Part shown: in pieces, positions 1 to 64,000 of the stretch
Layout of the letters: every line of letters begins with the position of its first letter
Position numbering within the stretch: the first letter of the stretch is position 1
NCBI GenBank assembly: GCA_030424715.1
Contig: JAUHWH010000002.1
Span: 62,001 to 126,000, forward strand
Reading direction: 5' to 3'
Length of the DNA: 64,000 nucleotides
Source: Bdellovibrionia bacterium
Lineage (GTDB): Bacteria; Bdellovibrionota; Bdellovibrionia; Bdellovibrionales; JAGQZY01
The notes under the pieces: generated by a model
Told to the model about the DNA's origin: nothing
What the model saw: the letters and a program-made list of their open reading frames with translations, nothing else
The model's database searches: none
Program-made: the position numbers and the translations under genes

Positions 1-1
1 T

Positions 2-646
2 GGCACCGTAAAGGGATATTCTTTAAAACTTAGAAAAAGTGTCACCGATAAAAGTGGAAGGACTAAAGTACTTAATGCAACACTACTGCTTCCTAAGTCA
101 GATAACGGAATTGGCTCATCCCTCATAATGAACCCCGATTCTCTCTCTGATCTGTTACTTCAAAGAAGTAAACAAAACAAACAGCCTTTGTTTCTTATGA
201 ACACTTCTTGTGGCTCTGAAAAAACCCTATTTACATGGATGACAACTTATAGAAATGTTTTAAGAAAAAAGATGAAATTAGGATTGATTTCAAATGTGTT
301 AGAAGACCATGGAGCGCCTCATATTATTGGATCTAAAAGGTACTTTGATACAGGTTCTACCGGAGCAATTTTGTCGCACCTGAGTTACCCATCAGGCGCG
401 ATTGAACAATTAGCAAAAGGAAACTCCGTCGCTGAAGTTGTCGAATTTTTAAAACAGGGTCAGAAGAAAAGTTTCGTCGGAGGAATAATGTCTTTCTTTG
501 GTGACAATGATTCCCAGTCTGACCAATCAAATTCACCTGAGAATTTCGAGCCTGATTATGTGATGGATCATCCTGAACTACTAGAAATTGGCGGGTATAG
601 AATAAACGTGAACCGACGAGGATTTCCGGCGGAACGTGAATACTAA
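2..646 (+). CDS. Hypothetical protein, 5' end missing
   Basis: The reading frame is open from the first bases of the window, so the gene starts upstream and only about 214 codons are seen. An internal ATG at 128 has no convincing ribosome-binding site and is probably not the start. The visible part is soluble, with no signal peptide or membrane segment. Near the middle it has a Gly/His-containing stretch (GAPHIIGSKRYFDTG), and its C-terminal third is Asp/Ser/Asn-rich. I do not recognise the family. The region looks more AT-rich than its neighbours. The next gene, arsR, lies on the opposite strand, so the two genes converge. Confidence 0.6.
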   Translation, partial: GTVKGYSLKLRKSVTDKSGRTKVLNATLLLPKSDNGIGSSLIMNPDSLSDLLLQRSKQNKQPLFLMNTSCGSEKTLFTWMTTYRNVLRKKMKLGLISNVLEDHGAPHIIGSKRYFDTGSTGAILSHLSYPSGAIEQLAKGNSVAEVVEFLKQGQKKSFVGGIMSFFGDNDSQSDQSNSPENFEPDYVMDHPELLEIGGYRINVNRRGFPAEREY

Positions 647-688
647 ACGACAAAATTAGACAACTATTTTACTCAGTTGCAAGTGAGG

Positions 689-1033
689 CTATTTACCACA
701 CGACGTGTCTGGCTCTGAGTACTTATCTATAAAGTCAAAAAGGTCGCCACAGCCTCTTTTCATTTTTTTGATGGCCTCTTTGTTGATACAATAACATGAT
801 CTGGGTCCGTCGATTTCTCCTTTTACTAGTCCTGCTTCTTTTAAAACTTTCAGATGCTGGCTGACCGTGGACTGAGCCAAAGGCAGATCTTCGACCAACT
901 CACCACAAATGCAACTTTGTTTTTTGGCCAGGACTTTTAAAATCGCAATTCGCCCCGGATGGGATAGCGCCTTGAACACTGCAGCAACTTCAATATCTTT
1001 TTTTGGAAACTCATTAATACTTGCAAAAGCCAT
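689..1033 (-). CDS. arsR: ArsR-family arsenic-responsive repressor
   Basis: A 114-residue winged-helix repressor of the ArsR/SmtB family. It shows the typical start of the HTH domain (FKALSHPGRIAILKVL), the recognition region STVSQHLKVLKEAGLV, and a Cys-x-Cys pair (SCICGEL) at the place where classical ArsR binds As(III) or Sb(III). A second Cys pair (SCYC) lies in the wing. The start at 1033 gives MAFASINEF; an upstream in-frame start would run through the operator. The gene is divergent from arsB-arsC across 58 nt that hold an inverted repeat. It probably represses both directions until arsenite binds. The family call is firm; the ligand is inferred from the cysteines and neighbours. Confidence 0.9.
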   Translation of the reverse strand: MAFASINEFPKKDIEVAAVFKALSHPGRIAILKVLAKKQSCICGELVEDLPLAQSTVSQHLKVLKEAGLVKGEIDGPRSCYCINKEAIKKMKRGCGDLFDFIDKYSEPDTSCGK

Positions 1034-1045
1034 AAGTGAAATATA

Positions 1046-1063
1046 TATCGCAAATATACGATA
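1046..1063. promoter_or_regulatory. Putative ArsR operator in the divergent promoter
   Basis: TATCG at 1046-1050 and CGATA at 1059-1063 form a perfect inverted repeat around an 8-nt AT-rich centre. It lies between the divergent arsR and arsB starts, where an autoregulating ArsR would bind. Short AT-rich dyads are usual for the family. Assignment is by position and symmetry only. Confidence 0.45.
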
Positions 1064-1091
1064 AGCAATTGAAAATTTGGGGAGAGAATGG

Positions 1092-2123
1092 ATGAGCACT
1101 GAATCTGAAAAAATGGGCTTTTTTGAGCGCTATCTAACGATTTGGGTGGCAGCATGCATTGTTGGAGGCATTCTGGTCGGTCATCTAACCGGAGACTCAA
1201 TTGCCGTGTTGAGCGACCTGAATATCGCCACTGTCAATCTTCCGGTCGCGGTTCTTGTATGGCTGATGATTTACCCCATGATGGTGCAAATTGATTTTAG
1301 CTCTATTAAAGACGTTGGTAAGAATCCAAAAGGTTTGGCACTGACGCTGGCGATCAACTGGGCCATTAAACCCTTTACCATGGCTTTTTTTGCCTGGCTG
1401 TTTTTCGACAATATATTTTCACCGTTTTTGGAGGCAGACATTGCGCAACAGTACATTGCCGGGGCCATCTTGCTAGGAGCTGCGCCGTGCACCGCCATGG
1501 TGTTTGTCTGGTCCTATTTGACGGACGGAGATCCCGAGTACACTCTGGTCCAGGTGTCCATCAACGACCTTATTCTGCTGGTGGCTTTTATTCCGATTGT
1601 GAAGCTTCTCCTTGGTGTAACCGACATTGCCATACCCTACGACGCCCTCATCACCTCAGTCGTGGTGTTTGTGGTTATCCCTCTTGTCGCCGGTTTTCTT
1701 TCCAATAAAATCTTGATCCGTAGTTTTGGAGAAACTTGGTTTAAAGAAAAATTCTTGCCGATTCTAAAACCCGTATCGATCGCGGCTCTACTAACTACGT
1801 TAGTGCTTCTCTTTGCTTTTCAAGGCAGCCGAATCTTGGCCTCCCCGAGAGACATCGTCCTGATCGCTGTTCCGCTTGCAATACAAACCTATTTTATATT
1901 TTTCTTAGCCTGGTTTATCGGAAGAAATATGAAGCTCCCCCATTGCATTTTGTCCCCCGGGTCAATGATTGGGGCGAGTAACTTTTTTGAGCTGGCTGTG
2001 GCTGTCGCCATAGCCCTGTTTGGCTTAAATTCGGGGGCCGCTTTGGCCACTGTTGTGGGAGTGCTTATTGAAGTGCCGGTAATGCTGCACTTGGTTCGCA
2101 TTGCCAATCGCTGGAAGTACTAA
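1092..2123 (+). CDS. arsB: ACR3-family arsenite efflux transporter
   Basis: A 343-residue polytopic inner-membrane protein with about ten hydrophobic segments. It carries the ACR3 signature [18 protein letters not shown], including the conserved Cys needed for arsenite export, and a second conserved block ([11 protein letters not shown]). ACR3 proteins extrude As(III), unlike the unrelated ArsB fold of E. coli. The start at 1092 is preceded by GGGGAGAG at 1079-1086. arsC follows 22 nt downstream, so the two are probably cotranscribed under ArsR control. The symbol arsB follows common usage; acr3 would be equally correct. Confidence 0.92.
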
Positions 2124-2145
2124 CAAACCCATCAAGGAGAGACCT

Positions 2146-2544
2146 ATGAACATACTATTTCTATGTGTTGCAAATTCAGCACGAAGCCAAATGGCGGAGG
2201 GGCTGGCAAAAAGTATCTTGGGACCTGACTTCTGCGTGGAGAGCGCAGGCTCCGCTCCCTCAGGCAAGGTTCATCAAGATGCTATTACTGTCATGAAGGA
2301 AGAAGGCATTGATATCTCTCACCACACCTCTAAGTCTTACGAGGACCTCTCTGTTGAGTTTCTGTCAAATCTCGACCTTGTTATCACATTGTGCGCAGAG
2401 GAAGTCTGCCCAACCGTGACTTCGAAAGCCAAGAGAGTCAGCTGGGGCATGCCCGACCCCGCCAGTGTTGACCAGAGTGAGAGACTGGATTTCTTTAGAA
2501 ACACGAGAGATCGGATTAAAGCTAAAATCCAAGAACTCAGGTAA
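2146..2544 (+). CDS. arsC: Thioredoxin-coupled arsenate reductase (LMW-phosphatase fold)
   Basis: A 132-residue protein with the low-molecular-weight phosphatase P-loop CVANSARS (CX5R) right after the N-terminus, and the redox pair Cys-x6-Cys in LCAEEVCP. These match the three catalytic cysteines of the S. aureus pI258-type ArsC, which reduces arsenate to arsenite using thioredoxin. The DP motif GMPDPAS is also present. The start at 2146 is preceded by AAGGAGA. The gene is downstream of the ACR3 pump, completing a reduce-and-export module. Confidence 0.92.
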   Translation: MNILFLCVANSARSQMAEGLAKSILGPDFCVESAGSAPSGKVHQDAITVMKEEGIDISHHTSKSYEDLSVEFLSNLDLVITLCAEEVCPTVTSKAKRVSWGMPDPASVDQSERLDFFRNTRDRIKAKIQELR

Positions 2545-2775
2545 AAACGGACTCACATTTTTTAGAAGAGATTCAGGACTCAGAGAATCCTGTGGTATTC
2601 ACAGACTTTGAAAACGCCCCACCCTATCGATCTTCATATTCTTTGTTTTCGCCTTTTTTTGTCACTCTCACACACCAGATCAATCAGGGGGAGTCCTCAC
2701 AGCACCCCATCTGGCATTGACCTTGCAAATACATTGACTCAAACCCTATTCAAAAAATTGACAGAGGAGATTGCC

Positions 2776-3255
2776 TTGAAAATTTTAGTTTTACTGTCGC
2801 TTTGCCACCTTCTATCTTCTGTCGCGTTTGCTGATACCCCTTGGGAAAACACCAAAATCCACGACATCTTTGCCTCTGGCCACAAAATTGTTATGACGGT
2901 CATTGTTGATGAGGGCATTTACATGCCTCCCAAACTAACCCTGAGTCGTCTTAGCTACACAAATGGTGGCTGCTGGCTCGACTACATCGAGGCCTCTGAC
3001 CGTCGTAGAGAACTTAAGGTCAATCGCGAGGTTCACTTCAGCCGCTTCAATCGAATGGGGAATTTAGAAGCCGATAACGACAAGTCTATCAGAGAACTAG
3101 AAACTTGGAGAAATACCGAGAATATGACCTTCAAACAGCTCAAAGAAAGTTGCGTTAACAAACAGACTCCCTTGGTCAAGCTTGAAGTAAGGCCCATCGA
3201 TGAACTCTTTATTGAAGAGGCTCAGTTACGACCCGACGCCGACACTGTTCTTTGA
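2776..3255 (+). CDS. Hypothetical secreted protein, possibly frameshifted at the 3' end
   Basis: A 159-residue protein of unknown function. I choose the TTG at 2776 because AGAGGAGA precedes it at 2763-2770 and it opens directly onto a signal peptide (KILVLLSLCHLLSSVAFA). A longer ATG start at 2608 would put an unlikely 56-residue extension before that signal. The mature protein has two cysteines (GGCWLDY and ESCVNK) and many charged residues. The -1 frame stays open past the stop for another 33 codons to 3353 with protein-like composition, so the end may be shifted. It could belong to the ars transcript, but it has no recognised link to arsenic. Confidence 0.6.
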   Translation: MKILVLLSLCHLLSSVAFADTPWENTKIHDIFASGHKIVMTVIVDEGIYMPPKLTLSRLSYTNGGCWLDYIEASDRRRELKVNREVHFSRFNRMGNLEADNDKSIRELETWRNTENMTFKQLKESCVNKQTPLVKLEVRPIDELFIEEAQLRPDADTVL

Positions 3256-3413
3256 AGGGATTTACCAAAGTTGAGTTGGAGATCAAAACACTCACAAGTA
3301 AAATTGAGGCCTCACTTGCATCAACCAATGATTTTCAAATCACTCTTGATTGACTGATGGAAGGCACCCAACTCACAAACATAGGGTGATGGCTACCACC
3401 GTGAGGCCAATCG

Positions 3414-3941
3414 TCAGTGAGAATGTGAACTCTTGATGTCCTCAGCGCCAACGACGGATTCGAGAACTCGATCGGAAATTCTACCATCGCCGTGAAGCAC
3501 ACTGATATCGCCAGTGGCTTCAAATATGACCGCTCGAAGACGAGACAAGTCAAAGGCATTTGCTTCGCGAAGTTTTGCCATCAAATCATCTTCGGTCATC
3601 AAGGTTTTCTTGAGATTTTGATGAAGGACTTTCTCGCCGCTCATAACAAGGATTGGAGAATTCTCCATTATCTTTTTCGAGACCTTCGACCACTGCCTTA
3701 ATTTTGATGCCATAAATTGAATACTAAACAGAATCCCCAAAATGATGGCACCGTCTACATATGTTGGCTTGCTTGGTAGCAACGTCGATGCCAGAACGCT
3801 ACCTATGGCCACCGACACAGCCACGTCGATGGCGGTCATTTCTGCAAAACTTCTCAATCCTACGAGACGCACATACACAAGAAGGGTCGCATAGAGGCCA
3901 ACTCCTGTAAGTACAGCGTTTAAAAATTCATTGGGAGACAA
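3414..3941 (-). CDS. YetF/DUF421-family membrane protein
   Basis: A 175-residue protein with two to three N-terminal membrane segments followed by a small soluble domain, as in the YetF (DUF421) family. Recognisable blocks are YVRLVGLRSFAEMTAIDVAV, the soluble-domain region DDLMAKLREANAFDLSRLRAV, and the family-like VIFEATGDISVL. It is somewhat shorter than YetF proteins of about 230 residues. The function of the family is poorly known, though it has been linked to membrane homeostasis and stress. No operon partner is seen. Confidence 0.8.
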   Translation of the reverse strand: MSPNEFLNAVLTGVGLYATLLVYVRLVGLRSFAEMTAIDVAVSVAIGSVLASTLLPSKPTYVDGAIILGILFSIQFMASKLRQWSKVSKKIMENSPILVMSGEKVLHQNLKKTLMTEDDLMAKLREANAFDLSRLRAVIFEATGDISVLHGDGRISDRVLESVVGAEDIKSSHSH

Positions 3942-4280
3942 AGCATACCTCTTAACTTTTTGATTAACTTTTGCAAACCCTAACTTACCACGGGACGAGC
4001 TGTCACGCCCTATAAACGCCTCACTATTCTTGATTACAGTAAACTGACGACTCTCGTCCCACTTCCAAAAAATACGGCGACATGAGGAGACTGAGGCAAA
4101 CTTTTAAATTATCTCCTGGCTATTGAGTCTTGTTGTTAGGTCTCATTTAATTTCGACTGGTAGGTTCAATCGGCTGCGCTCCCCTCCGATCCAAGCTCAG
4201 AGGATGAGAGAGGCTCTAACACTTCGTCGTGCGATTTTTTATTGTTGCTTGATGAGAAGTCCCTACTGTATGGTCTCTCT
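3942..4280. other. Intergenic region without a recognised feature
   Basis: About 340 nt between the divergent yetF-like and yccF-like genes, so it must hold both promoters. I see no clear -35/-10 pair, no palindrome stronger than chance and no convincing small ORF. Confidence 0.5.
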
Positions 4281-4676
4281 ATGTCTATCTTACTGAACAT
4301 TCTTTGGCTTATCTTCGGAGGCTTTGTCAGCGCCACGGGCTGGTTTATCGCTTCTTTAATCATGCTTGTCACCATTATCGGGATCCCTTGGGCGCGGGCC
4401 ACTTTCAACATTGGTCTTTTGGCTTTATGGCCCTTTGGATCTCGCATAGTTTCTCGCGAAAAGATCTCCGGTGAAGACATCGGGACTGGTCCCCTGGGCT
4501 TTTTGGGAAATGTGATTTGGTTTATCATTGCTGGCTGGTGGCTCTTCTTATACCACCTGGGTTGGGCCTTGCTTATGGCCATCACGATTATCGGCATTCC
4601 TTTTGCGGTCCAATATTGGAAGCTTGCATTAATTTCATTGTTTCCTATTGGTAAGGCTGTCTCTTTGAAAAAGTAG
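4281..4676 (+). CDS. YccF-domain inner-membrane protein
   Basis: A 131-residue protein with three to four membrane segments and the duplicated YccF motif. Each half has a short hydrophobic stretch ending in TIIGIPWA or TIIGIPFA, followed by LWPFG or LFPIG. The start at 4281 (MSILLNILWLIFGG) matches where E. coli YccF begins; an upstream in-frame ATG at 4242 adds an unconserved tail. No strong ribosome-binding site precedes it. YccF function is not established. It stands alone between long spacers. Confidence 0.85.
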   Translation: MSILLNILWLIFGGFVSATGWFIASLIMLVTIIGIPWARATFNIGLLALWPFGSRIVSREKISGEDIGTGPLGFLGNVIWFIIAGWWLFLYHLGWALLMAITIIGIPFAVQYWKLALISLFPIGKAVSLKK

Positions 4677-4954
4677 CCATTTTGTCAATGGTCACTTTCT
4701 TTTAATCTCCGAGTCACTCCCCACTTGATTTTTTTGACCTTTCCCTAACCCTGAAAAATCCCCATGAACGACCGTTCTTCTTTTTTCATAGAAACATTAT
4801 AATTTAATATTCTGAGCATAAAAAGCTCTACCGGGCGAATCATTCACATTCCGTTCTTCTGTGACAGGTTTTAGACAAACTTTTTCTGATCAGAATTGGA
4901 ATTTATCAATAAACTATGTTTAAGATGGCCTCGCAACATGAATGGAGTCTGTCT

Positions 4955-5650
4955 ATGAAAAAAATTTTACTCATTGGTGACTGCGAAAGGACAGCCAAAC
5001 TTATACAATCAGCCCTTCGACCTCTCATAGAGGTGAATGTGGCTCAATGTACAGATGAAACCTCTGACCTGCTCGATAAAAAGCACTTTGACTTGTTTCT
5101 CATTGACCTTGACCACCTCAACAGAGAAGGGGCTTCTTATTGCTCCGACTTAAAGGCCAGCGTCCCCGGTAAGCCCATTTTTTGCTTAAGCTCTAAAAAT
5201 GACCTTTCGAAAAAAGTACTGTGCTTTTCTGCCGGCGCTGACGACTACATCACTCGCCCGTTCGAACCCCTAGAGATGAAAGCTCGTATCGAGGCGAGAC
5301 TCCGCAGTCTTGACGAAAAAGCCGAAGAATCCACCCATATCAGTCATAGAAAGATTGAAATCGATATTCTCTCACAAGACGTCTGGGTGCGAGAGAAAGA
5401 TGGTCGATTTAAAAATGTCGATCTGACAGGCCTAGAGTTTAAAATGCTCGTGTATTTGTCCTCACATGTAAACCATGTTCTCAGTCGTGACAAAATCATC
5501 CATGAGCTGTGGGGGGGCGACATCAGTATCCATTCGCGCTCAGTTGACACCCACATCAGCAATCTGAGAAAAAAGCTAGGTCCCGCCTCAGATACCATTA
5601 ATTCCGTCCACGGCGCTGGATATCGCTTCTCACCTAGTCAGGCCAATTAG
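4955..5650 (+). CDS. OmpR-family response regulator with atypical receiver
   Basis: A 231-residue two-domain regulator. The N-terminal receiver (about 1-120) has the phosphoacceptor Asp in LFLIDLDHL and the Ser/Thr position in CLSS. The switch-region lysine is replaced by arginine (DDYITRPFEP instead of TKPF), and the N-terminal acidic pair is reduced to one Asp (GDCER). The C-terminal winged helix (about 130-228) is complete, with LTGLEFKML, RSVDTHISNLRKKLG and GAGYRF. GGAG at 4944-4947 sets the start at 4955. No sensor kinase gene is adjacent. The receiver changes suggest weakened or phosphorylation-independent control, which is inference. Confidence 0.88.
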   Translation: MKKILLIGDCERTAKLIQSALRPLIEVNVAQCTDETSDLLDKKHFDLFLIDLDHLNREGASYCSDLKASVPGKPIFCLSSKNDLSKKVLCFSAGADDYITRPFEPLEMKARIEARLRSLDEKAEESTHISHRKIEIDILSQDVWVREKDGRFKNVDLTGLEFKMLVYLSSHVNHVLSRDKIIHELWGGDISIHSRSVDTHISNLRKKLGPASDTINSVHGAGYRFSPSQAN

Positions 5651-5743
5651 TTTTAAGATAAGTTCACATACTCTAAACCTCCAAAAGAAGTTAATTCTTA
5701 GCCATAGGCGCACTATAAAAGCGTAAGCTATGGAGGAAAGCGC

Positions 5744-5854
5744 ATGAGCACTATCAAACCAGAATATTTAAGATTATTCGCCGATTATTATGAAGAGCCT
5801 GAACTTAAGTTGAGTTCTCCCATGGGCGCGGGAGGTTATACCCATGCCCTATAG
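5744..5854 (+). CDS. Small ORF, 36 residues, strong ribosome-binding site
   Basis: A short reading frame (MSTIKPEYLRLFADYYEEPE...) preceded by a strong GGAGGA at 5732-5737. A possible promoter lies upstream, TTAATT at 5691-5696 and TATAAA at 5714-5719 with 17-nt spacing; its -35 is weak. The peptide is acidic and Tyr-rich in its first half and Gly-rich at the end. I know no homologue. The good ribosome-binding site is the main argument that it is translated. Confidence 0.4.
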   Translation: MSTIKPEYLRLFADYYEEPELKLSSPMGAGGYTHAL

Positions 5855-5967
5855 TTTTGGCCCTAAGTCACTCTTAGTGCAATTTTTTCGAACACCCGCG
5901 ATATCACCAAACCACTTTTGGCTGATGCGCTTTAGAACCGATCTCAGACTAATAACGGAGGATTACA

Positions 5968-6213
5968 GTGAGCATTGATAAACAAAAAAAGAAATTTATC
6001 AGACAAGATGATAGTGGCAACTACGACATCGATGGCGTGTCCTATGACGGCGAGGATGTTGTTGTTGGAAGCGGTAAGGTTCGATCGAACAGCTCTTTTA
6101 ACTCCGACCAAGTCGAAAAAAACATGAAAAAAAAACCAACGAAGGTGGATCGTAAAAAAAACATCGACTCTGAAGAGGGAGCGACTCAACAGACATCAGG
6201 AGAGTCCGAATGA
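5968..6213 (+). CDS. Small hydrophilic hypothetical protein
   Basis: An 81-residue protein starting at GTG with GGAGG at 5958-5962. It is very hydrophilic and rich in Lys, Asp and Ser, with no signal peptide or membrane segment. The N-terminal half (YDIDGVSYDGEDVVVGSGKV) could form a small strand-rich fold; the C-terminal half (KKKPTKVDRKKN) looks disordered. Its stop overlaps the next start by 4 nt, indicating coupling. Function unknown. Confidence 0.6.
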   Translation: MSIDKQKKKFIRQDDSGNYDIDGVSYDGEDVVVGSGKVRSNSSFNSDQVEKNMKKKPTKVDRKKNIDSEEGATQQTSGESE

Positions 6214-6398
6214 CGAGCTCAAATCCTGATAAAAGCAAGGGAACAAAGAAAAACTCTGTATCTGAGATTAGCGATCACTTAGATCCAGCCAGCCATGAGG
6301 CGAGAGATAACCATCTCCGCCATACTAAACAGTCGGGCTTCGCCGGCCCAGACCGAAAAATAAACAAAAAAAGTGAGTCTCGATCTAGTCAAGACTAA
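6210..6398 (+). CDS. Small hydrophilic protein coupled to the gene upstream
   Basis: A 62-residue, highly charged protein with no hydrophobic segment, starting in an ATGA overlap with the preceding gene. It contains DHLDPASHEARDNHLRH and a Lys/Ser-rich tail, and is likely disordered. Its last codons overlap the 3' end of the convergent ybhP-like gene by 14 nt. The coupling, not any homology, supports it. Confidence 0.5.
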   Translation: MTSSNPDKSKGTKKNSVSEISDHLDPASHEARDNHLRHTKQSGFAGPDRKINKKSESRSSQD

Positions 6399-7125
6399 AC
6401 GACAAAGTCAGCGGCAGATGGTCAGACATTTGATTCCAGGGCCGCCCTTTAACAACCTCTATTTGACCACCCTGGATACCATAGTAATAAAAGCGATCGA
6501 GGGGCAACAAGGGCAACATTGAGGGATAAGTCCTTGGTTGTTTGCCAACCTGAATGGCTTCATTGTTGTCCCCATAGTGCCGCTTCAATCTTTTCTGGAT
6601 TTTTTTGTCCAATTCCCTGTTCCAGTCGTTGAAGTCGCCTGCGAGAATAAAAGGTTCCTTATTACCAGTAAAACTGTCTATTCTTTCAAAAATTTGGTCC
6701 ATCTGCTTTACTCTTGCTTTAGCAAACAGATCCAAGTGGCAGCACATCAAATGGATAGGTGAATGAAAAGTGGGAACTTCTATTTTAGCGTACAACAAAC
6801 CACGCTTAGCGAAGCGGACCTGTGAAATGTCGATGTTCTCACTCTCGACTATGGGGAACTTACTTAAAATAATATTGCCGTACTCTCCGTTTTTGTAGCG
6901 TGAATTCATCCCGTAGGCGTAATGACCGTAGAGATCCGATCGCAATCTCGCGATGGGTTCGTCGGAGTCTCGACCCGCCCGAAGATTCTTACCCAGGAAT
7001 TCCTGAATCAATAGAACGTCGGCATCAATAGCATGCAACTCTGTCACCATCTTGTCAAAAATATATCTATTGGAAAATGCTTTTTTTCCTTTATACATAT
7101 TATATGAAACGACTTTTAGGTTCAT
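6385..7125 (-). CDS. ybhP: YbhP-like endonuclease/exonuclease/phosphatase protein
   Basis: A 246-residue EEP-superfamily metal-dependent hydrolase. It has the N-terminal strand KVVSYNMYKG, the metal-binding Glu in LLIQEF, the central GDFNDWN and the C-terminal SDHLPLTL, which together form the active site. There is no clear signal peptide from the chosen start at 7125, which has GGAG just upstream. It overlaps the 3' end of the cardiolipin-synthase gene by 4 nt. In E. coli, ybhP is likewise adjacent to clsB, so the pairing is conserved across distant phyla. The substrate may be a phospholipid or a nucleic acid; this is not known. Confidence 0.82.
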   Translation of the reverse strand: MNLKVVSYNMYKGKKAFSNRYIFDKMVTELHAIDADVLLIQEFLGKNLRAGRDSDEPIARLRSDLYGHYAYGMNSRYKNGEYGNIILSKFPIVESENIDISQVRFAKRGLLYAKIEVPTFHSPIHLMCCHLDLFAKARVKQMDQIFERIDSFTGNKEPFILAGDFNDWNRELDKKIQKRLKRHYGDNNEAIQVGKQPRTYPSMLPLLPLDRFYYYGIQGGQIEVVKGRPWNQMSDHLPLTLSFSLD

Positions 7126-8237
7126 AGGAATCTCCGAAAAGCATAAAACAACCGAGAGAGCAATCGTGACTCCCATGGAACCTTACTTAAGTCACCAAGG
7201 GTTATCTCTTTGCAATTCTCTAGGTCTTTAGCGAATTGCTCCACTAGCTGATCTCTCGCCTCTTTGCTGGACACGTCGAGATCGACCTCTAGGTTAGTAA
7301 AAAAGCTTCTATGATCAAGGTTACTACTGCCGACAAGAACACTCTGTTCTAAGATCGTGACCTTTGAATGGAGCATCACATCTTGGTACATAAAAATTTT
7401 AACACCTCTGCGTAACAGGAGCGGATAAAAATAGAGCGCTGCAATTTTCATTGATGGGATATCAAGCTTTGCAGGCAACATGATTCGCACGTCGCCTCCT
7501 CGCTCGGCGACGTCTCCAAGGGCCTTGAGTAACCGCAATGGCGGAACGAAGTAAGCCGTTGAAAGCCAGACTCGTCGTGAAGCCTCCAAAGATTCAAGAA
7601 GCCTCTGATGGTTCTCTTGTCGTGACTTCAGGTTGAAATTGCAGAGTAGTTGTTTTTGAGAGAATTTTTCGGTTCTAGGTTTTCTAATTTTAAAAGGTAG
7701 CTTGTTGATTTCATCGATTTTGTGGGCGTTATTCCAAGTGTATTCGAAGTAAGAGACCGCATCTGATAATCCATTTGAGGTTTTGACCATAGTCTCTCTC
7801 TGCTCAAAGGAGCTAGTACATAGGTTGCAACTGCCAACGTAGTAGAACTCATGGTCTACAATAATCAGCTTTTTATGATCTCTTTTGTTAAGCTTGGCAA
7901 AAAACTTTCGAATAGCACCAGAAAAAAAGACAGACGGCTGAAAGGTCAGAGGATGGTAAATTCTAATCCCAAGTCCACTCCCCTCGAGCGGTTGAAGAAA
8001 CCTCGGTACGATTCCGCGAGAACCATAGCCGTCAACAAGAAGTCTCACTTCGACCCCCCGCTGGGCTGCTGCAACCAAATGCTCGGAGACTTGCCTGCCC
8101 ACGGCATCGTCTTCAAAAATGTATACGTTTATCGCAAGCTTTTTTTCGGCCCGCTGAATGGCGACCTGTAGATCATCCAGAAAGGACTGGAAGCTGTGAA
8201 AACATTTTTCTTTCAGGGTATTTTTTACTATAGTCAT
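7122..8237 (-). CDS. clsB: Phospholipase-D-type cardiolipin synthase, ClsB-like
   Basis: A 371-residue PLD-superfamily enzyme with two HxK motifs. The first is in HKKLIIVDHEFYYVGSCNL, the second in HSKVTILEQSVLVGSSNLDH. ClsB-type enzymes lack the N-terminal membrane helices of ClsA, as here, and make cardiolipin from phosphatidylglycerol and a phospholipid donor. I prefer the ATG at 8237 over a TTG at 8255, neither having a strong ribosome-binding site. The 4-nt overlap with the ybhP-like gene predicts one transcript. Confidence 0.85.
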   Translation of the reverse strand: MTIVKNTLKEKCFHSFQSFLDDLQVAIQRAEKKLAINVYIFEDDAVGRQVSEHLVAAAQRGVEVRLLVDGYGSRGIVPRFLQPLEGSGLGIRIYHPLTFQPSVFFSGAIRKFFAKLNKRDHKKLIIVDHEFYYVGSCNLCTSSFEQRETMVKTSNGLSDAVSYFEYTWNNAHKIDEINKLPFKIRKPRTEKFSQKQLLCNFNLKSRQENHQRLLESLEASRRVWLSTAYFVPPLRLLKALGDVAERGGDVRIMLPAKLDIPSMKIAALYFYPLLLRRGVKIFMYQDVMLHSKVTILEQSVLVGSSNLDHRSFFTNLEVDLDVSSKEARDQLVEQFAKDLENCKEITLGDLSKVPWESRLLSRLFYAFRRFL

Positions 8238-8281
8238 TACAGAAGCCTTGAACAATAGCGGAGAACCTTAAAGCAGGCAAT

Positions 8282-8689
8282 ATGATTAGTCTTGAAGCGA
8301 TCTCAAGCATTTACGACCAATATCAGATTTGGATCAACGTTTTTGTTGTTGCCTCTTTAGTGTTCCCTATACTTGCCATCCTTTCAATCGTTCTTTTTGC
8401 CCCAGTGGACTTCTGGCTTCACAGTGCCAAGAGAGCTCGGTTCCCGTTGATCCAGTTTATCAGAAATATTGTGGCCCTCCCGGTCATCTTAACCGGCATT
8501 GTCCTATGTTTTTTGCCCGGCCAAGGCCTGCTTCTCGTTCTCGTGGGCTTTGCGATTAGTGATCTGCCCTTAAAGAGTAAAATGACAAACAGACTTTTGC
8601 GTAACAAACAATTGAGAGTGTCCATCGATCGACTGCGAACGTTGGCCAACAAAAAAAAGTTCCTGTGGCCTGACGATTTTAAGTCCTGA
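8282..8689 (+). CDS. PGPGW-like transmembrane protein
   Basis: A 135-residue protein with two to three membrane segments. Its second hydrophobic stretch carries CFLPGQGLLLVLVGFAI, which resembles the proline-glycine motif of the PGPGW membrane family, with PGQG in place of PGPGW. A basic C-terminal tail (about 95-135) should face the cytoplasm. It is divergent from clsB and could share its promoter region. Biochemical role unknown. Confidence 0.72.
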   Translation: MISLEAISSIYDQYQIWINVFVVASLVFPILAILSIVLFAPVDFWLHSAKRARFPLIQFIRNIVALPVILTGIVLCFLPGQGLLLVLVGFAISDLPLKSKMTNRLLRNKQLRVSIDRLRTLANKKKFLWPDDFKS

Positions 8690-8696
8690 TCTTGTT

Positions 8697-9278
8697 TCAA
8701 ACACCCTGAACTTCAATCACTCCACAGGCGATTCTTCGGCCAGCATCTCCGGAGGGCTGACTTTTTAAATCGTCTCGCCCCTCGTGGACGACGACCGCCT
8801 TCTGAATTATAGACATCTGGCCTTCGCCAGCCCGCTCGAGGGATCCTTTGGGCATCACGAGACTGACCACCGCGCGCCCCGTTGAGTCTGCTGTTATATT
8901 TCCAAGATCTCCAACGTGTCGTTTTGAAGAATCAATCCCGCCATGTTTATGGCCTCGAGGAGAAAAATGTCCGCCAGCGGACTTACCGTCTGGCGAGGAA
9001 CAGTCACCAGTCTCATGAATGTGAAATCCATGAACACTGTTAGGCTTCAAATTCTCGACAAAACCGGTGACGTTAACATTGTCGCCAACTTCCTTGAAAA
9101 CAATTTTGCCAGTGGTCTCCTGCCCACTCTTCCCTTGCAGGCGCGCAATAACGGGATTTGGGTCAGGGCGTCTGGAGGCCGCCTGCACCTCTGAGGGCAT
9201 CAAACCACCAATTAAAAAAGTGAGACCCACCAAATTTTGTATCTGTCGTTTCTTCGAATTGATATTGAATATATTCAT
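8697..9278 (-). CDS. sodC: Periplasmic Cu/Zn superoxide dismutase
   Basis: A 193-residue SodC. An N-terminal signal peptide ending near VQA precedes the mature domain. Metal ligands are visible in order: HGFHIHETGDC (copper histidines and disulfide Cys), GGHFSPRGHKHG (bridging and zinc histidines), RHVGDLGN (zinc Asp region), VVHEGRDD (copper His), and the closing GDAGRRIACGVI with the second disulfide Cys. It dismutates superoxide in the periplasm. Its start overlaps the PRC-barrel gene by 4 nt, so the two are cotranscribed. No lipobox is seen. Confidence 0.95.
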   Translation of the reverse strand: MNIFNINSKKRQIQNLVGLTFLIGGLMPSEVQAASRRPDPNPVIARLQGKSGQETTGKIVFKEVGDNVNVTGFVENLKPNSVHGFHIHETGDCSSPDGKSAGGHFSPRGHKHGGIDSSKRHVGDLGNITADSTGRAVVSLVMPKGSLERAGEGQMSIIQKAVVVHEGRDDLKSQPSGDAGRRIACGVIEVQGV

Positions 9279-10030
9279 CGTTTTTCAGTCTCCCAATACT
9301 TCGGACGTCCGTGGTAGTCGTAGAGTAGCATTTCATATTCCTTATTAATTGGTTCGGTTTCATTATAAGATGGAGAATTCTTTATCTCCTCTTTCGTCAT
9401 TGATACGGCGATCGAGCTGTCTGACCAGTTCACATCCTTGACCCATGAGGGAGCTACTAAAACGCTTTCGCTGGGTAACCATTTTCTGGTATCAATGACA
9501 AGGTATCGAATTGCCCATGTTTCATCGTCAAATATAAAGTCGGAAACTGAGCCAAATCGATCGTTTTCGGCATCAACTGCGTATCCGCAAGCTTCACTTA
9601 CTGACCTTAAATTTGGGTTCTTTTCCCACTGCGCATCTTTAATCTCTTCGACTTTGGTATTGAACAGTTCACGCGGATGCGGAGACATTCCCCAAAGGTG
9701 CATTCCCGTTGCGTAGTGGGGCCATCCAAAATGACTGTAGTAACTTTTCTCCCACTGCTTTGAGACCGGAACATTGGTCGCTAAGGCTGGCGAATTTTCA
9801 ATACTCTCCTTAGAAAGTTGCGTAGGGATTTCTGAAGAGCTCCAGTCCGGTTGGCCGAGACTGATGGGAGAGATCAAGACTCTCTGCCCGGTCAGCCATC
9901 CACCCGTATCGACGTCCAGAAACCTGACGGTCCACTTGTGGTCGTCAATGAGAGCGTCTTTGCAGCTACCAATGGTGCCATTCTTCGCAGAAAATGAATA
10001 GCCAATAATTGAATTGAGACTTCTAAGCAT
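9275..10030 (-). CDS. Tandem PRC-barrel domain protein
   Basis: A 251-residue cytosolic protein with two PRC-barrel repeats. The first (about 5-75) has GTIGSCKDALIDDHKWTVRFLDVDTGGWL; the second (about 145-215) has DRFGSVSDFIFDDETWAIRYL followed by VIDTRKWL. Similar tandem proteins are common next to stress genes in proteobacteria, but their ligand is unknown. AAAGGAG upstream supports the start at 10030. sodC follows with a 4-nt overlap. Confidence 0.85.
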   Translation of the reverse strand: MLRSLNSIIGYSFSAKNGTIGSCKDALIDDHKWTVRFLDVDTGGWLTGQRVLISPISLGQPDWSSSEIPTQLSKESIENSPALATNVPVSKQWEKSYYSHFGWPHYATGMHLWGMSPHPRELFNTKVEEIKDAQWEKNPNLRSVSEACGYAVDAENDRFGSVSDFIFDDETWAIRYLVIDTRKWLPSESVLVAPSWVKDVNWSDSSIAVSMTKEEIKNSPSYNETEPINKEYEMLLYDYHGRPKYWETEKR

Positions 10031-10470
10031 GTGGGCTCCTTTCCTAAAGACTCGAAATCCGAACACCACCAAAAAAATTGGTTACACATTTAGAGGCAGC
10101 AAGGCCTGACTCGTTCAGTTCGGCTTCAAATAAGTTCAGTAAAACAGCTTTTGAGACATAACCCCTCTTGATTACTTTTAGAAAATATTAAGAAATCTAT
10201 AAATCTCTCCCTCTTCACCCACCACGGCTCTTAGAAGCCATAAACACCGTGAATTAGGACTGTGGATGGATCCGTTAAGAAAACTTCACGAAAAATAGAC
10301 TGCGAATAGAAGAGAGGGTGGCGCAAAGAGAGTAATCTGGGAGGCGAAATTGGGCATTTGCAGTTGGCAGCGATGAACTGCTTTTTTGGTGCTCGCCTTT
10401 GTGTTTTCGAAGCTTTTGGATGATTGGTTTAGCCAGGGGCATCTCGGAGCACTCAACTCAAGGAGTAATG
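10031..10470. other. Divergent intergenic region, PRC-barrel/Hsp20
   Basis: A 440-nt spacer between divergent genes. I checked a TTGGCA...TGCTTT pair near 10365-10388 as a sigma-54 promoter, but the GG-to-GC spacing is two bases too long. No clear promoter, hairpin or small ORF is seen. Confidence 0.45.
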
Positions 10471-10923
10471 ATGCGAGATATTTTTGCTTTAGACTTTCCT
10501 AACCCCACCCGAGCCCCCCACTGGTCGGATCATTATACCGGCTTACTGGGCCCGAACGATGCCTTCAGGACTTTTTACCCCGTCGCCAATATTTTTAGTT
10601 TGGGGGACTATTATTTGTTTTCCATGGATATTCCGGGAATGAGAGAAGAGGACATTGAGATCTCCGTCGACAGTACCTTTTTGAGGGTGCAGGGTAAAAG
10701 ATCCTTCAGGTCCCATTCCAAGAACGAGACCGATCATGAATCCCACGAAGAATCTTTTCGCGAATTTTCTCGTAGCTTCAGCCTGCCTGAGCACGTCGAT
10801 CGAGAAGCTTTTGAAGCAGAATATGATCGAGGGGTCCTAAAAATCATGATGCCTAAAACTCCGAAGAGTGCTCGCCCCAAAAACATCACCTTGAAATCAA
10901 ACAGCAATGAAACTCAAACCTAA
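10471..10923 (+). CDS. Hsp20-family small heat-shock protein
   Basis: A 150-residue alpha-crystallin-domain chaperone. The domain (about 35-140) begins YPVANIFSLGDYYLFSMDIPG and ends with the strand 9 signature YDRGVLKIMMPK; the dimer-loop region is rich in Ser, Glu and His. Such proteins hold unfolding proteins for refolding by ATP-driven chaperones. Two adjacent ATGs occur at 10468 and 10471; AGGAG at 10461-10465 fits the second better. The DoxX-like gene follows 10 nt later. Confidence 0.9.
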   Translation: MRDIFALDFPNPTRAPHWSDHYTGLLGPNDAFRTFYPVANIFSLGDYYLFSMDIPGMREEDIEISVDSTFLRVQGKRSFRSHSKNETDHESHEESFREFSRSFSLPEHVDREAFEAEYDRGVLKIMMPKTPKSARPKNITLKSNSNETQT

Positions 10924-10933
10924 GGAGATCAAC

Positions 10934-11371
10934 ATGAAAACCTTTTTGCGAATACTACTAGGCCTATTTTTAATAGTAATGGGGGCAAACAAATTTTTAG
11001 GCTTTATGGCACCACCTCAGCTGCCACCGGCGGCTGCCGAATTCATGGCAGCACTGGCGAACACGAATTATATGCTCTCAATGGTTGGAGCTATGGAAAT
11101 TTTGTGTGGAACTCTTCTGCTGTCGGCCGCGACGGCTCCTTTGGCGATCCTTTTGCTGGCTCCGATATCGATTAATATCTTTGCCTTTCACTTGTTTCTA
11201 GCCCCCGGAAGCATATCAGGAGGCGCTTTCGTATTACTGGCCAATATTGCGTTAGGGGTTCTCTACTTCTCCTACTTTCGATCAATTTTCGCAAATTTAT
11301 TTACCGAAAAGGTTATGATCACGAGAAAAGACCGACCCAACCCTGTCCCGGTGACGATCGTTAATAGATAA
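10934..11371 (+). CDS. DoxX-like membrane protein
   Basis: A 145-residue protein with four hydrophobic segments and the DoxX-type first helix LRILLGLFLIVMGANKFLGF. The conserved glycines and Asn/Lys in GANKF and the GAMEILCG segment match DoxX/DoxD relatives. Some members join thiol stress responses. TAAGGAGA precedes the start at 10934. It sits in a rightward run hsp20-doxX-DUF2256. Confidence 0.8.
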   Translation: MKTFLRILLGLFLIVMGANKFLGFMAPPQLPPAAAEFMAALANTNYMLSMVGAMEILCGTLLLSAATAPLAILLLAPISINIFAFHLFLAPGSISGGAFVLLANIALGVLYFSYFRSIFANLFTEKVMITRKDRPNPVPVTIVNR

Positions 11372-11383
11372 ACGGAGAACTGA

Positions 11384-11542
11384 GTGAAACCTAAAGAGGT
11401 CAAGACATGTGCCCGCTGCGGGCTCCCCATGGAATACCGCAAAAAATGGCGGAACAATTGGGATGAGGTGAAATTCTGTAGCGAGCGATGTCGCCGGCAA
11501 AAGAATACCATTCCACCAAAACCAAAAAAGGCATCCCATTGA
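11384..11542 (+). CDS. DUF2256-family zinc-ribbon mini-protein
   Basis: A 52-residue protein starting at GTG with CGGAGA upstream. It has the complete DUF2256 pattern: CARCGLPMEYRKKWRNNWDE, then VKFCSERCRR. The two Cys pairs (CxxC and CxxxC) should bind one zinc. The basic Pro/Lys tail follows. Family function is unknown; members are small cytosolic proteins near redox or photolyase-type genes. Its stop codon lies in the loop of the terminator hairpin downstream. Confidence 0.85.
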   Translation: MKPKEVKTCARCGLPMEYRKKWRNNWDEVKFCSERCRRQKNTIPPKPKKASH

Positions 11543-11552
11543 ATAGGATGCC
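11530..11552. terminator. Bidirectional terminator between DUF2256 and katG
   Basis: GGCATCC (11530-11536) and GGATGCC (11546-11552) form a perfect 7-bp stem with a 9-nt loop. The As before it make a T-run on the minus strand, so it should terminate katG well; on the plus strand the T-tract is weak (TTCTCT). The DUF2256 stop codon is inside the loop. Confidence 0.7.
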
Positions 11553-11578
11553 TTCTCTGTAATGGTGAAAAAATAGTT

Positions 11579-13834
11579 CTATTCTTTGGCGAGGTCGTAG
11601 CGATCCAAGCGCATCACTTTGACCCAGGCATTCACAAAGTCTTTTACAAACTTGGCCTTGGCATCGTCCATCGCATAAACCTCGGCGACGGCGCGAAGCT
11701 CAGAGTTGGAGCCAAAGATGAGGTCAACCGGAGTCGCCGTGTACTTCACTTTACCAGTTTTGCGATCCACACCTTCGTAAAGCTTAGAATCCTTGGTCTT
11801 TCTCCACTGGGTCGACATATCCAGTAGATTGACAAAGAAATCATTGGAGAGAGTGCCAGGCTTGTCGGTGAAAACACCATGGCTTTCGCCCTTATGATTG
11901 GCTCCCAACACCCGTAGTCCACCGATAAGGACAGTCATTTCGGGAATGGTTAAAGACAACTGGTCGGCTTTATCAACCATCATTTCGAGCGGCGGACGAT
12001 AAGCAGAACTCTTTTTATAATAGTTGCGAAACGCGTCGGCTGAAGGCTCCAGTAGAGCAAAAGCATCAACATCGGTTTGATCTTGGCTAGCATCTCCTCG
12101 ACCAGTCGCAACAGGCACTTCGATAGACACCCCTCCTTGCTTGGCCGCTTTCTCGATAGCCGCGGCGCCTGCAGTAACGATCATGTCGGCCATGCTCACT
12201 TTTGAACTTCTCCAAAACGAGTCATTGTAGTCGGCGCGGATTGCCTCTAATTTCTTAAGCACTTTAGCAACTTCTTTTGGGTTATTCACAGCCCAAGACT
12301 TTTGCGGTTCAAGACGAAGGCGCCCGCCATTGGCTCCCCCTCGCATATCGGAAGCGCGAAAAGTAGATGCTGATGCCCAAGCCACTCGAACCAACTCTGC
12401 CACGGTCAAACCAGATTCTAGGATTTTTTCTTTCAAACCGCTGGTGGAACCAATCTTGTTGTCGTCACTCATTGGGATTGGATCTTGCCAAATAAGTTCT
12501 TCACTAGGGACAAGGTTCCCCAGGTATCGAGTGCTAGGACCCATGTCACGATGGGTCAGTTTGTACCAAGCCTTGGCAAAGGCCAGACGATACTCCTCTG
12601 GGTTCTTGAGAAATCGCTCAGCAATTTTTTTGTAAGCAGGATCAAACTTCAAGGCTAAGTCAGCCGTTGTCATGACGGGCGAATTCATTTTACCTTTGAC
12701 GTGGGCATCAGGCACCGTTTTACGAAGGGCCTTGCCTTTTGGCTTCCATTGAATAGCGCCACCGGGGCTGCGAGTTTGAACCCATTCATTGTTAAGCAGA
12801 TTTGAGAGATACAAGGTCGTCCACTTCGTCGGAGCCTGAGTCCAAGCCCCTTCCAGACCACTGGTTACTGTATCCTCAGAGTGTCCCTTGCCGCACTTGT
12901 TTTTCCAACCGAGGCCTTGCTGTTCGATGGACGCACCACCAGGCTCGGGACCCAGGCATTTTTTGGCTCGATGGGCACCATGCATTTTTCCAAACGTATG
13001 ACCACCAGCAATCAAGGCCACCGTTTCTTCATCACTCATTGCCATCCTACTAAAAGCTGTTCGGATGTTTCTGGCAGAACCTTTGGGATCTGGCTTTCCT
13101 TTCGGCCCCTCCGGGTTCACGTAAATGAGACCCATATGGGTGGCCCCAAGAGGACGCTTGAGTTCGCCTTTGCGATCTTCACGATCACTGGCTAACATTT
13201 CAAGTTCAGGTCCCCAATAAACCAGGTCTGGTTCCCAATCGTCTGGGCGTCCACCGGCAAATCCATAGGTTTTGAAACCCATGTTCTCCATACCGACAGT
13301 ACCAGCAAGAACCATAAGGTCTCCCCATGAAAGCGCGCGACCATATTTCTTTTTCAAAGGCCAGAGCAGTCTTTTTGCTTTGTCGAGATTTCCATTGTCA
13401 GGCCATGAGTTGAGGGGATCAAAACGCATCTGTGCACCCTCGGCCCCACCCCGTCCATCCAGGGTTCGATAGGTTCCAGCCGCATGCCATGAAAGACGAA
13501 TGAAAAATGGTCCGTAGTTGCCAAAGTCAGCAGGCCACCAGTCTTGCGAATTGGTCAGCAGATCATTGAGATCCTTTTTGACCTGCTTCATGTCCAGTTT
13601 GCTAAACTCTTTGGCGTAATCAAAGTTCTCACCGTAGGGGTTTGAGCGTCCGTCGTGATCACGCAGCGTCGACAGATCCAGTTGGTCGGGCCACCAAAAG
13701 CTGTTGGACTTCGGAGCTCTGTTTTTTGATTTTTTATGATAACTATGGTGTTGCGCTTGGGCATCTTTGGGTAATGCAAATAATGCGACTACCGCCACGA
13801 CAGCCAACTTTAAAAGAACTGATCGATTTGTCAC
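11579..13834 (-). CDS. katG: Exported catalase-peroxidase
   Basis: A 751-residue bifunctional catalase-peroxidase with both halves of the duplicated fold. The active N-terminal half has the distal Arg-Trp-His in [11 protein letters not shown], the crosslink Tyr in [10 protein letters not shown], and the proximal His in [12 protein letters not shown]. The second half begins near [17 protein letters not shown] and is degenerate, as in the family. Unlike most KatG it starts with a signal peptide ([22 protein letters not shown]), so it should act in the periplasm. The start is GTG at 13834 with AAGGAG at 13842-13847. Confidence 0.95.
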
Positions 13835-13927
13835 AGAAGGACTCCTTGTAGATGTTTTGTAAGACCCCGAAGGGTATCTTAAAGTGTTGTGTGAACCAAG
13901 AGTAATCCAAAACAGATTAATATCTAA

Positions 13928-13965
13928 ATATGAGATTTCTATGGGCTGATAGTTTTACACTATCA
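13928..13965. promoter_or_regulatory. OxyR-like binding site upstream of katG
   Basis: Four quarter-sites resemble the OxyR pattern of alternating ATAG and CTAT spaced by 7: ATAT (13928-13931), CTAT (13939-13942), ATAG (13949-13952) and CTAT (13960-13963). The middle spacing is 6 instead of 7 and one quarter-site is imperfect. The right half is a 19-nt palindrome with 7-bp arms (13947-13965). It lies about 95-130 bp upstream of the katG start. No oxyR gene is in the window. Confidence 0.4.
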
Positions 13966-14020
13966 ACAAGAAGCCCTGTATTTGTGCAAGAGTACCGCAC
14001 ATGGAGACGCCCCGGGGCAA

Positions 14021-14055
14021 TGGTCTTAGAGCAGAGACCAGGGTCTTGGTCTCTG
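14021..14055. other. Competing stem-loops between hpf and katG
   Basis: CAGAGACCA (14032-14040) pairs perfectly with TGGTCTCTG (14047-14055) around a 6-nt loop. Its AGACCA can instead pair with TGGTCT at 14021-14026, so the two stems are mutually exclusive. Neither strand has a T-tract after the stem, so it is not a simple terminator. It could process or attenuate a transcript reading from hpf into katG. Confidence 0.5.
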
Positions 14056-14090
14056 TGGTGTGCTAAAAAAATGGCCTTGTTGTTTTCTAG

Positions 14091-14402
14091 TTATATCAGG
14101 TTTTGCTCTTTCTTGGCTTTCACTTGGGTGAGAATAGCCTGCTGAGCTTCTTTAATAACTCGATACATATCGTTGCCCTCTTTTTCCGTTCGGACATCTT
14201 GATGATTGGGCAACCGCAATTCCATTTGAACACCCTGGGTCGGAACACCAGCGCTTTGAATCGAGTTAATCACTTTCAAGTTGACATGGAGAGTCGTCGC
14301 CGTTGGAGCGAACTCTAAAATTTTTTTTGCTTTTTCAAAAACGTCACCCTCAATGGCCTCTGTGCGCTCTAAGTCGCCCCACTCAATCTGAACTTTATCC
14401 AT
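14091..14402 (-). CDS. HPF/RaiA-family ribosome-associated protein
   Basis: A 103-residue protein of the short HPF/RaiA (sigma-54 modulation) type. Recognisable features are the N-terminal VQIEWGDLER, the strand TTLHVNLKVI, the strand VQMELRLPNHQDVRTEKEG and the final helix MYRVIKEAQQAILTQVKAKK. Such proteins bind the small ribosomal subunit and promote inactive ribosomes in stress or stationary phase. Helix and strand order fit, but motif conservation is modest. AAGAGGAG precedes the start. It lies upstream of katG on the same strand. Confidence 0.8.
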   Translation of the reverse strand: MDKVQIEWGDLERTEAIEGDVFEKAKKILEFAPTATTLHVNLKVINSIQSAGVPTQGVQMELRLPNHQDVRTEKEGNDMYRVIKEAQQAILTQVKAKKEQNLI

Positions 14403-14611
14403 TATAAACTCCTCTTAAAATTCAATGAAATCTACCACACCAGACCTTTGGGGAATAGGCTCGACGTATAATCTTATTGCGCATTGAAGCTCGCCGAAGC
14501 CTCTTAAGGCGCCATATATGACCCGGCTCACCTACTACCGTAACTAGACTAAGGCCTTGTTTTTAATTCCATGGCTTAGACATCTGCATTTTTCCAAAGT
14601 ACTTCTAAGTT

Positions 14612-15277
14612 ATGAAAAATCGACTTTTTTTACCTTTCTTGATGCTGTTTGTCTTTAACACCAGTCACTCCCAAGCCCTTGTCACAGAGGACTGCTCAAC
14701 ACCAATCCCGGAGCGTTCCATTGTCATGATCAACGAACTGGGGCTGCAAGACATATGGTCTTCCGAGCAAGCCCAGGACCTTAGCTTTTGCATCAGTCCT
14801 ATTTTTCGGACCGCCTACGACATTGTTGCCTTAGCGGCACGAGAAGCGGCCGCCGAATGGATGCTCCACGGTAATTTTGACTTCAAACTAGCAGACGACC
14901 TGAGTTGCGACCGCAAGGATCGTAAGGTATTTTTTGAAATTGTACCTACGGCGAGACAGGCAAAGTTCAAAGCTCGAGCTTTTTTCCCCAGTAGCAGCCG
15001 GCGTAAAATTCAAATCAATCGACGCTTTGCCAAAGGCACTGAAGTAGAGATGAAAAGACTACTCCTCCATGAGCTAGGTCATGTTTTAGGCATTCGGCAC
15101 GAGCACATCCATCCCGATGCCGGAGGGGACTGCTTGGAGTTAGAGCCTTTCGAGACCGTCACGAGCTACGACCCACAATCGGTGATGCATTACCCAACCT
15201 GTGGCCCAAAGAAGTTAAAAAACTTTGTGCTCTCTGATGGTGACAAAGAAGGAATCGGTATTCTCTACCCGTTTTAA
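14612..15277 (+). CDS. Secreted metzincin metalloprotease
   Basis: A 221-residue zinc protease with an N-terminal signal peptide. The metzincin zinc motif HELGHVLGIRHEH is at about 153-165, with the Glu after the third His as in astacins, and the Met-turn SVMHYP is about 30 residues later. Four to six cysteines in the mature part could form disulfides. It may be a matrixin/astacin-like protein acting on extracellular substrates. It is a lone gene with no inhibitor or secretion partner nearby. Confidence 0.88.
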   Translation: MKNRLFLPFLMLFVFNTSHSQALVTEDCSTPIPERSIVMINELGLQDIWSSEQAQDLSFCISPIFRTAYDIVALAAREAAAEWMLHGNFDFKLADDLSCDRKDRKVFFEIVPTARQAKFKARAFFPSSSRRKIQINRRFAKGTEVEMKRLLLHELGHVLGIRHEHIHPDAGGDCLELEPFETVTSYDPQSVMHYPTCGPKKLKNFVLSDGDKEGIGILYPF

Positions 15278-15360
15278 CTTTTGTACACTTGGTGTGTTGT
15301 GCTCTAAAGAGGCCGTTAGGCCGCGTTTTCAAACCTAGTAGCCCCTTTCTTTTTGACCGT

Positions 15361-15398
15361 ACTTCTTCCATGAGACGCACTAGTAAAAAAAGGCCAGC
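15361..15398. repeat. 38-nt intergenic repeat, copy 1
   Basis: 35 of 38 bases match 18718-18755, in the same orientation. It includes ACTAGT followed by seven As. Both copies lie just beyond the 3' end of a leftward gene for a small secreted protein, so the A-run serves as the T-tract on the minus strand. Confidence 0.75.
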
Positions 15399-15431
15399 TG
15401 CTCTTGGGCTCGCTGAGTACAACATGCAAAA

Positions 15432-15812
15432 TCAGTCGCGCGATTTCCAGACCTGCTCGATTGTTGATTGCAAAACCTTACGGGGTGACTGGCCGTCCAC
15501 AAAAAGCACTTGTACTTTTTCGTACTCGTTGAAAGACAATTGCGGGTTGCTACTTTTCTTGTAGCCACAGGATTTATCCAAAAGCTTCCATGAATAGCCA
15601 CTATTTAAATAGTCTGCGACTTCGCCATAAGATTCATCAGAGAAATAGGTTCTGAAATTATCGTCTTCAAACTGCGGCCCAATGCATTTTGCCCGTAATT
15701 CGAAAACAGCACTCTTGATCTCAACGACAACCTGTTTGGTGTCTGAATCCAACTGTTTCCCGTTCGCATTCAACGACAAAACGAAAGCACCTAAAACAAA
15801 GAAAAACTTCAT
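15432..15812 (-). CDS. Small secreted hypothetical protein
   Basis: A 126-residue protein with a signal peptide (MKFFFVLGAFVLSLNANGKQ) and two cysteines in the mature part (RAKCIGPQ and DKSCGYKK), likely one disulfide. The rest is charged and soluble. No known domain is recognised. The gene stands alone; copy 1 of the 38-nt repeat lies at its 3' end. Confidence 0.65.
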   Translation of the reverse strand: MKFFFVLGAFVLSLNANGKQLDSDTKQVVVEIKSAVFELRAKCIGPQFEDDNFRTYFSDESYGEVADYLNSGYSWKLLDKSCGYKKSSNPQLSFNEYEKVQVLFVDGQSPRKVLQSTIEQVWKSRD

Positions 15813-15959
15813 ACTTCACCTCACTCTTACGATTAGGCTGCGTTCGTACCACATCAGTGGTGGGCCGCAATGAGAATTGTGTCTTTTCGCGATCTTTAAC
15901 CAAAATCTAACAGCAAAAGGGCTCTCGTAGTCGGACCGAACCTCCAGAAACACTTGTTC

Positions 15960-16214
15960 CTAAAAAAAATCAACCCGAATCTTGAACGGCTCCAGTTTTC
16001 GATCTTCTCTAAAAACTTCTGCCTTATGAGAGGAAGCTCGCACCGGGAAGTCCTTCGGCACATGGTCCAAAAAGGGATGGTATCGATGATACCTGTCAAA
16101 CCAGTAGAGCTTACTATCGAGCTCTTCAATCAACCCGTTGGTGGAGCCATGTTCTGTCAACAGGTCCGTGCCATCAGATAGAAAAAGGGCACTAAAAGAC
16201 AGGACTTCAGCCAT
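15960..16214 (-). CDS. Small hypothetical protein behind the O-antigen-ligase-like gene
   Basis: An 84-residue soluble ORF starting 12 nt after the stop of the ligase-like gene on the same strand. A hydrophobic-acidic N-terminus is followed by an aromatic/His-rich middle (LYWFDRYHRYHPFLDHV) and a basic tail. No ribosome-binding site is clear, and no family is recognised. Closeness to the upstream gene and protein-like composition are the only support. Confidence 0.4.
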   Translation of the reverse strand: MAEVLSFSALFLSDGTDLLTEHGSTNGLIEELDSKLYWFDRYHRYHPFLDHVPKDFPVRASSHKAEVFREDRKLEPFKIRVDFF

Positions 16215-16226
16215 CACTAGGGGGCA

Positions 16227-17879
16227 TTAGTGAGTACCACTCACGAATTGTTCTATAAACAGAGGGTACTCAAGATGAAATCGATTTCTATTTAAGATCG
16301 GCCAATCTGAACATTGGCGCTCTAATTCTCCAATAAGAATATTCTTCGGATCTTTCTTAATGTCTACAAAAATGGAGACGTAAAAATGGAGGGCTTTACA
16401 ACCTTGTTCCTTGTTGCCGATCTGCAACTGAATTTTTGAAAGCAATTTTAACATCGGGTAATTGTAAGGGGACGTGGCCAGCTGTTCACGCAGCCGTGAG
16501 ATCCCCGCCTCCGGATCTCCAGAATACAGTAAAAGTTCAATATGCCTGAAGCAGGCTCTCCAATTGCTTCGATCAAGCTCACAGGCAAGCTCGCTGTACC
16601 GTAAATTGTTAGACCGCTCAAAGGATTTCGAAACCGTCCACCTCACAAGAGCCACCAACAACACCGAGCACGTCACCACAAGCAGCACTCTCATCCACGG
16701 CGTGGGAAGCTCAATGCCCTTGGCGGCCTTAATCTTGGAAAGCGCCCACCCCAAACCAATAGCTGAAACAAAAAAGGGAAAAGCATTATCGAAGGGAAAT
16801 TGAAAAAACAGCTCTGGCAAAAAAGCACACGAGAACAGGAGAAATAAATATTTTTCTTTACCACTCAATAAATTTTCTGAAAAAAGTCTGCGAGTAAAGA
16901 CGACAAAAAGAGACAGCAGGAGTGATAGATAGACTAACCCATTTTCAATCCCCAGGCGCAGAAACTCATTATGCGGGGTCGCAACGATATTGGTTTCGTG
17001 GGGCCGAATTTCCCCAGCCATCTCAAAGGGAATAAAGTTGAATACAAAGTTGCCCACACCGTACCCCAACGGCTTTTTTTTTAACATTTTGATGGAATCC
17101 ACCAAAACATCTTTTCTGAACTTAAGTGAATAACTTTTTTCAGGAATCAACACATTAATAACGAAATTTTCTCTTTGCATAAGAAAGATCGATATCAGTA
17201 AAACCATCGATATCACAGAAAATAGAAAAACCTTCTTTTGGTTTTGCAACCTGTGCCCTAAAGATACCATTGCGATTAGAACCAAGCCAATATAAGCCGA
17301 CCTAGCTTGTGACAATACAACTATGATGAGTCCAACAAACGAAAGAAGAAACACAATTCGTTTTGTGAAGACACCAGTTTCTGTTGTACGAATCAGATGT
17401 AAGATGACCAAAGACATTAGCATGTATTGCGCCAACATGTTCATATTGCCGAAAGTTGAGCTATATAGATTGGGGTCTCTGTTGTGATTTATAACTGAAA
17501 AATAGATTTCTTGAGCCCATACCATCTGACAGACAGCCAGTGAAGCCATAAAAGCCACTTTGATGCTGGTGTGAAGACGCTGCTCTCTGAAATAAAAACA
17601 AGAATACAGAGCGATCCCCACGAAGGAAATTCGATCTAAAAAAAGAGTGATATAGTCCTGAGATGGGTGGTAAAAAAGATTAAAAAGAGTCACGACAAAA
17701 AGCGACCCTAATAAAAAAATCACTTTGTAACCTGGGCTGACTATGGCTCTGAATTCTTTGCGAAAAAAAGCTATAGTCATACATAGAATGCAGACGCCGT
17801 AGACGACAAACCATTTCGATGAAGTATAAGGCGCGGCAAGCCAGTTGAACTTGGCTATAGGTATTAAAAAAAGCCCCAA
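16227..17879 (-). CDS. O-antigen ligase/polymerase-like membrane protein
   Basis: A 550-residue protein with about eleven membrane segments and the Wzy/WaaL-type periplasmic signature ATPHNEFLRLGIENGLVYL. The first segment (FLIPIAKFNWLAAPYTSSKW) is typical of the ligase family. The C-terminal 120 residues after the last helix are soluble and TPR-like. It probably joins or polymerises surface glycans, though no other glycan gene is nearby. The only start in this frame is TTG at 17879, which lies inside a terminator hairpin; AAGGAAG is 11 nt before it. Confidence 0.78.
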   Translation of the reverse strand: MGLFLIPIAKFNWLAAPYTSSKWFVVYGVCILCMTIAFFRKEFRAIVSPGYKVIFLLGSLFVVTLFNLFYHPSQDYITLFLDRISFVGIALYSCFYFREQRLHTSIKVAFMASLAVCQMVWAQEIYFSVINHNRDPNLYSSTFGNMNMLAQYMLMSLVILHLIRTTETGVFTKRIVFLLSFVGLIIVVLSQARSAYIGLVLIAMVSLGHRLQNQKKVFLFSVISMVLLISIFLMQRENFVINVLIPEKSYSLKFRKDVLVDSIKMLKKKPLGYGVGNFVFNFIPFEMAGEIRPHETNIVATPHNEFLRLGIENGLVYLSLLLSLFVVFTRRLFSENLLSGKEKYLFLLFSCAFLPELFFQFPFDNAFPFFVSAIGLGWALSKIKAAKGIELPTPWMRVLLVVTCSVLLVALVRWTVSKSFERSNNLRYSELACELDRSNWRACFRHIELLLYSGDPEAGISRLREQLATSPYNYPMLKLLSKIQLQIGNKEQGCKALHFYVSIFVDIKKDPKNILIGELERQCSDWPILNRNRFHLEYPLFIEQFVSGTH

Positions 17880-17891
17880 TACAATTGGGGC
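17866..17891 (-). terminator. Terminator overlapping the start of the ligase-like gene
   Basis: On the minus strand GCCCCAAT, a 3-nt loop and ATTGGGGC form a perfect 8-bp stem followed by seven Ts (17872-17866). It is a canonical intrinsic terminator for the lipoprotein gene at 17949-18614. The TTG start of the ligase-like gene (17879-17877) is in the 3' arm of the stem. Confidence 0.85.
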
Positions 17892-17948
17892 TTCCTTCCA
17901 TGAAGTTTGAAATAACGCCTTCGTTTCTATGACAGACCTATTTGCCGC

Positions 17949-18614
17949 TTAAATGTCAACGGCCTCGCCTGCACTTGGAGCTTCTTTTTCGTAATGAATG
18001 GGAATGATCGCGTCTTTGGGGATCTCGAAATATTCAGAAGAATCCATGGTTCTGCCCTTGTACTTAATCTGGCCCCCTTCTACGCATCGAACGAAGTCTT
18101 TCGGAGTTACACATAAAGTCATTGGCCCTTTAACACTCGATGCAGATTGAAAACTGAAAGCCACCCGGGAGCCTTTAGCTGTTTCGAATACCACCGAGCA
18201 GCTATTCACTTCAGCCGGAAAGCTCGTGTAGCCATAATTGGGAGTTCGCCCCAACTCCATAACCTCGGGCAAAGCAAATTTCGATTGGCTCACGCTCGAT
18301 CGCGATCCTGTGGTGACAGTAGAGAATACACGCATGCAGCCAGTGACTTCGTATCCCATGATATCACACCGAAGTGGACAGCTTGCCGCCCGACCCACGC
18401 GGCCGTGGTAAATGGAGCTGCTTTTCTCAAAGTTCAGCTCCAGTGGTCTTTTCGTTTTCAATTGAAATCGACCACTGTTATACTCAGCATCCCAGAGATG
18501 ATTGAACGTAGATTCCCCCACTAATGAACTGATGTCTCTTGATTTAGTATAATTGATACAGGAAATTAAGATTACTGAAAGTATAATAGCAAAAAAAATC
18601 GCTTTTTTACTCAT
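17949..18614 (-). CDS. Hypothetical lipoprotein
   Basis: A 221-residue protein with a lipoprotein signal ending in VILISC, cysteine at about position 19. The mature part has several cysteines (ASCPLRCDIMG, GCMRV, NSCSVVF, TLCVTP, VRCVEGG) that could make disulfides. No domain is recognised. It lies upstream of the O-antigen-ligase-like gene, but a terminator separates them. Confidence 0.65.
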   Translation of the reverse strand: MSKKAIFFAIILSVILISCINYTKSRDISSLVGESTFNHLWDAEYNSGRFQLKTKRPLELNFEKSSSIYHGRVGRAASCPLRCDIMGYEVTGCMRVFSTVTTGSRSSVSQSKFALPEVMELGRTPNYGYTSFPAEVNSCSVVFETAKGSRVAFSFQSASSVKGPMTLCVTPKDFVRCVEGGQIKYKGRTMDSSEYFEIPKDAIIPIHYEKEAPSAGEAVDI

Positions 18615-18717
18615 TTATCCCCCAAGGTTAAACAAAAGATAAGGTGCCCTATAGAATTTGTCTAGCTAACAATCGATGACTCTGGCGAGCTCTGGACTAT
18701 CGTCAAGTTACTTCAAC

Positions 18718-18755
18718 ACTTCTTCAATGAGCCGCACTAGTAAAAAAAGCCCAGC
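18718..18755. repeat. 38-nt intergenic repeat, copy 2
   Basis: Matches copy 1 at 15361-15398 at 35 of 38 positions. Here the A-run and GCCCAGC also form the foot of the terminator at 18742-18778. Confidence 0.75.
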
Positions 18756-18778
18756 CCACTCCTAGGGCGGAAGGGCTG
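18742..18778 (-). terminator. Terminator of the secreted-protein gene 18816-19220
   Basis: On the minus strand CAGCCC (18778-18773) pairs with GGGCTG (18757-18752), followed by GGC and seven Ts. The 15-nt loop contains a further short GC-rich pairing. Confidence 0.65.
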
Positions 18779-18815
18779 ATTTTGAAAGAGGGTTCTTCAA
18801 TGGTGCTGTCGGGCT

Positions 18816-19220
18816 CTATTGAACCGCTGGTGCGAAATCAACCGTCGATTCGTCGACATCCAGTTCTCCTAAAAGGGTTCCATCGTGACCGTCTACGACT
18901 CGATATGTTCCACTTAGAGAGTCTGTATCAAATTCGATCTCACGGTACTCAACAGCTCGCGTGCAGACCCGATCCCGGTAAACTTTGGCAAGATGGACAA
19001 GAACCAGAGTGTTGTTTTTCGATTCTTTCACTCGACTCCAGCGCTCGACACAGCCATTGGGGTACTGAGCGACCGCAAGTAAATCATCATCGGCTCCGGT
19101 TGGTACGCCGACGTCTACAAGTGGCATAGTCTCAATGCGTGTTTTTGGATATTCGGCCATTCCATAAGATGTGAATAAAATTGTTAAAAGCGAAATTGAA
19201 TATTTTAAAATTGTAATCAT
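18816..19220 (-). CDS. Small secreted hypothetical protein
   Basis: A 134-residue protein with a signal peptide (LKYSISLLTILFTSYGMA) and two cysteines (NGCVERW and RVCTRAV). The mature part is acidic and probably strand-rich, ending in a short hydrophobic stretch. No domain is recognised. A 7-bp hairpin (CAGCAGC at 19252-19258 with GCTGCTG at 19266-19272) lies about 35 nt upstream, in its leader. Confidence 0.65.
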   Translation of the reverse strand: MITILKYSISLLTILFTSYGMAEYPKTRIETMPLVDVGVPTGADDDLLAVAQYPNGCVERWSRVKESKNNTLVLVHLAKVYRDRVCTRAVEYREIEFDTDSLSGTYRVVDGHDGTLLGELDVDESTVDFAPAVQ

Positions 19221-19682
19221 AGTTTAGCTTCTCCTTGTTAATGGTTAATGCCAGCAGCACCTATTGCTGCTGAACGAAAGGCAATTGAATCTCGCAAACC
19301 TCGATCACTTGCGACCGGGGTTTCCTTTCATAGTCATCCTGACCCCTTAGTTCGCTAGCAGGCTCTCTTATTTCGAAAGAAAATGATTCCTGCAAATCTT
19401 TCAAAATTGTCTAGCTATTTAAACATAGCTGGCAAATCTACCCTAAAAACAAAGAGAATTAAAATTTCTCGAAGAGGCCAAGCCTCTAAAATGCAGTGCT
19501 ACAAAGAAGAGTAACGATCTTCTTAAAAAAAAGGCTCTCCATTTGCACTCAAGACTTTTAATATTTATAGAATACTACACACTTGCCACAAGCGAATGTG
19601 AGGCCCTCGTTACCATGTCGTAATAATATAGATCTAATATTAAGATGAAACCATGCAACGATAAGTACAAAGGAGAAACACA
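19221..19682. other. Divergent intergenic region
   Basis: About 460 nt between divergent genes. It contains the CAGCAGC/GCTGCTG hairpin at 19252-19272 and a second stem AGAGGC-CAA-GCCTCT at 19473-19487 without a T-tract. No convincing ORF or promoter is seen; the part before the hemerythrin gene is AT-rich. Confidence 0.45.
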
Positions 19683-20117
19683 GTGGCAGACAATATATAT
19701 GAAGAGCTTAGAAAAGATCATGAAGCGCAGAGAACCCTTTTGACAGAGCTCACAGAAACTTCGGGAGACTCGAATGAAAGACAATCACTCTTTGATCTTT
19801 TGAAAAAGAACCTGCAAGACCACGCTAAATTTGAGGAGCGTTTCTTTTATGCTGAGCTTATGCAAGAAGATATGGTTATGGAAAAAGCACGCCACAGTGT
19901 GCATGAACACCACGAAATTGATGAGCAAATCGAAAAGTTAGAATCTATTGAGTTCTCGTCTCCACAATGGCTCGTCGAAGCCAAGAATTTGCAAGAGCTT
20001 GTCGAGCACCATTTAAAAGAAGAAGAGCAGGAGACTTTTCAACTCTCCGGCAAAGTTCTGACCGATGCGCAAAAGAAAAACCTGGGACAATCTTATCACA
20101 AGGAAATGCACACCTAG
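19683..20117 (+). CDS. Hemerythrin-domain protein
   Basis: A 144-residue four-helix protein with the diiron ligand pattern of the HHE family: KDHEAQR on helix 1, HAKFEERFF on helix 2, HEHHEIDEQIEK on helix 3 and EHHLKEEEQETF on helix 4. It should bind O2, NO or iron in the cytosol. The start is GTG at 19683 with AAAGGAGA upstream. It is a single gene. Confidence 0.9.
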   Translation: MADNIYEELRKDHEAQRTLLTELTETSGDSNERQSLFDLLKKNLQDHAKFEERFFYAELMQEDMVMEKARHSVHEHHEIDEQIEKLESIEFSSPQWLVEAKNLQELVEHHLKEEEQETFQLSGKVLTDAQKKNLGQSYHKEMHT

Positions 20118-20132
20118 TAAAGAGGTGAAAGG

Positions 20133-20228
20133 CTGTTTTGCACTCATTGCAAACAGATGGGTTGCTACCATAAAAAGTTAAAGTGCGACTACTTGCCGGC
20201 TACTCAGGACGCCATTCTTTGGATTTAA
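20133..20228 (+). CDS. Possible 31-residue Cys/His mini-protein (CTG start)
   Basis: A short frame beginning at CTG, with AGAGGTG at the correct distance upstream. It encodes LFCTHCKQMGCYHKKLKC, with four Cys and two His in zinc-knuckle-like spacing. CTG starts are rare and the last 29 nt overlap the convergent gene, so this may be chance. Confidence 0.2.
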   Translation: MFCTHCKQMGCYHKKLKCDYLPATQDAILWI

Positions 20229-20769
20229 AAAGCCCACCGCGGATGTACATGCCGGCAATGCTGGGCTCTGCAGAGCCCATGTGGCGGTACCAGAGCGCGA
20301 GGTCACGATTGAAGCGGAGCACGTAAAACTCTTCGCCATTGTCGCCCCTCCGCACGCCGGCTTCGGCTATAAAGGGTTGGCGCTCGTAGGTTTTCGAATA
20401 TCGACCACCGGGGTACACGTCCACCAGAAAGGTCGTGGTCTCTGTGAAGGCTTTCGTCACTTCATTAAAACTCAACTTATAAACTTCAGACCACCGCGCT
20501 TTGGGAATTCGTAGTTCCGCGTATCGAGGGCCTATTTGCACCCAACTCTGAGGCCACTCTGTTTGAATCCGTGGGATCTTCGCAATCAGATCTGGCGCTC
20601 GATCATCGTTGAACTCGAGGTGCCAATTTGTTCGCACCGGATTTGGTGAGAAGACGCTGGCACAACTTCGCCCCGATGCCGTACTACCAACTAAAGATGA
20701 AAAAGGCGCCGCCTGGCTGGGAGAGCCGAGGCTTGAAGCAACAGTGAGAGTGACTAACCAAACTCTCAT
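20200..20769 (-). CDS. Hypothetical secreted protein
   Basis: A 189-residue protein with a signal peptide (VWLVTLTVASSLGSPSQAA). The mature part is rich in aromatic and Arg residues, and no domain is recognised. It is translationally coupled to the TrpR-like gene by a 4-nt overlap, so the two form an operon, which is unusual for a DNA-binding protein and an exported one. Confidence 0.65.
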   Translation of the reverse strand: MRVWLVTLTVASSLGSPSQAAPFSSLVGSTASGRSCASVFSPNPVRTNWHLEFNDDRAPDLIAKIPRIQTEWPQSWVQIGPRYAELRIPKARWSEVYKLSFNEVTKAFTETTTFLVDVYPGGRYSKTYERQPFIAEAGVRRGDNGEEFYVLRFNRDLALWYRHMGSAEPSIAGMYIRGGLFKSKEWRPE

Positions 20770-21062
20770 GACCGCTCGACCTGCCCAATGGCTTTTTGAT
20801 AACCTCCCTCGCCAAATTTAAGGGCTCTTGCCACCCGAGTGATAGTCGCGGTGGAGCATTTCGTTTTCTCAGAAATACTACGATAATCCCAGCCCTCTTG
20901 AATCATCTCGGCCACAACAAAACGGTCGGCCAACGACTTGAGCTCGGCAGGGGTGCATAGATCAGTAATAAATTCCTTGATTTCCGTTTCACTATCGAAC
21001 CGGCTAAGAGCTTTGATGAGTTTTTTAAGGCCCGGATCTCGCGGGCTGAGTTCTGCTTTCAA
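20766..21062 (-). CDS. TrpR-like YerC/YecD-family regulator
   Basis: A 98-residue helical protein of the Trp-repressor superfamily. The HTH is visible as FVVAEMIQEGWDYRSISEKT followed by KCSTATITRVARAL; the preceding LCTPAELKSLADR is also typical. YerC-type proteins are DNA-binding but mostly uncharacterised. The start is TTG at 21062 with GGAGG. A perfect inverted repeat lies 13-38 nt upstream and could be its own operator. Confidence 0.85.
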   Translation of the reverse strand: MKAELSPRDPGLKKLIKALSRFDSETEIKEFITDLCTPAELKSLADRFVVAEMIQEGWDYRSISEKTKCSTATITRVARALKFGEGGYQKAIGQVERS

Positions 21063-21074
21063 GACGCCTCCACT

Positions 21075-21100
21075 GTTTTAGTGTTTTAATTCGCTAAAAC
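21075..21100. promoter_or_regulatory. Inverted repeat, possible operator of the TrpR-like gene
   Basis: GTTTTAG (21075-21081) and CTAAAAC (21094-21100) are perfect inverted arms around 12 nt. They lie immediately upstream of the TTG start, where repression or autoregulation would act. By comparison, trp operators contain CTAG half-sites. Confidence 0.4.
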
Positions 21101-21209
21101 GGTGTCGTCAATTTTTTTCTTAGGTTTAATGCTGACCTGCTCCAGCTATCAACCTCGAAATGACGACTTTGATCAACTCAGGGGTCGGCGATACTCCGAT
21201 CACCACGAA

Positions 21210-21656
21210 TTAGCGGCAGTCGTTGCAGGTTCCCTGAAAGGTGATATTGGAGAACGAACCAAAAGAGTTTACAAAGCTCTTCATTTTGTTCACGGCCTGG
21301 CAAATCTGCTTATCGTGCGAGTCGACCTCAAAAGTGGAATCACAGCGATTACAGATCGCCATAATATGGAGATGATCATGGCCATGATCAGCGTCGTGTT
21401 TGTGGGCGCAAATGGAATACTTTCCATCTTGAAGACGATGCACAAGTCCTAACTTCGAAAAAAGATTCAAATTGCGGTACACAGACACCCGATCGGTCTT
21501 GATGCCAGATGTAGATTCAATCTTTGCAAATACACCCTGAACTGATATGGATTTATCGCTATCGGCTAAAACACTATACACCGCTTTGCGGGCTTCTGTG
21601 ATGCGCAGGTTGTTTTTTTTAAGGCTATCTAAAAAGCGATCGTCATCGATGGTCAT
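21210..21656 (-). CDS. Fur-family metalloregulator (Zur-like)
   Basis: A 148-residue Fur-superfamily repressor. The N-terminal winged helix has LRITEARKAVYSVL and DRVSVYRNLNLFSKLGLVHR. The hinge is followed by a metal-binding run HKHDADHGHDHLHIM, then CNRC and, at the C-terminus, CNDC, the two Cys pairs that hold structural zinc. The very His-rich site and its coupling to tonB suggest zinc or a similar metal rather than iron. It is last in a three-gene unit with 4-nt overlaps. Confidence 0.88.
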   Translation of the reverse strand: MTIDDDRFLDSLKKNNLRITEARKAVYSVLADSDKSISVQGVFAKIESTSGIKTDRVSVYRNLNLFSKLGLVHRLQDGKYSICAHKHDADHGHDHLHIMAICNRCDSTFEVDSHDKQICQAVNKMKSFVNSFGSFSNITFQGTCNDCR

Positions 21657-22069
21657 AGGGCGTCCTTTATTGTTTTGCAGGGGATGAGTCCCTGAAACAG
21701 TAGGTTTCGATTATGTTTTACCAACAATAATTGCGGCGTGAGCTGTTGAGTGATGCCCAAGCTGGCAAGTGTGTCGGTGTTTGCAAAATAGGCTGGCAAG
21801 GGAGTTCCCATTTTGCTGTACTCGGCCCGAAGGGCTTGCTCCGCGGAAAAGGCCCCCAAAAGGTGAATCGGGAGATCCAAGCAACCCAACTGCTTCACCT
21901 GTCGTCGGCAAGCAAAGCAATCGGCTTGGAACACCAGAAACAACTGTGGTGATGCACCTGGGACCTCAAAGCGGTTTGACGAGACGTCTTTCAAACTCCG
22001 CAAGTCGAAAGACACTGTCGGCTGGGCAAAACTGGAAAGCAGAAAGAGTAAAGACAGTAAAAACATCAT
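21653..22069 (-). CDS. Exported thioredoxin-like protein
   Basis: A 138-residue thioredoxin-fold protein with a short signal peptide (MMFLLSLLFLLSSFAQ) and a CFAC active site in LFLVFQADCFACRRQ. A likely cis-Pro is in LTPQLLLV. It is shorter than typical TlpA proteins and has further cysteines at GCLDL and IPCKT. It probably acts in the periplasm as a thiol reductase or metal chaperone. It is coupled to tonB upstream and the Fur-family gene downstream. Confidence 0.75.
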   Translation of the reverse strand: MMFLLSLLFLLSSFAQPTVSFDLRSLKDVSSNRFEVPGASPQLFLVFQADCFACRRQVKQLGCLDLPIHLLGAFSAEQALRAEYSKMGTPLPAYFANTDTLASLGITQQLTPQLLLVKHNRNLLFQGLIPCKTIKDAL

Positions 22070-22677
22070 CGCCCCCGTGCCATGCGATATTCAATGGGAA
22101 CCACGAATTCACGACTTCGAGCCACGGCATCAGGCAAGGGCTTAAAACGCCCCAGCTTTTCGATGAGGGTCACCGCAGCTTTGTTGAGTGTTTCGTGATT
22201 GCAGCCTTTCTCAAGGTGAACATGTTTAAACTCACCGTCGGCTGTCACATGAAAGCGAACCGAGACGGTCCCTGACTGGTTGAGCTTCATGGCCTTTCTT
22301 GGATAATAGCGGTTGTTGGCGATATACATATAGAGAGCTTGGCTGTACGAGAGTCGTAATTTCTCTGTCTTCTCGTCCAAACCTTGGCTCTCAGAAGCTG
22401 AAGATGTCGCGACGCTTTTTGATGATCGCTCACCCTTGTCTTCCCGAAGGGGCAAGGCCGGTTGTATCTTATATTTTTTACTAAGCTTCTTGCTTTTACG
22501 CAGCTTCGGCTGCCTGAGGGGTTGGGGCTTTTCTACGATCTCAATCTGCTCGGGTAAAATCAGCACTTGCATAGGGCCACCCGATCGATCGGGACTGCTG
22601 GCACCAAACCAGAAGCCTCCGGTGAGAACCAACAGCAAAAGAGAATGTAAGACGGCGCTAATTAAAAAATACTTCAT
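22066..22677 (-). CDS. TonB-like energy transducer
   Basis: A 203-residue protein with an N-terminal membrane anchor (FLISAVLHSLLLLVLTGG), a Lys/Pro/Ser-rich periplasmic linker, and a C-terminal TonB domain (about 110-200) with YYPRKAMKLNQSGTVSVRF and VHLEKGC. It couples the inner-membrane proton motive force to outer-membrane receptors. No exbB/exbD lie here. It is the first gene of the leftward operon and divergent from the receptor it probably serves. Confidence 0.88.
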   Translation of the reverse strand: MKYFLISAVLHSLLLLVLTGGFWFGASSPDRSGGPMQVLILPEQIEIVEKPQPLRQPKLRKSKKLSKKYKIQPALPLREDKGERSSKSVATSSASESQGLDEKTEKLRLSYSQALYMYIANNRYYPRKAMKLNQSGTVSVRFHVTADGEFKHVHLEKGCNHETLNKAAVTLIEKLGRFKPLPDAVARSREFVVPIEYRMARGR

Positions 22678-22696
22678 CCGAAAAATACCTTGTCAC

Positions 22697-22711
22697 TGCA
22701 ATAAAGTTGCA
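22697..22711. promoter_or_regulatory. Metalloregulator box 1 in the divergent promoter
   Basis: TGCAA-TAAAG-TTGCA, followed by ATAA. It has the same arms, spacing and right flank as the box at 22733. It lies about 20 nt upstream of the tonB start, fitting repression by the neighbouring Fur/Zur-type protein. Confidence 0.55.
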
Positions 22712-22732
22712 ATAAAAGGTTTATAGCTTAAA

Positions 22733-22747
22733 TGCAATATTGTTGCA
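22733..22747. promoter_or_regulatory. Metalloregulator box 2 in the divergent promoter
   Basis: TGCAA-TATTG-TTGCA, followed by ATAA; 17 of 19 bases match box 1. It lies 22 nt upstream of the lipoprotein start at 22770. Centre-to-centre distance between the boxes is 36 nt. Confidence 0.55.
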
Positions 22748-22769
22748 ATAACAAAGATGGAGCCCCTCT

Positions 22770-23552
22770 ATGAATCTTTTCAAAGCCCTACCCCTCTTCT
22801 CCCTGCTGTTTTTCGCCAACACGGCCTGTTCGGAAACCCCTTCTGCTGTGGTCGGTGCCGTGACTCCGAAAAGCCTGACCCAGTTTGATCTCGCAGCCGT
22901 AACCTACTCTGGCAAGACCATGGTATTCGACGAAGACGAACAAAAATTGGTTCCCACCAAGCAACCCTGCACCTTGCAGCTTTCGCTACTCGAAGAAGAG
23001 ATGGCGAATCACTTCATTGTGCAAATTGCTGAGACCATCCATGGCGAAACCTTACCCGCTCTTGAATTGGACCTGTATTACCGCGACCTCGACAATAAAA
23101 CGTTCGTAACGGAACCACCAGCCTCCGGAAACTTTGTTCCCAACCTTATTGGGATGATCGTTGATGCAGAAGACGTCGACGTTAATTTACTCAGTAAGTA
23201 CGAGAAAGACGTGTCTTTGGTTCAGTCCGCTCACCTTAAGTTTGATAAGAGTACCGATCTGAACTCTCTACAAATTGAACTGGACGGTGTCATGAAGTCG
23301 GGTACTAAGAGCCTTTCATCACAAAACCTCAATCTTCTCGATCAACTGCAAGACGCCACCTTGCGAATGCAGCATATTGGCCACATTGACAAACTCTTTT
23401 GCGGAGCCTTTCAATTAGATACTGAAACCTCATTAGTGACGTTTGATCTCGAGGGTGGTGAGCACGGCGAAGAAGGTCACAGTCTCGAGCAAGAAGGCCA
23501 CGAACATGAAGGCGAAGCTCACTCGCATGATCACGAACACGACCACGATTAA
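22770..23552 (+). CDS. Lipoprotein with His/Glu-rich metal-binding tail
   Basis: A 260-residue probable lipoprotein (signal ending FFANTAC; the -3 Asn is unusual). The middle is an unrecognised, probably strand-rich domain with cysteines at QPCTLQL and LFCGAF. The last 30 residues are His/Glu/Asp-rich, with HEHEGEAHSHDHEHDHD, a classic transition-metal-binding tail. It precedes the TonB-dependent receptor by 9 nt. It may bind or hand over zinc or a similar metal at the outer membrane. Confidence 0.75.
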   Translation: MNLFKALPLFSLLFFANTACSETPSAVVGAVTPKSLTQFDLAAVTYSGKTMVFDEDEQKLVPTKQPCTLQLSLLEEEMANHFIVQIAETIHGETLPALELDLYYRDLDNKTFVTEPPASGNFVPNLIGMIVDAEDVDVNLLSKYEKDVSLVQSAHLKFDKSTDLNSLQIELDGVMKSGTKSLSSQNLNLLDQLQDATLRMQHIGHIDKLFCGAFQLDTETSLVTFDLEGGEHGEEGHSLEQEGHEHEGEAHSHDHEHDHD

Positions 23553-23561
23553 GAAGGCCCA

Positions 23562-25679
23562 TTGAAATCTCTGGTTTTAATTATCCTACTATTGGCGGCT
23601 CCTCTGGGAGCCCAAGAGTTTGTGCCCACGGTGGTTATCGAACAGCATGGGCCCCACGAGTCCCCCATTGATGCCTTTTCGGTTTTTAAAACTGAAAAAG
23701 TGTCGCCTTTAAAACTAAAAGCGGCGGATCGACAAAATCTTTCTGATGTTGTCCAGGATCAACCGGGGATCGATTCACAAGTTTACTGTGCCAATTGTGG
23801 AGCGAAGAGACTGACTATCAATGGACTGAAGGGCGAGCACACCTCGATCCTCATTGACGGTCTCCCTTTGCATTCGGCGGTATCCAGCTTTTATGGAGTG
23901 GACAATGTACCCGTCAACGGGATTGCCGATATCATGGTCATGCGAGGGGCAGGTGCCTCTTTAACTAACCCTGAAGCCATCGGCGGCACACTCGACATCC
24001 AAACCGTGGACCCACTGAATTCCAAAAGCAATTATCTGACTTCGGTGGGTGTCGACGACCGGACTCATGGCAGGAGTCAGAATCATCAAATCCTATACAG
24101 TCATCCGTCCAGTAAAGGCTGGGGATTTGTGGTGGGGGGGCAGTTTGCTCGAACAGAGACCTGGGATGAAGATAACAATTTGATTGCCGAAAGTCCGCAA
24201 CGAGAGAACCAGTCCGCCATGGCCAAAGCTCGTTACCTACTGGGTTCAAAAAGTGACTTTACGGCGCGCGTGGGATACTCGACTCTTAATATTCTGGGTG
24301 GTTACTGGGACCCAACAAAGCCCTCGCGCGTGCGCCCCCTCGCCGCACGAGAAATCGATTTTCAAAATAGCAGCGTTGAGGATCGGTTCATCGGAGATCC
24401 TGCCCAGATCACCGATTGGATTCGCCTCGAACGCCAAGAGTCGGCTCTGACAGGTACCCACTATATCTCTGACTCCCTCACCGCCAACTGGAAGTTGGGT
24501 CAGGCCAGGCAAGAGCAAAAGGCCATCTATCAGCATGGCTTTGATTACGCCAACATCGATCACCTGGTGGTCGGCGATGCCAACATCAAATACTCACTCA
24601 AAGATTCTCACTTCCTCACTTGGGGCCTGTTTTTTAAAGATCAGCGTTTACGATCCGAATCCGCCGTTTTGTTTTCACCGCCGCCGGCTCTTAATTTACG
24701 CAGCGACTCTTTTAACTTTTCATCCTACGCCACTTACCTGCAGTACAGTTATCTTATCGGAGAAACCTGGGAATTTGATATTGCTCTGCGAGCGGATCAG
24801 ATTGGCGTGAACTGGCTTGAGTTGACCAACGAGGTTCGGGAGACGGTGTTGGCACCCCGCCTGCAAGCGCTCCATAATATCAACGAGCACTTAAGCCAGC
24901 GACTCTCCTATGGTTTAGGATACCGCGCACCCCTGACTTTTTTTGAATCTCAACACGGCAACGAAGAAAACGGCTACGAAGTCGCCATCACAGATTTAGA
25001 GAAAGCCCATTCTTTGGTTTACTCGTTGAGCTATAACAAACCGAACTACTACATCACCGGAAGCGTGCACTACACAAAACTACAAAACATGGCTTATGGT
25101 TTTGAAGAGGTCAACCAGCCCATCAAGTACCGCAACAGCCAGCAAGATTTTGAAATCGTGGTGGCCGATCTTTTGTTGGGTTACAAACCTACCGATTGGT
25201 GGCTGCTCGAGACCACTCTTGAGTCATTCCGCTACGACAACGACTACAAACGCTTGTTACCAACAGCAGCTATAGAAAGACGTCTGCAATTTAAGTCGGT
25301 TCTAGACTACAAAAAATGGAGTCACACCCTGAGGGCGATGGTCGTGGGCTCTCGTGACCTATCAAAATATGGCTCTTACAACGACCACTATGTAAACAGA
25401 AACCAAGCCGCCGAACCCGCCTTGGCACCCAATCTCGAAAAAAAGAATCAGAAAGCCCCTACTTGGTTCACACTTGATACCAGCCTGGGTTATGAATTTC
25501 ACAAAAGCTTCACACTCAACTTAGCTGTGAACAATCTATTGAATTACACCCAAGCGAGCACTGGAGACACGCCGGCAACATGGCATTGGCACTTCAATCA
25601 CGCCCACTACGACGGACTGCACACCTGGGGGCCCAATCAAGGGCGTCAATATCGTTTAAGTTTAAGCGGCACATTCTAA
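23562..25679 (+). CDS. TonB-dependent outer-membrane receptor, CxxC in plug
   Basis: A 705-residue receptor with a signal peptide, a plug domain (about 45-160) and a 22-strand-type barrel ending in Phe (RLSLSGTF). The plug has DVVQDQPGIDSQVYCANCG (CxxC at about 76-79) and INGLKGEHTSILIDGLPL. Near the C-terminus a His/Trp-rich loop HWHFNHAHYDGLHTWG could capture metal. The start is TTG at 23562 with AAGAAGG. With the His-rich lipoprotein and the tonB-Fur operon next door, metal uptake is likely; the metal is not shown by sequence. Confidence 0.88.
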   Translation: MKSLVLIILLLAAPLGAQEFVPTVVIEQHGPHESPIDAFSVFKTEKVSPLKLKAADRQNLSDVVQDQPGIDSQVYCANCGAKRLTINGLKGEHTSILIDGLPLHSAVSSFYGVDNVPVNGIADIMVMRGAGASLTNPEAIGGTLDIQTVDPLNSKSNYLTSVGVDDRTHGRSQNHQILYSHPSSKGWGFVVGGQFARTETWDEDNNLIAESPQRENQSAMAKARYLLGSKSDFTARVGYSTLNILGGYWDPTKPSRVRPLAAREIDFQNSSVEDRFIGDPAQITDWIRLERQESALTGTHYISDSLTANWKLGQARQEQKAIYQHGFDYANIDHLVVGDANIKYSLKDSHFLTWGLFFKDQRLRSESAVLFSPPPALNLRSDSFNFSSYATYLQYSYLIGETWEFDIALRADQIGVNWLELTNEVRETVLAPRLQALHNINEHLSQRLSYGLGYRAPLTFFESQHGNEENGYEVAITDLEKAHSLVYSLSYNKPNYYITGSVHYTKLQNMAYGFEEVNQPIKYRNSQQDFEIVVADLLLGYKPTDWWLLETTLESFRYDNDYKRLLPTAAIERRLQFKSVLDYKKWSHTLRAMVVGSRDLSKYGSYNDHYVNRNQAAEPALAPNLEKKNQKAPTWFTLDTSLGYEFHKSFTLNLAVNNLLNYTQASTGDTPATWHWHFNHAHYDGLHTWGPNQGRQYRLSLSGTF

Positions 25680-25810
25680 TCTTCGAAGTGCCCCCTATGG
25701 CGCGGCCAAAATTGAAGCAAATGCAGTACGCCTTATTTGACAGCCTCTGCCAGGCCTGGCCAAAGCGCCTGGGACTTGCTAGAGATTGTATCAGCAATGG
25801 GGGGAGTCCT

Positions 25811-26806
25811 GTGGAGATCACCAATCTGACAACTGGCAAGAAGATCAATGATGAAAAGCACGAACTGGCGCTGAACGTGCTGGAGGGTCTCTCTAAGCGC
25901 CCCAGAGGCCTGCCCTCGCGATTGTTTTACGATGATAAGGGAAGTGAGCTGTTCACCCAAATCATGGACTTGGAGGAGTATTACCCTACTAACTGCGAAA
26001 CCGAGATTTTGCAAAAACACAGTCCGGCCATCGCCAAGCATTTGGCCAATCAAGAGTTCAACTTGGTGGAGTTGGGTTGTGGAGATGGGGCAAAAACCAC
26101 GATCCTCATAGACAGTTTGATTGCGGAGAAAGCCGGTTTTAAGTTTGTACCCTTAGACATCTCCGAAGCCGCCGTGCAGTTTCTCCATAAAAATTTGCAG
26201 GAAAAATACCGAGACATTCCCTTTCCTATTCAAGGTTTGGTGGCCGAGTATTTTCAAGGCTTGTCCTGGCTGTCAGAAAACGCTAGTGCAAAAAATCTGA
26301 TTTTGTTTCTGGGATCCAACATTGGTAACCTCAACAAGCCCATGGCGCTGCGATTTCTGCGCCACCTGTGGTACTCGCTGAACGACGGTGATTATGTTTT
26401 GATCGGCTTTGACTTGAAAAAAGATTTGGACATTTTGTATGACGCCTACAATGACAAAAAAGGAGTGACTGCGGAGTTCAATTACAATGTACTGGATCGA
26501 ATAAACGCTTCGTTAGACGGAAACTTCGATCGCAGCCAGTTTCAGCACCAGGGCCTTTACAACGTACAAACCGGAGCTATGGAAAGTTACCTAATCAGCC
26601 AGAAAGCCCAGACTGTGCGATTGGGAGAACTGGATCGAGAGTTCCATTTTCAACCCTGGGAAGCCATCCATATGGAATACTCCTATAAATACTTACAGAC
26701 CGATATCACTGATTTGGCGGAGAGCACAGGGTTTCAAATTTTAGACAATTTTAAAGACGAGAAAGGCTACTTTGTGGACTCTCTATGGCAAGTGCGTAAA
26801 GAGTAG
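25811..26806 (+). CDS. egtD: L-histidine N-alpha-methyltransferase, EgtD-like
   Basis: A 331-residue SAM-dependent methyltransferase of the EgtD family. EgtD trimethylates histidine to hercynine in ergothioneine synthesis. Family blocks are SRLFYDDKGSELFTQIMDLE followed by EYYPTNCE, the SAM loop LVELGCGDGAKT, ILFLGSNIGNLN and YSYKYLQTDI. I choose GTG at 25811, after GGGGGGAG, because it gives the usual family length; longer frames from 25697 run into the spacer after the receptor. No egtB homologue is in the window, so the product may be hercynine or the next enzyme may lie elsewhere. Confidence 0.88.
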   Translation: MEITNLTTGKKINDEKHELALNVLEGLSKRPRGLPSRLFYDDKGSELFTQIMDLEEYYPTNCETEILQKHSPAIAKHLANQEFNLVELGCGDGAKTTILIDSLIAEKAGFKFVPLDISEAAVQFLHKNLQEKYRDIPFPIQGLVAEYFQGLSWLSENASAKNLILFLGSNIGNLNKPMALRFLRHLWYSLNDGDYVLIGFDLKKDLDILYDAYNDKKGVTAEFNYNVLDRINASLDGNFDRSQFQHQGLYNVQTGAMESYLISQKAQTVRLGELDREFHFQPWEAIHMEYSYKYLQTDITDLAESTGFQILDNFKDEKGYFVDSLWQVRKE

Positions 26807-26857
26807 CTAGGATTTTAGAGAAGACCTTATGTTAGAAACCCTCATGTATGGCTTATT

Positions 26858-29800
26858 TTATGGAGCGGCTAACTGAATTTCGGCCACACCAAAGAGACCA
26901 TTCTGCGAGAAAATAAACTCCAAGCGATCAAGGTTGGCATTGATACTCATGGTCTTACCGTCACAAGAGATTGTTGGCGACGGCCAAGTCAATGGGCTCT
27001 CAGTGGCGGCGTTAACGTCTCGTCGATAAATACGCCCGTCAGTGGCGCAGTAGTAGATGATGGGATCACCCGACTCCACCCGATAGGTGAAAGCGCGTAT
27101 GGATTTCTCAGTGTTCGTCAATGTCGAAATGTTACCCGCCTGCCCCGCCACAGACGGAATCGCTGCAATGCGATTTTGCCCTCTTCGAAGCACTAACCAT
27201 TGTGAATTCGTCGCGTCCCACTGAGAGCCACCTTGAGCTCCCCAAGCGTGTTGCGGAAAAACATTTGTTGTTTCCATATCGGTGCCATCCGCAGGGAGAG
27301 CACCGTTATTGGAGGGAGCATCAGCGCCGATAAAATGACGCTGAATAAAGGTCGTATTTTCAAAAGCTTTCACCATACCCTTCTCGTGAATACCGCTCCA
27401 GTGAGAGGTTGAAGCCAGGAGGCGCAAGTCGCTATCAAACCCCAACATCGACCATCCGATGTAGTGCACCCTAGGCGTCGAAGTCCCGTCAGCATCCCAG
27501 TAAGAGGAACCGCATCCCGTCAAAACGTTATCCCACACACCCGTGCTGCGATTGAGTTTGATGGGTTGAGCGCAACCGAAACCTGAAGTGCCCTGAATAT
27601 AGATATCATTTGTTACGGGATGAACGGCCAGAAATCGCGCCTGCGCCCAATTGTGAGACTGGAAACGATTTGTCGCTGCCACATTGCCCACGGCTGGTAC
27701 TCCGAGTGTTCCATTACCAGCGAGCTTAACGATATTCCCAGATCGGGGAACCTCCCATAGAAAACCGTGGATGTGATCGTTGATGACAATCTTGTCTCCC
27801 GCTGAAGGTTCGATCTGCTGAAGAGCTGGAAAGCGAATCGCTAATGGATTGGATATCGATTCAGACGACAAGGGTTGTCCAAATAACGTCTTTACTTTTC
27901 CATCAACAATAGTTCTAACCATGCCGTTGTCCAAAAGGTAGATTTGTTCGTTGCTGTCGACGAAAACATCTTCGATGGTGTTGTCACAAGATGTCGCTAC
28001 AGTGTCGTCCACACAGCGACCATAGACTCCCGAGCCAAACACCACCGTCCATGTGTTGGCGGCCTTGTCCAGCTTGTAAACTCTCTTGCAACGTTCGCTA
28101 AATGTATAGATGTTTCCAGCAGGTGATCGAAATTTTGTATCGCGGCCGTAGTTGTCGACACAACCCAAAGGACGATGGGGACCCGCACCAAAAGAAAGTC
28201 CCGTGTTTATATCAAAACTCACCGCATAGGCTCGTCGCCCTCCGGTAACAGGTTTATTAACACGAGCAAAATACTCAGTGACATTTCCGGCGCCGTCGAA
28301 ATCCAAACCGATACCATCAAACCGTTTATCATTTATTGTATCGGCGGCATCACCCAAACGCCCCACACCTGTTAGCTCAATATGATAAACCCTACCGTCT
28401 GAGACTTTAAAGTGTTTCAGGCGAAAACCAGAATCCGGTGTCGCGCCGGCACTGCCATCGGTAAAATAGAGATCGTTGTTCGGAGCAATCATAAAAGTGC
28501 TATGGGACGTGCCCAATGAGTAGGCTGATCCAAGAGTGCCGGAGGATGCACTGCCTCCACCACCGATTACGGTGTTTAAAGTGCCATCAGTCTCGACCCG
28601 TAAAATGCGATTGTGATCATAGATATAGAGTCGATCTAGCTTATCAATGGCAATGCGAGTCGGATTTCTCAGCGTGGCTTGGCCTGCGGGCCCACCGTCT
28701 CCAGTGAAGCTACCCGTTTTGGGGATATACGAAGTGAGTAGCCCCGTGCTGGGGTCTATTTTTAAAATCCCTCTTTTATAATCTTTAAAGTAAAAGACAC
28801 CATTGTTATCCACCACCAAAGAGTTGGGGTCACTGGCCTCATTGCTGACGAAGGAATAGAGCACTGCACTGGTCGCGCTTCCACCCAATCCGGGGTCCGT
28901 GTTTCCGGCAATGACATTAAAATTTTGAGTGTTCAAACCAGATGTACTACTCAGGGTTTTTAGACTGGCTGAATCCGTGACTTCGATTCTCACTTTAAAG
29001 TATCCGGCTGGAGCACCAGGGGAGGTCCAAACATAGCAGCCTGTAAAGGGAGAGCCGCTGGCCGTGCATCCCCCCGTAGCCTGGTTCTCTAACCCCGAAT
29101 CAATGACTGTAAAGGTTTGCTCATCGGTTGTGTAATACAGATTAATAGATCCTGCCGGCAAAGCATAGTCATCAGAGATGTGCCATTTGATGTAAACCGA
29201 CTGACCGCCCGAGAAACTGGTTTGCGCCACTGACGGCTGTGCCGTCGACGAATCGTCGTTGGTGGCGACGATGGCCGCAACAACGGGTGCCGTACCTGGT
29301 TCATATTGAATGGTGTAAAGATCGGTATTCAAGGTTCCATTGCCAGAGCTTGATAAGATGCTCACGTTACCGGCCTGATCTTTTACAAAGGCCTTTATGT
29401 TAAAAAAACCGGCACTAAATCCCAAAAGATAATTCGGTACAGTTGCCGTAACCGAAGTGGCGACCGATTGACCAAGAGACACGACGGATGTCCAACAAGA
29501 GTCCCCTGCTTGTGGTACGGTGGTCGACTTCATTAGACAAATATGAGAGACACCCGACAGATTGTCTTGGCTCTCCATGGTCGCACTCACATAAAAACTA
29601 TCGGTCATCAAAGCACCGCTGTTCACCTGTAGTGCAGTCGCATTGGGCGCCGTACTGTCCATGGTGAAATCAGAAGAGCTAGAAGCGTCAGCACAGTTTC
29701 CGGCCTTATCACAAGCATGCACTTGAAAACGAACCTGATTCGAGTCGATCTCTGGTAGAGTCCAAACATAGCTGCTTGTGTTGCTTTCACCGCTAGCAAT

Positions 29801-31795
29801 GTCTGTCCACGAAGCTCCGGAGTCAACAGAGTAACGAAGTGTTATTGGTGTCGCCAGCAATCCACTTCCGGCATCGGAGGCTGAGTAACTCACCGTTTTC
29901 TGATTGAGAGCGGGTATTTGACTGGAGTTTCCAGATAATGTTTGACCACCACTCAACGAAAAAAGACTCATCACTGGGGCGACTTGATCGACTTCTACTG
30001 AAAAACTACCGGCGACTGATATGTTACCTGCAAAATCCCTAGCGAAACTATAGATGGTGCGATTGCCATCACCTGCAGTAAGTGTCAGCGATCGATCCAC
30101 AACCGTCGAACAGTCTTGCCAGCGAAGATCGACCAAAGACGGCTCGGTGGCACTTTCGCTTAAGAAGATCTCTGAAGTGTCCGTGCAGTTTTGCGAGAGC
30201 ACCGACACCAAAAGTTGATTGCTGATAGCCGGCGTTTGAAGAGTCAATGAAGGCGCTGCCGGCTTTTGCGAGTCGATCGTCCAAGAGGGCGACTGCATAG
30301 TTGTGCTATTACCCGCCTGATCACTCACCACGAGACGCAATTGCACTTGTGATGAGTTCACAGCTGGCACCGTCCATGTGTGAGCGCCATCATCTGGTGA
30401 TCCACTCACAACACTTAGCCAATTGCTGCCGCCATCGATACTATAATCAATATTAACGCTGTCTTTCAGAGACTCGGTGGTGTTCCATTGAATATCAAAG
30501 CTTTGCCCGCCACGCAGATTCAAACTCGAAAAGTCAGAGACCCACTGCACTTGCGGGGCTGTGGCATCATAGTGAACGGTGACCTCGCGCGGAGTTTCAG
30601 AAATCTGACCTGCACTGTCACGGGCCCAGAGATGCAAACGTCGTATCCCCTCCGCTCCAGAAAGGCTAAATGTGAAGTCTTGGGTGCTGGCTTGGGCACA
30701 ATCCAATGAAGCATAAGAACCCTGGTCCGATGGCGCGGTATAAGATTCATTAGGACTGCTTTCAACTATGGTCAGACCGGAGAAGCTCTGGCAAAAAGAC
30801 GGACGCCCATCAACCATGGGTCCTGTGGCAAGGCGTAGGGACACCCCTTGTTGATTGGTTACCGCTGAGGATTGCCGCGTTAAGACCGGCGGCACGGCGG
30901 GCTGATCGTTACTAATTTCAATATTAAACGTGCGCTGTGCATAAGGTTTGGCAAAGTCAATAGCACCGGAACCATTGTCAGAACCGACAAACAACTGCAT
31001 GATGTGGTAACCTTGCTTGTCAGCCGATGGCTTGTAGAGCATTTGCTGGGAGGAAGACAAAACGTCACTTCCCAAGCGCCACATGAAGGCTGGCTGGTAA
31101 GTGGCGGACCAATGAACCACTGAGACGGCAAAAGTCGCCCCCACCCCTTCTTGCAACTGACTCTTGCTCACTGTGCGAACCAGTTTCGGGGGGGCGTCTT
31201 TAAGAGCTTGCAACTGGATTCCAAAGTCACTTTCAAATCGGGCTTTTAGCGTCGAATCTGAAGCCAATGTGGAAAAGGCCTGAGTCAAAGAACTCATTTC
31301 TCCGATCTTAGAAAAAAACTCATCCCACTGAGCTGCTGGCAAAGATTTTAGTTTTGATTGCGCTTCTGTTTCTAAAACCCAAGCCATCACTGTTGAGGTG
31401 TGACCAATGTTTTGGTTTTGAGCATTGGTAAGAAAACGTTGATAGAAAATGTCGTTGCATGAAAACTCAAGGAGGTAGCGGGTGGACGTCTCGCGAGAAA
31501 GCTTGATGGCTTCAGCGACGGCTGCACTCACTGATATTTGGAACTCTCCTCTCTCATCGATGGTGCCCGCACCCACAGGGGTGCGAGAGTCTCCGTCTTC
31601 TAACCTAAAAAGAGAGACTTTTTCACTGAGACAAGAGGATTGGCTCTGCAGACTCGCAGAATTATTGACCCCCTGCACTTTACCAGAGATCGACTCAAAA
31701 GAATTGGCAAACCCAACTTTAAGCTCTTCAGAACACCCCATCACTAAGAGGCTTCCGACGACCATTGCTACCCATTTTTTGAGGTGAAGTACCAT
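26858..31795 (-). CDS. Giant lipoprotein with Ig-like repeats and NHL-like propeller
   Basis: A 1645-residue surface or periplasmic lipoprotein with the lipobox LLVMGC at about 17-22. From about 390 to 960 it has a series of Ig-like beta domains, recognisable by repeats such as YSIDGGSNWLSV, AGNSTTMQS and AGNISVAG. From about 965 it has propeller-like segments (GVFYFKDYKRGILKIDPSTG, NPTRIAIDKLDRLYIYD). Large proteins of this build are typical adhesins or surface proteins; binding partner unknown. It follows ybbP by 69 nt on the same strand and may be exported or managed by that system. Confidence 0.82.
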   Translation of the reverse strand: MVLHLKKWVAMVVGSLLVMGCSEELKVGFANSFESISGKVQGVNNSASLQSQSSCLSEKVSLFRLEDGDSRTPVGAGTIDERGEFQISVSAAVAEAIKLSRETSTRYLLEFSCNDIFYQRFLTNAQNQNIGHTSTVMAWVLETEAQSKLKSLPAAQWDEFFSKIGEMSSLTQAFSTLASDSTLKARFESDFGIQLQALKDAPPKLVRTVSKSQLQEGVGATFAVSVVHWSATYQPAFMWRLGSDVLSSSQQMLYKPSADKQGYHIMQLFVGSDNGSGAIDFAKPYAQRTFNIEISNDQPAVPPVLTRQSSAVTNQQGVSLRLATGPMVDGRPSFCQSFSGLTIVESSPNESYTAPSDQGSYASLDCAQASTQDFTFSLSGAEGIRRLHLWARDSAGQISETPREVTVHYDATAPQVQWVSDFSSLNLRGGQSFDIQWNTTESLKDSVNIDYSIDGGSNWLSVVSGSPDDGAHTWTVPAVNSSQVQLRLVVSDQAGNSTTMQSPSWTIDSQKPAAPSLTLQTPAISNQLLVSVLSQNCTDTSEIFLSESATEPSLVDLRWQDCSTVVDRSLTLTAGDGNRTIYSFARDFAGNISVAGSFSVEVDQVAPVMSLFSLSGGQTLSGNSSQIPALNQKTVSYSASDAGSGLLATPITLRYSVDSGASWTDIASGESNTSSYVWTLPEIDSNQVRFQVHACDKAGNCADASSSSDFTMDSTAPNATALQVNSGALMTDSFYVSATMESQDNLSGVSHICLMKSTTVPQAGDSCWTSVVSLGQSVATSVTATVPNYLLGFSAGFFNIKAFVKDQAGNVSILSSSGNGTLNTDLYTIQYEPGTAPVVAAIVATNDDSSTAQPSVAQTSFSGGQSVYIKWHISDDYALPAGSINLYYTTDEQTFTVIDSGLENQATGGCTASGSPFTGCYVWTSPGAPAGYFKVRIEVTDSASLKTLSSTSGLNTQNFNVIAGNTDPGLGGSATSAVLYSFVSNEASDPNSLVVDNNGVFYFKDYKRGILKIDPSTGLLTSYIPKTGSFTGDGGPAGQATLRNPTRIAIDKLDRLYIYDHNRILRVETDGTLNTVIGGGGSASSGTLGSAYSLGTSHSTFMIAPNNDLYFTDGSAGATPDSGFRLKHFKVSDGRVYHIELTGVGRLGDAADTINDKRFDGIGLDFDGAGNVTEYFARVNKPVTGGRRAYAVSFDINTGLSFGAGPHRPLGCVDNYGRDTKFRSPAGNIYTFSERCKRVYKLDKAANTWTVVFGSGVYGRCVDDTVATSCDNTIEDVFVDSNEQIYLLDNGMVRTIVDGKVKTLFGQPLSSESISNPLAIRFPALQQIEPSAGDKIVINDHIHGFLWEVPRSGNIVKLAGNGTLGVPAVGNVAATNRFQSHNWAQARFLAVHPVTNDIYIQGTSGFGCAQPIKLNRSTGVWDNVLTGCGSSYWDADGTSTPRVHYIGWSMLGFDSDLRLLASTSHWSGIHEKGMVKAFENTTFIQRHFIGADAPSNNGALPADGTDMETTNVFPQHAWGAQGGSQWDATNSQWLVLRRGQNRIAAIPSVAGQAGNISTLTNTEKSIRAFTYRVESGDPIIYYCATDGRIYRRDVNAATESPLTWPSPTISCDGKTMSINANLDRLEFIFSQNGLFGVAEIQLAAP

Positions 31796-31863
31796 ATAAT
31801 ACTATCGGATTTTACCGCTAGACCTTTAGCATGATCTCATATCGGTACAACGCCAAAATAGCA

Positions 31864-34413
31864 TTAAGAGAGCAGTTCCTTGACTTGCACTTCAAGAGCG
31901 CGAGACGTGGCTCGTTTTGTAACAATCAGGGTTAGCATAACCCCAAAAACAAGGGTGACCAAAGGTGTCCAGAAATTGAAATCTCCCCACCGGTCAAACA
32001 CATAGTGACTCAATATGCCACTAATCAGTAAACTGATGGTCGCCCCCAGAGAGATAGCCACACCACTGACCAAACCAAATTGCCACAAAAACTGCGCGCG
32101 AATGGTCTTGAAGTCGGCACCCAACGCCTTCAGCAGGCCGATGTCCCATTTGCGCTGTCGAGCCTGGTGATTGGCTATGGAGTAGATTACCACAAATCCG
32201 GCCAACACTCCCAGAACCGACATAAAGAGAAGGGCCCAAAGCATTTGTTCGACCACCGCGCTGATTCGCTTTACGATTCGAGCGACGTTAACCATTGAAA
32301 TGTTGGGGAGACTCTGAACAATCTGATCTTGCAATTTCTGTTTCTTTTCCAGTGCTATTTTTGGAACCGTGGCAATAAAGGTTTTGGGAGCGATCTCTAA
32401 AACTCCGGGCTGAAACTGGACAAAAAAGTTGGGCTGAAACGATGTCCATTTAACGCTTCGTAAATTCACCACCCGCCCCTGAATCGGGATACTCTCAATA
32501 TCAAAGGTTAATACGTCGTCAATCTTTAGATCCAAACGTTCTGCAAATCTTTTTTCTAAAGAAATTTCCGGAAGATGGCCCTCTTCCTCCACAAACGAAC
32601 CTTTGAAGGGGCGTCCGGCGACGATGGTCTCCGATGGACTCAATTGCGCGCGGTAGGACAAATTAAAGCCACGATTGCGAAAGCGCATTTCACGCTCTTC
32701 TTCTCGCGACATTTGATCGGAGGCAGCCCCCACCCCTTTGTCAAAGTCCCGCCCATTCACCTGCATCAACCGAGCTCGTATCATGGGAGAGAGGGTGTCG
32801 ATCTCAACACCTTCTTTAGAAAGGACTTGTTGTAAAACGGGAACTTGCTCTTCTTGGATATCAAACATAAAAAAACTGGGGACTTTGCTTTCTTCGGGGC
32901 TTTCAAGCTCAACACTCAAAGTCGTAGCCAGTTGTGGGATCAAGTTCAGCAACAGGGCACTCAACCCCAGCGTGACAAAACAGACAATATGGGTGCTCTT
33001 GTTCTGCACCAAATCTTTTACAGCCCATTTCAGGCTTAAGCTTTGTGGATTCCAAAAACGAATCATACTAGAGAAGATCCAGCCACTCCCCCCTAGAATG
33101 AAGCCCGAGGCTAAAAAGGTCAAAGAGAACAATCCTCCGACCAAATAGGAGTGGGAAAGCTGCACTGACAAAAACCAAAACAGCAACAGACAAGGTAGAG
33201 TCGAAAGGATCACGATCAGAGACAGTCGCTGGGGCGCTCGATGATTGGCAAAGAACAATAGCGCTGGCTGCAAGTCTTCAAGCCCAGCGAGTACAGGCAA
33301 ACACAGAACCACTGAGCCAAGTGCACCAATGACAAGACCATAAAAAAGTGTGGGAACGGGAATGTGAAAATCCACCGCAAAAGGCAAAAGACCTTGGGTC
33401 AGATTGCCTAGACCAGGCACTAATAAAAGCGACAACACCAGGGCCACCAAGGCACTCACCAGACCCAAAAGTGCCACTTGCAATAGGGAGTACGAAAAAG
33501 TCGTGGCTCGACTGGCCCCCAAGCTCATAAAAGTCGCCAGCTCTTTGACCTTGCCATTAAAATAAGAGCGGTAGAGAAATGCCGAGCCCGCTCCTGCCAG
33601 AAAGAGGGCCACCAAAGAGCAGAGACCCAAGAAGTCATTCAACCTATTGAGAAGTGTTGCCACCTGAGAACTGACATTTTTGTGGGTGTAGACTCGAACC
33701 TCTGGATTGTCTAGCCCATCAAAGATGCGATCTCTAAATCCATTAAGCTGTTCGATGTCCGCTTGGGGAATTTTGTGAACCACCGAATGCCAAGCAATGG
33801 TCCCCTTGGTAATAAGCTCCGTTGACGGCAAATGACTGCGGTTCATATAGATCCGCGGGGCCATGCTGGTAGAAAATCCGGCAGCTGCATCCTCGTCGAC
33901 AATGTCATCCACAATAAAACGGCCCTGCCCCACCACCAGAGTGTCTCCGACTTTCACATTCAGCTGCCTCATCAGTTCAGGATAAATCCACACCCGTTGT
34001 TCAGTCACCAGTCTCAGCTGCGTCTCGGAATTCACCACCCCATTTTTGCGGAGTAGAATTTCACCGTAGAAGGGATAATTAGCCTCAATCGCTTTGACCT
34101 GCACCAGACGAGATTCGCCACCGGGCCCAGCCACCATGGAAAAAAACTCAACCATTTGGCTGGTCTCGGTGTTTTTCGGTAAAACACTCGTAGTGACTTT
34201 TAGCTCTTGGTCAGAAAAAGGACGTCTGGCTGAAATTCCAAAATCAGCCCCTAAAATCCCTTTTGAGCGCAATTCAATGGTTTGATCGACGGACTCCTTA
34301 AAGGCTTCCAGGGAAATAAAGCCAAGTAAACCAAACGAGAGATTTAAAATAAAGAGGGAGCTGAAACCAAAGTTATTTTTGAGTTCAAGAAAAATATATT
34401 TCAAGAGCCTCAT
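31864..34413 (-). CDS. ybbP: YbbP-type ABC transporter permease (FtsX family)
   Basis: An 849-residue permease with the YbbP layout: one N-terminal membrane helix, a large periplasmic domain, and FtsX-type membrane blocks in the middle and at the C-terminus (about ten helices in all). The motif LMSLGASRATTFSYSL-like LGASRATTF and the final LVTLVFGVMLTLIV are visible. Family members work with a YbbA-like ATPase next to TesA, probably extracting or moving lipids or lipoproteins. It overlaps ybbA by 4 nt. Confidence 0.85.
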   Translation of the reverse strand: MRLLKYIFLELKNNFGFSSLFILNLSFGLLGFISLEAFKESVDQTIELRSKGILGADFGISARRPFSDQELKVTTSVLPKNTETSQMVEFFSMVAGPGGESRLVQVKAIEANYPFYGEILLRKNGVVNSETQLRLVTEQRVWIYPELMRQLNVKVGDTLVVGQGRFIVDDIVDEDAAAGFSTSMAPRIYMNRSHLPSTELITKGTIAWHSVVHKIPQADIEQLNGFRDRIFDGLDNPEVRVYTHKNVSSQVATLLNRLNDFLGLCSLVALFLAGAGSAFLYRSYFNGKVKELATFMSLGASRATTFSYSLLQVALLGLVSALVALVLSLLLVPGLGNLTQGLLPFAVDFHIPVPTLFYGLVIGALGSVVLCLPVLAGLEDLQPALLFFANHRAPQRLSLIVILSTLPCLLLFWFLSVQLSHSYLVGGLFSLTFLASGFILGGSGWIFSSMIRFWNPQSLSLKWAVKDLVQNKSTHIVCFVTLGLSALLLNLIPQLATTLSVELESPEESKVPSFFMFDIQEEQVPVLQQVLSKEGVEIDTLSPMIRARLMQVNGRDFDKGVGAASDQMSREEEREMRFRNRGFNLSYRAQLSPSETIVAGRPFKGSFVEEEGHLPEISLEKRFAERLDLKIDDVLTFDIESIPIQGRVVNLRSVKWTSFQPNFFVQFQPGVLEIAPKTFIATVPKIALEKKQKLQDQIVQSLPNISMVNVARIVKRISAVVEQMLWALLFMSVLGVLAGFVVIYSIANHQARQRKWDIGLLKALGADFKTIRAQFLWQFGLVSGVAISLGATISLLISGILSHYVFDRWGDFNFWTPLVTLVFGVMLTLIVTKRATSRALEVQVKELLS

Positions 34414-35069
34414 TGCAGTCGACCACCCACCAAGTGAATTTGTTTTTGACAGCGATCGGCGAGACTTCGATCATGGGTGACTAAAATAAGAGTGCGTCCT
34501 GATTCATCACTCAGTTCAAAGAGTAAGTCCATGACGTTCAAGCCTGTCTCCGTATCTAAATTACCACTGGGCTCATCGGCCAACAAAATCGCCGGTTCGA
34601 TGACTGAGGCTCGAGCAATGGCGACTCGTTGAGATTCACCGCCGCTGAGTTGATGGGGCAAATGATTGGCACGATCCCCCAATCCCACTCGCTCCAACCA
34701 TTGCTTGGCCCTTTTCTCTGGCTGGTCATGGCCAAGGATGTCTAAAGGCAGGCTAACGTTCTCTAGGGCCGTAAGATAGGGCATCAAATGGAATTGTTGA
34801 AAAACAATCCCCATGTTCTCAGCACGAAAAGCGGTTTTTTCAGCTTCTGACAAATCTTGCAGAGCCGAACCATTGATCTCGATTTTTCCCGACGACGGAC
34901 TATCAAGACCAGCCATCAGAGACAGAAGGGTGGTTTTTCCGCTTCCAGAGGGCCCCACAATCGAAAGACTCGTCTGCGGCTCTAGAGAAAAAGAGATATT
35001 ATAGAGCGCTTGCACCAAAGCCTCGCCCTGCCGATAAGACTTGCAAACATCTTCACACTTTAAAATCAT
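34410..35069 (-). CDS. ybbA: ABC transporter ATPase, YbbA/LolD type
   Basis: A 219-residue ATPase with Walker A GPSGSGKTT, Q-loop FQQFHLMPYLTALENV, signature LSGGESQRVAIARA, Walker B ILLADEPSGNLD and the switch His in LVTHDRSL. These fit the MacB/LolD/YbbA group that powers FtsX-like permeases. It overlaps tesA and ybbP by 4 nt each, so the three are one translationally coupled unit. Confidence 0.9.
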   Translation of the reverse strand: MILKCEDVCKSYRQGEALVQALYNISFSLEPQTSLSIVGPSGSGKTTLLSLMAGLDSPSSGKIEINGSALQDLSEAEKTAFRAENMGIVFQQFHLMPYLTALENVSLPLDILGHDQPEKRAKQWLERVGLGDRANHLPHQLSGGESQRVAIARASVIEPAILLADEPSGNLDTETGLNVMDLLFELSDESGRTLILVTHDRSLADRCQKQIHLVGGRLQ

Positions 35070-35677
35070 AATTCACCTTCAAAAAAATTGGCCAAGGTTT
35101 GTGCAATTTTTAAATGACCTTTCTCATTGGGGTGAATCCCGTCAGAAAGATTAAGGGCTTTCTCGCCACCGACCCCCTCTAGTAAAAAGGGAATCAAGCC
35201 CACTTTTTTCTCTCGCACCAATTTTTGGTAGGTCTTTTCAAAGTCGGCACGATACTTTTTGCCGTAATTCATCGGAATTTTCATGCCCGCTAAATAAACC
35301 TTCACGCCTTTGCCTTGAGCAAAGTCAATGGCCGAGGCCAAGTTTTTATAAGTTGATTCCACAGGTAGGCCTCGCAACCCATCGTTCGCCCCTAAGGCCA
35401 ATAGCAAGATCTTGGGCTTGCCCCGCATATGCCACTTCACCCGACGGAGAGCGCTGGCAGACGTCGAGCCGCTGGTTCCCGCGTTAATGACTTCTACTTT
35501 TTTACCTTTTTCTTTTAAAAGGCGCTGCAACTGACTGGGAAAGGCCGCTTCTTTTGAGACTCCATAGCCGGCCGTCAATGAGTCGCCGATCACCACCAAC
35601 CGGGTGGCCGACTCTTTCGCCTGAACTGGCAGAGGGAGAAGCATCAACATGAAAAAGAAAAGACAACTTCGCAACAT
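35066..35677 (-). CDS. tesA: TesA-like SGNH esterase/thioesterase
   Basis: A 203-residue periplasmic SGNH hydrolase with a signal peptide and all four blocks: VVIGDSLTAGYG (catalytic Ser), the Gly of GTSGSTSASAL, GANDGLRGLP (Asn), and SDGIHPNEKGH (Asp-His). TesA acts on acyl thioesters and lysophospholipids. I choose ATG at 35677 over a TTG at 35701 lacking any ribosome-binding site. In E. coli tesA is next to ybbA-ybbP but divergent; here the three are in one direction. Confidence 0.9.
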   Translation of the reverse strand: MLRSCLFFFMLMLLPLPVQAKESATRLVVIGDSLTAGYGVSKEAAFPSQLQRLLKEKGKKVEVINAGTSGSTSASALRRVKWHMRGKPKILLLALGANDGLRGLPVESTYKNLASAIDFAQGKGVKVYLAGMKIPMNYGKKYRADFEKTYQKLVREKKVGLIPFLLEGVGGEKALNLSDGIHPNEKGHLKIAQTLANFFEGEL

Positions 35678-35752
35678 AGAGGCCACTATAACGCGAATCA
35701 AAGCACAGGTCTATGAATCTCTGACCAGTGCCTCGATCCATTGACTCGATAT

Positions 35753-37861
35753 TTAATAACCAAAACCAAGAGTTAAGATCCCCTGATACTTTTCATAGGG
35801 ATTGGTATTAGAATCATTATTCTGATAGCTCAGTTGAAAATTGAGCTTGGTGTGAACTCCCATCTTATAGCTGACCCCTGTCCCGACAGACAGATTGTCA
35901 TCTTTACGTATGGACCCATAGTCCGCTTGATAAAAGCCAAGACTATTATTCCACACCAACTTATCAAACAGGGCTTGAGTGTAAAGCAGGTTCAGGTCCA
36001 CTCTCTTATACTTAAAGTCTGCCCCTTTCGCATCATTGACTGAATAATTGAGCGAGGGAATAAAATACCGCTCCCTTTCTTTGTTTAAGACAAACAAACT
36101 TCCTAGTGTAACCATTGACTTAAAGGCATCGGCATCATCTGTTATAGTTCCGCTCGCCCCGTTGGCGTCGTCGTTGCGAAGCTGTATGTTCATAAGACCG
36201 ATCCAGTCTTTTGAAATCACAAGCTTGTTATTAACATTGATTATGCTCGAATGGATAATGTCTTTGCGAACCGTGTTGTCTAAATCCATGGTGACAACTT
36301 CATACTTCGGAGCAAACTCGATAGAATAGCTCTTAGAGCCCCATCGCCCCTGATGCACCCATGGCACGTCCAAAGAAAAGACCCAGGGGTCAGCGGCTTC
36401 CAGGGCCGGACTTGCACTGAGGTCGGTCTTTTGACTTTGTAGCAGAGAAGCTTGGGCACGCAAACCGACCTGATCGACCTCCCCTTTGTAAACATCATAT
36501 TTAAAAGTATTAGAGGACAACAGACGCACCCCTTCTTGGTCGGTCGCCTGATTAGTCTGGATGTCGGTGGCTAACACAATATTGGAGTCGTAGATAAGGC
36601 CGAGCACCCCTTGGTAGGAGAAGCGTTTCTTGCGGCTCTCTTTCAGTTTTTTCTTGCGAAGGCCGTCATTGATATACTTTTCGGCCCAAAGATCCATCTC
36701 TGGGTCTTTGGAATGGTCCAAAACGTATTGAAAAGAGTTTCTCGCGAGATCGTATTCTCCGATCGCCTGTTGGGCCATACCAAGATAAAACGAGGCTTTC
36801 ACGCGATGGGCACTTTCTTTGACTTCGGTGACTTTCTTAAAGAAGACAATGGCTGACTCCCATTGCTTTAGTTTAAAATGATTCAAGCCCTGATAAAACC
36901 AAACCAAAGCAGCCGCTTCGGTGTCCGTTGCAACCAAAGCCAACACCACATTAGACAGCTCAAACTGACCGGCGCGATGCAGAGAGACTCCGTAGTGCCT
37001 GTAAACCAGTTCACTGTGTGGCGACAAATCGGAGGCTTGCAAGAACAGAGACGAAGCTTGGGTAAACTTTTTGTCTTTGAGAGACTCAAAAGCCGAGAGG
37101 GTGAGAGCTTTGGTTTTTTCCTCGTTCTCGGTGCGCTTGGCTGAAGACCAAAAGCGGGCTTTTTCTAGGAGCTCTTGACGCCGGCGCTGTTCTTTTTCGA
37201 AAACCAGTTTGAGAGAACTAGAAACTTCACCTGAGCGGTTGGCCTGAGTCATAAAAGAATCAATCAAATCGCCTTGAGTTTGGTTGGCGCGAACCTCCCC
37301 CGACTGGCGCACATCCAGTAGAGTTTGGGGAATGACAATCTCTTTACGTTGCTCGCGAACCAGAGGCTTGGCCATCTCCTCACGCAGCTGTTGAGCCAAC
37401 AGAGCCTCTTCTTTACTATCGTAAACCTCAAAGAAAAGGCCAAAATCAGAACGACGCGCATAAAAAGGACTTATCGCCATTTTTCTGGATTTTAGTTTCG
37501 CCTTCGCTTGTCGTTTGGTTTTTGGTGATAGTTTTTGTGGAATGATATAAACTTCCACCGGCAACGGAACTGAAGATGTGCCCTGGGCCCAAGCCCCCTG
37601 GTAGTAAGCCGTTTGAGGTTTCATTTTTCTTAAAGGAACGAAGAAAACCTGGCCGGTCTCGCTGTGCCTCAGCACTGCGGTGACTTCATCGGAACCAAAA
37701 ATTTTTAAATCTTCAACACCACGAGCATAGCGGATCAGAGCCGTCTCTGAGGGGTGAATAATCACCGGCTTGTCTTGGCGAGACAGAAAGACCTGATCAT
37801 CGGCATGACTCAAAAGCGAAATTAGAAAAAGAACACTGATGATTCCCCCAAAATGCCTCAT
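35753..37861 (-). CDS. TPR protein with C-terminal outer-membrane barrel
   Basis: A 702-residue exported protein. After the signal peptide comes a strand-rich, then basic N-terminal region (to about 240). TPR-like helices follow (about 255-410, with FESLKDKKFTQASSLFLQAS, VWFYQGLNHFKLKQWESAI and KASFYLGMAQQAIGEYDLAR). The last 285 residues alternate in beta-barrel fashion and end in GFGY, aromatic as in outer-membrane proteins. It resembles periplasmic-TPR/barrel fusions of surface export systems. Its start overlaps the FecR stop by one base. Confidence 0.8.
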   Translation of the reverse strand: MRHFGGIISVLFLISLLSHADDQVFLSRQDKPVIIHPSETALIRYARGVEDLKIFGSDEVTAVLRHSETGQVFFVPLRKMKPQTAYYQGAWAQGTSSVPLPVEVYIIPQKLSPKTKRQAKAKLKSRKMAISPFYARRSDFGLFFEVYDSKEEALLAQQLREEMAKPLVREQRKEIVIPQTLLDVRQSGEVRANQTQGDLIDSFMTQANRSGEVSSSLKLVFEKEQRRRQELLEKARFWSSAKRTENEEKTKALTLSAFESLKDKKFTQASSLFLQASDLSPHSELVYRHYGVSLHRAGQFELSNVVLALVATDTEAAALVWFYQGLNHFKLKQWESAIVFFKKVTEVKESAHRVKASFYLGMAQQAIGEYDLARNSFQYVLDHSKDPEMDLWAEKYINDGLRKKKLKESRKKRFSYQGVLGLIYDSNIVLATDIQTNQATDQEGVRLLSSNTFKYDVYKGEVDQVGLRAQASLLQSQKTDLSASPALEAADPWVFSLDVPWVHQGRWGSKSYSIEFAPKYEVVTMDLDNTVRKDIIHSSIINVNNKLVISKDWIGLMNIQLRNDDANGASGTITDDADAFKSMVTLGSLFVLNKERERYFIPSLNYSVNDAKGADFKYKRVDLNLLYTQALFDKLVWNNSLGFYQADYGSIRKDDNLSVGTGVSYKMGVHTKLNFQLSYQNNDSNTNPYEKYQGILTLGFGY

Positions 37862-38829
37862 CAGTTTCGGACCTCGATATTAAAATTCACCGTGGCCTTG
37901 TTGTTTTGAATCACGTTGTCGATCAAATTGTCTTGTTCCAACTGCGGAGTGTTGACGACATCACCACCATCCACAATTTGAGGGAGATCGGGAAGGTCGT
38001 CCACATCGATCTCCGCACCCAGGTCTCCCGTGTCTCCCATGACGTCTTGCTCGATTTCTTGAACGACATCGTCTAGCGAGGGAGAGACCGAACTGGGTGC
38101 TCTTTGCTCTCTTGAAGGCGGTTTGGAGGCGTGTTCACGCCCCTTCACCTCACCGGCTTTGGGGCTGTCTTTTTTGGCCCCTCCTGTGCTCGGTGAAGAG
38201 TTCACATCGGGCACTTTCGTGTCACGGTCCATTTTTTGAACTTGGTCTGCCGTCAGTTTTTGGGGCTCATGGGGCTTTTGATTATCGCCACTGCCAGTAA
38301 AAAAACCGGCACGCACTTGCACGTCGGGGCGGTAGATCCCATTGGTACTATTACCCACAGCAACCACCCCCGAAAATGTCACGATTCGAGTTTCATGGGT
38401 GACAGGGTTGTACCCCGTGACAAAGTCGGTCCCTCGTACTCCTGCTACAGCCGTCTTGGTTTTGACTCGGTAGTGGCTTTCATCGTCGTCCTGATACTTG
38501 TTATTGACCTGAGACCGAATACGTCCGTATTCGACTTTGAGAAGCACCTTCTTATTATCAAGGGTTTCAAAAACCATTTCGGTGTCTGGAGAAATATTGA
38601 TTTCATCAGTGGATGGTAAAACGATCTTAGCCCTCGAGTCAGGCCCCGTCTTGATGATGTCGCTGATGCAGATCTTATGATTTTTTCGAGCTTTGCGAAA
38701 CTTTTTCTGTCCTTGTCTTTTGAGTTTCACGTCGCGCTTCACGACCCGTAACAGTCCACAATCCTCAGCCCGGGCAGAGAAAGAGAAAAAAAGAAAAGCA
38801 AGGGAAAGACTTTTGATAATGACCTTCAT
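37861..38829 (-). CDS. FecR-domain exported protein
   Basis: A 322-residue protein with a signal peptide and a FecR domain (about 35-150) including GDSR-like TGPDSRAKIVLPS, EYGRIRSQV and the typical TKTAVAGVRGTDFVT. A long Pro/Ser/Asp-rich tail follows, ending in a strand NKATVNFNIEVRN. Unlike regulatory FecR it has no cytosolic part, so it is probably a periplasmic or surface scaffold. The start is ATG at 38829, overlapping the preceding stop (TGATG), and GTG at 38832 is an alternative. Confidence 0.85.
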   Translation of the reverse strand: MKVIIKSLSLAFLFFSFSARAEDCGLLRVVKRDVKLKRQGQKKFRKARKNHKICISDIIKTGPDSRAKIVLPSTDEINISPDTEMVFETLDNKKVLLKVEYGRIRSQVNNKYQDDDESHYRVKTKTAVAGVRGTDFVTGYNPVTHETRIVTFSGVVAVGNSTNGIYRPDVQVRAGFFTGSGDNQKPHEPQKLTADQVQKMDRDTKVPDVNSSPSTGGAKKDSPKAGEVKGREHASKPPSREQRAPSSVSPSLDDVVQEIEQDVMGDTGDLGAEIDVDDLPDLPQIVDGGDVVNTPQLEQDNLIDNVIQNNKATVNFNIEVRN

Positions 38830-41165
38830 CACGGCACCCCCGTGCCCGTAACACCGTGGTTTAGCACCTGTCCAGACACCCCATCGGTGTAGTTGATAAC
38901 CAAAGTGTCATTGTAAACCGTCATTCCCGGCGGCGCGAAACTGACGGTAACAGTACAACTTCCGCCAGCCACAAGTGTGCCCCCACAGCTACCGCCGGTT
39001 CCGGGAAAGCCGCCGCCACCCAGATAATCAAAAGGTGCTGCCAGTCCGCCAGCGTCAGAGATTCCCGTAGCCGTCACTCCCCCACCGTTTGTTACGGTGA
39101 AAGTCACCGAGCTGCTACCGACCGTGGAGACAGTACCAAAGTCATAAGGATCGCCACCCGTTATAGTCAGTACGGCTGGCGCCAAGCCAGTCCCATCCAC
39201 CAAACGTGAAGCCACTTGCGCCGACGCTCCATCGTTGTACTGAATATCAATGGAACTTGAAAACGTGCTGATGATCGTTGGAGAAAAGGCCACTTCAATA
39301 GTACATGATCCCGCAGGGGACAAGGTGAGTCCGCAAGTTCCCCCCGATCCCGGATAAGATCCTCCGCTGAATTGAAACGGAGAGACTAAGCCGACTTCAG
39401 ATAGTGATGTCGCCGTCGAGCTCCCTGAATTTGTAATGGTAAAAACATGGGCCGCCACAGATCCACTGGGTATCGAGCCAAAATCGTAGGGATCTGACTC
39501 ACTGATCGTCAACAGTGCAGGAAGAATGCCTGTACCTGTGACATCTCGACTTGCTCCTTGAGCCACGGCACCATTATTATAGTTAACCTGGATCGTGTCG
39601 GAGTCAACGCCAGGACTCACTGGCGAGTAGTGAATCTCGATTGAGCATGAGGCTCCAGCAGCGATTGTAACACCACAATTGCCAGATGATCCCGGGTAGA
39701 CTCCTCCAGTGAAGTTGAACGGAGCCGCTAATCCCGCCCCGGACACGGTCGTCGATGACGCGATCGTAGCAGCGACTCCTCCGACATTAGTCACTGTGAA
39801 AATATGACTGGCACTGTTTCCAGTCACAACAGTCCCGAAGTTATAAGGATCTGATTCGGTGATGGTAATATTCGCTGGGGCTACTGCAACTCCATTAATA
39901 CCTCGAGAGCTTACCTGGGCCGCTAGTCCGTCGTTATAATTGATAATCATGGTATCGCTGTCAGAAGCGCTTGGAACAGATGGACTGTAGTCGACAATCA
40001 CCGTACAGGAGGCCGCCGCCGCCAGGGTCGTGCCGCAAGAGCCTCCGCCGGGATATGTCCCGCCGGCAAAATTGAAAGGAGTCGCCAGTCCAGTACCCCC
40101 CATGGCTGTCGCTGCCACTGTTCCGGTATTGGTGATCGTAAAAGTATACTGTTGATTGCCGCCCGCCGGCTGGGTGCCAAAGTTGTAAGTGGGACCATCG
40201 GATATAGCCAACACAGCCGTAGAAGCGGAGGTACCCGTCCCTAAAATATTTTTGGTCAGAGTGCGTATTGTGCCAGAACCGTTGTTATAAGCGAGCGTTA
40301 GGATCTGGCTCGTGCCAGCCGCGGCGACAGGAGTAAACTCAATATCTATTGTGCAAGAAGCCCCAACAATCAGAGTTGAACCACAACTGCCTCCGGTACC
40401 TGGATAGCTGCCTCCCGCGAAGCCGAAAGGAGAGGACAAACCACTGGCGCTCATGGCGCTGACATCTTGAGTTCCTGAATTCGTAATAGTGATCAAAGTT
40501 GTCGTCGAGCTTGCTACGGTTTGAGAACCGAAATCGTAAGCCCCTGACGGGTTGAAGCTAAGCAACCCCGCGCTAGGAGCGGTGCTTGGTGGCTCTTCGA
40601 TTGAATCGAACCGACAATGATCGATCTCTGGATTGGTATTATCAAAAGTGCCGTTGATAACGACGGGAACACTCTGAGCGCCCGTCTTGAAGGTGTAATC
40701 TTTCTGGTGCAGCACCCGCGGAAAACTGTACAAGAGGCTCGGGGGCGAAAAACCATCGAAACTCACACACTCACCCGAGGAGGAACTCATGCCAACAATG
40801 GTGACGGTGCGCAAAACGTCTGACTCTAACTCAATCTCCACAGCACTGCCCGCTGCAATGGCCGAGACGTATCGACCAAAGCGCATCAGCTCTTGATCTG
40901 TGGTTTTTTCATTACAAAAATTGCGTTGATTCGCGGCTTCTGGCCCGCCTATGTATAGGCCATAGCAGTCGATCTCTGCAGCTGTGTTGATCTGGCCGTT
41001 CCAGGTCGAAGAGGTAAACCCATCAACCGAGGCTGCCATCGACCGTTTGTCGACATTACTGACTCTTTCTGGAAAAGCAAAAAACACTTTGGCCCGCGTT
41101 GAATTGTCTTGAGAACAACTCAACAGGAGCAAGCTTAAAATACAAAACACAAAACTGTTTTTCAA
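38829..41165 (-). CDS. Choice-of-anchor-D repeat lipoprotein
   Basis: A 778-residue lipoprotein with the lipobox LLLLSC (Cys at 17). Residues about 200-778 are five repeats of 113-119 residues. Each has a DFG or NFG start, a FTITN(S/T)G strand, a PF.F.GG.(Y/F)PG loop, and two cysteines (SCG/NCG and the SCT/SCS pair) that likely form a disulfide. This is the choice-of-anchor-D Ig-like fold found in large surface proteins. It starts the leftward operon with FecR and the TPR/barrel protein, suggesting a surface complex. Confidence 0.85.
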   Translation of the reverse strand: MKNSFVFCILSLLLLSCSQDNSTRAKVFFAFPERVSNVDKRSMAASVDGFTSSTWNGQINTAAEIDCYGLYIGGPEAANQRNFCNEKTTDQELMRFGRYVSAIAAGSAVEIELESDVLRTVTIVGMSSSSGECVSFDGFSPPSLLYSFPRVLHQKDYTFKTGAQSVPVVINGTFDNTNPEIDHCRFDSIEEPPSTAPSAGLLSFNPSGAYDFGSQTVASSTTTLITITNSGTQDVSAMSASGLSSPFGFAGGSYPGTGGSCGSTLIVGASCTIDIEFTPVAAAGTSQILTLAYNNGSGTIRTLTKNILGTGTSASTAVLAISDGPTYNFGTQPAGGNQQYTFTITNTGTVAATAMGGTGLATPFNFAGGTYPGGGSCGTTLAAAASCTVIVDYSPSVPSASDSDTMIINYNDGLAAQVSSRGINGVAVAPANITITESDPYNFGTVVTGNSASHIFTVTNVGGVAATIASSTTVSGAGLAAPFNFTGGVYPGSSGNCGVTIAAGASCSIEIHYSPVSPGVDSDTIQVNYNNGAVAQGASRDVTGTGILPALLTISESDPYDFGSIPSGSVAAHVFTITNSGSSTATSLSEVGLVSPFQFSGGSYPGSGGTCGLTLSPAGSCTIEVAFSPTIISTFSSSIDIQYNDGASAQVASRLVDGTGLAPAVLTITGGDPYDFGTVSTVGSSSVTFTVTNGGGVTATGISDAGGLAAPFDYLGGGGFPGTGGSCGGTLVAGGSCTVTVSFAPPGMTVYNDTLVINYTDGVSGQVLNHGVTGTGVP
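38832..40565 (-). repeat. Five tandem Ig-like repeats in the choice-of-anchor-D gene
   Basis: Five units of about 345 nt each code for the repeats described in the gene. They are clearly related at protein level but diverged at DNA level, so the array is old rather than a recent expansion. Confidence 0.8.
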
Positions 41166-41373
41166 TCCACGGTCCTAAAAATCTGATTAATTATCAGACT
41201 TCCTATCGGACCTTTTCGCCAAAATATTGAGCCAATTTGGCCACTTAAACAGGTCTTAAGCCTTAATCGACACAACTGGCACCTTTTTATTATATCAGCC
41301 AACCAGAGACCGGAACGGTGCCGGCCTCAGATTGGTAAACAAGTTTTCGGGCAAGGCCTAGGGCTGAATTCGA

Positions 41374-41943
41374 CTATGCGGCGTGGGCGCCTTCGCAGAG
41401 TTCTTCAACCACTTTGTCGCAGAAGGCATCGAGGTCCTCCGGGCTCCGGCTAGTCACGACACCGTTGTCAACCACCACTTCTTGGTCGATCCAATCAGCG
41501 CCAGCATTGATAAGGTCTGTTTTGATCGAACCATAGGAGGTGACCTTCATGTCTTTCACAACGCCCGCTTCAACAAGCAGCCACGGTCCGTGGCAAATCG
41601 CTGCAACCGGCATTCTTTTTTCTTGGTCAAAAAAGCCTTTCACAAATTTAACGACCTTCTGGTTATTCCTTAGAATATCAGGGTTGATTTGTCCCCCTGG
41701 AATCACAAGTCCATCAAAGTCCATGGGAATCACTTCTGAAATGGTTTTATCTACGGCGATGGACTCGGACCAGTCTCCATCTTTCCAAGACTTAATTTTT
41801 CCAGATTCCGGAGAGACAATAACAACCTCTCCTCCAGCCTCTTCCACCGCTCGCTTTGGCGAAAACAGCTCTGATTGTTCAAAACCATTGGTTGCTAGAA
41901 ATGCGATTTTTTTACCTTTCAGTTTATCTTTTGTTTGCTTCAT
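41374..41943 (-). CDS. DJ-1/PfpI-family protein
   Basis: A 189-residue class-I amidotransferase-fold protein. The nucleophilic elbow is AICHGPWLLVEAG with its Cys, and the partner Glu lies in the early NGFEQSELFSP. The rest matches PfpI/YhbO-type proteins, reported as deglycases or proteases, a role still debated. The start at 41943 has AAAGGAG upstream; an in-frame ATG at 41988 would only add an unconserved lead. Confidence 0.88.
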   Translation of the reverse strand: MKQTKDKLKGKKIAFLATNGFEQSELFSPKRAVEEAGGEVVIVSPESGKIKSWKDGDWSESIAVDKTISEVIPMDFDGLVIPGGQINPDILRNNQKVVKFVKGFFDQEKRMPVAAICHGPWLLVEAGVVKDMKVTSYGSIKTDLINAGADWIDQEVVVDNGVVTSRSPEDLDAFCDKVVEELCEGAHAA

Positions 41944-42070
41944 AGTTATTAGCTCCTTTGAAAATTTTGAGACCATAGGATCCGCCAAATTTCAAAAAAG
42001 GCCATCAACCATTGATGAAATGAATTTAAAGATTCCAACACATTTCGCGCAAAAAGGGCTCAGACAACCC

Positions 42071-42481
42071 CTATTTCGCCACAAACAATGAAAAAGAAAC
42101 GGCGACCACCGCGTACATAAGCCCACCCCACAGCGTGTCGACAATAATAAAAGAAAAGGGATAGTTTTTTAACAAGGCGCCATTGGTAAAATCGAAAATT
42201 CCAAAGATACAAACACCAAACAAAAAACCCTTTCCGACCACAGTCAGAATCGAATTCTCTGGAGCGATGCTGGGTCGCAGGAAAGCCACCGCCGCTACCA
42301 CCATCAGAGTGTAAGCCGCGAAGGTGCAAAACATCTGAACATCGATATTGCCTTGTCTCAGTCGAAGATGATCCCCTATCTTAGCGATGGCAAACTTCTT
42401 CATAAAAAGGGCAAACCAAAGGCTGTCTAAAACACCAAAAAGGCCCGCCGCCAACAGTAGAGATATTAAAAGGCTTTTCAT
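42071..42481 (-). CDS. DUF2177-family membrane protein
   Basis: A 136-residue protein with four membrane segments. It has the DUF2177 pattern: the first helix with a LDSLWF end, a central GKGFLFGVCIFGIFDFTNGAL and a final IIVDTLWGGLMY. Function unknown. GGGAGCG precedes the start. Confidence 0.82.
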   Translation of the reverse strand: MKSLLISLLLAAGLFGVLDSLWFALFMKKFAIAKIGDHLRLRQGNIDVQMFCTFAAYTLMVVAAVAFLRPSIAPENSILTVVGKGFLFGVCIFGIFDFTNGALLKNYPFSFIIVDTLWGGLMYAVVAVSFSLFVAK

Positions 42482-42727
42482 GATTCACGCTCCCACTCGG
42501 TGACAAATTCTTAACTTCACTTTCTCGGCCCAGACTACCATCGAGTGACAAAAAGGCAACTCCGCTGGCTTCCTTGATAATCTCTCGCGGTTCGTCGTAA
42601 AATCAGTGGAACCCACGGCACAGATAGACCCTGGTCTCGATGTTTCTTTATTTAAAGCAGAACATTTTGGATTTCACGAAAGCTGGGATACTCTTAGAGA
42701 GAAAAAAAATCAACCTTGGAGCCTTCA

Positions 42728-43246
42728 ATGAAAACACTGATTATGACTCTTGTCGCTTTCTCGACACTTTTGCTCACAGCCGGCTGTGCTGAAGAGGAGA
42801 ACAAAGACACACCCGTTGCTGAGAGCCGCTACAGTATGACATCAATCACCTGCAATGGGACTGCTGCGACAACCACTGGTATCGTCTACACAATCACCTT
42901 GAGTGGCGCGACCCCAACCCTCTTTGGTCTGGCTGGAATCACCGGCACCACGGCCGCTTGTTCAGGGGTCTACGCCTACACCACGGCCACCATGAATGCC
43001 GATGGCACCTTCACTCTCGTTCGCCCCGAAGCGGCTTTGAGCTGTACCAATCTCGCTGGAGAAGCGGTCACTAGCTGTAACCAAAATGGTATTGCCTGCA
43101 CCACAAGCTCAACCGACCCGGCCATTAGCATATCCGGAACCTACACTCGAAGCGCCACCGAGTTCGTACTTACCTACACATCGACTGGTAACTCAATGTG
43201 CACAACGGGACAAACCGAAGTCGTGACCTTAGCGGTCAGTCAATAG
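42728..43246 (+). CDS. Thr/Ala-rich hypothetical lipoprotein
   Basis: A 172-residue lipoprotein with lipobox LLTAGC. The mature part is rich in Thr, Ser and Ala with about seven cysteines (SITCNG, AACSGV, LSCTNL, TSCNQNGIACTT, SMCTTG), suggesting a disulfide-stabilised beta fold. The start at 42728 has GGAG at 42718-42721. A terminator follows. Orphan with no known domain. Confidence 0.65.
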   Translation: MKTLIMTLVAFSTLLLTAGCAEEENKDTPVAESRYSMTSITCNGTAATTTGIVYTITLSGATPTLFGLAGITGTTAACSGVYAYTTATMNADGTFTLVRPEAALSCTNLAGEAVTSCNQNGIACTTSSTDPAISISGTYTRSATEFVLTYTSTGNSMCTTGQTEVVTLAVSQ

Positions 43247-43292
43247 CGACAAAAAGTCGAAGGTAAACCTTTAATTATTATTAATTAGAACA

Positions 43293-43321
43293 GCGAGAGC
43301 CCCTAGGCCCTCGTTTTTTTT
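43293..43321 (+). terminator. Terminator after the 42728-43246 lipoprotein gene
   Basis: CGAG-A-GCC pairs with GGC-C-CTCG (one mismatch) around a short loop, followed by eight Ts at 43314-43321. Confidence 0.7.
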
Positions 43322-43339
43322 GTACGATTTCAATGGGCT

Positions 43340-44548
43340 TTAGAAATCGGCGGTGAACTGCATATTTCCACCCTCCCATGGACTGTCCTCTAGCGAGTCC
43401 ATATCGAAACTCAGTAAGAACAGCATTCGAGTGGTTTTGGTAAAAGCGATCTCGTAGCGAAAATTCATTCTGTGCTCAATTCGCTCATCAAAGTCATTGA
43501 TTCCGCGCAGGGCTTTGGGACCCTGCCCTTTATGCCACGCGACCTCGTACCCGAGACGCCCCTTGTGCTGAACTTCACCATCATTGACTGCAAAAATAGG
43601 ATACCAAAGGTGGGGCATCCAATTGGTGTGAATCACGCTGCCCCCACTGCTACTCCACTCGTAATGGGTGAACTTGAGTCCATAAAGCGGTATCAACCAA
43701 GAGTTGTGACTGTGTTGCAGCCAGAAGCTCATTCGATCCAGATCCCAGGCCGAAACCCCGCGGTCGGTGTTCAGAGTGTCTTGCTCAAAGAGCCGTCCCC
43801 ATTCGCCATGAAACTGGAGCCAGCCGCGATCGGCCCCCAAACTCATGCGACCCTTTCCATCAACAAATAATCCCTGGTAGCCATAGGTTCGTAACACATC
43901 GGTGAACTCTCGCACCGCTTTGGTGTCATGGCGCAGACTCCACTCTTGAAAGCCTCCAGTCTCACTGGTTTGGCGCCACACCAAGCCATAGGAGCGAGGT
44001 GGTTCATTGTATCGACTCTGGTCCTCAGAACGCTTGTTATGGGAAAAATCAACCCAGGTGTGAAACATTCGCAGCCGATTCCTCTTGTTGAACGACCATT
44101 CGGCAGCGAGCCCCACGTCATCTTTACTTTTTAAACTCTCCGGCTGACCATAGAGATGCAGACTCATTTTCGATAACACCTGGTAACCGAGTTCAAAAAT
44201 CATGGCGTTGCGATGATCTTCAAGATCCCCTCGGTCCACATAGGACAATTGCAAAAACAAACGCTCTGTGATTTTTTTGCGGAGCTTCATTCGCCCGCGA
44301 GTCATGAAGCGAGTGGGCCCAAGACTCCCCGCTGAGTACTGAAAAGCATTGTCCGAACGCAGCCACTGATCATGCCAATCGAAAGGCAGCGAGTAAGACA
44401 GTTTGTCCGACTGATACTCGGTATCGATCAACCACGGGGTGAAGATCTCGCGAGTTTCATTGTCCCCCAAATGTTCATACTCTGGAAAGAAACCGAAACT
44501 CGGTATGGATAGGAATAAAACAAAGCAAACCGCCGGCACCAAGCTCAT
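43340..44548 (-). CDS. Outer-membrane beta-barrel protein
   Basis: A 402-residue protein with a signal peptide (SLVPAVCFVLFLSIPSFG) and alternating, aromatic-rich strands to a C-terminal MQFTADF, a typical barrel end. No plug, TonB box or known family motif is seen. The start at 44548 is chosen because longer in-frame starts run into the icd gene; a GTG at 44602 is possible. It lies 59 nt after icd on the same strand. Confidence 0.72.
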   Translation of the reverse strand: MSLVPAVCFVLFLSIPSFGFFPEYEHLGDNETREIFTPWLIDTEYQSDKLSYSLPFDWHDQWLRSDNAFQYSAGSLGPTRFMTRGRMKLRKKITERLFLQLSYVDRGDLEDHRNAMIFELGYQVLSKMSLHLYGQPESLKSKDDVGLAAEWSFNKRNRLRMFHTWVDFSHNKRSEDQSRYNEPPRSYGLVWRQTSETGGFQEWSLRHDTKAVREFTDVLRTYGYQGLFVDGKGRMSLGADRGWLQFHGEWGRLFEQDTLNTDRGVSAWDLDRMSFWLQHSHNSWLIPLYGLKFTHYEWSSSGGSVIHTNWMPHLWYPIFAVNDGEVQHKGRLGYEVAWHKGQGPKALRGINDFDERIEHRMNFRYEIAFTKTTRMLFLLSFDMDSLEDSPWEGGNMQFTADF

Positions 44549-44607
44549 CAGCCTAGTGCCAAAGCGACCCCAAAACAAAATTGTCAACTGGCGAACATAC
44601 ACGCGGC

Positions 44608-46041
44608 CTATTGACCCTGTCCCAGAGAATATCCCGCTTCGCCATCGAAGCTGAAAAGAAGTTCGGTCTTGATAACATCGAGTTCTTCCCCGGTCACCGC
44701 ATTCAATAAGGACCATAAATCGGAATGGACAAGATCCTCCCCCTGAAAGCGGCAACGCCAGTGATCGGTACAAAAGGTCTCTGGATTTCCATCGGGATAC
44801 ACCTTAATACCACGGTTGGTTATCATGGACAGACTCAGCTTTGAATCTGCGGCGATCGACTCAAGCTTCTTGCCGATTTTATCGGGATCACGGTCTTCGA
44901 CATACAAGAACACATCCATCCCCTGTAGCTCTCGCTTGACTGGCGCTGGTCGGTCATCGAACTTTGATACGTCAATATGACTGCTGGTGGATTTTCGAGG
45001 TTTCATTTTTGTGGGTTGCTGCCCCATCCGATCGATCACTGCTTGTGCAAACTCCTGAGTGTTCACTTTTTTCGAGGAAACTCCTTCAGTATAGATGTCG
45101 ACGGTGGCGACCCCATCCTCTATGGTTTTTAACCAGGCGTTCTCAACACGACCAGCCACCTCTCCTTGACCGATGTGTTTAAGCAATTGGGTGCCCGCTA
45201 GTAACAAACCACTGGGGTTGGCAATTCCTTGGCCGGCAATCATCGGAGCTGAGCCATGAATGGCTTCGAACATGGCGCAGTTGGAGCCAATGTTGCTAGA
45301 ACCAGCCAGTCCAACAGACCCTGATATCTCCGCTACGATATCACTCACGATATCTCCGTAAAGGTTGGTCGTGACGACCACGTCAAAGTCCTGTGGTGAG
45401 TTCGCAAGCTTTGCGGCTCCGATATCAATAATCCAGTGATCGTTTTCAATATCAGAATATTCTTTGGCAATTTCATCAAAGGTCCGATGAAAAACGCCAT
45501 CGGTCAGCTTCATGATATTGTCTTTCGACATGCATGTGACCTTTTTTCTACCCATGGCTCGAGCGTATTCGAAAGCGTAACGAATGATTTTTTCACACCC
45601 CGGTCGACTGATGAGTTTGAGACACTGATAAACTTCGGGAGTCTGCCGATGCTCGATTCCGGCGTAGAGATCTTCTTCGTTTTCTCGTACGATCACGATG
45701 TCCATCTCGGGGTGTTTGGTTTTTACAAAGGGATGCAGTGATGTCACCGGACGCACATTAGCAAACAGGCCCAGAGTTTTTCGTAAAGTGACGTTCAAAC
45801 TCTTATAGCCTCCTCCTTGCGGGGTGGTTATCGGAGCTTTTAACAATACCTTATTTTGAGCGATGGTCTTCCAGTCGTCCGGACGAATCCCTGATGAGTG
45901 CCCAGCCTTGTATACTTTTTCACCCACCTCGATTTCATCGATTTCAAACTCGGCGCCGGCGGCTTTTAGCACGGCCAGAGTGGCTTTCATTATTTCTGGT
46001 CCGATACCATCACCGCGCGCAATTGTTATTCTAGGCTGCAT
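44608..46041 (-). CDS. icd: NADP-type isocitrate dehydrogenase, Thermus-like
   Basis: A 477-residue beta-decarboxylating dehydrogenase converting isocitrate to 2-oxoglutarate in the TCA cycle. The N-terminal IARGDGIGPEIM, the substrate region NVTLRKTLGLFANVRP, the Tyr in ENEEDLYAGIEHRQ and the metal-binding NLYGDIVSDIVAE followed by GSVGLAGSSNIG are all present. It is about 140 residues longer than the E. coli-type core at the C-terminus, as in Thermus-like IDH; the extension begins near residue 340. GGGAG precedes the start at 46041. Confidence 0.9.
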   Translation of the reverse strand: MQPRITIARGDGIGPEIMKATLAVLKAAGAEFEIDEIEVGEKVYKAGHSSGIRPDDWKTIAQNKVLLKAPITTPQGGGYKSLNVTLRKTLGLFANVRPVTSLHPFVKTKHPEMDIVIVRENEEDLYAGIEHRQTPEVYQCLKLISRPGCEKIIRYAFEYARAMGRKKVTCMSKDNIMKLTDGVFHRTFDEIAKEYSDIENDHWIIDIGAAKLANSPQDFDVVVTTNLYGDIVSDIVAEISGSVGLAGSSNIGSNCAMFEAIHGSAPMIAGQGIANPSGLLLAGTQLLKHIGQGEVAGRVENAWLKTIEDGVATVDIYTEGVSSKKVNTQEFAQAVIDRMGQQPTKMKPRKSTSSHIDVSKFDDRPAPVKRELQGMDVFLYVEDRDPDKIGKKLESIAADSKLSLSMITNRGIKVYPDGNPETFCTDHWRCRFQGEDLVHSDLWSLLNAVTGEELDVIKTELLFSFDGEAGYSLGQGQ

Positions 46042-46161
46042 CTTGAGACTCCCTCTTGGTTTGTGGATTTCTCGTTATAATAGCTTAGAATAGGGGGCCA
46101 TTTAAATAGATAAAAAAAATAATTCTTATCTTTTTTGGCGATGAATAAAAAGACAGCAGTT

Positions 46162-46602
46162 TTAAGAGCCGTCAGCAATCAACGGAAAGGACCGAACCGG
46201 TTTTTTTCGCAATTGACGCGAGGGTTTTGGCTTTGAGGTGCAGTTCCGCTGAGCCGCTCGACTGTAGAGAATGTGTTTCTCCAAATACTTGAGGCTGAGA
46301 ACCAATTTTTGTTTTTTACCCAAAGACAATTTCTCCAATTCACGGTTGACCACTTTCTTAGCCAACTGAACATTGGCAGGTAAACGCTGCTGATTTTTTT
46401 GTAACTTTTTAATTTTTGTAAAAAGCTGCTCAGCTTGCCGCCTGTTCTCGCCATACCGACTTTTGGCTTTCTGGGCGTTGTTTTTAAAAACAGCACAGTG
46501 ATGGGCCTTGGATTTTAAATTCTTGGAACCTTGTCCTGCTTGGGCGGAATGACTAAAGAAGAAGACACTGAGCAAGACAAGTGGTGGTGTTACAACCTTC
46601 AT
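46162..46602 (-). CDS. Lys-rich secreted hypothetical protein
   Basis: A 146-residue protein with a signal peptide (LVLLSVFFFSHSAQA). The mature part is highly basic (Lys/Arg/Gln) and mostly helical, possibly coiled-coil, with cysteines near each end (HHCAVF and RNCTSK). No domain is recognised. AGGAGAC precedes the ATG. It lies 120 nt before icd on the same strand. Confidence 0.65.
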   Translation of the reverse strand: MKVVTPPLVLLSVFFFSHSAQAGQGSKNLKSKAHHCAVFKNNAQKAKSRYGENRRQAEQLFTKIKKLQKNQQRLPANVQLAKKVVNRELEKLSLGKKQKLVLSLKYLEKHILYSRAAQRNCTSKPKPSRQLRKKPVRSFPLIADGS

Positions 46603-46732
46603 ACTTGTCTCCTATGCTTGAAACTTTTATTAGGATACAAGAGCAATCTTAAACAGGAAAGGCCTATACGAAATTGAGATGCTCCTTCGGCGAACCGAAC
46701 TTCAAAACCAAGGTGTGCAAGGATTTCAAGAT

Positions 46733-47674
46733 TTACTGTCCAACTTTTGACTGGGGCGACATCCCCAATTGAATGTTGTAACCGGCCCCGAGCAAGGGCA
46801 ATTGGGCGTAGGCCTCCGCGATTTCAATCACTGGTAAGGGCATGCCGGCGGCCGTCCTTTGCTGCAAAAGCTTTGATAGCCACTGCTCCATGGTGTCGTA
46901 AAAATACGGGCGGGCATCCTTGACGAAGCCTCCTGAGAGAACAATTTTTTGGGGAAAATAGGCGAGGTAAAGATTCGTCAACGCCACAGCCATGCGGCGC
47001 CCATAGTCTTGCCACATCGCCAGCACCTGTGGGTTTCCCGCGGCCGATAACGCGGTCACCTCGTTCCCGTCCAGAGACCGCCCCAAAGCCTTTGCCACCC
47101 GAACCGAAAAGTGAAAACCCGAAAGATAGGACTCCAGCGTTGGGAAATTAGCGAAAGGGGTTGATAAATCAACCTCGGGTTGGTCGGACATAACAAAGTG
47201 GCCGAGCTCGGGATGCATGTTCTGACCCGCTCGCACCAAGCGACCGCCGACCATCGCTCCGACGCCCACGCCGGTCCCAACAGTGACCATCACAATGTCT
47301 TTGGTTTTCTCTTTTTCAATGGAATAGTACTGGCCAAAGACGGTCATCGCCGCATCGTTGTCCAACACAACCGGGCAATGGAGTTTATCTTTTAGGTCTT
47401 TTGCCATCTCAAAATAAGCCCAACTGGAATCACCATTGCCAAGATTGGCTGGGTTACGGATACAGCCATTCACCACATCCACCGGTCCCGCTGTGGACAC
47501 GCCAAGACCTTGCAGCCCTGCTAAGTTTCGTGAACTGAGGTGGTCGACAATGCCATCGACAAAAACGGCAGCGCTCACTTTTGGAGTCGCCATGGATTGA
47601 ATGTCATGTAACTGGTGGCCATCCCACACAGCGGAGCGAATTTTCGTCCCACCCACATCGATCACTAAATACAT
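46733..47674 (-). CDS. ROK-family sugar kinase without the zinc loop
   Basis: A 313-residue ROK-family kinase. The phosphate loop VIDVGGTKIRSA, the catalytic Asp in DNDAAMTVFGQ, the TVGTGVGVGAMVGGRL segment and HPELGHF are conserved, so it may phosphorylate glucose or an amino sugar. The usual CxCGxxGCxE zinc motif after HPELGH is replaced by a Cys-free stretch (DLSTPFANFPTLESYLSG). Substrate is therefore uncertain. The start has GGAGG upstream. It is divergent from the IMPDH/GMPR-family gene. Confidence 0.85.
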   Translation of the reverse strand: MYLVIDVGGTKIRSAVWDGHQLHDIQSMATPKVSAAVFVDGIVDHLSSRNLAGLQGLGVSTAGPVDVVNGCIRNPANLGNGDSSWAYFEMAKDLKDKLHCPVVLDNDAAMTVFGQYYSIEKEKTKDIVMVTVGTGVGVGAMVGGRLVRAGQNMHPELGHFVMSDQPEVDLSTPFANFPTLESYLSGFHFSVRVAKALGRSLDGNEVTALSAAGNPQVLAMWQDYGRRMAVALTNLYLAYFPQKIVLSGGFVKDARPYFYDTMEQWLSKLLQQRTAAGMPLPVIEIAEAYAQLPLLGAGYNIQLGMSPQSKVGQ

Positions 47675-47746
47675 CTCGCCTCCATCCTTAAATTCTAGCA
47701 ATAGGAGGCAATGATTGGGCAATATTCCGTGATGACACGCAGCCAA

Positions 47747-47771
47747 AACGGAGGATGACCCGTTCTCCGTT
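47747..47771. promoter_or_regulatory. Inverted repeat in the ROK/guaB-like divergent promoter
   Basis: AACGGAG (47747-47753) and CTCCGTT (47765-47771) are perfect arms around 11 nt. Downstream, AAGCC at 47785-47789 can pair with GGCTT at either 47795-47799 or 47806-47810, in the leader of the guaB-like gene. Function unknown. Confidence 0.4.
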
Positions 47772-47834
47772 GACGCCTTATCTTAAGCCCCTTAGGCTTT
47801 GCCTCGGCTTAGCAGCCATCACTCGGGGGACCCT

Positions 47835-48890
47835 ATGAACAGCTTAACTTTTGATCACACCGGACTGGCCACTCGTGGCAAGGGCTTTACCTTTGATGAC
47901 GTCCTTATCGTACCGACCAAGTCGGAAATGCGGTCGCGCCGCGAACCCGAGTTACATTCAATGCTCACTAAAAACAGTCAAATGACCCTCCCCTTTATCT
48001 CCGCCAATATGGACACCATTACAGAAGCCCCTATGGCGATGGCCATGGACCAACAGGGGGGCTTTGGGATCATTCATCGCTTTATGTCCATCGAAGACCA
48101 AGCCGCTGAAGTTAAAAAGGTGAAAGACTCCGGTGCCACTCACGTTGGTGCCAGCATCGGTGTGGGGTCTGAAAGTGAAGAACGCGCTCATGCATTGGTT
48201 ACAGCGGGAGCCACCATTCTCACCATCGACATTGCCCACGGTCACTCGGTGCAAATGCTAGAAACACTAACCTGGTTAAAAAAGACTTTTCCATCCATAG
48301 AAACCATCGCAGGCAACGTCGCCACCCCAGAGGGAACCATGGACCTTATTGAGGCCGGGGCCGATGCAATTAAAGTCGGAATTGGTCCGGGCTCAATGTG
48401 CACCACTCGCATCATAACCGGTTGCGGGGTTCCTCAACTGACCGCCATCGCTCTTTGTGCCCAGGCCGCCCGCGAAAAAGGGGTTCCGGTGATTGCAGAC
48501 GGTGGCATTAAAACGTCAGGCGACATTGTCAAAGCTTTGGCTGCCGGAGCGTCCACCGTAATGCTTGGGAGTATTTTAGCCGGTACCATTGAAACGCCCG
48601 GCTTGATTCAACATGGTCAAAAGCAGTACCGCGGTATGGCTTCGCGAGCGGCCCAAGATTCTTGGCGTGGCGGCGTTCCGTCGGGAATGGCTCCTGAGGG
48701 TGAGTCGACAAAAGTTTTTGTAAAGGGTCACCTCAGTGACGTGGTCGGAGAATTGGCCGGAGGCTTACGCAGTGGCATGACATACATCAACGCCACTTCA
48801 GTGAATGAGATTATGCAGAAGGCTCGTTTTATGGAAATGTCATCCATGGGTATGAGTGAGTCTCGCGCCCATGGGCTTAACGGATTTTAA
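47835..48890 (+). CDS. IMP dehydrogenase/GMP reductase-family enzyme lacking CBS domains
   Basis: A 351-residue TIM-barrel enzyme of the IMPDH/GMPR family. The catalytic Cys loop is [20 protein letters not shown], with [13 protein letters not shown] at the start, [19 protein letters not shown], and [12 protein letters not shown]. The usual CBS pair of IMPDH is absent, and the length fits GMP reductase or a CBS-less IMPDH. The flap region around [17 protein letters not shown] looks IMPDH-like, so the direction of the reaction is not settled by sequence. GGGGGACC precedes the ATG. Confidence 0.82.
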
Positions 48891-48936
48891 ATCTGGTGGG
48901 TCGTAAAAAGAGATGAGGTTCGGCCAGGCAATCACC

Positions 48937-49668
48937 CTACTGCTTCATCAGTCGAATCGTGTTTGAAACATCAATCATTTTTGCCGCTTGCCCTTCAGGC
49001 TTGGCTAGAAGCTTGGATTCTAAATTGTACTCGTACAAACCGCGAGATGTTCTTTTAACACCTTTCGTGGATTTTCCGGCCAATGGGTTCTTCACCACAA
49101 TCCAACGTCTGACGTAAGACTCCGGAGCCACTTTAAAGGGAGTGAGAATGTGGGTTTTGGGAACATACACAGTGTTGTTAAGACCTTTCATGCCCGAGTT
49201 CACCTGTTGGTAGCCGCGTGAGGCCGAGACGCCTCCGGCCGCTGCCACCGAGCCAACCGCAACGGCTGCGCCGGCTTTTTGAGTGCTCTTGTTGTTTGAT
49301 CCGATCGCCGCTGCCGAACCGACCGCCGCCATGGACCCTAATATAAGATTTGTGTTGTATCGGGCTTTCTGGAGCTTGAGTTCAGCCCCCTCAACCCAAG
49401 CTGAGAGCTTATCGTTTGTTAAGGCCCCAATATCGGCCCCTCCCATTTTAAGATTGCCGAATTTAAACTCTTGCCAGGTTCCGGTGGTGTTCTCGATCGT
49501 GTACTCTAAGAACAAATAGTATTTGTCACTCAGGTCTCGGTTTACATTTACGCTGACGACGACCTGCTTTTGATCAGACTTGCAGACTTGTCCCGCGTGA
49601 GTCATGGCACACCCAACGAGGTTGGCTAGAAAAAGTAATCCCACAAATAACTTCAACACTGGCTTCAT
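48937..49668 (-). CDS. Hypothetical lipoprotein
   Basis: A 243-residue lipoprotein with the lipobox NLVGC. The middle contains a Gly/Ala/Ser-rich hydrophobic stretch (AAVGSAAAIGSNNKSTQKAG) and the C-terminal part is strand-like. No domain is recognised. AAAGGAGA precedes the ATG. It is convergent with the guaB-like gene. Confidence 0.65.
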   Translation of the reverse strand: MKPVLKLFVGLLFLANLVGCAMTHAGQVCKSDQKQVVVSVNVNRDLSDKYYLFLEYTIENTTGTWQEFKFGNLKMGGADIGALTNDKLSAWVEGAELKLQKARYNTNLILGSMAAVGSAAAIGSNNKSTQKAGAAVAVGSVAAAGGVSASRGYQQVNSGMKGLNNTVYVPKTHILTPFKVAPESYVRRWIVVKNPLAGKSTKGVKRTSRGLYEYNLESKLLAKPEGQAAKMIDVSNTIRLMKQ

Positions 49669-50001
49669 GAACCGATCTCCTTTTTAATGGCAGAAAACGA
49701 GTGTATTCTCGGGAGGTTTTCTTTTCAACTAGAATGCAATATTGTGAAGAGAATACCGAACCAGCACCCAAAATATGTTCAGAGTTTTTACACCTCTGTA
49801 TCTATTTCCACGGCGCCACAAGAGGAACGGCGGCTTCGTTGATTTGTGCTAAACTGGTTTTGAAACAGCCGTTGAACTGAGAACTGAGTTGAACTGACTT
49901 GTGAAGTGATAAGATGATATACAGTGATCGAAGCTCACTGTTTGATCCACCCGAAAATGCAACTCGCAGGTCGGCGGCGGGACCATGAAGGCTTTTAGAT
50001 A
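49669..50001. other. Intergenic region with short tandem repeats
   Basis: About 330 nt between divergent genes. At 49872-49897 a GAACTGA motif occurs three times. No hairpin, promoter or small ORF stands out. Confidence 0.45.
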
Positions 50002-51240
50002 GTGAATAGAGATCAAATTCTACCAATCCCCTGGCTGCCGGCAATACTCTTGCTAGCAATGATAGCCTTTTTGCCTTCAACCGGTGCAGCGACCCCTTGG
50101 TCTTGCCAGGCTTCCTTTGCAACAAACAAACTTTTTAGTAATGCTCTTCCACAACATAAAACAGTTTGGGCTCTCAAAAGGGATCTACGCCAGGCAGCCG
50201 CTCTTTTGCGCACCGATATGCAGAATCGCAACGCCGCATTGCTTTTCGAGAAAAGTGGGCGTGACCTGATGGCGCTCAATTATGACCACGTTGCCTTCGT
50301 CGGTCGACTTTACCAGAAAGCCCTTGGTGGTCGCCCGCCCACGCCAGAGAATCTTCAAATCTTGGTGCGCTCCCTACAATATCACACCCTTCTCACCCAC
50401 ATGAATGGTTGGCCCGTTCACGGGGTGATGAAAATTATTAAACGCTTACTGATCTCAGGCGTTCAGAACTCTTCCATTAGTGTGAGGGAAGCCCTCGACA
50501 CCATTGCCTGGCTCGAAAGTCAAAATTTACGCTTTTTTAAAGCCCCATCGACACCGGTCTTGAGAGGGCTTTGGAACTCCTATGTCTGGATCTTAGGAGA
50601 CCTGCATCGCGTGGCTCGTGCAAAAGTGGGCGGGACCGACCTGGTTGAACAGGCCATTGTTGAGCAGTTCAATAGCATCAGTCGCTTTGCTGTAAAGACC
50701 ATGTTCATTGGCAACTTTAAAAAATCGCAACGCCTCTATAAGTTCTCGGATGCCTTTGTTCAAAAGATGGAAGGCCTCTTTCGGGACTGGCTGGTTTCGT
50801 CAGAGTCCTTTCCAGTTTCGCAGCTGGATCGCTCCCAAACCGTGGGCCCAATGACCATCGATGAGATTCTCCTGCGGGCCAAACGAGTTGTTAGTATCCC
50901 AGACTTCATTCAAGAACAGCTGCAGCAGCCGACCTCCGGTTACCTGTTGGGGATGAATGGTTACCTCTACGATGCCATCCTCGACGTCAGCTACCTGACT
51001 CACTTTCGGTGGGCTTTTAACAAAAACCTAATGAGCGTACAGATGCCGGAAAAGTCGATTGATCAAAAGTATAAAGTTGCAGAATTCATGAGAAAGCTCC
51101 TCAAAAGCCGAGAGCCGATCTTCTTTATGCTCCCCTCCTCCATTAACAAGACCACCTTCACCCGTATGGAACTTGAGTACTTGGTAAAAAACCCCGAATC
51201 CCTGTCTCAAATCACTTTTCTCATCGGCCAGGGCGAATAA
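50002..51240 (+). CDS. Hypothetical exported protein
   Basis: A 412-residue protein with an N-terminal hydrophobic segment (LPAILLLAMIAFLPSTGAA) that may be a signal peptide or anchor. The rest is mostly helical with aromatic and basic patches; no recognised domain. The start is GTG with weak AAGG about 10 nt before it, so an internal start is possible. A single Cys follows the hydrophobic segment (SCQASF). It lies alone. Confidence 0.6.
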   Translation: MNRDQILPIPWLPAILLLAMIAFLPSTGAATPWSCQASFATNKLFSNALPQHKTVWALKRDLRQAAALLRTDMQNRNAALLFEKSGRDLMALNYDHVAFVGRLYQKALGGRPPTPENLQILVRSLQYHTLLTHMNGWPVHGVMKIIKRLLISGVQNSSISVREALDTIAWLESQNLRFFKAPSTPVLRGLWNSYVWILGDLHRVARAKVGGTDLVEQAIVEQFNSISRFAVKTMFIGNFKKSQRLYKFSDAFVQKMEGLFRDWLVSSESFPVSQLDRSQTVGPMTIDEILLRAKRVVSIPDFIQEQLQQPTSGYLLGMNGYLYDAILDVSYLTHFRWAFNKNLMSVQMPEKSIDQKYKVAEFMRKLLKSREPIFFMLPSSINKTTFTRMELEYLVKNPESLSQITFLIGQGE

Positions 51241-51466
51241 CCCATTCTTGTCCCTCATCGATCGATGAATTCCTCACCAGACGCTCAATTGCAAAAAAAA
51301 GAACAGTGCCCCCCAAACCGGAGCACGGATAGATTGCGCTAAAGACCTAAGGCTGCGCTGCGTCCTCAAAAGATTACCAGCACTTAGCTCCTCTTGTCTA
51401 AATCCTAATTTGAAAGACCGACTCATCTTATGATAGCAGAAGGTCATCCAAAGATAGGGGGATTCT

Positions 51467-51808
51467 ATGAAAACATTAACATTATTTTTAGTAAGCTTTT
51501 TAATGGCTTTTGGCGCGTTGGCTTCTGGTCCATCGACGGACTGGGTTGACACCGAAGGAAAGGGCGTCGCCGAAGGAACAAACGACAATGCGACCTGCGA
51601 GATGGCAAAGAAAAAAGCCATTATCGATGCCGAGAGCAACTATGAAACGTCTCAATGGACCTACGACTTTACCTGTAACCAAGACATGATGGGGCGACCC
51701 ATCCCTGTGACTAAAAGCAATTGCTCTTGCAAGCCCAGTAGTGAAGAGCAGCTCACTTGTACTTACAGTGGCTTTTTTCAATGTCTTGAAACAGTTTGGT
51801 ATGACTAA
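51467..51808 (+). CDS. Cys-rich secreted hypothetical protein
   Basis: A 113-residue protein with a signal peptide (TLFLVSFLMAFGALA). The mature part has six cysteines (TCEMAK, FTCNQD, NCSCKPS, LTCTYS, FFQCLE), likely in disulfides. No domain is recognised. It is convergent with the FAD oxidase, overlapping its 3' end by 4 nt. Confidence 0.65.
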   Translation: MKTLTLFLVSFLMAFGALASGPSTDWVDTEGKGVAEGTNDNATCEMAKKKAIIDAESNYETSQWTYDFTCNQDMMGRPIPVTKSNCSCKPSSEEQLTCTYSGFFQCLETVWYD

Positions 51809-53226
51809 ATCAGATGACTCAAAGACTGGTCCCCGAAATCAAAACGGTTTTGGGGATCATACCTTCTTTTGATTCTCAATAGCTCTGCTAAATTTTGCGC
51901 GTAGTAAGCATTGGCCCAATCTTTTACTTGTAAATCACAATAGTTCACATAGCGACGCCCAGAAAACAATGGATCAATCGCTCGATTAAAATTGTGAAAG
52001 TTTTCTTTGAAAACATGCGCTTTAGAGCTGGTTAAGAACGTGCTATTCAACTCAACCACGTAACGGCAATGACGATGGGGATAAGAATTGCTATGAGATG
52101 GCTGCGAAATCTTTCCACCGAGTGGCTCCATCAAAACACCAATAGAAGATCCGTTGATATGTTCACCGATGGCTTTTTCGATTGCCTTAAAACCAACCCG
52201 CCCTATTTTATGTTCGGCGTATTGAGACGACCCAACAAAGGGATAGGGAATGCCCAGTGGCCTCATGTAGTGAGCCGATCGATGCTGTAAGCTCGAGTTG
52301 CTGGGATCAAAGTTTTTCAATTCAGTCCAAAGAGTTTGGAAAAAAGCCTCCTCGACTTGTTCTTGGGCAACATCATGTATATGACCTGTGACCCTGACCT
52401 TTTCGATCTCTCCATTGCGGGCCTGTATGAAAAAAGCAACCGAAGTGTTTGACTCCTCATCAAAACTTTTGTTTTCCCAGAACTCAAAAATCTCCTGCGC
52501 CCTGGCTCCAGAGAAGTGGAAGGCAAACCTAGCTGCACCTCGTGAGCGAAAAGCTCTCAAATGAAAATTTTTAACCATAGCAAAGTTTCCGCCACCACCC
52601 CCGAGAAGGGCCCAATACAGATCCGAGTGACGTCTGGGGGAGACGAAAACCTCTTCTCCACTCGCTAAAATCACCTCCATCCCCTCAACTCGGTCACAAC
52701 CAAGCCCCCAGGTACGAGACTTGTTCGAGTGCCCCCCTCCGAGAATGTAACCGGCGAGCCCTACAACCGGACATGTGCCATTAGGAATCACTAACCCATA
52801 GGGCTCTAATAACTTTTGGGCTTCAACCAAAGTCAATCCAGAGCCCAGTATGACATTCTCCCCATTGACACGAAAATCGTTGAATGTTCTTGAGTCAAAG
52901 ACCAATCCATGGCCTATGGAAAACCCCGCAAATGAGTGTCCGCCACTCCGAAGAAACCACTTTTCCTGCTGAACCTGTTCATCTTGAAAACTCTCACCGT
53001 AGTCCCTGGAGTTAGATGACTTCAGCACCGCAGTGGGTTCGGGAGGCTTTAGATCCAGATTGAACAAGCGAATCGCCTCATTGAAGCCTTTATCACCAGG
53101 AAAGAGATACTCACTTGAAAGGGACCGTAAGTGATTTTTAAAGACTTTCGTAACCGCTCGCGCCCAAGAGACAGCGGGGGTCAAGAACAACAGGCTAGAA
53201 TATCTCAGCAAGTTTCGGCGCTTCAT
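51805..53226 (-). CDS. FAD-linked oxidase, BBE type, with Tat-like signal
   Basis: A 473-residue berberine-bridge-type oxidase. The PP-loop has WFLRSGGHSFAGFSIGHG, with the His that can covalently bind FAD, followed by LGSGLTLVEAQKLL and GTCPVVGLAGYILGGGHS. The C-terminal BBE motif is YYAQNLAELLRIKRRYDPQN. The N-terminus has a twin-arginine-like KRRNLLRYSSLLFLTPAVSWA. The second cysteine of the bicovalent flavin link is not obvious. The start at 53226 has AAGGCAGAG upstream. Substrate unknown. Confidence 0.85.
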   Translation of the reverse strand: MKRRNLLRYSSLLFLTPAVSWARAVTKVFKNHLRSLSSEYLFPGDKGFNEAIRLFNLDLKPPEPTAVLKSSNSRDYGESFQDEQVQQEKWFLRSGGHSFAGFSIGHGLVFDSRTFNDFRVNGENVILGSGLTLVEAQKLLEPYGLVIPNGTCPVVGLAGYILGGGHSNKSRTWGLGCDRVEGMEVILASGEEVFVSPRRHSDLYWALLGGGGGNFAMVKNFHLRAFRSRGAARFAFHFSGARAQEIFEFWENKSFDEESNTSVAFFIQARNGEIEKVRVTGHIHDVAQEQVEEAFFQTLWTELKNFDPSNSSLQHRSAHYMRPLGIPYPFVGSSQYAEHKIGRVGFKAIEKAIGEHINGSSIGVLMEPLGGKISQPSHSNSYPHRHCRYVVELNSTFLTSSKAHVFKENFHNFNRAIDPLFSGRRYVNYCDLQVKDWANAYYAQNLAELLRIKRRYDPQNRFDFGDQSLSHLI

Positions 53227-53509
53227 TCTCTGCCTTGTATCTAATTTGCGACCCAATTTCAATAAACCTTACGCCTAGAGATATCAAAACAGATCTCAAA
53301 CCGAGCGTACAGCGAGGATTGGCCGATGGCTAAAACAGCAAGACTCAACATGTTGGTATTAGCGCCATATTTCGTAATCTCCAGATAAGCATTAACAATC
53401 ACCTGTTTTTTTAGTAAACACTTTGTGCCTGGTATTTTAATAAGTTAGGCCCCTGTTATTTTGATGAAATAGCAATTAATATGAATGAACTCATCAAGAT
53501 TGGTACTGT

Positions 53510-54283
53510 GTGGATGAATTGAAGATCACGACTTTTAATATTCGTTGCTTCGGCTTTGGCGGAGAGTACTTCGGCAAACACCGAGTCGAACACCGTAAGC
53601 CTTTTCTAAAAGACTTCATTCGATCAAATTTCTCGGACACTGATGTTTTTGTTTTTCAAGAAATAATGAATCCCCTTATTATTGATCAAATACTGCCCGA
53701 TGGCTTTACGACCCACACCTACAGTCACGACTACAATCGCCATATGTTTATAGTGTTCGCTTGCCAAAAAGAGCTTGAGATCAAAAACTTTCAGACCATA
53801 GTGGGTACAGCTCTTGATACTGAACGGTCAAGACCGGCGGTTTACGGGAGCTTGACATTAAATGATAAGCCGATCTTAGACCTTATCGGTGTGCACTTAA
53901 AATCAAAACATGACCACACAGACGAGCGTATTCAACAAGCGAAAGTGATTTCTCAATTCATTGAAGGGCTCTCGTCGGATGCACCGAAAGTTATGACAGG
54001 GGATTTTAATAGTCATTTTAAAGAAAAAACTGGAAAACCCCAAGATGATCTCGTCTATTTACAAGAGGCCTTCGAAAACCAATTGACCCTAGTAGGTCAC
54101 GATAAACCCACCTACCTATCGGCTTCTGATGAAATGAGCCTCGATCACTTTTTCGTTAAGGGTCTTAAAACATTGAGCGTGGAGGTCTATCAACTACCGC
54201 AATACTCCCCCACTCAATCCTTCAAAAAGTTTTACAATGAAATTTCTGATCACCTGCCAGTCAGTTTGCACTTCGGTCTTTAG
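53510..54283 (+). CDS. EEP-superfamily nuclease/phosphatase
   Basis: A 257-residue protein with the EEP core: LKITTFNIRCFG, Glu in VFVFQEIMNP, LIGVHLKSK, VMTGDFNSHFKE, and ISDHLPVSLHF. It has no signal peptide from the GTG start at 53510, which lacks a strong ribosome-binding site. The motifs fit a metal-dependent hydrolase; the substrate is not known. It is a second EEP protein in the window, distinct from the ybhP-like one. Confidence 0.8.
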   Translation: MDELKITTFNIRCFGFGGEYFGKHRVEHRKPFLKDFIRSNFSDTDVFVFQEIMNPLIIDQILPDGFTTHTYSHDYNRHMFIVFACQKELEIKNFQTIVGTALDTERSRPAVYGSLTLNDKPILDLIGVHLKSKHDHTDERIQQAKVISQFIEGLSSDAPKVMTGDFNSHFKEKTGKPQDDLVYLQEAFENQLTLVGHDKPTYLSASDEMSLDHFFVKGLKTLSVEVYQLPQYSPTQSFKKFYNEISDHLPVSLHFGL

Positions 54284-54347
54284 AGGAAACCTAATAACGA
54301 TGACTTATGCAAACACAGGTAACTCAAGCTCCAGTAATCCTAGAACA

Positions 54348-55268
54348 TCACAAGATACAGCTGGGTGCCGAGTAAGACAGAATAATAATGCCACCCGCGC
54401 CACCGGCGCTAGCGGAAACTCCGCCCTTTCCTGCCTGGGCAGGGATGTTGGGAATGGTTATATTGGCTGAATTCGCACCCCAGCCACCATCGGTGCCCCC
54501 GCCAGTTGCCCCTGCGCTTCCTCCGGATGAACCCAAGCCGGTGTGACCACCGCCTCCAGCCCCATAGCCACCGCCGCCGCCGCAGTTATCGGCATTCTGG
54601 GCTCCGCCACTTGCCCCGGAGCCGCCACCGCAGCCACTAGGCACATTACCGCCGAAGAATGCACCGCCGACAGACCCATTAGATCCGGCAGTACCGCCAG
54701 CGACTCCAGTGCCACCTCCACCAGGTGATGAGCCTCCGCCGTTGCCGCCGTTGGCTGCTGCTACTAATGAACCATTCCAGAGGATGGCCGTACTTCCGCC
54801 GCCACCACCTCTGCCGTAGTTGCCAGAGCCGCCACCGAAATAACCAGAGCCACCACCTCCACCATCCCCATAATTATTATCATTGCCAGGGGCTCCTCCG
54901 CCGCCGCCCACATAGGCAGCGAAAGCCGTGCCGCTAGAGCCGGCAGTGAAACTCCCCGTTTTAATCAGTCCGTCTTGTCCAGAGCCCCCACCCTGATCTT
55001 CATCTGCGGCACCGCCGCCGCCACCCACAAGAATGTAGCTCACCGTCACCGAAGAGGGTAGACCTCCCAATGAGTCAGCATCTAAAACTTTTGAAGAGGT
55101 GATCACGGTCACGCAATCGTAAGAGGGTTGGCTCGCGCCACCGCCACCACCGCCACCAACGGTGACCTTTTTCCAGGTGGGGGCACCATTGAGCGAACCA
55201 GGCATCAGAACCAAACCCAATGTCGAACAAAGGGCAAAGAAAGTACGAAATCGAAACTCAACAAACAT
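54348..55268 (-). CDS. Glycine-rich secreted protein
   Basis: A 306-residue protein with a signal peptide (FFALCSTLGLVLMPGSLNGA) and a mature part more than one-third Gly, in runs such as VGGGGGGGAS and GDGGGGGSGYFGGGSG. Three to four cysteines and Asn/Ser are spread within. It resembles glycine-rich domains of the ALK-receptor type seen in bacterial surface proteins. It ends in IIILSYSAPSCIL. Role unknown, possibly structural or adhesive. Confidence 0.72.
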   Translation of the reverse strand: MFVEFRFRTFFALCSTLGLVLMPGSLNGAPTWKKVTVGGGGGGGASQPSYDCVTVITSSKVLDADSLGGLPSSVTVSYILVGGGGGAADEDQGGGSGQDGLIKTGSFTAGSSGTAFAAYVGGGGGAPGNDNNYGDGGGGGSGYFGGGSGNYGRGGGGGSTAILWNGSLVAAANGGNGGGSSPGGGGTGVAGGTAGSNGSVGGAFFGGNVPSGCGGGSGASGGAQNADNCGGGGGYGAGGGGHTGLGSSGGSAGATGGGTDGGWGANSANITIPNIPAQAGKGGVSASAGGAGGIIILSYSAPSCIL

Positions 55269-55395
55269 ACGATACATCATTCTTTAACATCGGCGTTTTC
55301 AGCCCTAACTTAAGAAAGTTCCCACAATGAGACATTAAAAACGTTTTTAACGGGCTATGCTAATGAGCCCCAGCGATCATCAACATTGTGGGTTG

Positions 55396-56727
55396 CTAAT
55401 GACCTTGATTCTTGAACCATTCCAAGACAGCCTGTGCAGCATTATTTGCGATTATCTGGTGGCCTAGAGCCGTGGTGTGACCAAAGCGGCCGGCGAAACG
55501 ATCGGTAAAAACCTCATTCCAAGGGTGCTCTTTCATGACTTCTACAAAGGAAGATCGCTGTTCCACAAAATAAATAGAGGGCTCTTTGGAATCGACGAAA
55601 GGAAAAGTCTGTTGATTCTCAACAGCTGCCCTAAAGCTGTTAACTGGGGGAATATCTTGACGGCCATAGACTAGCCAGCGCATGCTTGATAGACTTTGTA
55701 ACGGGTACTGTAATACAATCCAATGGATCTTTTCTCTTTTCAAATAATCACGGAAATACCGATAATGCCTCGCTGTTACTTCAAGGGGCTGTAGGTTCGT
55801 AAAAGTCAAACCCAGCTTTTGTCTTGCAATCGTTTCAATCTGAGTTTTGATTGCAGGTATCTGGCGCCCACATTTCACAATGTGATTAATAGCCATTGTC
55901 GAATCCTCGGAATTTTCAAGCGCGACCACTGCAATATCGAAACAACGCTTAAACTCTTCAGCTAGGTATTCATTGTCCATTGCCTCCCAAAGCAACTCAT
56001 CATGCTTCGGATTAGCAATAACGGCCTGGGTCAGTCGCTCTCGCCATTGCAACTTGCTCTGAAACCATTTTTCACTATCAAAGGCATTTTCCTCATAAAC
56101 GTTCTGCCAATACTGGCTCCAAATACTGTCGGCAGAGACACTGAGGCTCTCTTTCTTTGAAAAAATCGAGGGGCTTGGGTTAAGTTGAGAAAAAGAAAGG
56201 GCTAAAGTTTTACGCTCTTCGACACTCAGCTCAGTCATGTTTAGTGGCTTGAGGTGAGAGAAAAAATACTTCCATACCTTCACTAGACGTAGTCGTCTTA
56301 AAAAAATTTGCCAATGTGATGATAAGCCACCAGTAAACTCAGTTGTCATTTCAATATCGTTTATGCCCATCATGGTAATCACTATGTGGGGTTTGTACTT
56401 TTCTATGGAAGACTCAAGAATCGAGCTGATGATACCGGTATCATACGACGGGCGCCCCTCTGAATAAACCCGAAACTTTCCGATGCCTTCTTGATTGAGA
56501 AGTCGCTCCAGCTGCCTAGGCCATGCGGAATTAACCTGATCTTCATAGAAATCAGCCGTGGTCGATTCACCAAAACAAAGAATGCGAATCGCGTCCGTAT
56601 CACTTTCATTGATGACATTACGTCGGTACTGATCCAAAGATAAAAACTCACCCACCAAACGGATGCTAACTTCAGCGACAACGAGGCAAAAAATCCCAAC
56701 AAATAGAACAAAACCAATTTTTTTCAT
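55396..56727 (-). CDS. SGNH-hydrolase-type exported protein
   Basis: A 443-residue protein with an N-terminal membrane anchor (IGFVLFVGIFCLVVAEV). The SGNH blocks are ILCFGESTTADF (Ser), the Gly of SEGRPSYDTG, TMMGINDIE (Asn) and RFGHTTALGHQIIANN (His). The block I is GES instead of GDS. A 200-residue insert lies between blocks, and such proteins often act on surface glycans or esters. GGGAGCGGG precedes the ATG at 56727. No partner gene is adjacent. Confidence 0.78.
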   Translation of the reverse strand: MKKIGFVLFVGIFCLVVAEVSIRLVGEFLSLDQYRRNVINESDTDAIRILCFGESTTADFYEDQVNSAWPRQLERLLNQEGIGKFRVYSEGRPSYDTGIISSILESSIEKYKPHIVITMMGINDIEMTTEFTGGLSSHWQIFLRRLRLVKVWKYFFSHLKPLNMTELSVEERKTLALSFSQLNPSPSIFSKKESLSVSADSIWSQYWQNVYEENAFDSEKWFQSKLQWRERLTQAVIANPKHDELLWEAMDNEYLAEEFKRCFDIAVVALENSEDSTMAINHIVKCGRQIPAIKTQIETIARQKLGLTFTNLQPLEVTARHYRYFRDYLKREKIHWIVLQYPLQSLSSMRWLVYGRQDIPPVNSFRAAVENQQTFPFVDSKEPSIYFVEQRSSFVEVMKEHPWNEVFTDRFAGRFGHTTALGHQIIANNAAQAVLEWFKNQGH

Positions 56728-57009
56728 TAGACCCGCTCCCATCTAATAACGTTTTTATACAAAGCTTGCTTTGAGGTTGTCACTGACATTCTTTTCCCCA
56801 TGCAATACCAGAATTGGGAGGACCTTCAGCGTGGAAGTGCCTGAACCCATGGAGCGATACCTTGAAACGTAAGCGGGCTCTCAGGGCAGCTTTTTAAATA
56901 GTGAAAATCCATAGTCCGATCCTGGCGATGAACTGTACAGTCTCTGGACAGTCCTGTCAGAGTTACAATGGGCATTGTTGAATCGTCGCTTTGGGTGTTA
57001 AATGTCTCC

Positions 57010-57534
57010 ATGAGATTGCTTTGCCTAACTCTCTTTTTTATTTGCTCTCTTTTCTCTTTGTTGGGAAATGCCGAAGTGGTAGAAATTAAAGGCGACCTGC
57101 AACTTCCTGAAAACTACCATCACTTTGAACAACTGATTGAGGACCGTGGACAGATCATCCCTCACCAAGCCAATCGTGCCACATCACCCAGCGCCTTTAG
57201 CTTAAAAATTGTGGAATATCATATAGTGGATGCGCTCAAACAGAATCGCTGGGCTCCTTTTAAAAACATCAAATCCATTGAACAAGCCATGAATCAAAAT
57301 GCCGAAATCAAAAGTGAATCCTTCAGAATTAAAACCAAATTGGATGTAAACCGTATGCAGGCCCATCTGGATATTGAGACTTTCGTGCGCGCCAAGTTTT
57401 GGACCGAGAACTCGTTAAAGACGGTCCGTTCGCAAATGAAAATCTATGAAAGAACCAACGGATTTGTCAGCCTTGAAAACAGGCTGGACTCTGTGGACAA
57501 TCGTACTTATTTGAATGTGCAGCAGACTTGGTAA
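57010..57534 (+). CDS. Hypothetical secreted protein
   Basis: A 174-residue protein with a signal peptide (LLCLTLFFICSLFSLLGNA). The mature part is charged and strand/helix mixed. No domain is recognised and there are no cysteines after the signal. The start at 57010 is chosen by the signal peptide; it lacks a clear ribosome-binding site. It lies 156 nt upstream of the YHS operon. Confidence 0.6.
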   Translation: MRLLCLTLFFICSLFSLLGNAEVVEIKGDLQLPENYHHFEQLIEDRGQIIPHQANRATSPSAFSLKIVEYHIVDALKQNRWAPFKNIKSIEQAMNQNAEIKSESFRIKTKLDVNRMQAHLDIETFVRAKFWTENSLKTVRSQMKIYERTNGFVSLENRLDSVDNRTYLNVQQTW

Positions 57535-57690
57535 ACATTGTTTTTCTTTATTAAGAGCTTAGCTTGCAGGCCTATTTTTTAAAAAATTCTTCTTTTTTTT
57601 GAATTTTTGTCACAATCCCAATCGAACCGACGAATGGTTTAATGAAGCGTCGAAACGCTAGTAACATTTTAACATTCAAGGGGGGATATC

Positions 57691-58170
57691 TTGAAACTAT
57701 TGACAATCATCTCATTTCTACTTGTGGCTTGGCAGGCCACGGCGGCTCCAACAGCTGAACAGCCCGATCGTAACGTAGCCTTCTATAACCTTGAGGATGG
57801 CGTCGGCTTAAAGGGTTTTGATCCTGTGGGCTATTTCCCGGGGCACGGCGACGCAGCAATCCAGGGAGATCCGTCGATTTCCGCCACTTACGGAGGCGTT
57901 GTCTACTATTTTAGCTCTCAGGAGAACAAGGAGACCTTTTTAGGCAACCCGACCAAGTTTGAGCCCACCTACGGCGGCTGGTGTGCCTGGGGCATGGCCA
58001 ACGAAGGTTACATCGACATAAGTCCTATGGTATACACCCTTCACGGAAACCGTGCCCATTTCTTCCTCAGTAGAGGAGCAAAGGCGCGATTCGACCGTGA
58101 CCTACTAACCCGCGAAGCCGATGCCGACGTTTTCTGGGAAAGTGAGTCCGGGGAAAAACCAAGATTGTAG
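57691..58170 (+). CDS. YHS-domain secreted protein
   Basis: A 159-residue protein with a signal peptide ending near TAA. The YHS domain (about 40-135) has GFDPVGYFPGHG, ATYGGVVYYFSSQENKETFL and FEPTYGGWCAWGM, as in YHS domain-containing (seleno)proteins. The Cys in GGWCAW takes the place where related proteins sometimes use selenocysteine. These proteins are thought to bind metals or act in redox. The start is TTG after AAGGGGGG. First gene of a four-gene operon. Confidence 0.85.
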   Translation: MKLLTIISFLLVAWQATAAPTAEQPDRNVAFYNLEDGVGLKGFDPVGYFPGHGDAAIQGDPSISATYGGVVYYFSSQENKETFLGNPTKFEPTYGGWCAWGMANEGYIDISPMVYTLHGNRAHFFLSRGAKARFDRDLLTREADADVFWESESGEKPRL

Positions 58171-58198
58171 TTGCAGTTCTTTTTGGGGGGATACGAAA

Positions 58199-59236
58199 AT
58201 GAAGACGCTACTGTTTTTAAGCTTTAGTTTTTTACTGGTGAACTGCGGTAACTACGATCGCAGCCCAGAGATTTTCAACCCCAAAGAGGCGGGTTCTTTT
58301 TCAACAGACTTGGATTTTGCCACCTTAAAAAGAGAAATTCTAGAACCCCATTGCATCAGCTGCCACACCGGCAAACATGCCGCCTATGCCAACTACGACA
58401 CTGTCAAATTGGCGGCGCGTGGCATGTTAGCTCGCATGGAGTCTCAAGACCCTGGACGACAGATGCCGCCTTCCGGCTTCTCACGAGTCCCTCTGGCCCA
58501 GATCAATCGATTTCGAGAATGGGTCAATGCAGGAACACCCGAATTCAAAAACGGCTCACCCGATGCCGTGGCCGTGGAACCGATCGGTTTCTCAGAAGTG
58601 CGCACCCAAGTTTTAAAGAGCAACAATTGCACAGCCTGCCACTCGCAGTACAACGACTACCAGACAGTGTTTAACGATCGTAACAAAATAGCCGCTTCCA
58701 TGGCCTCAGGCTTTATGCCCTTTGCAAAAAGAAAGGGATTACCCACAGCACCAGTGCCCGAAGAGCAGCAAAAACTGTTTTTTAATTGGGTCTCTCAAGG
58801 CGCACCTTTAGAAGCTGAGGGGGCCCCAGGTGTTGCCCAACAGCCAGAGCTACAACCCACCTTTATATCACTGCGCAATCAAGTCTTCGGCCCCAAGTGT
58901 ATTTTGTGCCATAACTCCTTTGCCAGCCGTGGTGGCGGACGGCTCCAGTCGATGGAGAGCTACCAGAACTTACGGAACTGGTTCACAAAAACCACTTCAC
59001 TTTTCAAGTTTAAGAAAAAAGAAGGCGATGCCCCTGGTCTTTTTGTTGAAGCCATCCTGAGAGACCCAGAAGACCCGCTGGCTGTTGTGTTTAGCCCGAT
59101 GCCGTTCAACTCTCCCGACGACGACGTCGAGAAAGACATACCACCTATTACCGAAGACGAGCTCAAGGTCATCCAACAATGGATTGAACTCGAGCTTCCA
59201 TTTGACGAAACGGATTTACCCAAGGAGACAAAATGA
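58199..59236 (+). CDS. Triheme c-type cytochrome lipoprotein
   Basis: A 345-residue lipoprotein (lipobox LLVNC) with three c-type heme motifs: CISCH (52-56), CTACH (144-148) and CILCH (234-238). Methionines that could be distal ligands follow each motif (RQMPPSG, GFMPFAK, SPMPFNS), as in three repeated cytochrome-c modules of about 90 residues. It should sit in the periplasm, anchored to a membrane. GGGGGG lies 8 nt before the ATG. It overlaps the YceI gene by 4 nt. Confidence 0.88.
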   Translation: MKTLLFLSFSFLLVNCGNYDRSPEIFNPKEAGSFSTDLDFATLKREILEPHCISCHTGKHAAYANYDTVKLAARGMLARMESQDPGRQMPPSGFSRVPLAQINRFREWVNAGTPEFKNGSPDAVAVEPIGFSEVRTQVLKSNNCTACHSQYNDYQTVFNDRNKIAASMASGFMPFAKRKGLPTAPVPEEQQKLFFNWVSQGAPLEAEGAPGVAQQPELQPTFISLRNQVFGPKCILCHNSFASRGGGRLQSMESYQNLRNWFTKTTSLFKFKKKEGDAPGLFVEAILRDPEDPLAVVFSPMPFNSPDDDVEKDIPPITEDELKVIQQWIELELPFDETDLPKETK

Positions 59237-59790
59237 AATTTCTAATCATCACTATTGTTGCATCTCTCGCTTTACCCTTCGCCCAGGCTGCCACCCAGTA
59301 TCAGTTTCAACCAGATGCTGGGAAAGTCGTTTTTAAAACCAAGGGTTGGCCAAATCTGGTTACGATAAAGGGCGAAGGCAAAGGTGTCGCGGGCAATCTG
59401 TCAGAGGACACCGGAAAAGTCTCGGGAGAAATTACTTTTCAACTGGCCCAACTCAAAACAGGTATTGAGCTGCGGGACAATCATATGAAGGACACCTACC
59501 TGGAGGTCAAAAAACATCCTGTGGCCAAGATCAAATTGACCAACCTAGAAGTTCCTAAAGATCTCGATGGCTCGTTCGAGTTTAAAGGAATGATGACCTT
59601 GCACGGGGTTGAGAAGCAAGTTTCCGGCCAAGCTGAACTTGAGAACGATTCTGGAAAACTAAAACTTATCGCAGAAATTCCCATCAAATTGTCGGATTTT
59701 AAAATTGCGATCCCTTCGTACCAGGGAATCACCGTCGCGGAGAAGGTTAACATTAGCATCTCTAGCGAAGTCAAAAAGCAACAACTGTAA
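59233..59790 (+). CDS. YceI-family periplasmic protein
   Basis: A 185-residue YceI-like lipocalin-fold protein with a signal peptide (IITIVASLALPFAQA). Conserved blocks are ISFQLAQLKTG-like FQLAQLKTGIELRDNHMKD, HPVAKIKLTN, and LHGVEKQVSG. YceI proteins bind isoprenoids such as polyprenyl quinones. In this operon it may shuttle or bind a quinone near the cytochromes, which is inference. ATGA coupling to the cytochrome gene. Confidence 0.9.
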   Translation: MKFLIITIVASLALPFAQAATQYQFQPDAGKVVFKTKGWPNLVTIKGEGKGVAGNLSEDTGKVSGEITFQLAQLKTGIELRDNHMKDTYLEVKKHPVAKIKLTNLEVPKDLDGSFEFKGMMTLHGVEKQVSGQAELENDSGKLKLIAEIPIKLSDFKIAIPSYQGITVAEKVNISISSEVKKQQL

Positions 59791-59799
59791 GGAAACACC

Positions 59800-60921
59800 A
59801 TGGGTCTACGTCCTCTTTGCCTGGTCATAATTGCTCTTCTTGCCTCATCTACGGCTTTGGGTTTCGTGCAAAACGTCACCCATGGGTACCCGGCCTGCAT
59901 CGCCTGTCATGTCTCACCCAACGGCGGCGGCCTGTTAACAGACTACGGTCGCTCCCTATCTAAAGAGCTGATGAGCACATGGGGTGTGAGTGATAACTTT
60001 GCCCAACCTTTTTTTGGCGCTGTAAAAAATCGCGAGAATGTGAAATTTGGGGGAGATCTTCGGACCCTGCAATTCTATCGGAAAGACAAAACAACCAACA
60101 CGGGCGAGCTCTTCCCTATGCAACAAAACGTGGAAGTCGGCGTGCAAGTGTCAGACAAAGTCATGTTGGTAGCGACGGCTGGGTTGCAACAGGGCCCTCC
60201 CCAGCGCGCGCAACGGATCGGGCAATTTATTTCAGAACGACATTACGCCCTCTGGAGCCCAGCGCCCACCAGTCGAGTGCGTATCGGTAAATTTCGCCAG
60301 ACCTTTGGCATCAACACAGACAACCACACTCGATTTATTAAACAGACCTTCGGATTTGGCTCACTCAGCGAAACCTACAACCTGGAGTTCACCCAATTTT
60401 ACGAAAGCTACGAGGTCACCTTGGGGAGCAGCCTCGGGCGCATAGACAACCCTCGAACCCCACGCACCGAGCAGAACCTGAGTGCGCATTACACTTACTA
60501 CCTGAATGAAAACTCACGGGTCGGAGGCAGCTTGCTCGTCGGAGAGTCTCCGCTCAAACGAAGGACTCTATCCAGTGTTAACGCCGTTTTGCCCTTAAGT
60601 AAAAACTGGATGCTGCTATCAGAGTTGGACTACGAGCGCAGTCACCTTTCTGCATCACCACAAGACGCCATTGAAACGGTGGCTAGTTTTGTAAAGGTGG
60701 GACACACTCTGTTCAAAGGCTTTATGTGGTACCCCTTGTTCGAACATTTCTCGGTAGAGAGCGTGGGTGGCTACACAATGAATCATCAGCCGGGAGTGGG
60801 TATTCAGTGGTGGCCAGTCCCCCACTTGAATGTGCAAGTGGAGTATCTGAGAGAGGTGAAAAATGCGTCTTATGATAACCCAGAAGAAACCGGCTGGGTG
60901 CAATTTCATGTCTACCTCTGA
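59800..60921 (+). CDS. Monoheme cytochrome fused to outer-membrane barrel
   Basis: A 373-residue protein. A signal peptide is followed directly by one c-type heme motif in HGYPACIACHVSPNGGG (CIACH at 33-37) and a short LLTDYGRSLSKE segment. From about residue 75 the sequence alternates as a beta-barrel, with aromatic girdles and a C-terminal VQFHVYL. A heme at the periplasmic mouth of a barrel would suit electron or metal passage across the outer membrane. AAGGAAA precedes the ATG. Last gene of the YHS-cytochrome operon. Confidence 0.82.
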   Translation: MGLRPLCLVIIALLASSTALGFVQNVTHGYPACIACHVSPNGGGLLTDYGRSLSKELMSTWGVSDNFAQPFFGAVKNRENVKFGGDLRTLQFYRKDKTTNTGELFPMQQNVEVGVQVSDKVMLVATAGLQQGPPQRAQRIGQFISERHYALWSPAPTSRVRIGKFRQTFGINTDNHTRFIKQTFGFGSLSETYNLEFTQFYESYEVTLGSSLGRIDNPRTPRTEQNLSAHYTYYLNENSRVGGSLLVGESPLKRRTLSSVNAVLPLSKNWMLLSELDYERSHLSASPQDAIETVASFVKVGHTLFKGFMWYPLFEHFSVESVGGYTMNHQPGVGIQWWPVPHLNVQVEYLREVKNASYDNPEETGWVQFHVYL

Positions 60922-60957
60922 CATGGGGGCCAAATGCTGACCCCAGTATATTTGTCA

Positions 60958-61302
60958 TTAGTCGTTCATTGAAATCGTGTTCGTGGCTGGAATGCGATCG
61001 CTCTGATCTTCAGCTTCAAAAGAGTCTGCTGTAAAGGTATCGGTGTGACTGTCTTCTATATCTGACTCAAGTTCACTGTTATCAAGATCAAAGTTTTGTC
61101 CGATCGCGATAGCCGCCACTTCTCTCTCGCCCCATTGGTCGATTCTTTCATTTTCTTGATCAAGGACTTTCTTTTTGGATTTGTTATAGTCAGAGTTCGA
61201 TTGAAGAAGAGCATCTCGGAAAGAAAGAGTGGTGTCTTCTTTGTCGAAAGCCCAAGCTTGATTTGATACAGCCAAAATTACGATTAAGATTAATGTTTTC
61301 AT
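60958..61302 (-). CDS. Small acidic secreted protein
   Basis: A 114-residue protein with a signal peptide (LILIVILAVSNQAWA). The mature part is acidic, rich in Asp, Glu and Ser, probably a helix then disordered. No domain. The start at 61302 has GGGGGCAG upstream. It is convergent with the cytochrome-barrel gene. Confidence 0.6.
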   Translation of the reverse strand: MKTLILIVILAVSNQAWAFDKEDTTLSFRDALLQSNSDYNKSKKKVLDQENERIDQWGEREVAAIAIGQNFDLDNSELESDIEDSHTDTFTADSFEAEDQSDRIPATNTISMND

Positions 61303-61601
61303 TTCTGCCCCCATAAGGTTTGTTATGCTCTTAGTTAATGCAAGGGGCTTGCCAAAGCTAAGGGCCTTTAAATGCCAGGAAAGTTGGGTTTTTAGTCGAA
61401 AGAGTAGACAATTCTTTAGAGCCTCCACACATTCTCAGAGTTGAACATTATTTATGTTTCACACTTAGAAAAAGTCGCGCAATGGTGCATTTATTTGTCG
61501 AACTTCTTTTGACACTCTTGTAAGACCTTGGTTTTAAGAGAGAATTCTTAGACATGTCGGCCACAGTGAATCAGAATTGGCGCAAATATCTCAGTCTGAG
61601 A

Positions 61602-63332
61602 CTAAGCCACTTTAAAGAAATGCAGGTTCGGATTACGGTGGGCCGCGACTTTCTGATCCGTGTTAAACAATGCAATCACCTCGGTTCGTTGACCTGGATC
61701 AATATTAAACACAACCAGGTCGGAGTTCTCGATAATTTGGTGGAGACCGCGACCGCCGCCCCCTTTGTCAGCTCGCCCGTCATTTAAAGAACCACCGGAA
61801 TAGCACTTCTCTAGATAACGAAATAGCGTCTGAGCATTTAGGCCACCAAAAGGGTCTTCAATGGACACGGCCATAAGAACACCATCAGTAGCAAATCGAA
61901 ATCTCGGCCGGTGAGCCTCTTGCAGCTGCACAACCTCAGTTCGTGATTGATGATTGTAGAGTGGCTTGCCATCGCCGTCGGAAGGCGCATCATAAATCGC
62001 ATTCATCAGCAGTTCTTCAGCCACGACACCCAGTCGCCCCCGATTGCTCGATCGAATCCCCATGTTGGCAAAATAGTCATCCATTTGCTGAATCACCTCG
62101 GGTCGTTGATCACTTGATGCAACCTGTATCTCCTTCACCTCAACACCCCAGGAAATGTACTTTTCAAGACCAAAATAGTTTTGGCTGGCAAGCTTCGATA
62201 CTGTGGTCACAAAATTTTTGATAGTGAACTGCTTGTCCTCTTCATCGCGAAACACCACGTTGGGCACAAACGTGTGCTTCAACAAAGTGGGAACATACTG
62301 AGGAATGTCCTGCGATGTCACAAAGACGAACTTCATCTCTGGGTTATTCTTTCTCGCAAACTCCGTCAGTCCAAGAAAGTCTTCGCTGAACATAAAGATA
62401 TCAAAAGTGGCTTCCGTCAGTCGTTGTTTCGCCTCTTCGACAGTTTCTACCATCTCTAGTTCGACACCTGTCCCCCCCAATGCCATTTTCGCGACGTTTT
62501 GCTGCTTCTTGATCGGTTCCGCCAACAGAACCTTTTGAGCGGTCATGGACTTTTCCGCCTTAAAACTTGCGGTGAGAGGCTCGAGCATATGAATGGCACG
62601 AGTTACCTCGTTCTGAACTTTATCGAAGTCGTTGCTCTTGAGGTTGTGGGCCTTTTTAATATCACCGATGCTTTTTTTCAACGGCGCTAAATTTTTGGTG
62701 AGTAAAGTCTCAAGGGCACCAAAAGTGATGTCTCGGCTTTGATAGAGATCTTTTAGTTTTTCATGGGTGGCCTGCAGTTCTGTGTTCTTTTGCTTTAATT
62801 CCTCGAGACTACTCGCGATCTTCGCCGTTCTGTCTTTTACTTTTATTTCGAGCGAGGCGTTCATGGCTTCGAGTTTATCTTGGGTGCTTTCTAACTCTTT
62901 AACGAAAGCTTCAATCTTCTTGGCACGATGATTCGTGGCCTCCAGCTTTTGTACCAGAATGTCAGAATAGATTTTGTAGAGATTCTCCGCCCCGGTCTCG
63001 CCATCCTGAGCTAACTTATGCAAAGAGTCTCCATCAATCTTTAGCAACTCAACCGAAGAGTCCGCTTTGATGGTGGCAGACGAAGCTTGCTGACTGATTA
63101 GACTCATCTCACCAATCAGATCACCCTGTGTTTTGAGAGTCGCGACAAGGCCATCATCGACATAGACATTCAATAAGCCACTCACCAGAAAGTACAGGCA
63201 ATTGTTAGACTCACCTTGACTGATTACTACGTGCCCCTTGGGATGCTTCTCTAAAACAGCACATTGCTGGAGCTTTGCGACCAGAGTTTTGGGAAAATTC
63301 TTGAAAAAAGGTAAGTCACTCAAATTGATCAT
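61602..63332 (-). CDS. cNMP-binding, receiver-like and anti-sigma-type ATPase protein
   Basis: A 576-residue multi-domain signalling protein. Residues 1-125 form a cyclic-nucleotide-binding domain (GHVVISQGESNNCLYFLVSG, GDLIGEMSLI). A coiled coil spans 130-205. Residues 264-385 look like a response-regulator receiver, but the phospho-Asp position (FDIFMFSED) is not the usual hydrophobic-DD pattern. Residues 410-560 are an RsbW/anti-sigma-type ATPase with the N-box EELLMNA (439-445), the DPFGG box and GGGGRGL (524-530). No transmembrane segment. It probably links cNMP or partner signals to a kinase or anti-sigma output. Confidence 0.82.
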   Translation of the reverse strand: MINLSDLPFFKNFPKTLVAKLQQCAVLEKHPKGHVVISQGESNNCLYFLVSGLLNVYVDDGLVATLKTQGDLIGEMSLISQQASSATIKADSSVELLKIDGDSLHKLAQDGETGAENLYKIYSDILVQKLEATNHRAKKIEAFVKELESTQDKLEAMNASLEIKVKDRTAKIASSLEELKQKNTELQATHEKLKDLYQSRDITFGALETLLTKNLAPLKKSIGDIKKAHNLKSNDFDKVQNEVTRAIHMLEPLTASFKAEKSMTAQKVLLAEPIKKQQNVAKMALGGTGVELEMVETVEEAKQRLTEATFDIFMFSEDFLGLTEFARKNNPEMKFVFVTSQDIPQYVPTLLKHTFVPNVVFRDEEDKQFTIKNFVTTVSKLASQNYFGLEKYISWGVEVKEIQVASSDQRPEVIQQMDDYFANMGIRSSNRGRLGVVAEELLMNAIYDAPSDGDGKPLYNHQSRTEVVQLQEAHRPRFRFATDGVLMAVSIEDPFGGLNAQTLFRYLEKCYSGGSLNDGRADKGGGGRGLHQIIENSDLVVFNIDPGQRTEVIALFNTDQKVAAHRNPNLHFFKVA

Positions 63333-63478
63333 GAACCGATAACACCTCTAGTAAGGTATCGGCGGACACAAGCATTTTATTGAACAGAGCACCCGACTTT
63401 TATCCCAAAGCCACTAGGATTTTCCGAAGTCTTGCGAAAGTCTAGGCCAACGTCATAGAGACCCTAACCAGCCCGACT

Positions 63479-64000
63479 CTATTGTGAATGATAAAATTGT
63501 TTTTGTTGCGGCCCTTTGGTCTCGGGGTCCCTGGCATAATGATAGCGGCAGTTTTTCGAACAAGTTTCATACTCCGGCTTTTCTTTGGTCAACGACATGC
63601 AGGCTTTGCATAACTTCGAACGCTCGTCGCACTTAAGGCATACAATATCAAGACTACCAACCTCACCACACTGTGGGCAGAGAGAAAAATTTTGAGAGGG
63701 CTTAAGATCTTTGTCAACCGCGACACGCGAGTCAAAAACAAAACACTCCCCTTTAAATTTCTCTTCTGGGAACTGTTCCATGTAATTCAGTATGCCACCT
63801 TCCAGTTGGTACACATTTTCATAGCCCTGCTTTTCCATTTCAAAAATAGCTTTTTCACAGCGAATGCCACCAGTGCAAAAAATAAGGTGGGGCTTGGATT
63901 TATCGGTATCTAACTTTGCTATTTTATCTGGAAACTCGCTAAACTCCTTGATGTTAAGGTCGATAGCATTCTCGAAGGTACCAATTTCGTACTCATAGTC
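63479..64000 (-). CDS. trhO: tRNA uridine(34) hydroxylase TrhO, 5' end missing
   Basis: The frame runs off the right edge; the visible 173 codons are the C-terminal part of the TrhO (YceA) rhodanese-family enzyme, which makes 5-hydroxyuridine at the tRNA wobble position. The visible part has DYEYEIGTFENAIDLNIKEF, the catalytic Cys loop FCTGGIRCEKA, and GGILNYMEQFPEE. The C-terminal segment has the usual Cys-rich region (CPQCG, CLKCDERSKLCKACM, CSKNCR), likely zinc-binding. Confidence 0.88.
   Translation of the reverse strand, partial: DYEYEIGTFENAIDLNIKEFSEFPDKIAKLDTDKSKPHLIFCTGGIRCEKAIFEMEKQGYENVYQLEGGILNYMEQFPEEKFKGECFVFDSRVAVDKDLKPSQNFSLCPQCGEVGSLDIVCLKCDERSKLCKACMSLTKEKPEYETCSKNCRYHYARDPETKGPQQKQFYHSQ

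Follow-up and report, generated by a model that had tools for sequence, protein, structure and literature searches.

Cyc2 serves as a marker of iron oxidation. It is a fused monoheme cytochrome and 16-strand OprO/OprP-like porin that oxidizes iron, is described as unique in this cytochrome-porin fusion, and is recognized by the motifs AXPXFAR[QK][TY] before and PXL after CXXCH (PMC8406198). In MtrCAB, MtoAB and PioAB a heme protein is also associated with an outer-membrane barrel, of 26 strands, placed round a separate decaheme cytochrome. In most solved structures of the YceI family the ligand is an octaprenyl compound or ubiquinone-8; the function of bacterial YceI is still described as unclear (PMC9113575). 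The YceI protein BcnA and the cytochrome b561 LcoA, which are linked and in some cases fused into one protein, keep lipid peroxidation in check (PMC9113575). A search of open-access papers found none on an outer-membrane redox protein of the kind described below from Bdellovibrionota, none that deals with YceI together with a cytochrome of the outer membrane, and none on the YceI of Bdellovibrio. Bdellovibrio and Cyc2 are both named, though rarely, in six papers.

The window is a stretch of 64,000 nucleotides from a Bdellovibrionia bacterium (contig JAUHWH010000002.1). The genes and the motif considered here are as follows.

57691..58170, + strand: exported YHS protein of the YHS_seleno_dom subfamily; TTG start; NF041384, 91 bits (cut-off 70).
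58199..59236, + strand: CYT, a c-type cytochrome lipoprotein; three CxxCH motifs and a lipobox-like LVNC.
59233..59790, + strand: YceI-family periplasmic lipocalin; PF04264, 83.1 bits (cut-off 23.7).
59800..60921, + strand: BAR, an N-terminal monoheme segment followed by a 16-strand outer-membrane barrel, as predicted by AlphaFold2; OprP/OprO fold.
59896..59910, + strand: CxxCH heme motif of BAR, C33-H37 (CIACH); invariant in 89/89 members.

The arrangement claimed in the original prediction, four adjacent rightward genes, was confirmed. All lie on the + strand in the order YHS-CYT-YceI-BAR, with spacings of 28, -4 and 9 nt, and a ribosome-binding site is recognizable before each. The set is flanked upstream by a 156-nt gap and downstream by a convergent ORF; scans of it for promoters and terminators gave nothing convincing. 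The ORF of CYT begins at 58121 according to a mechanical ORF finder; its most likely start is the in-frame ATG at 58199, which is preceded by a ribosome-binding site, is followed by a lipobox-like signal and fits the 28-nt gap. The lipobox and the signal peptides were identified by visual inspection of the sequences. The heme motifs expected in CYT (CISCH, CTACH, CILCH) and in BAR (CIACH) were read directly, and the expected YceI and YHS identities hold, both curated families being matched over their cut-offs. No in-frame TGA is present in the YHS ORF. CYT is matched weakly by cytochrome c profiles, and its relatives mostly carry one or two CxxCH motifs, against three in the window. Elsewhere, the window encodes an exported, very glycine-rich protein of 310 aa (54348-55280), a HYDIN/CFA65-like Ig-repeat protein of 778 aa (38829-41165) and an NHL/Ig-like protein of 1645 aa (26858-31795).

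BAR is a protein of 373 aa with exactly one CxxCH, at residues 33-37. A barrel after the heme segment, as had been proposed, is returned by structure prediction: the AlphaFold2 model consists of a short helical heme segment and then exactly 16 strands (pLDDT 92.6, pTM 0.87). OprP (Z 24.7) and OprO (Z 24.6) rank first among solved folds in the comparison by VIA-align, with several other 16-strand porins within about 1 Z of them; the top seven Foldseek matches include OmpT, chitoporin and OprP. Sequence profiles of Porin O/P match weakly. BAR is thus like the phosphate-selective porins OprO/OprP (PF07396) in its predicted barrel fold, with a weak sequence signal, and unlike them in its heme segment, which they lack. 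PF07396 does not match the BAR of the window; of the relatives tested, only one lies near the Pfam cut-off. BAR belongs to no named family in Pfam or NCBIfam, and the 89 members gave scattered weak matches only when compared with NCBIfam.

A single CxxCH is present in each of the 89 aligned members of the BAR family. Invariant residues are C33, C36, H37, G42-G44, L46, Y49-R51 and G163; M107 is kept in 88/89 and H176 in 87/89 members. The consensus round the heme is AxPxxxRHGYxxCxxCHxSPxGGGxLTxYGR. In the AlphaFold2 model, H176 is part of the loop that connects strands 5 and 6, at the place where a loop is folded into the pore in classical porins; it may serve as a distal heme ligand or as a pore-site residue. 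The predicted fold is that of OprO/OprP-like substrate porins, and YceI proteins bind hydrophobic ligands (PMC9113575), as would be expected if YceI handled a hydrophobic or anionic molecule that BAR imported or exported, and the BAR heme were structural or a sensor. This function is improbable, since the heme motif is invariant in 89/89 members and the second usual neighbour of BAR is a c-type cytochrome.

BAR shares with Cyc2 (Acidithiobacillus, Zetaproteobacteria, Gallionellaceae; Cyt572 of Leptospirillum) a signal peptide, a single N-terminal CXXCH, a 16-strand OprO/OprP-like barrel, modelled in BAR, a similar length (373 aa in BAR, at least 365 aa as the length criterion of Cyc2) and a c-type cytochrome gene nearby. 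It differs in its YceI partner, and profile comparison gives no alignment of the barrels. The two defining motifs of Cyc2 are absent: AXPXFAR[Q/K][T/Y] is not found upstream of CXXCH, where the window reads GFVQNVTHGYPAC and the family AxPxxxRHGYxxC, and PXL is not found 4 residues downstream, where the window reads CHVSPNGGGLLTDYGR. Assignment of BAR to Cyc2 was rejected on these two motifs. Its description as a new kind of barrel-heme fusion was also rejected, Cyc2 being a precedent; the original prediction that a single-heme barrel differs from the known porin-cytochrome systems is not supported in view of the published Cyc2 (PMC8406198). It does differ from the MtrAB/MtoAB type, which combines 26 strands with a separate decaheme cytochrome, against 16 strands and one fused heme in BAR. 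BAR is filed as a new Cyc2-like variant, a second, unnamed family of fused monoheme cytochrome-porins with presumed heme attachment.

Cyc2 was represented by six Cyc2-type proteins from plasmid records, whose genes are also adjoined by c-type cytochrome genes. Profile comparison of BAR with Cyc2 aligns the heme segments only (E 1.6e-7, 3.8e-9 and 1.3e-8). The combination of a proline at -10 and L[TNS]x[YFV]G[RK] downstream of the heme motif is present in 101/141 BAR and 6/6 Cyc2 proteins, both counts being inflated by the fetching pattern or query, and in 0/282 other CxxCH sites, a count that is not inflated. The Cyc2 seed query was a consensus built on published motifs and biases the motif counts on the Cyc2 side. 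Used by itself, the HMM of the BAR heme segment fails to distinguish Cyc2 from certain other proteins with CxxCH, and kinship is therefore called probable, not shown: judged by sequence, the two heme segments are probably distantly related, and the architecture is shared.

Fourteen matches to the Cyc2 profile were found over 60 whole genomes. By their coordinates, nine fall on BAR heme segments and three on proteins that show Cyc2-like motifs; one of these three is encoded in a frame of 154 aa. The profile has no match in the genome of the window; BAR heme segments of relatives were matched. Because the matches include both families, the order to which the window belongs holds both BAR and Cyc2-like proteins. 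The proteins with Cyc2-like motifs (e.g. ALPAFARRYNVSCSMCH) are those of loci L190, L191 and L192, all in this order; L190 is represented by the 154-aa frame only.

In an oxidase resembling Cyc2, BAR would be reduced by Fe(II) or by a different reductant entering its pore, CYT would pass the electrons inward to periplasmic cytochromes and oxidases, and YceI would be accessory. The architecture shared with Cyc2 (PMC8406198), the relation of the heme segments by profile comparison and the c-type cytochrome genes beside Cyc2 agree with such a function, as do the two heme-copper oxidases encoded in the host genome, which also has a heme c maturation gene. It is nevertheless unlikely: the AXPXFAR and PXL motifs are absent from BAR, proteins with Cyc2-like motifs exist separately in the same order, and YceI as the most constant partner is left unexplained. 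The host genome also encodes no RuBisCO, which counts against the oxidase and makes RuBisCO-based autotrophy on iron unlikely in this organism.

BAR is present by profile in 205/291 Bdellovibrionota genomes, a count that includes some weaker, longer paralogs, and in 168/223 of the good-quality genomes. Of 60 related genomes, 42 carry a relative of BAR. Myxococcota and Acidobacteriota also carry BAR, among the matches listed for named genomes in a scan with a degenerate DNA pattern; the pattern selects for GGGxLxxYGR, and the sample of taxa is accordingly biased towards this motif. The genome of the window has a second copy of BAR, again with CYT and YceI (G000:C16, L045). Two BAR genes, apparently in tandem on the same strand, are present at L164. 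The longer paralogs (L197, L200, L201, L205, L208) are 473-554 aa in length and carry two CxxCH motifs, the second within QGCHVNPxGGGLRxxYG; by sequence they look like a diheme subfamily of fused cytochrome-barrels.

YceI adjoins BAR on the same strand in 66 of the 99 loci with enough upstream sequence among the pattern-scan matches listed, and a member of the CYT family lies within 1.8 kb on the same strand in 55; adjacent YceI is absent in 33/99 and nearby CYT in 44/99. When adjacent, YceI is nearly always upstream of BAR, most commonly with a 4-nt overlap. In the loci of relatives (39 judged), YceI is adjacent in 20 and CYT near in 26. Among the matches listed, YceI adjoins BAR in 18/19 loci of Acidobacteriota and in only 5/11 judged loci of titled Myxococcota. 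Genomes hold only 1-5 YceI genes each (20 genomes checked), and chance adjacency should therefore be well below 1%. The arrangement of BAR and YceI, usually with CYT, recurs across three phyla and is thus not due to chance.

The conserved core is YceI and BAR, with CYT as the usual third partner. The genes are found together in other genomes, and the proposed four-gene set stands for YceI, BAR and usually CYT. It does not stand for YHS, which is only occasional: the order YHS-CYT-YceI-BAR is known from the window and four other loci (L027; L098, Halobacteriovorax; L135, Bacteriovoracaceae; L172, Halobacteriovorax marinus), and YHS was rejected as a core member. At L049, one ORF of 390 aa comprises a cytochrome domain (29-157) and a YceI domain (221-381) and lies 7 nt upstream of BAR; this fusion is good genetic evidence that the cytochrome and YceI work together. 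Families other than YceI and CYT recur in few BAR loci on clustering of neighbours and are treated as lineage synteny. A CsoR-like regulator near three BAR loci was too sparse for use. In CYT relatives near BAR in Acidobacteriota (L070, L076, L077, L112, L142, L163, L168), CxxHHG consistently replaces CxxCH; the heme may have been lost, the site may bind a different metal, or heme may be attached in an unusual way through a single cysteine.

Solved relatives of the YceI of the window are polyisoprenoid-binding proteins, the closest of which include 2FGS, listed as Campylobacter jejuni (PMC9113575). BAR loci are like LcoA-BcnA of Burkholderia in that YceI is linked to a cytochrome gene and in some cases fused with its product; they are unlike it in that this cytochrome, CYT, is a lipoprotein of the c type and that an outer-membrane heme porin is added. 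No cytochrome b561 is linked to YceI in the window, and none is present among the recurring neighbours of BAR. An antioxidant function at the outer membrane, in which YceI-bound quinol would quench lipid peroxyl radicals and BAR and CYT would keep the carrier reduced, has been considered by analogy with the proposal for LcoA-BcnA. The limitation of lipid peroxidation by that linked or fused pair (PMC9113575) and the linkage, once fusion, of a c-type cytochrome to YceI in BAR loci are consistent with it. It is quite unlikely, as this chemistry needs no pore-forming barrel and b561 is missing from the recurring neighbours.

The preferred reading, considered about evenly balanced between right and wrong, is that BAR, YceI and CYT form an outer-membrane electron-transfer unit, with putative attachment and position of the heme, quinone cargo and electron transfer. 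BAR would be a 16-strand OprO/OprP-like porin with one covalent heme c on its N-terminal segment, the heme probably sitting where the pore opens to the periplasm. YceI would be an isoprenoid carrier in the periplasm, most likely for quinone, and would exchange electrons with the BAR heme. CYT would act as an electron relay that connects the periplasmic respiratory chain with YceI and the BAR heme. A small redox-active molecule that enters the pore would give electrons to the BAR heme or take them from it. As no partner is as constant as YceI, reductive flow, directed outward and supplied with electrons by quinol on YceI, is slightly preferred. In favour of the unit are the adjacency of YceI to BAR despite the few YceI genes per genome, the nearby CYT, the cytochrome-YceI fusion at L049, the invariant heme motif, the predicted 16-strand barrel, the heme c maturation gene and heme-copper oxidases of the host, and the published parallels of Cyc2 (PMC8406198) and of YceI with cytochrome b561 (PMC9113575). 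Against it are the loci in which adjacent YceI or nearby CYT is absent, among them more than half of those judged in Myxococcota for YceI. Of the roles first suggested, the handling of electrons, quinone or metal near the outer membrane, electrons or quinone are the most plausible, and nothing points to metal specifically.

At the scale of the phylum, BAR and YceI might represent a second class of fused monoheme cytochrome-porin in which electrons cross the periplasm on quinone carried by soluble YceI and not only along a chain of cytochromes; this generalization is tentative and somewhat unlikely. BAR is a second family with the architecture of Cyc2, present in most sampled members of Bdellovibrionota, a phylum of predatory bacteria. 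Its link with YceI provides a concrete, testable partner for the widespread YceI lipocalin family.
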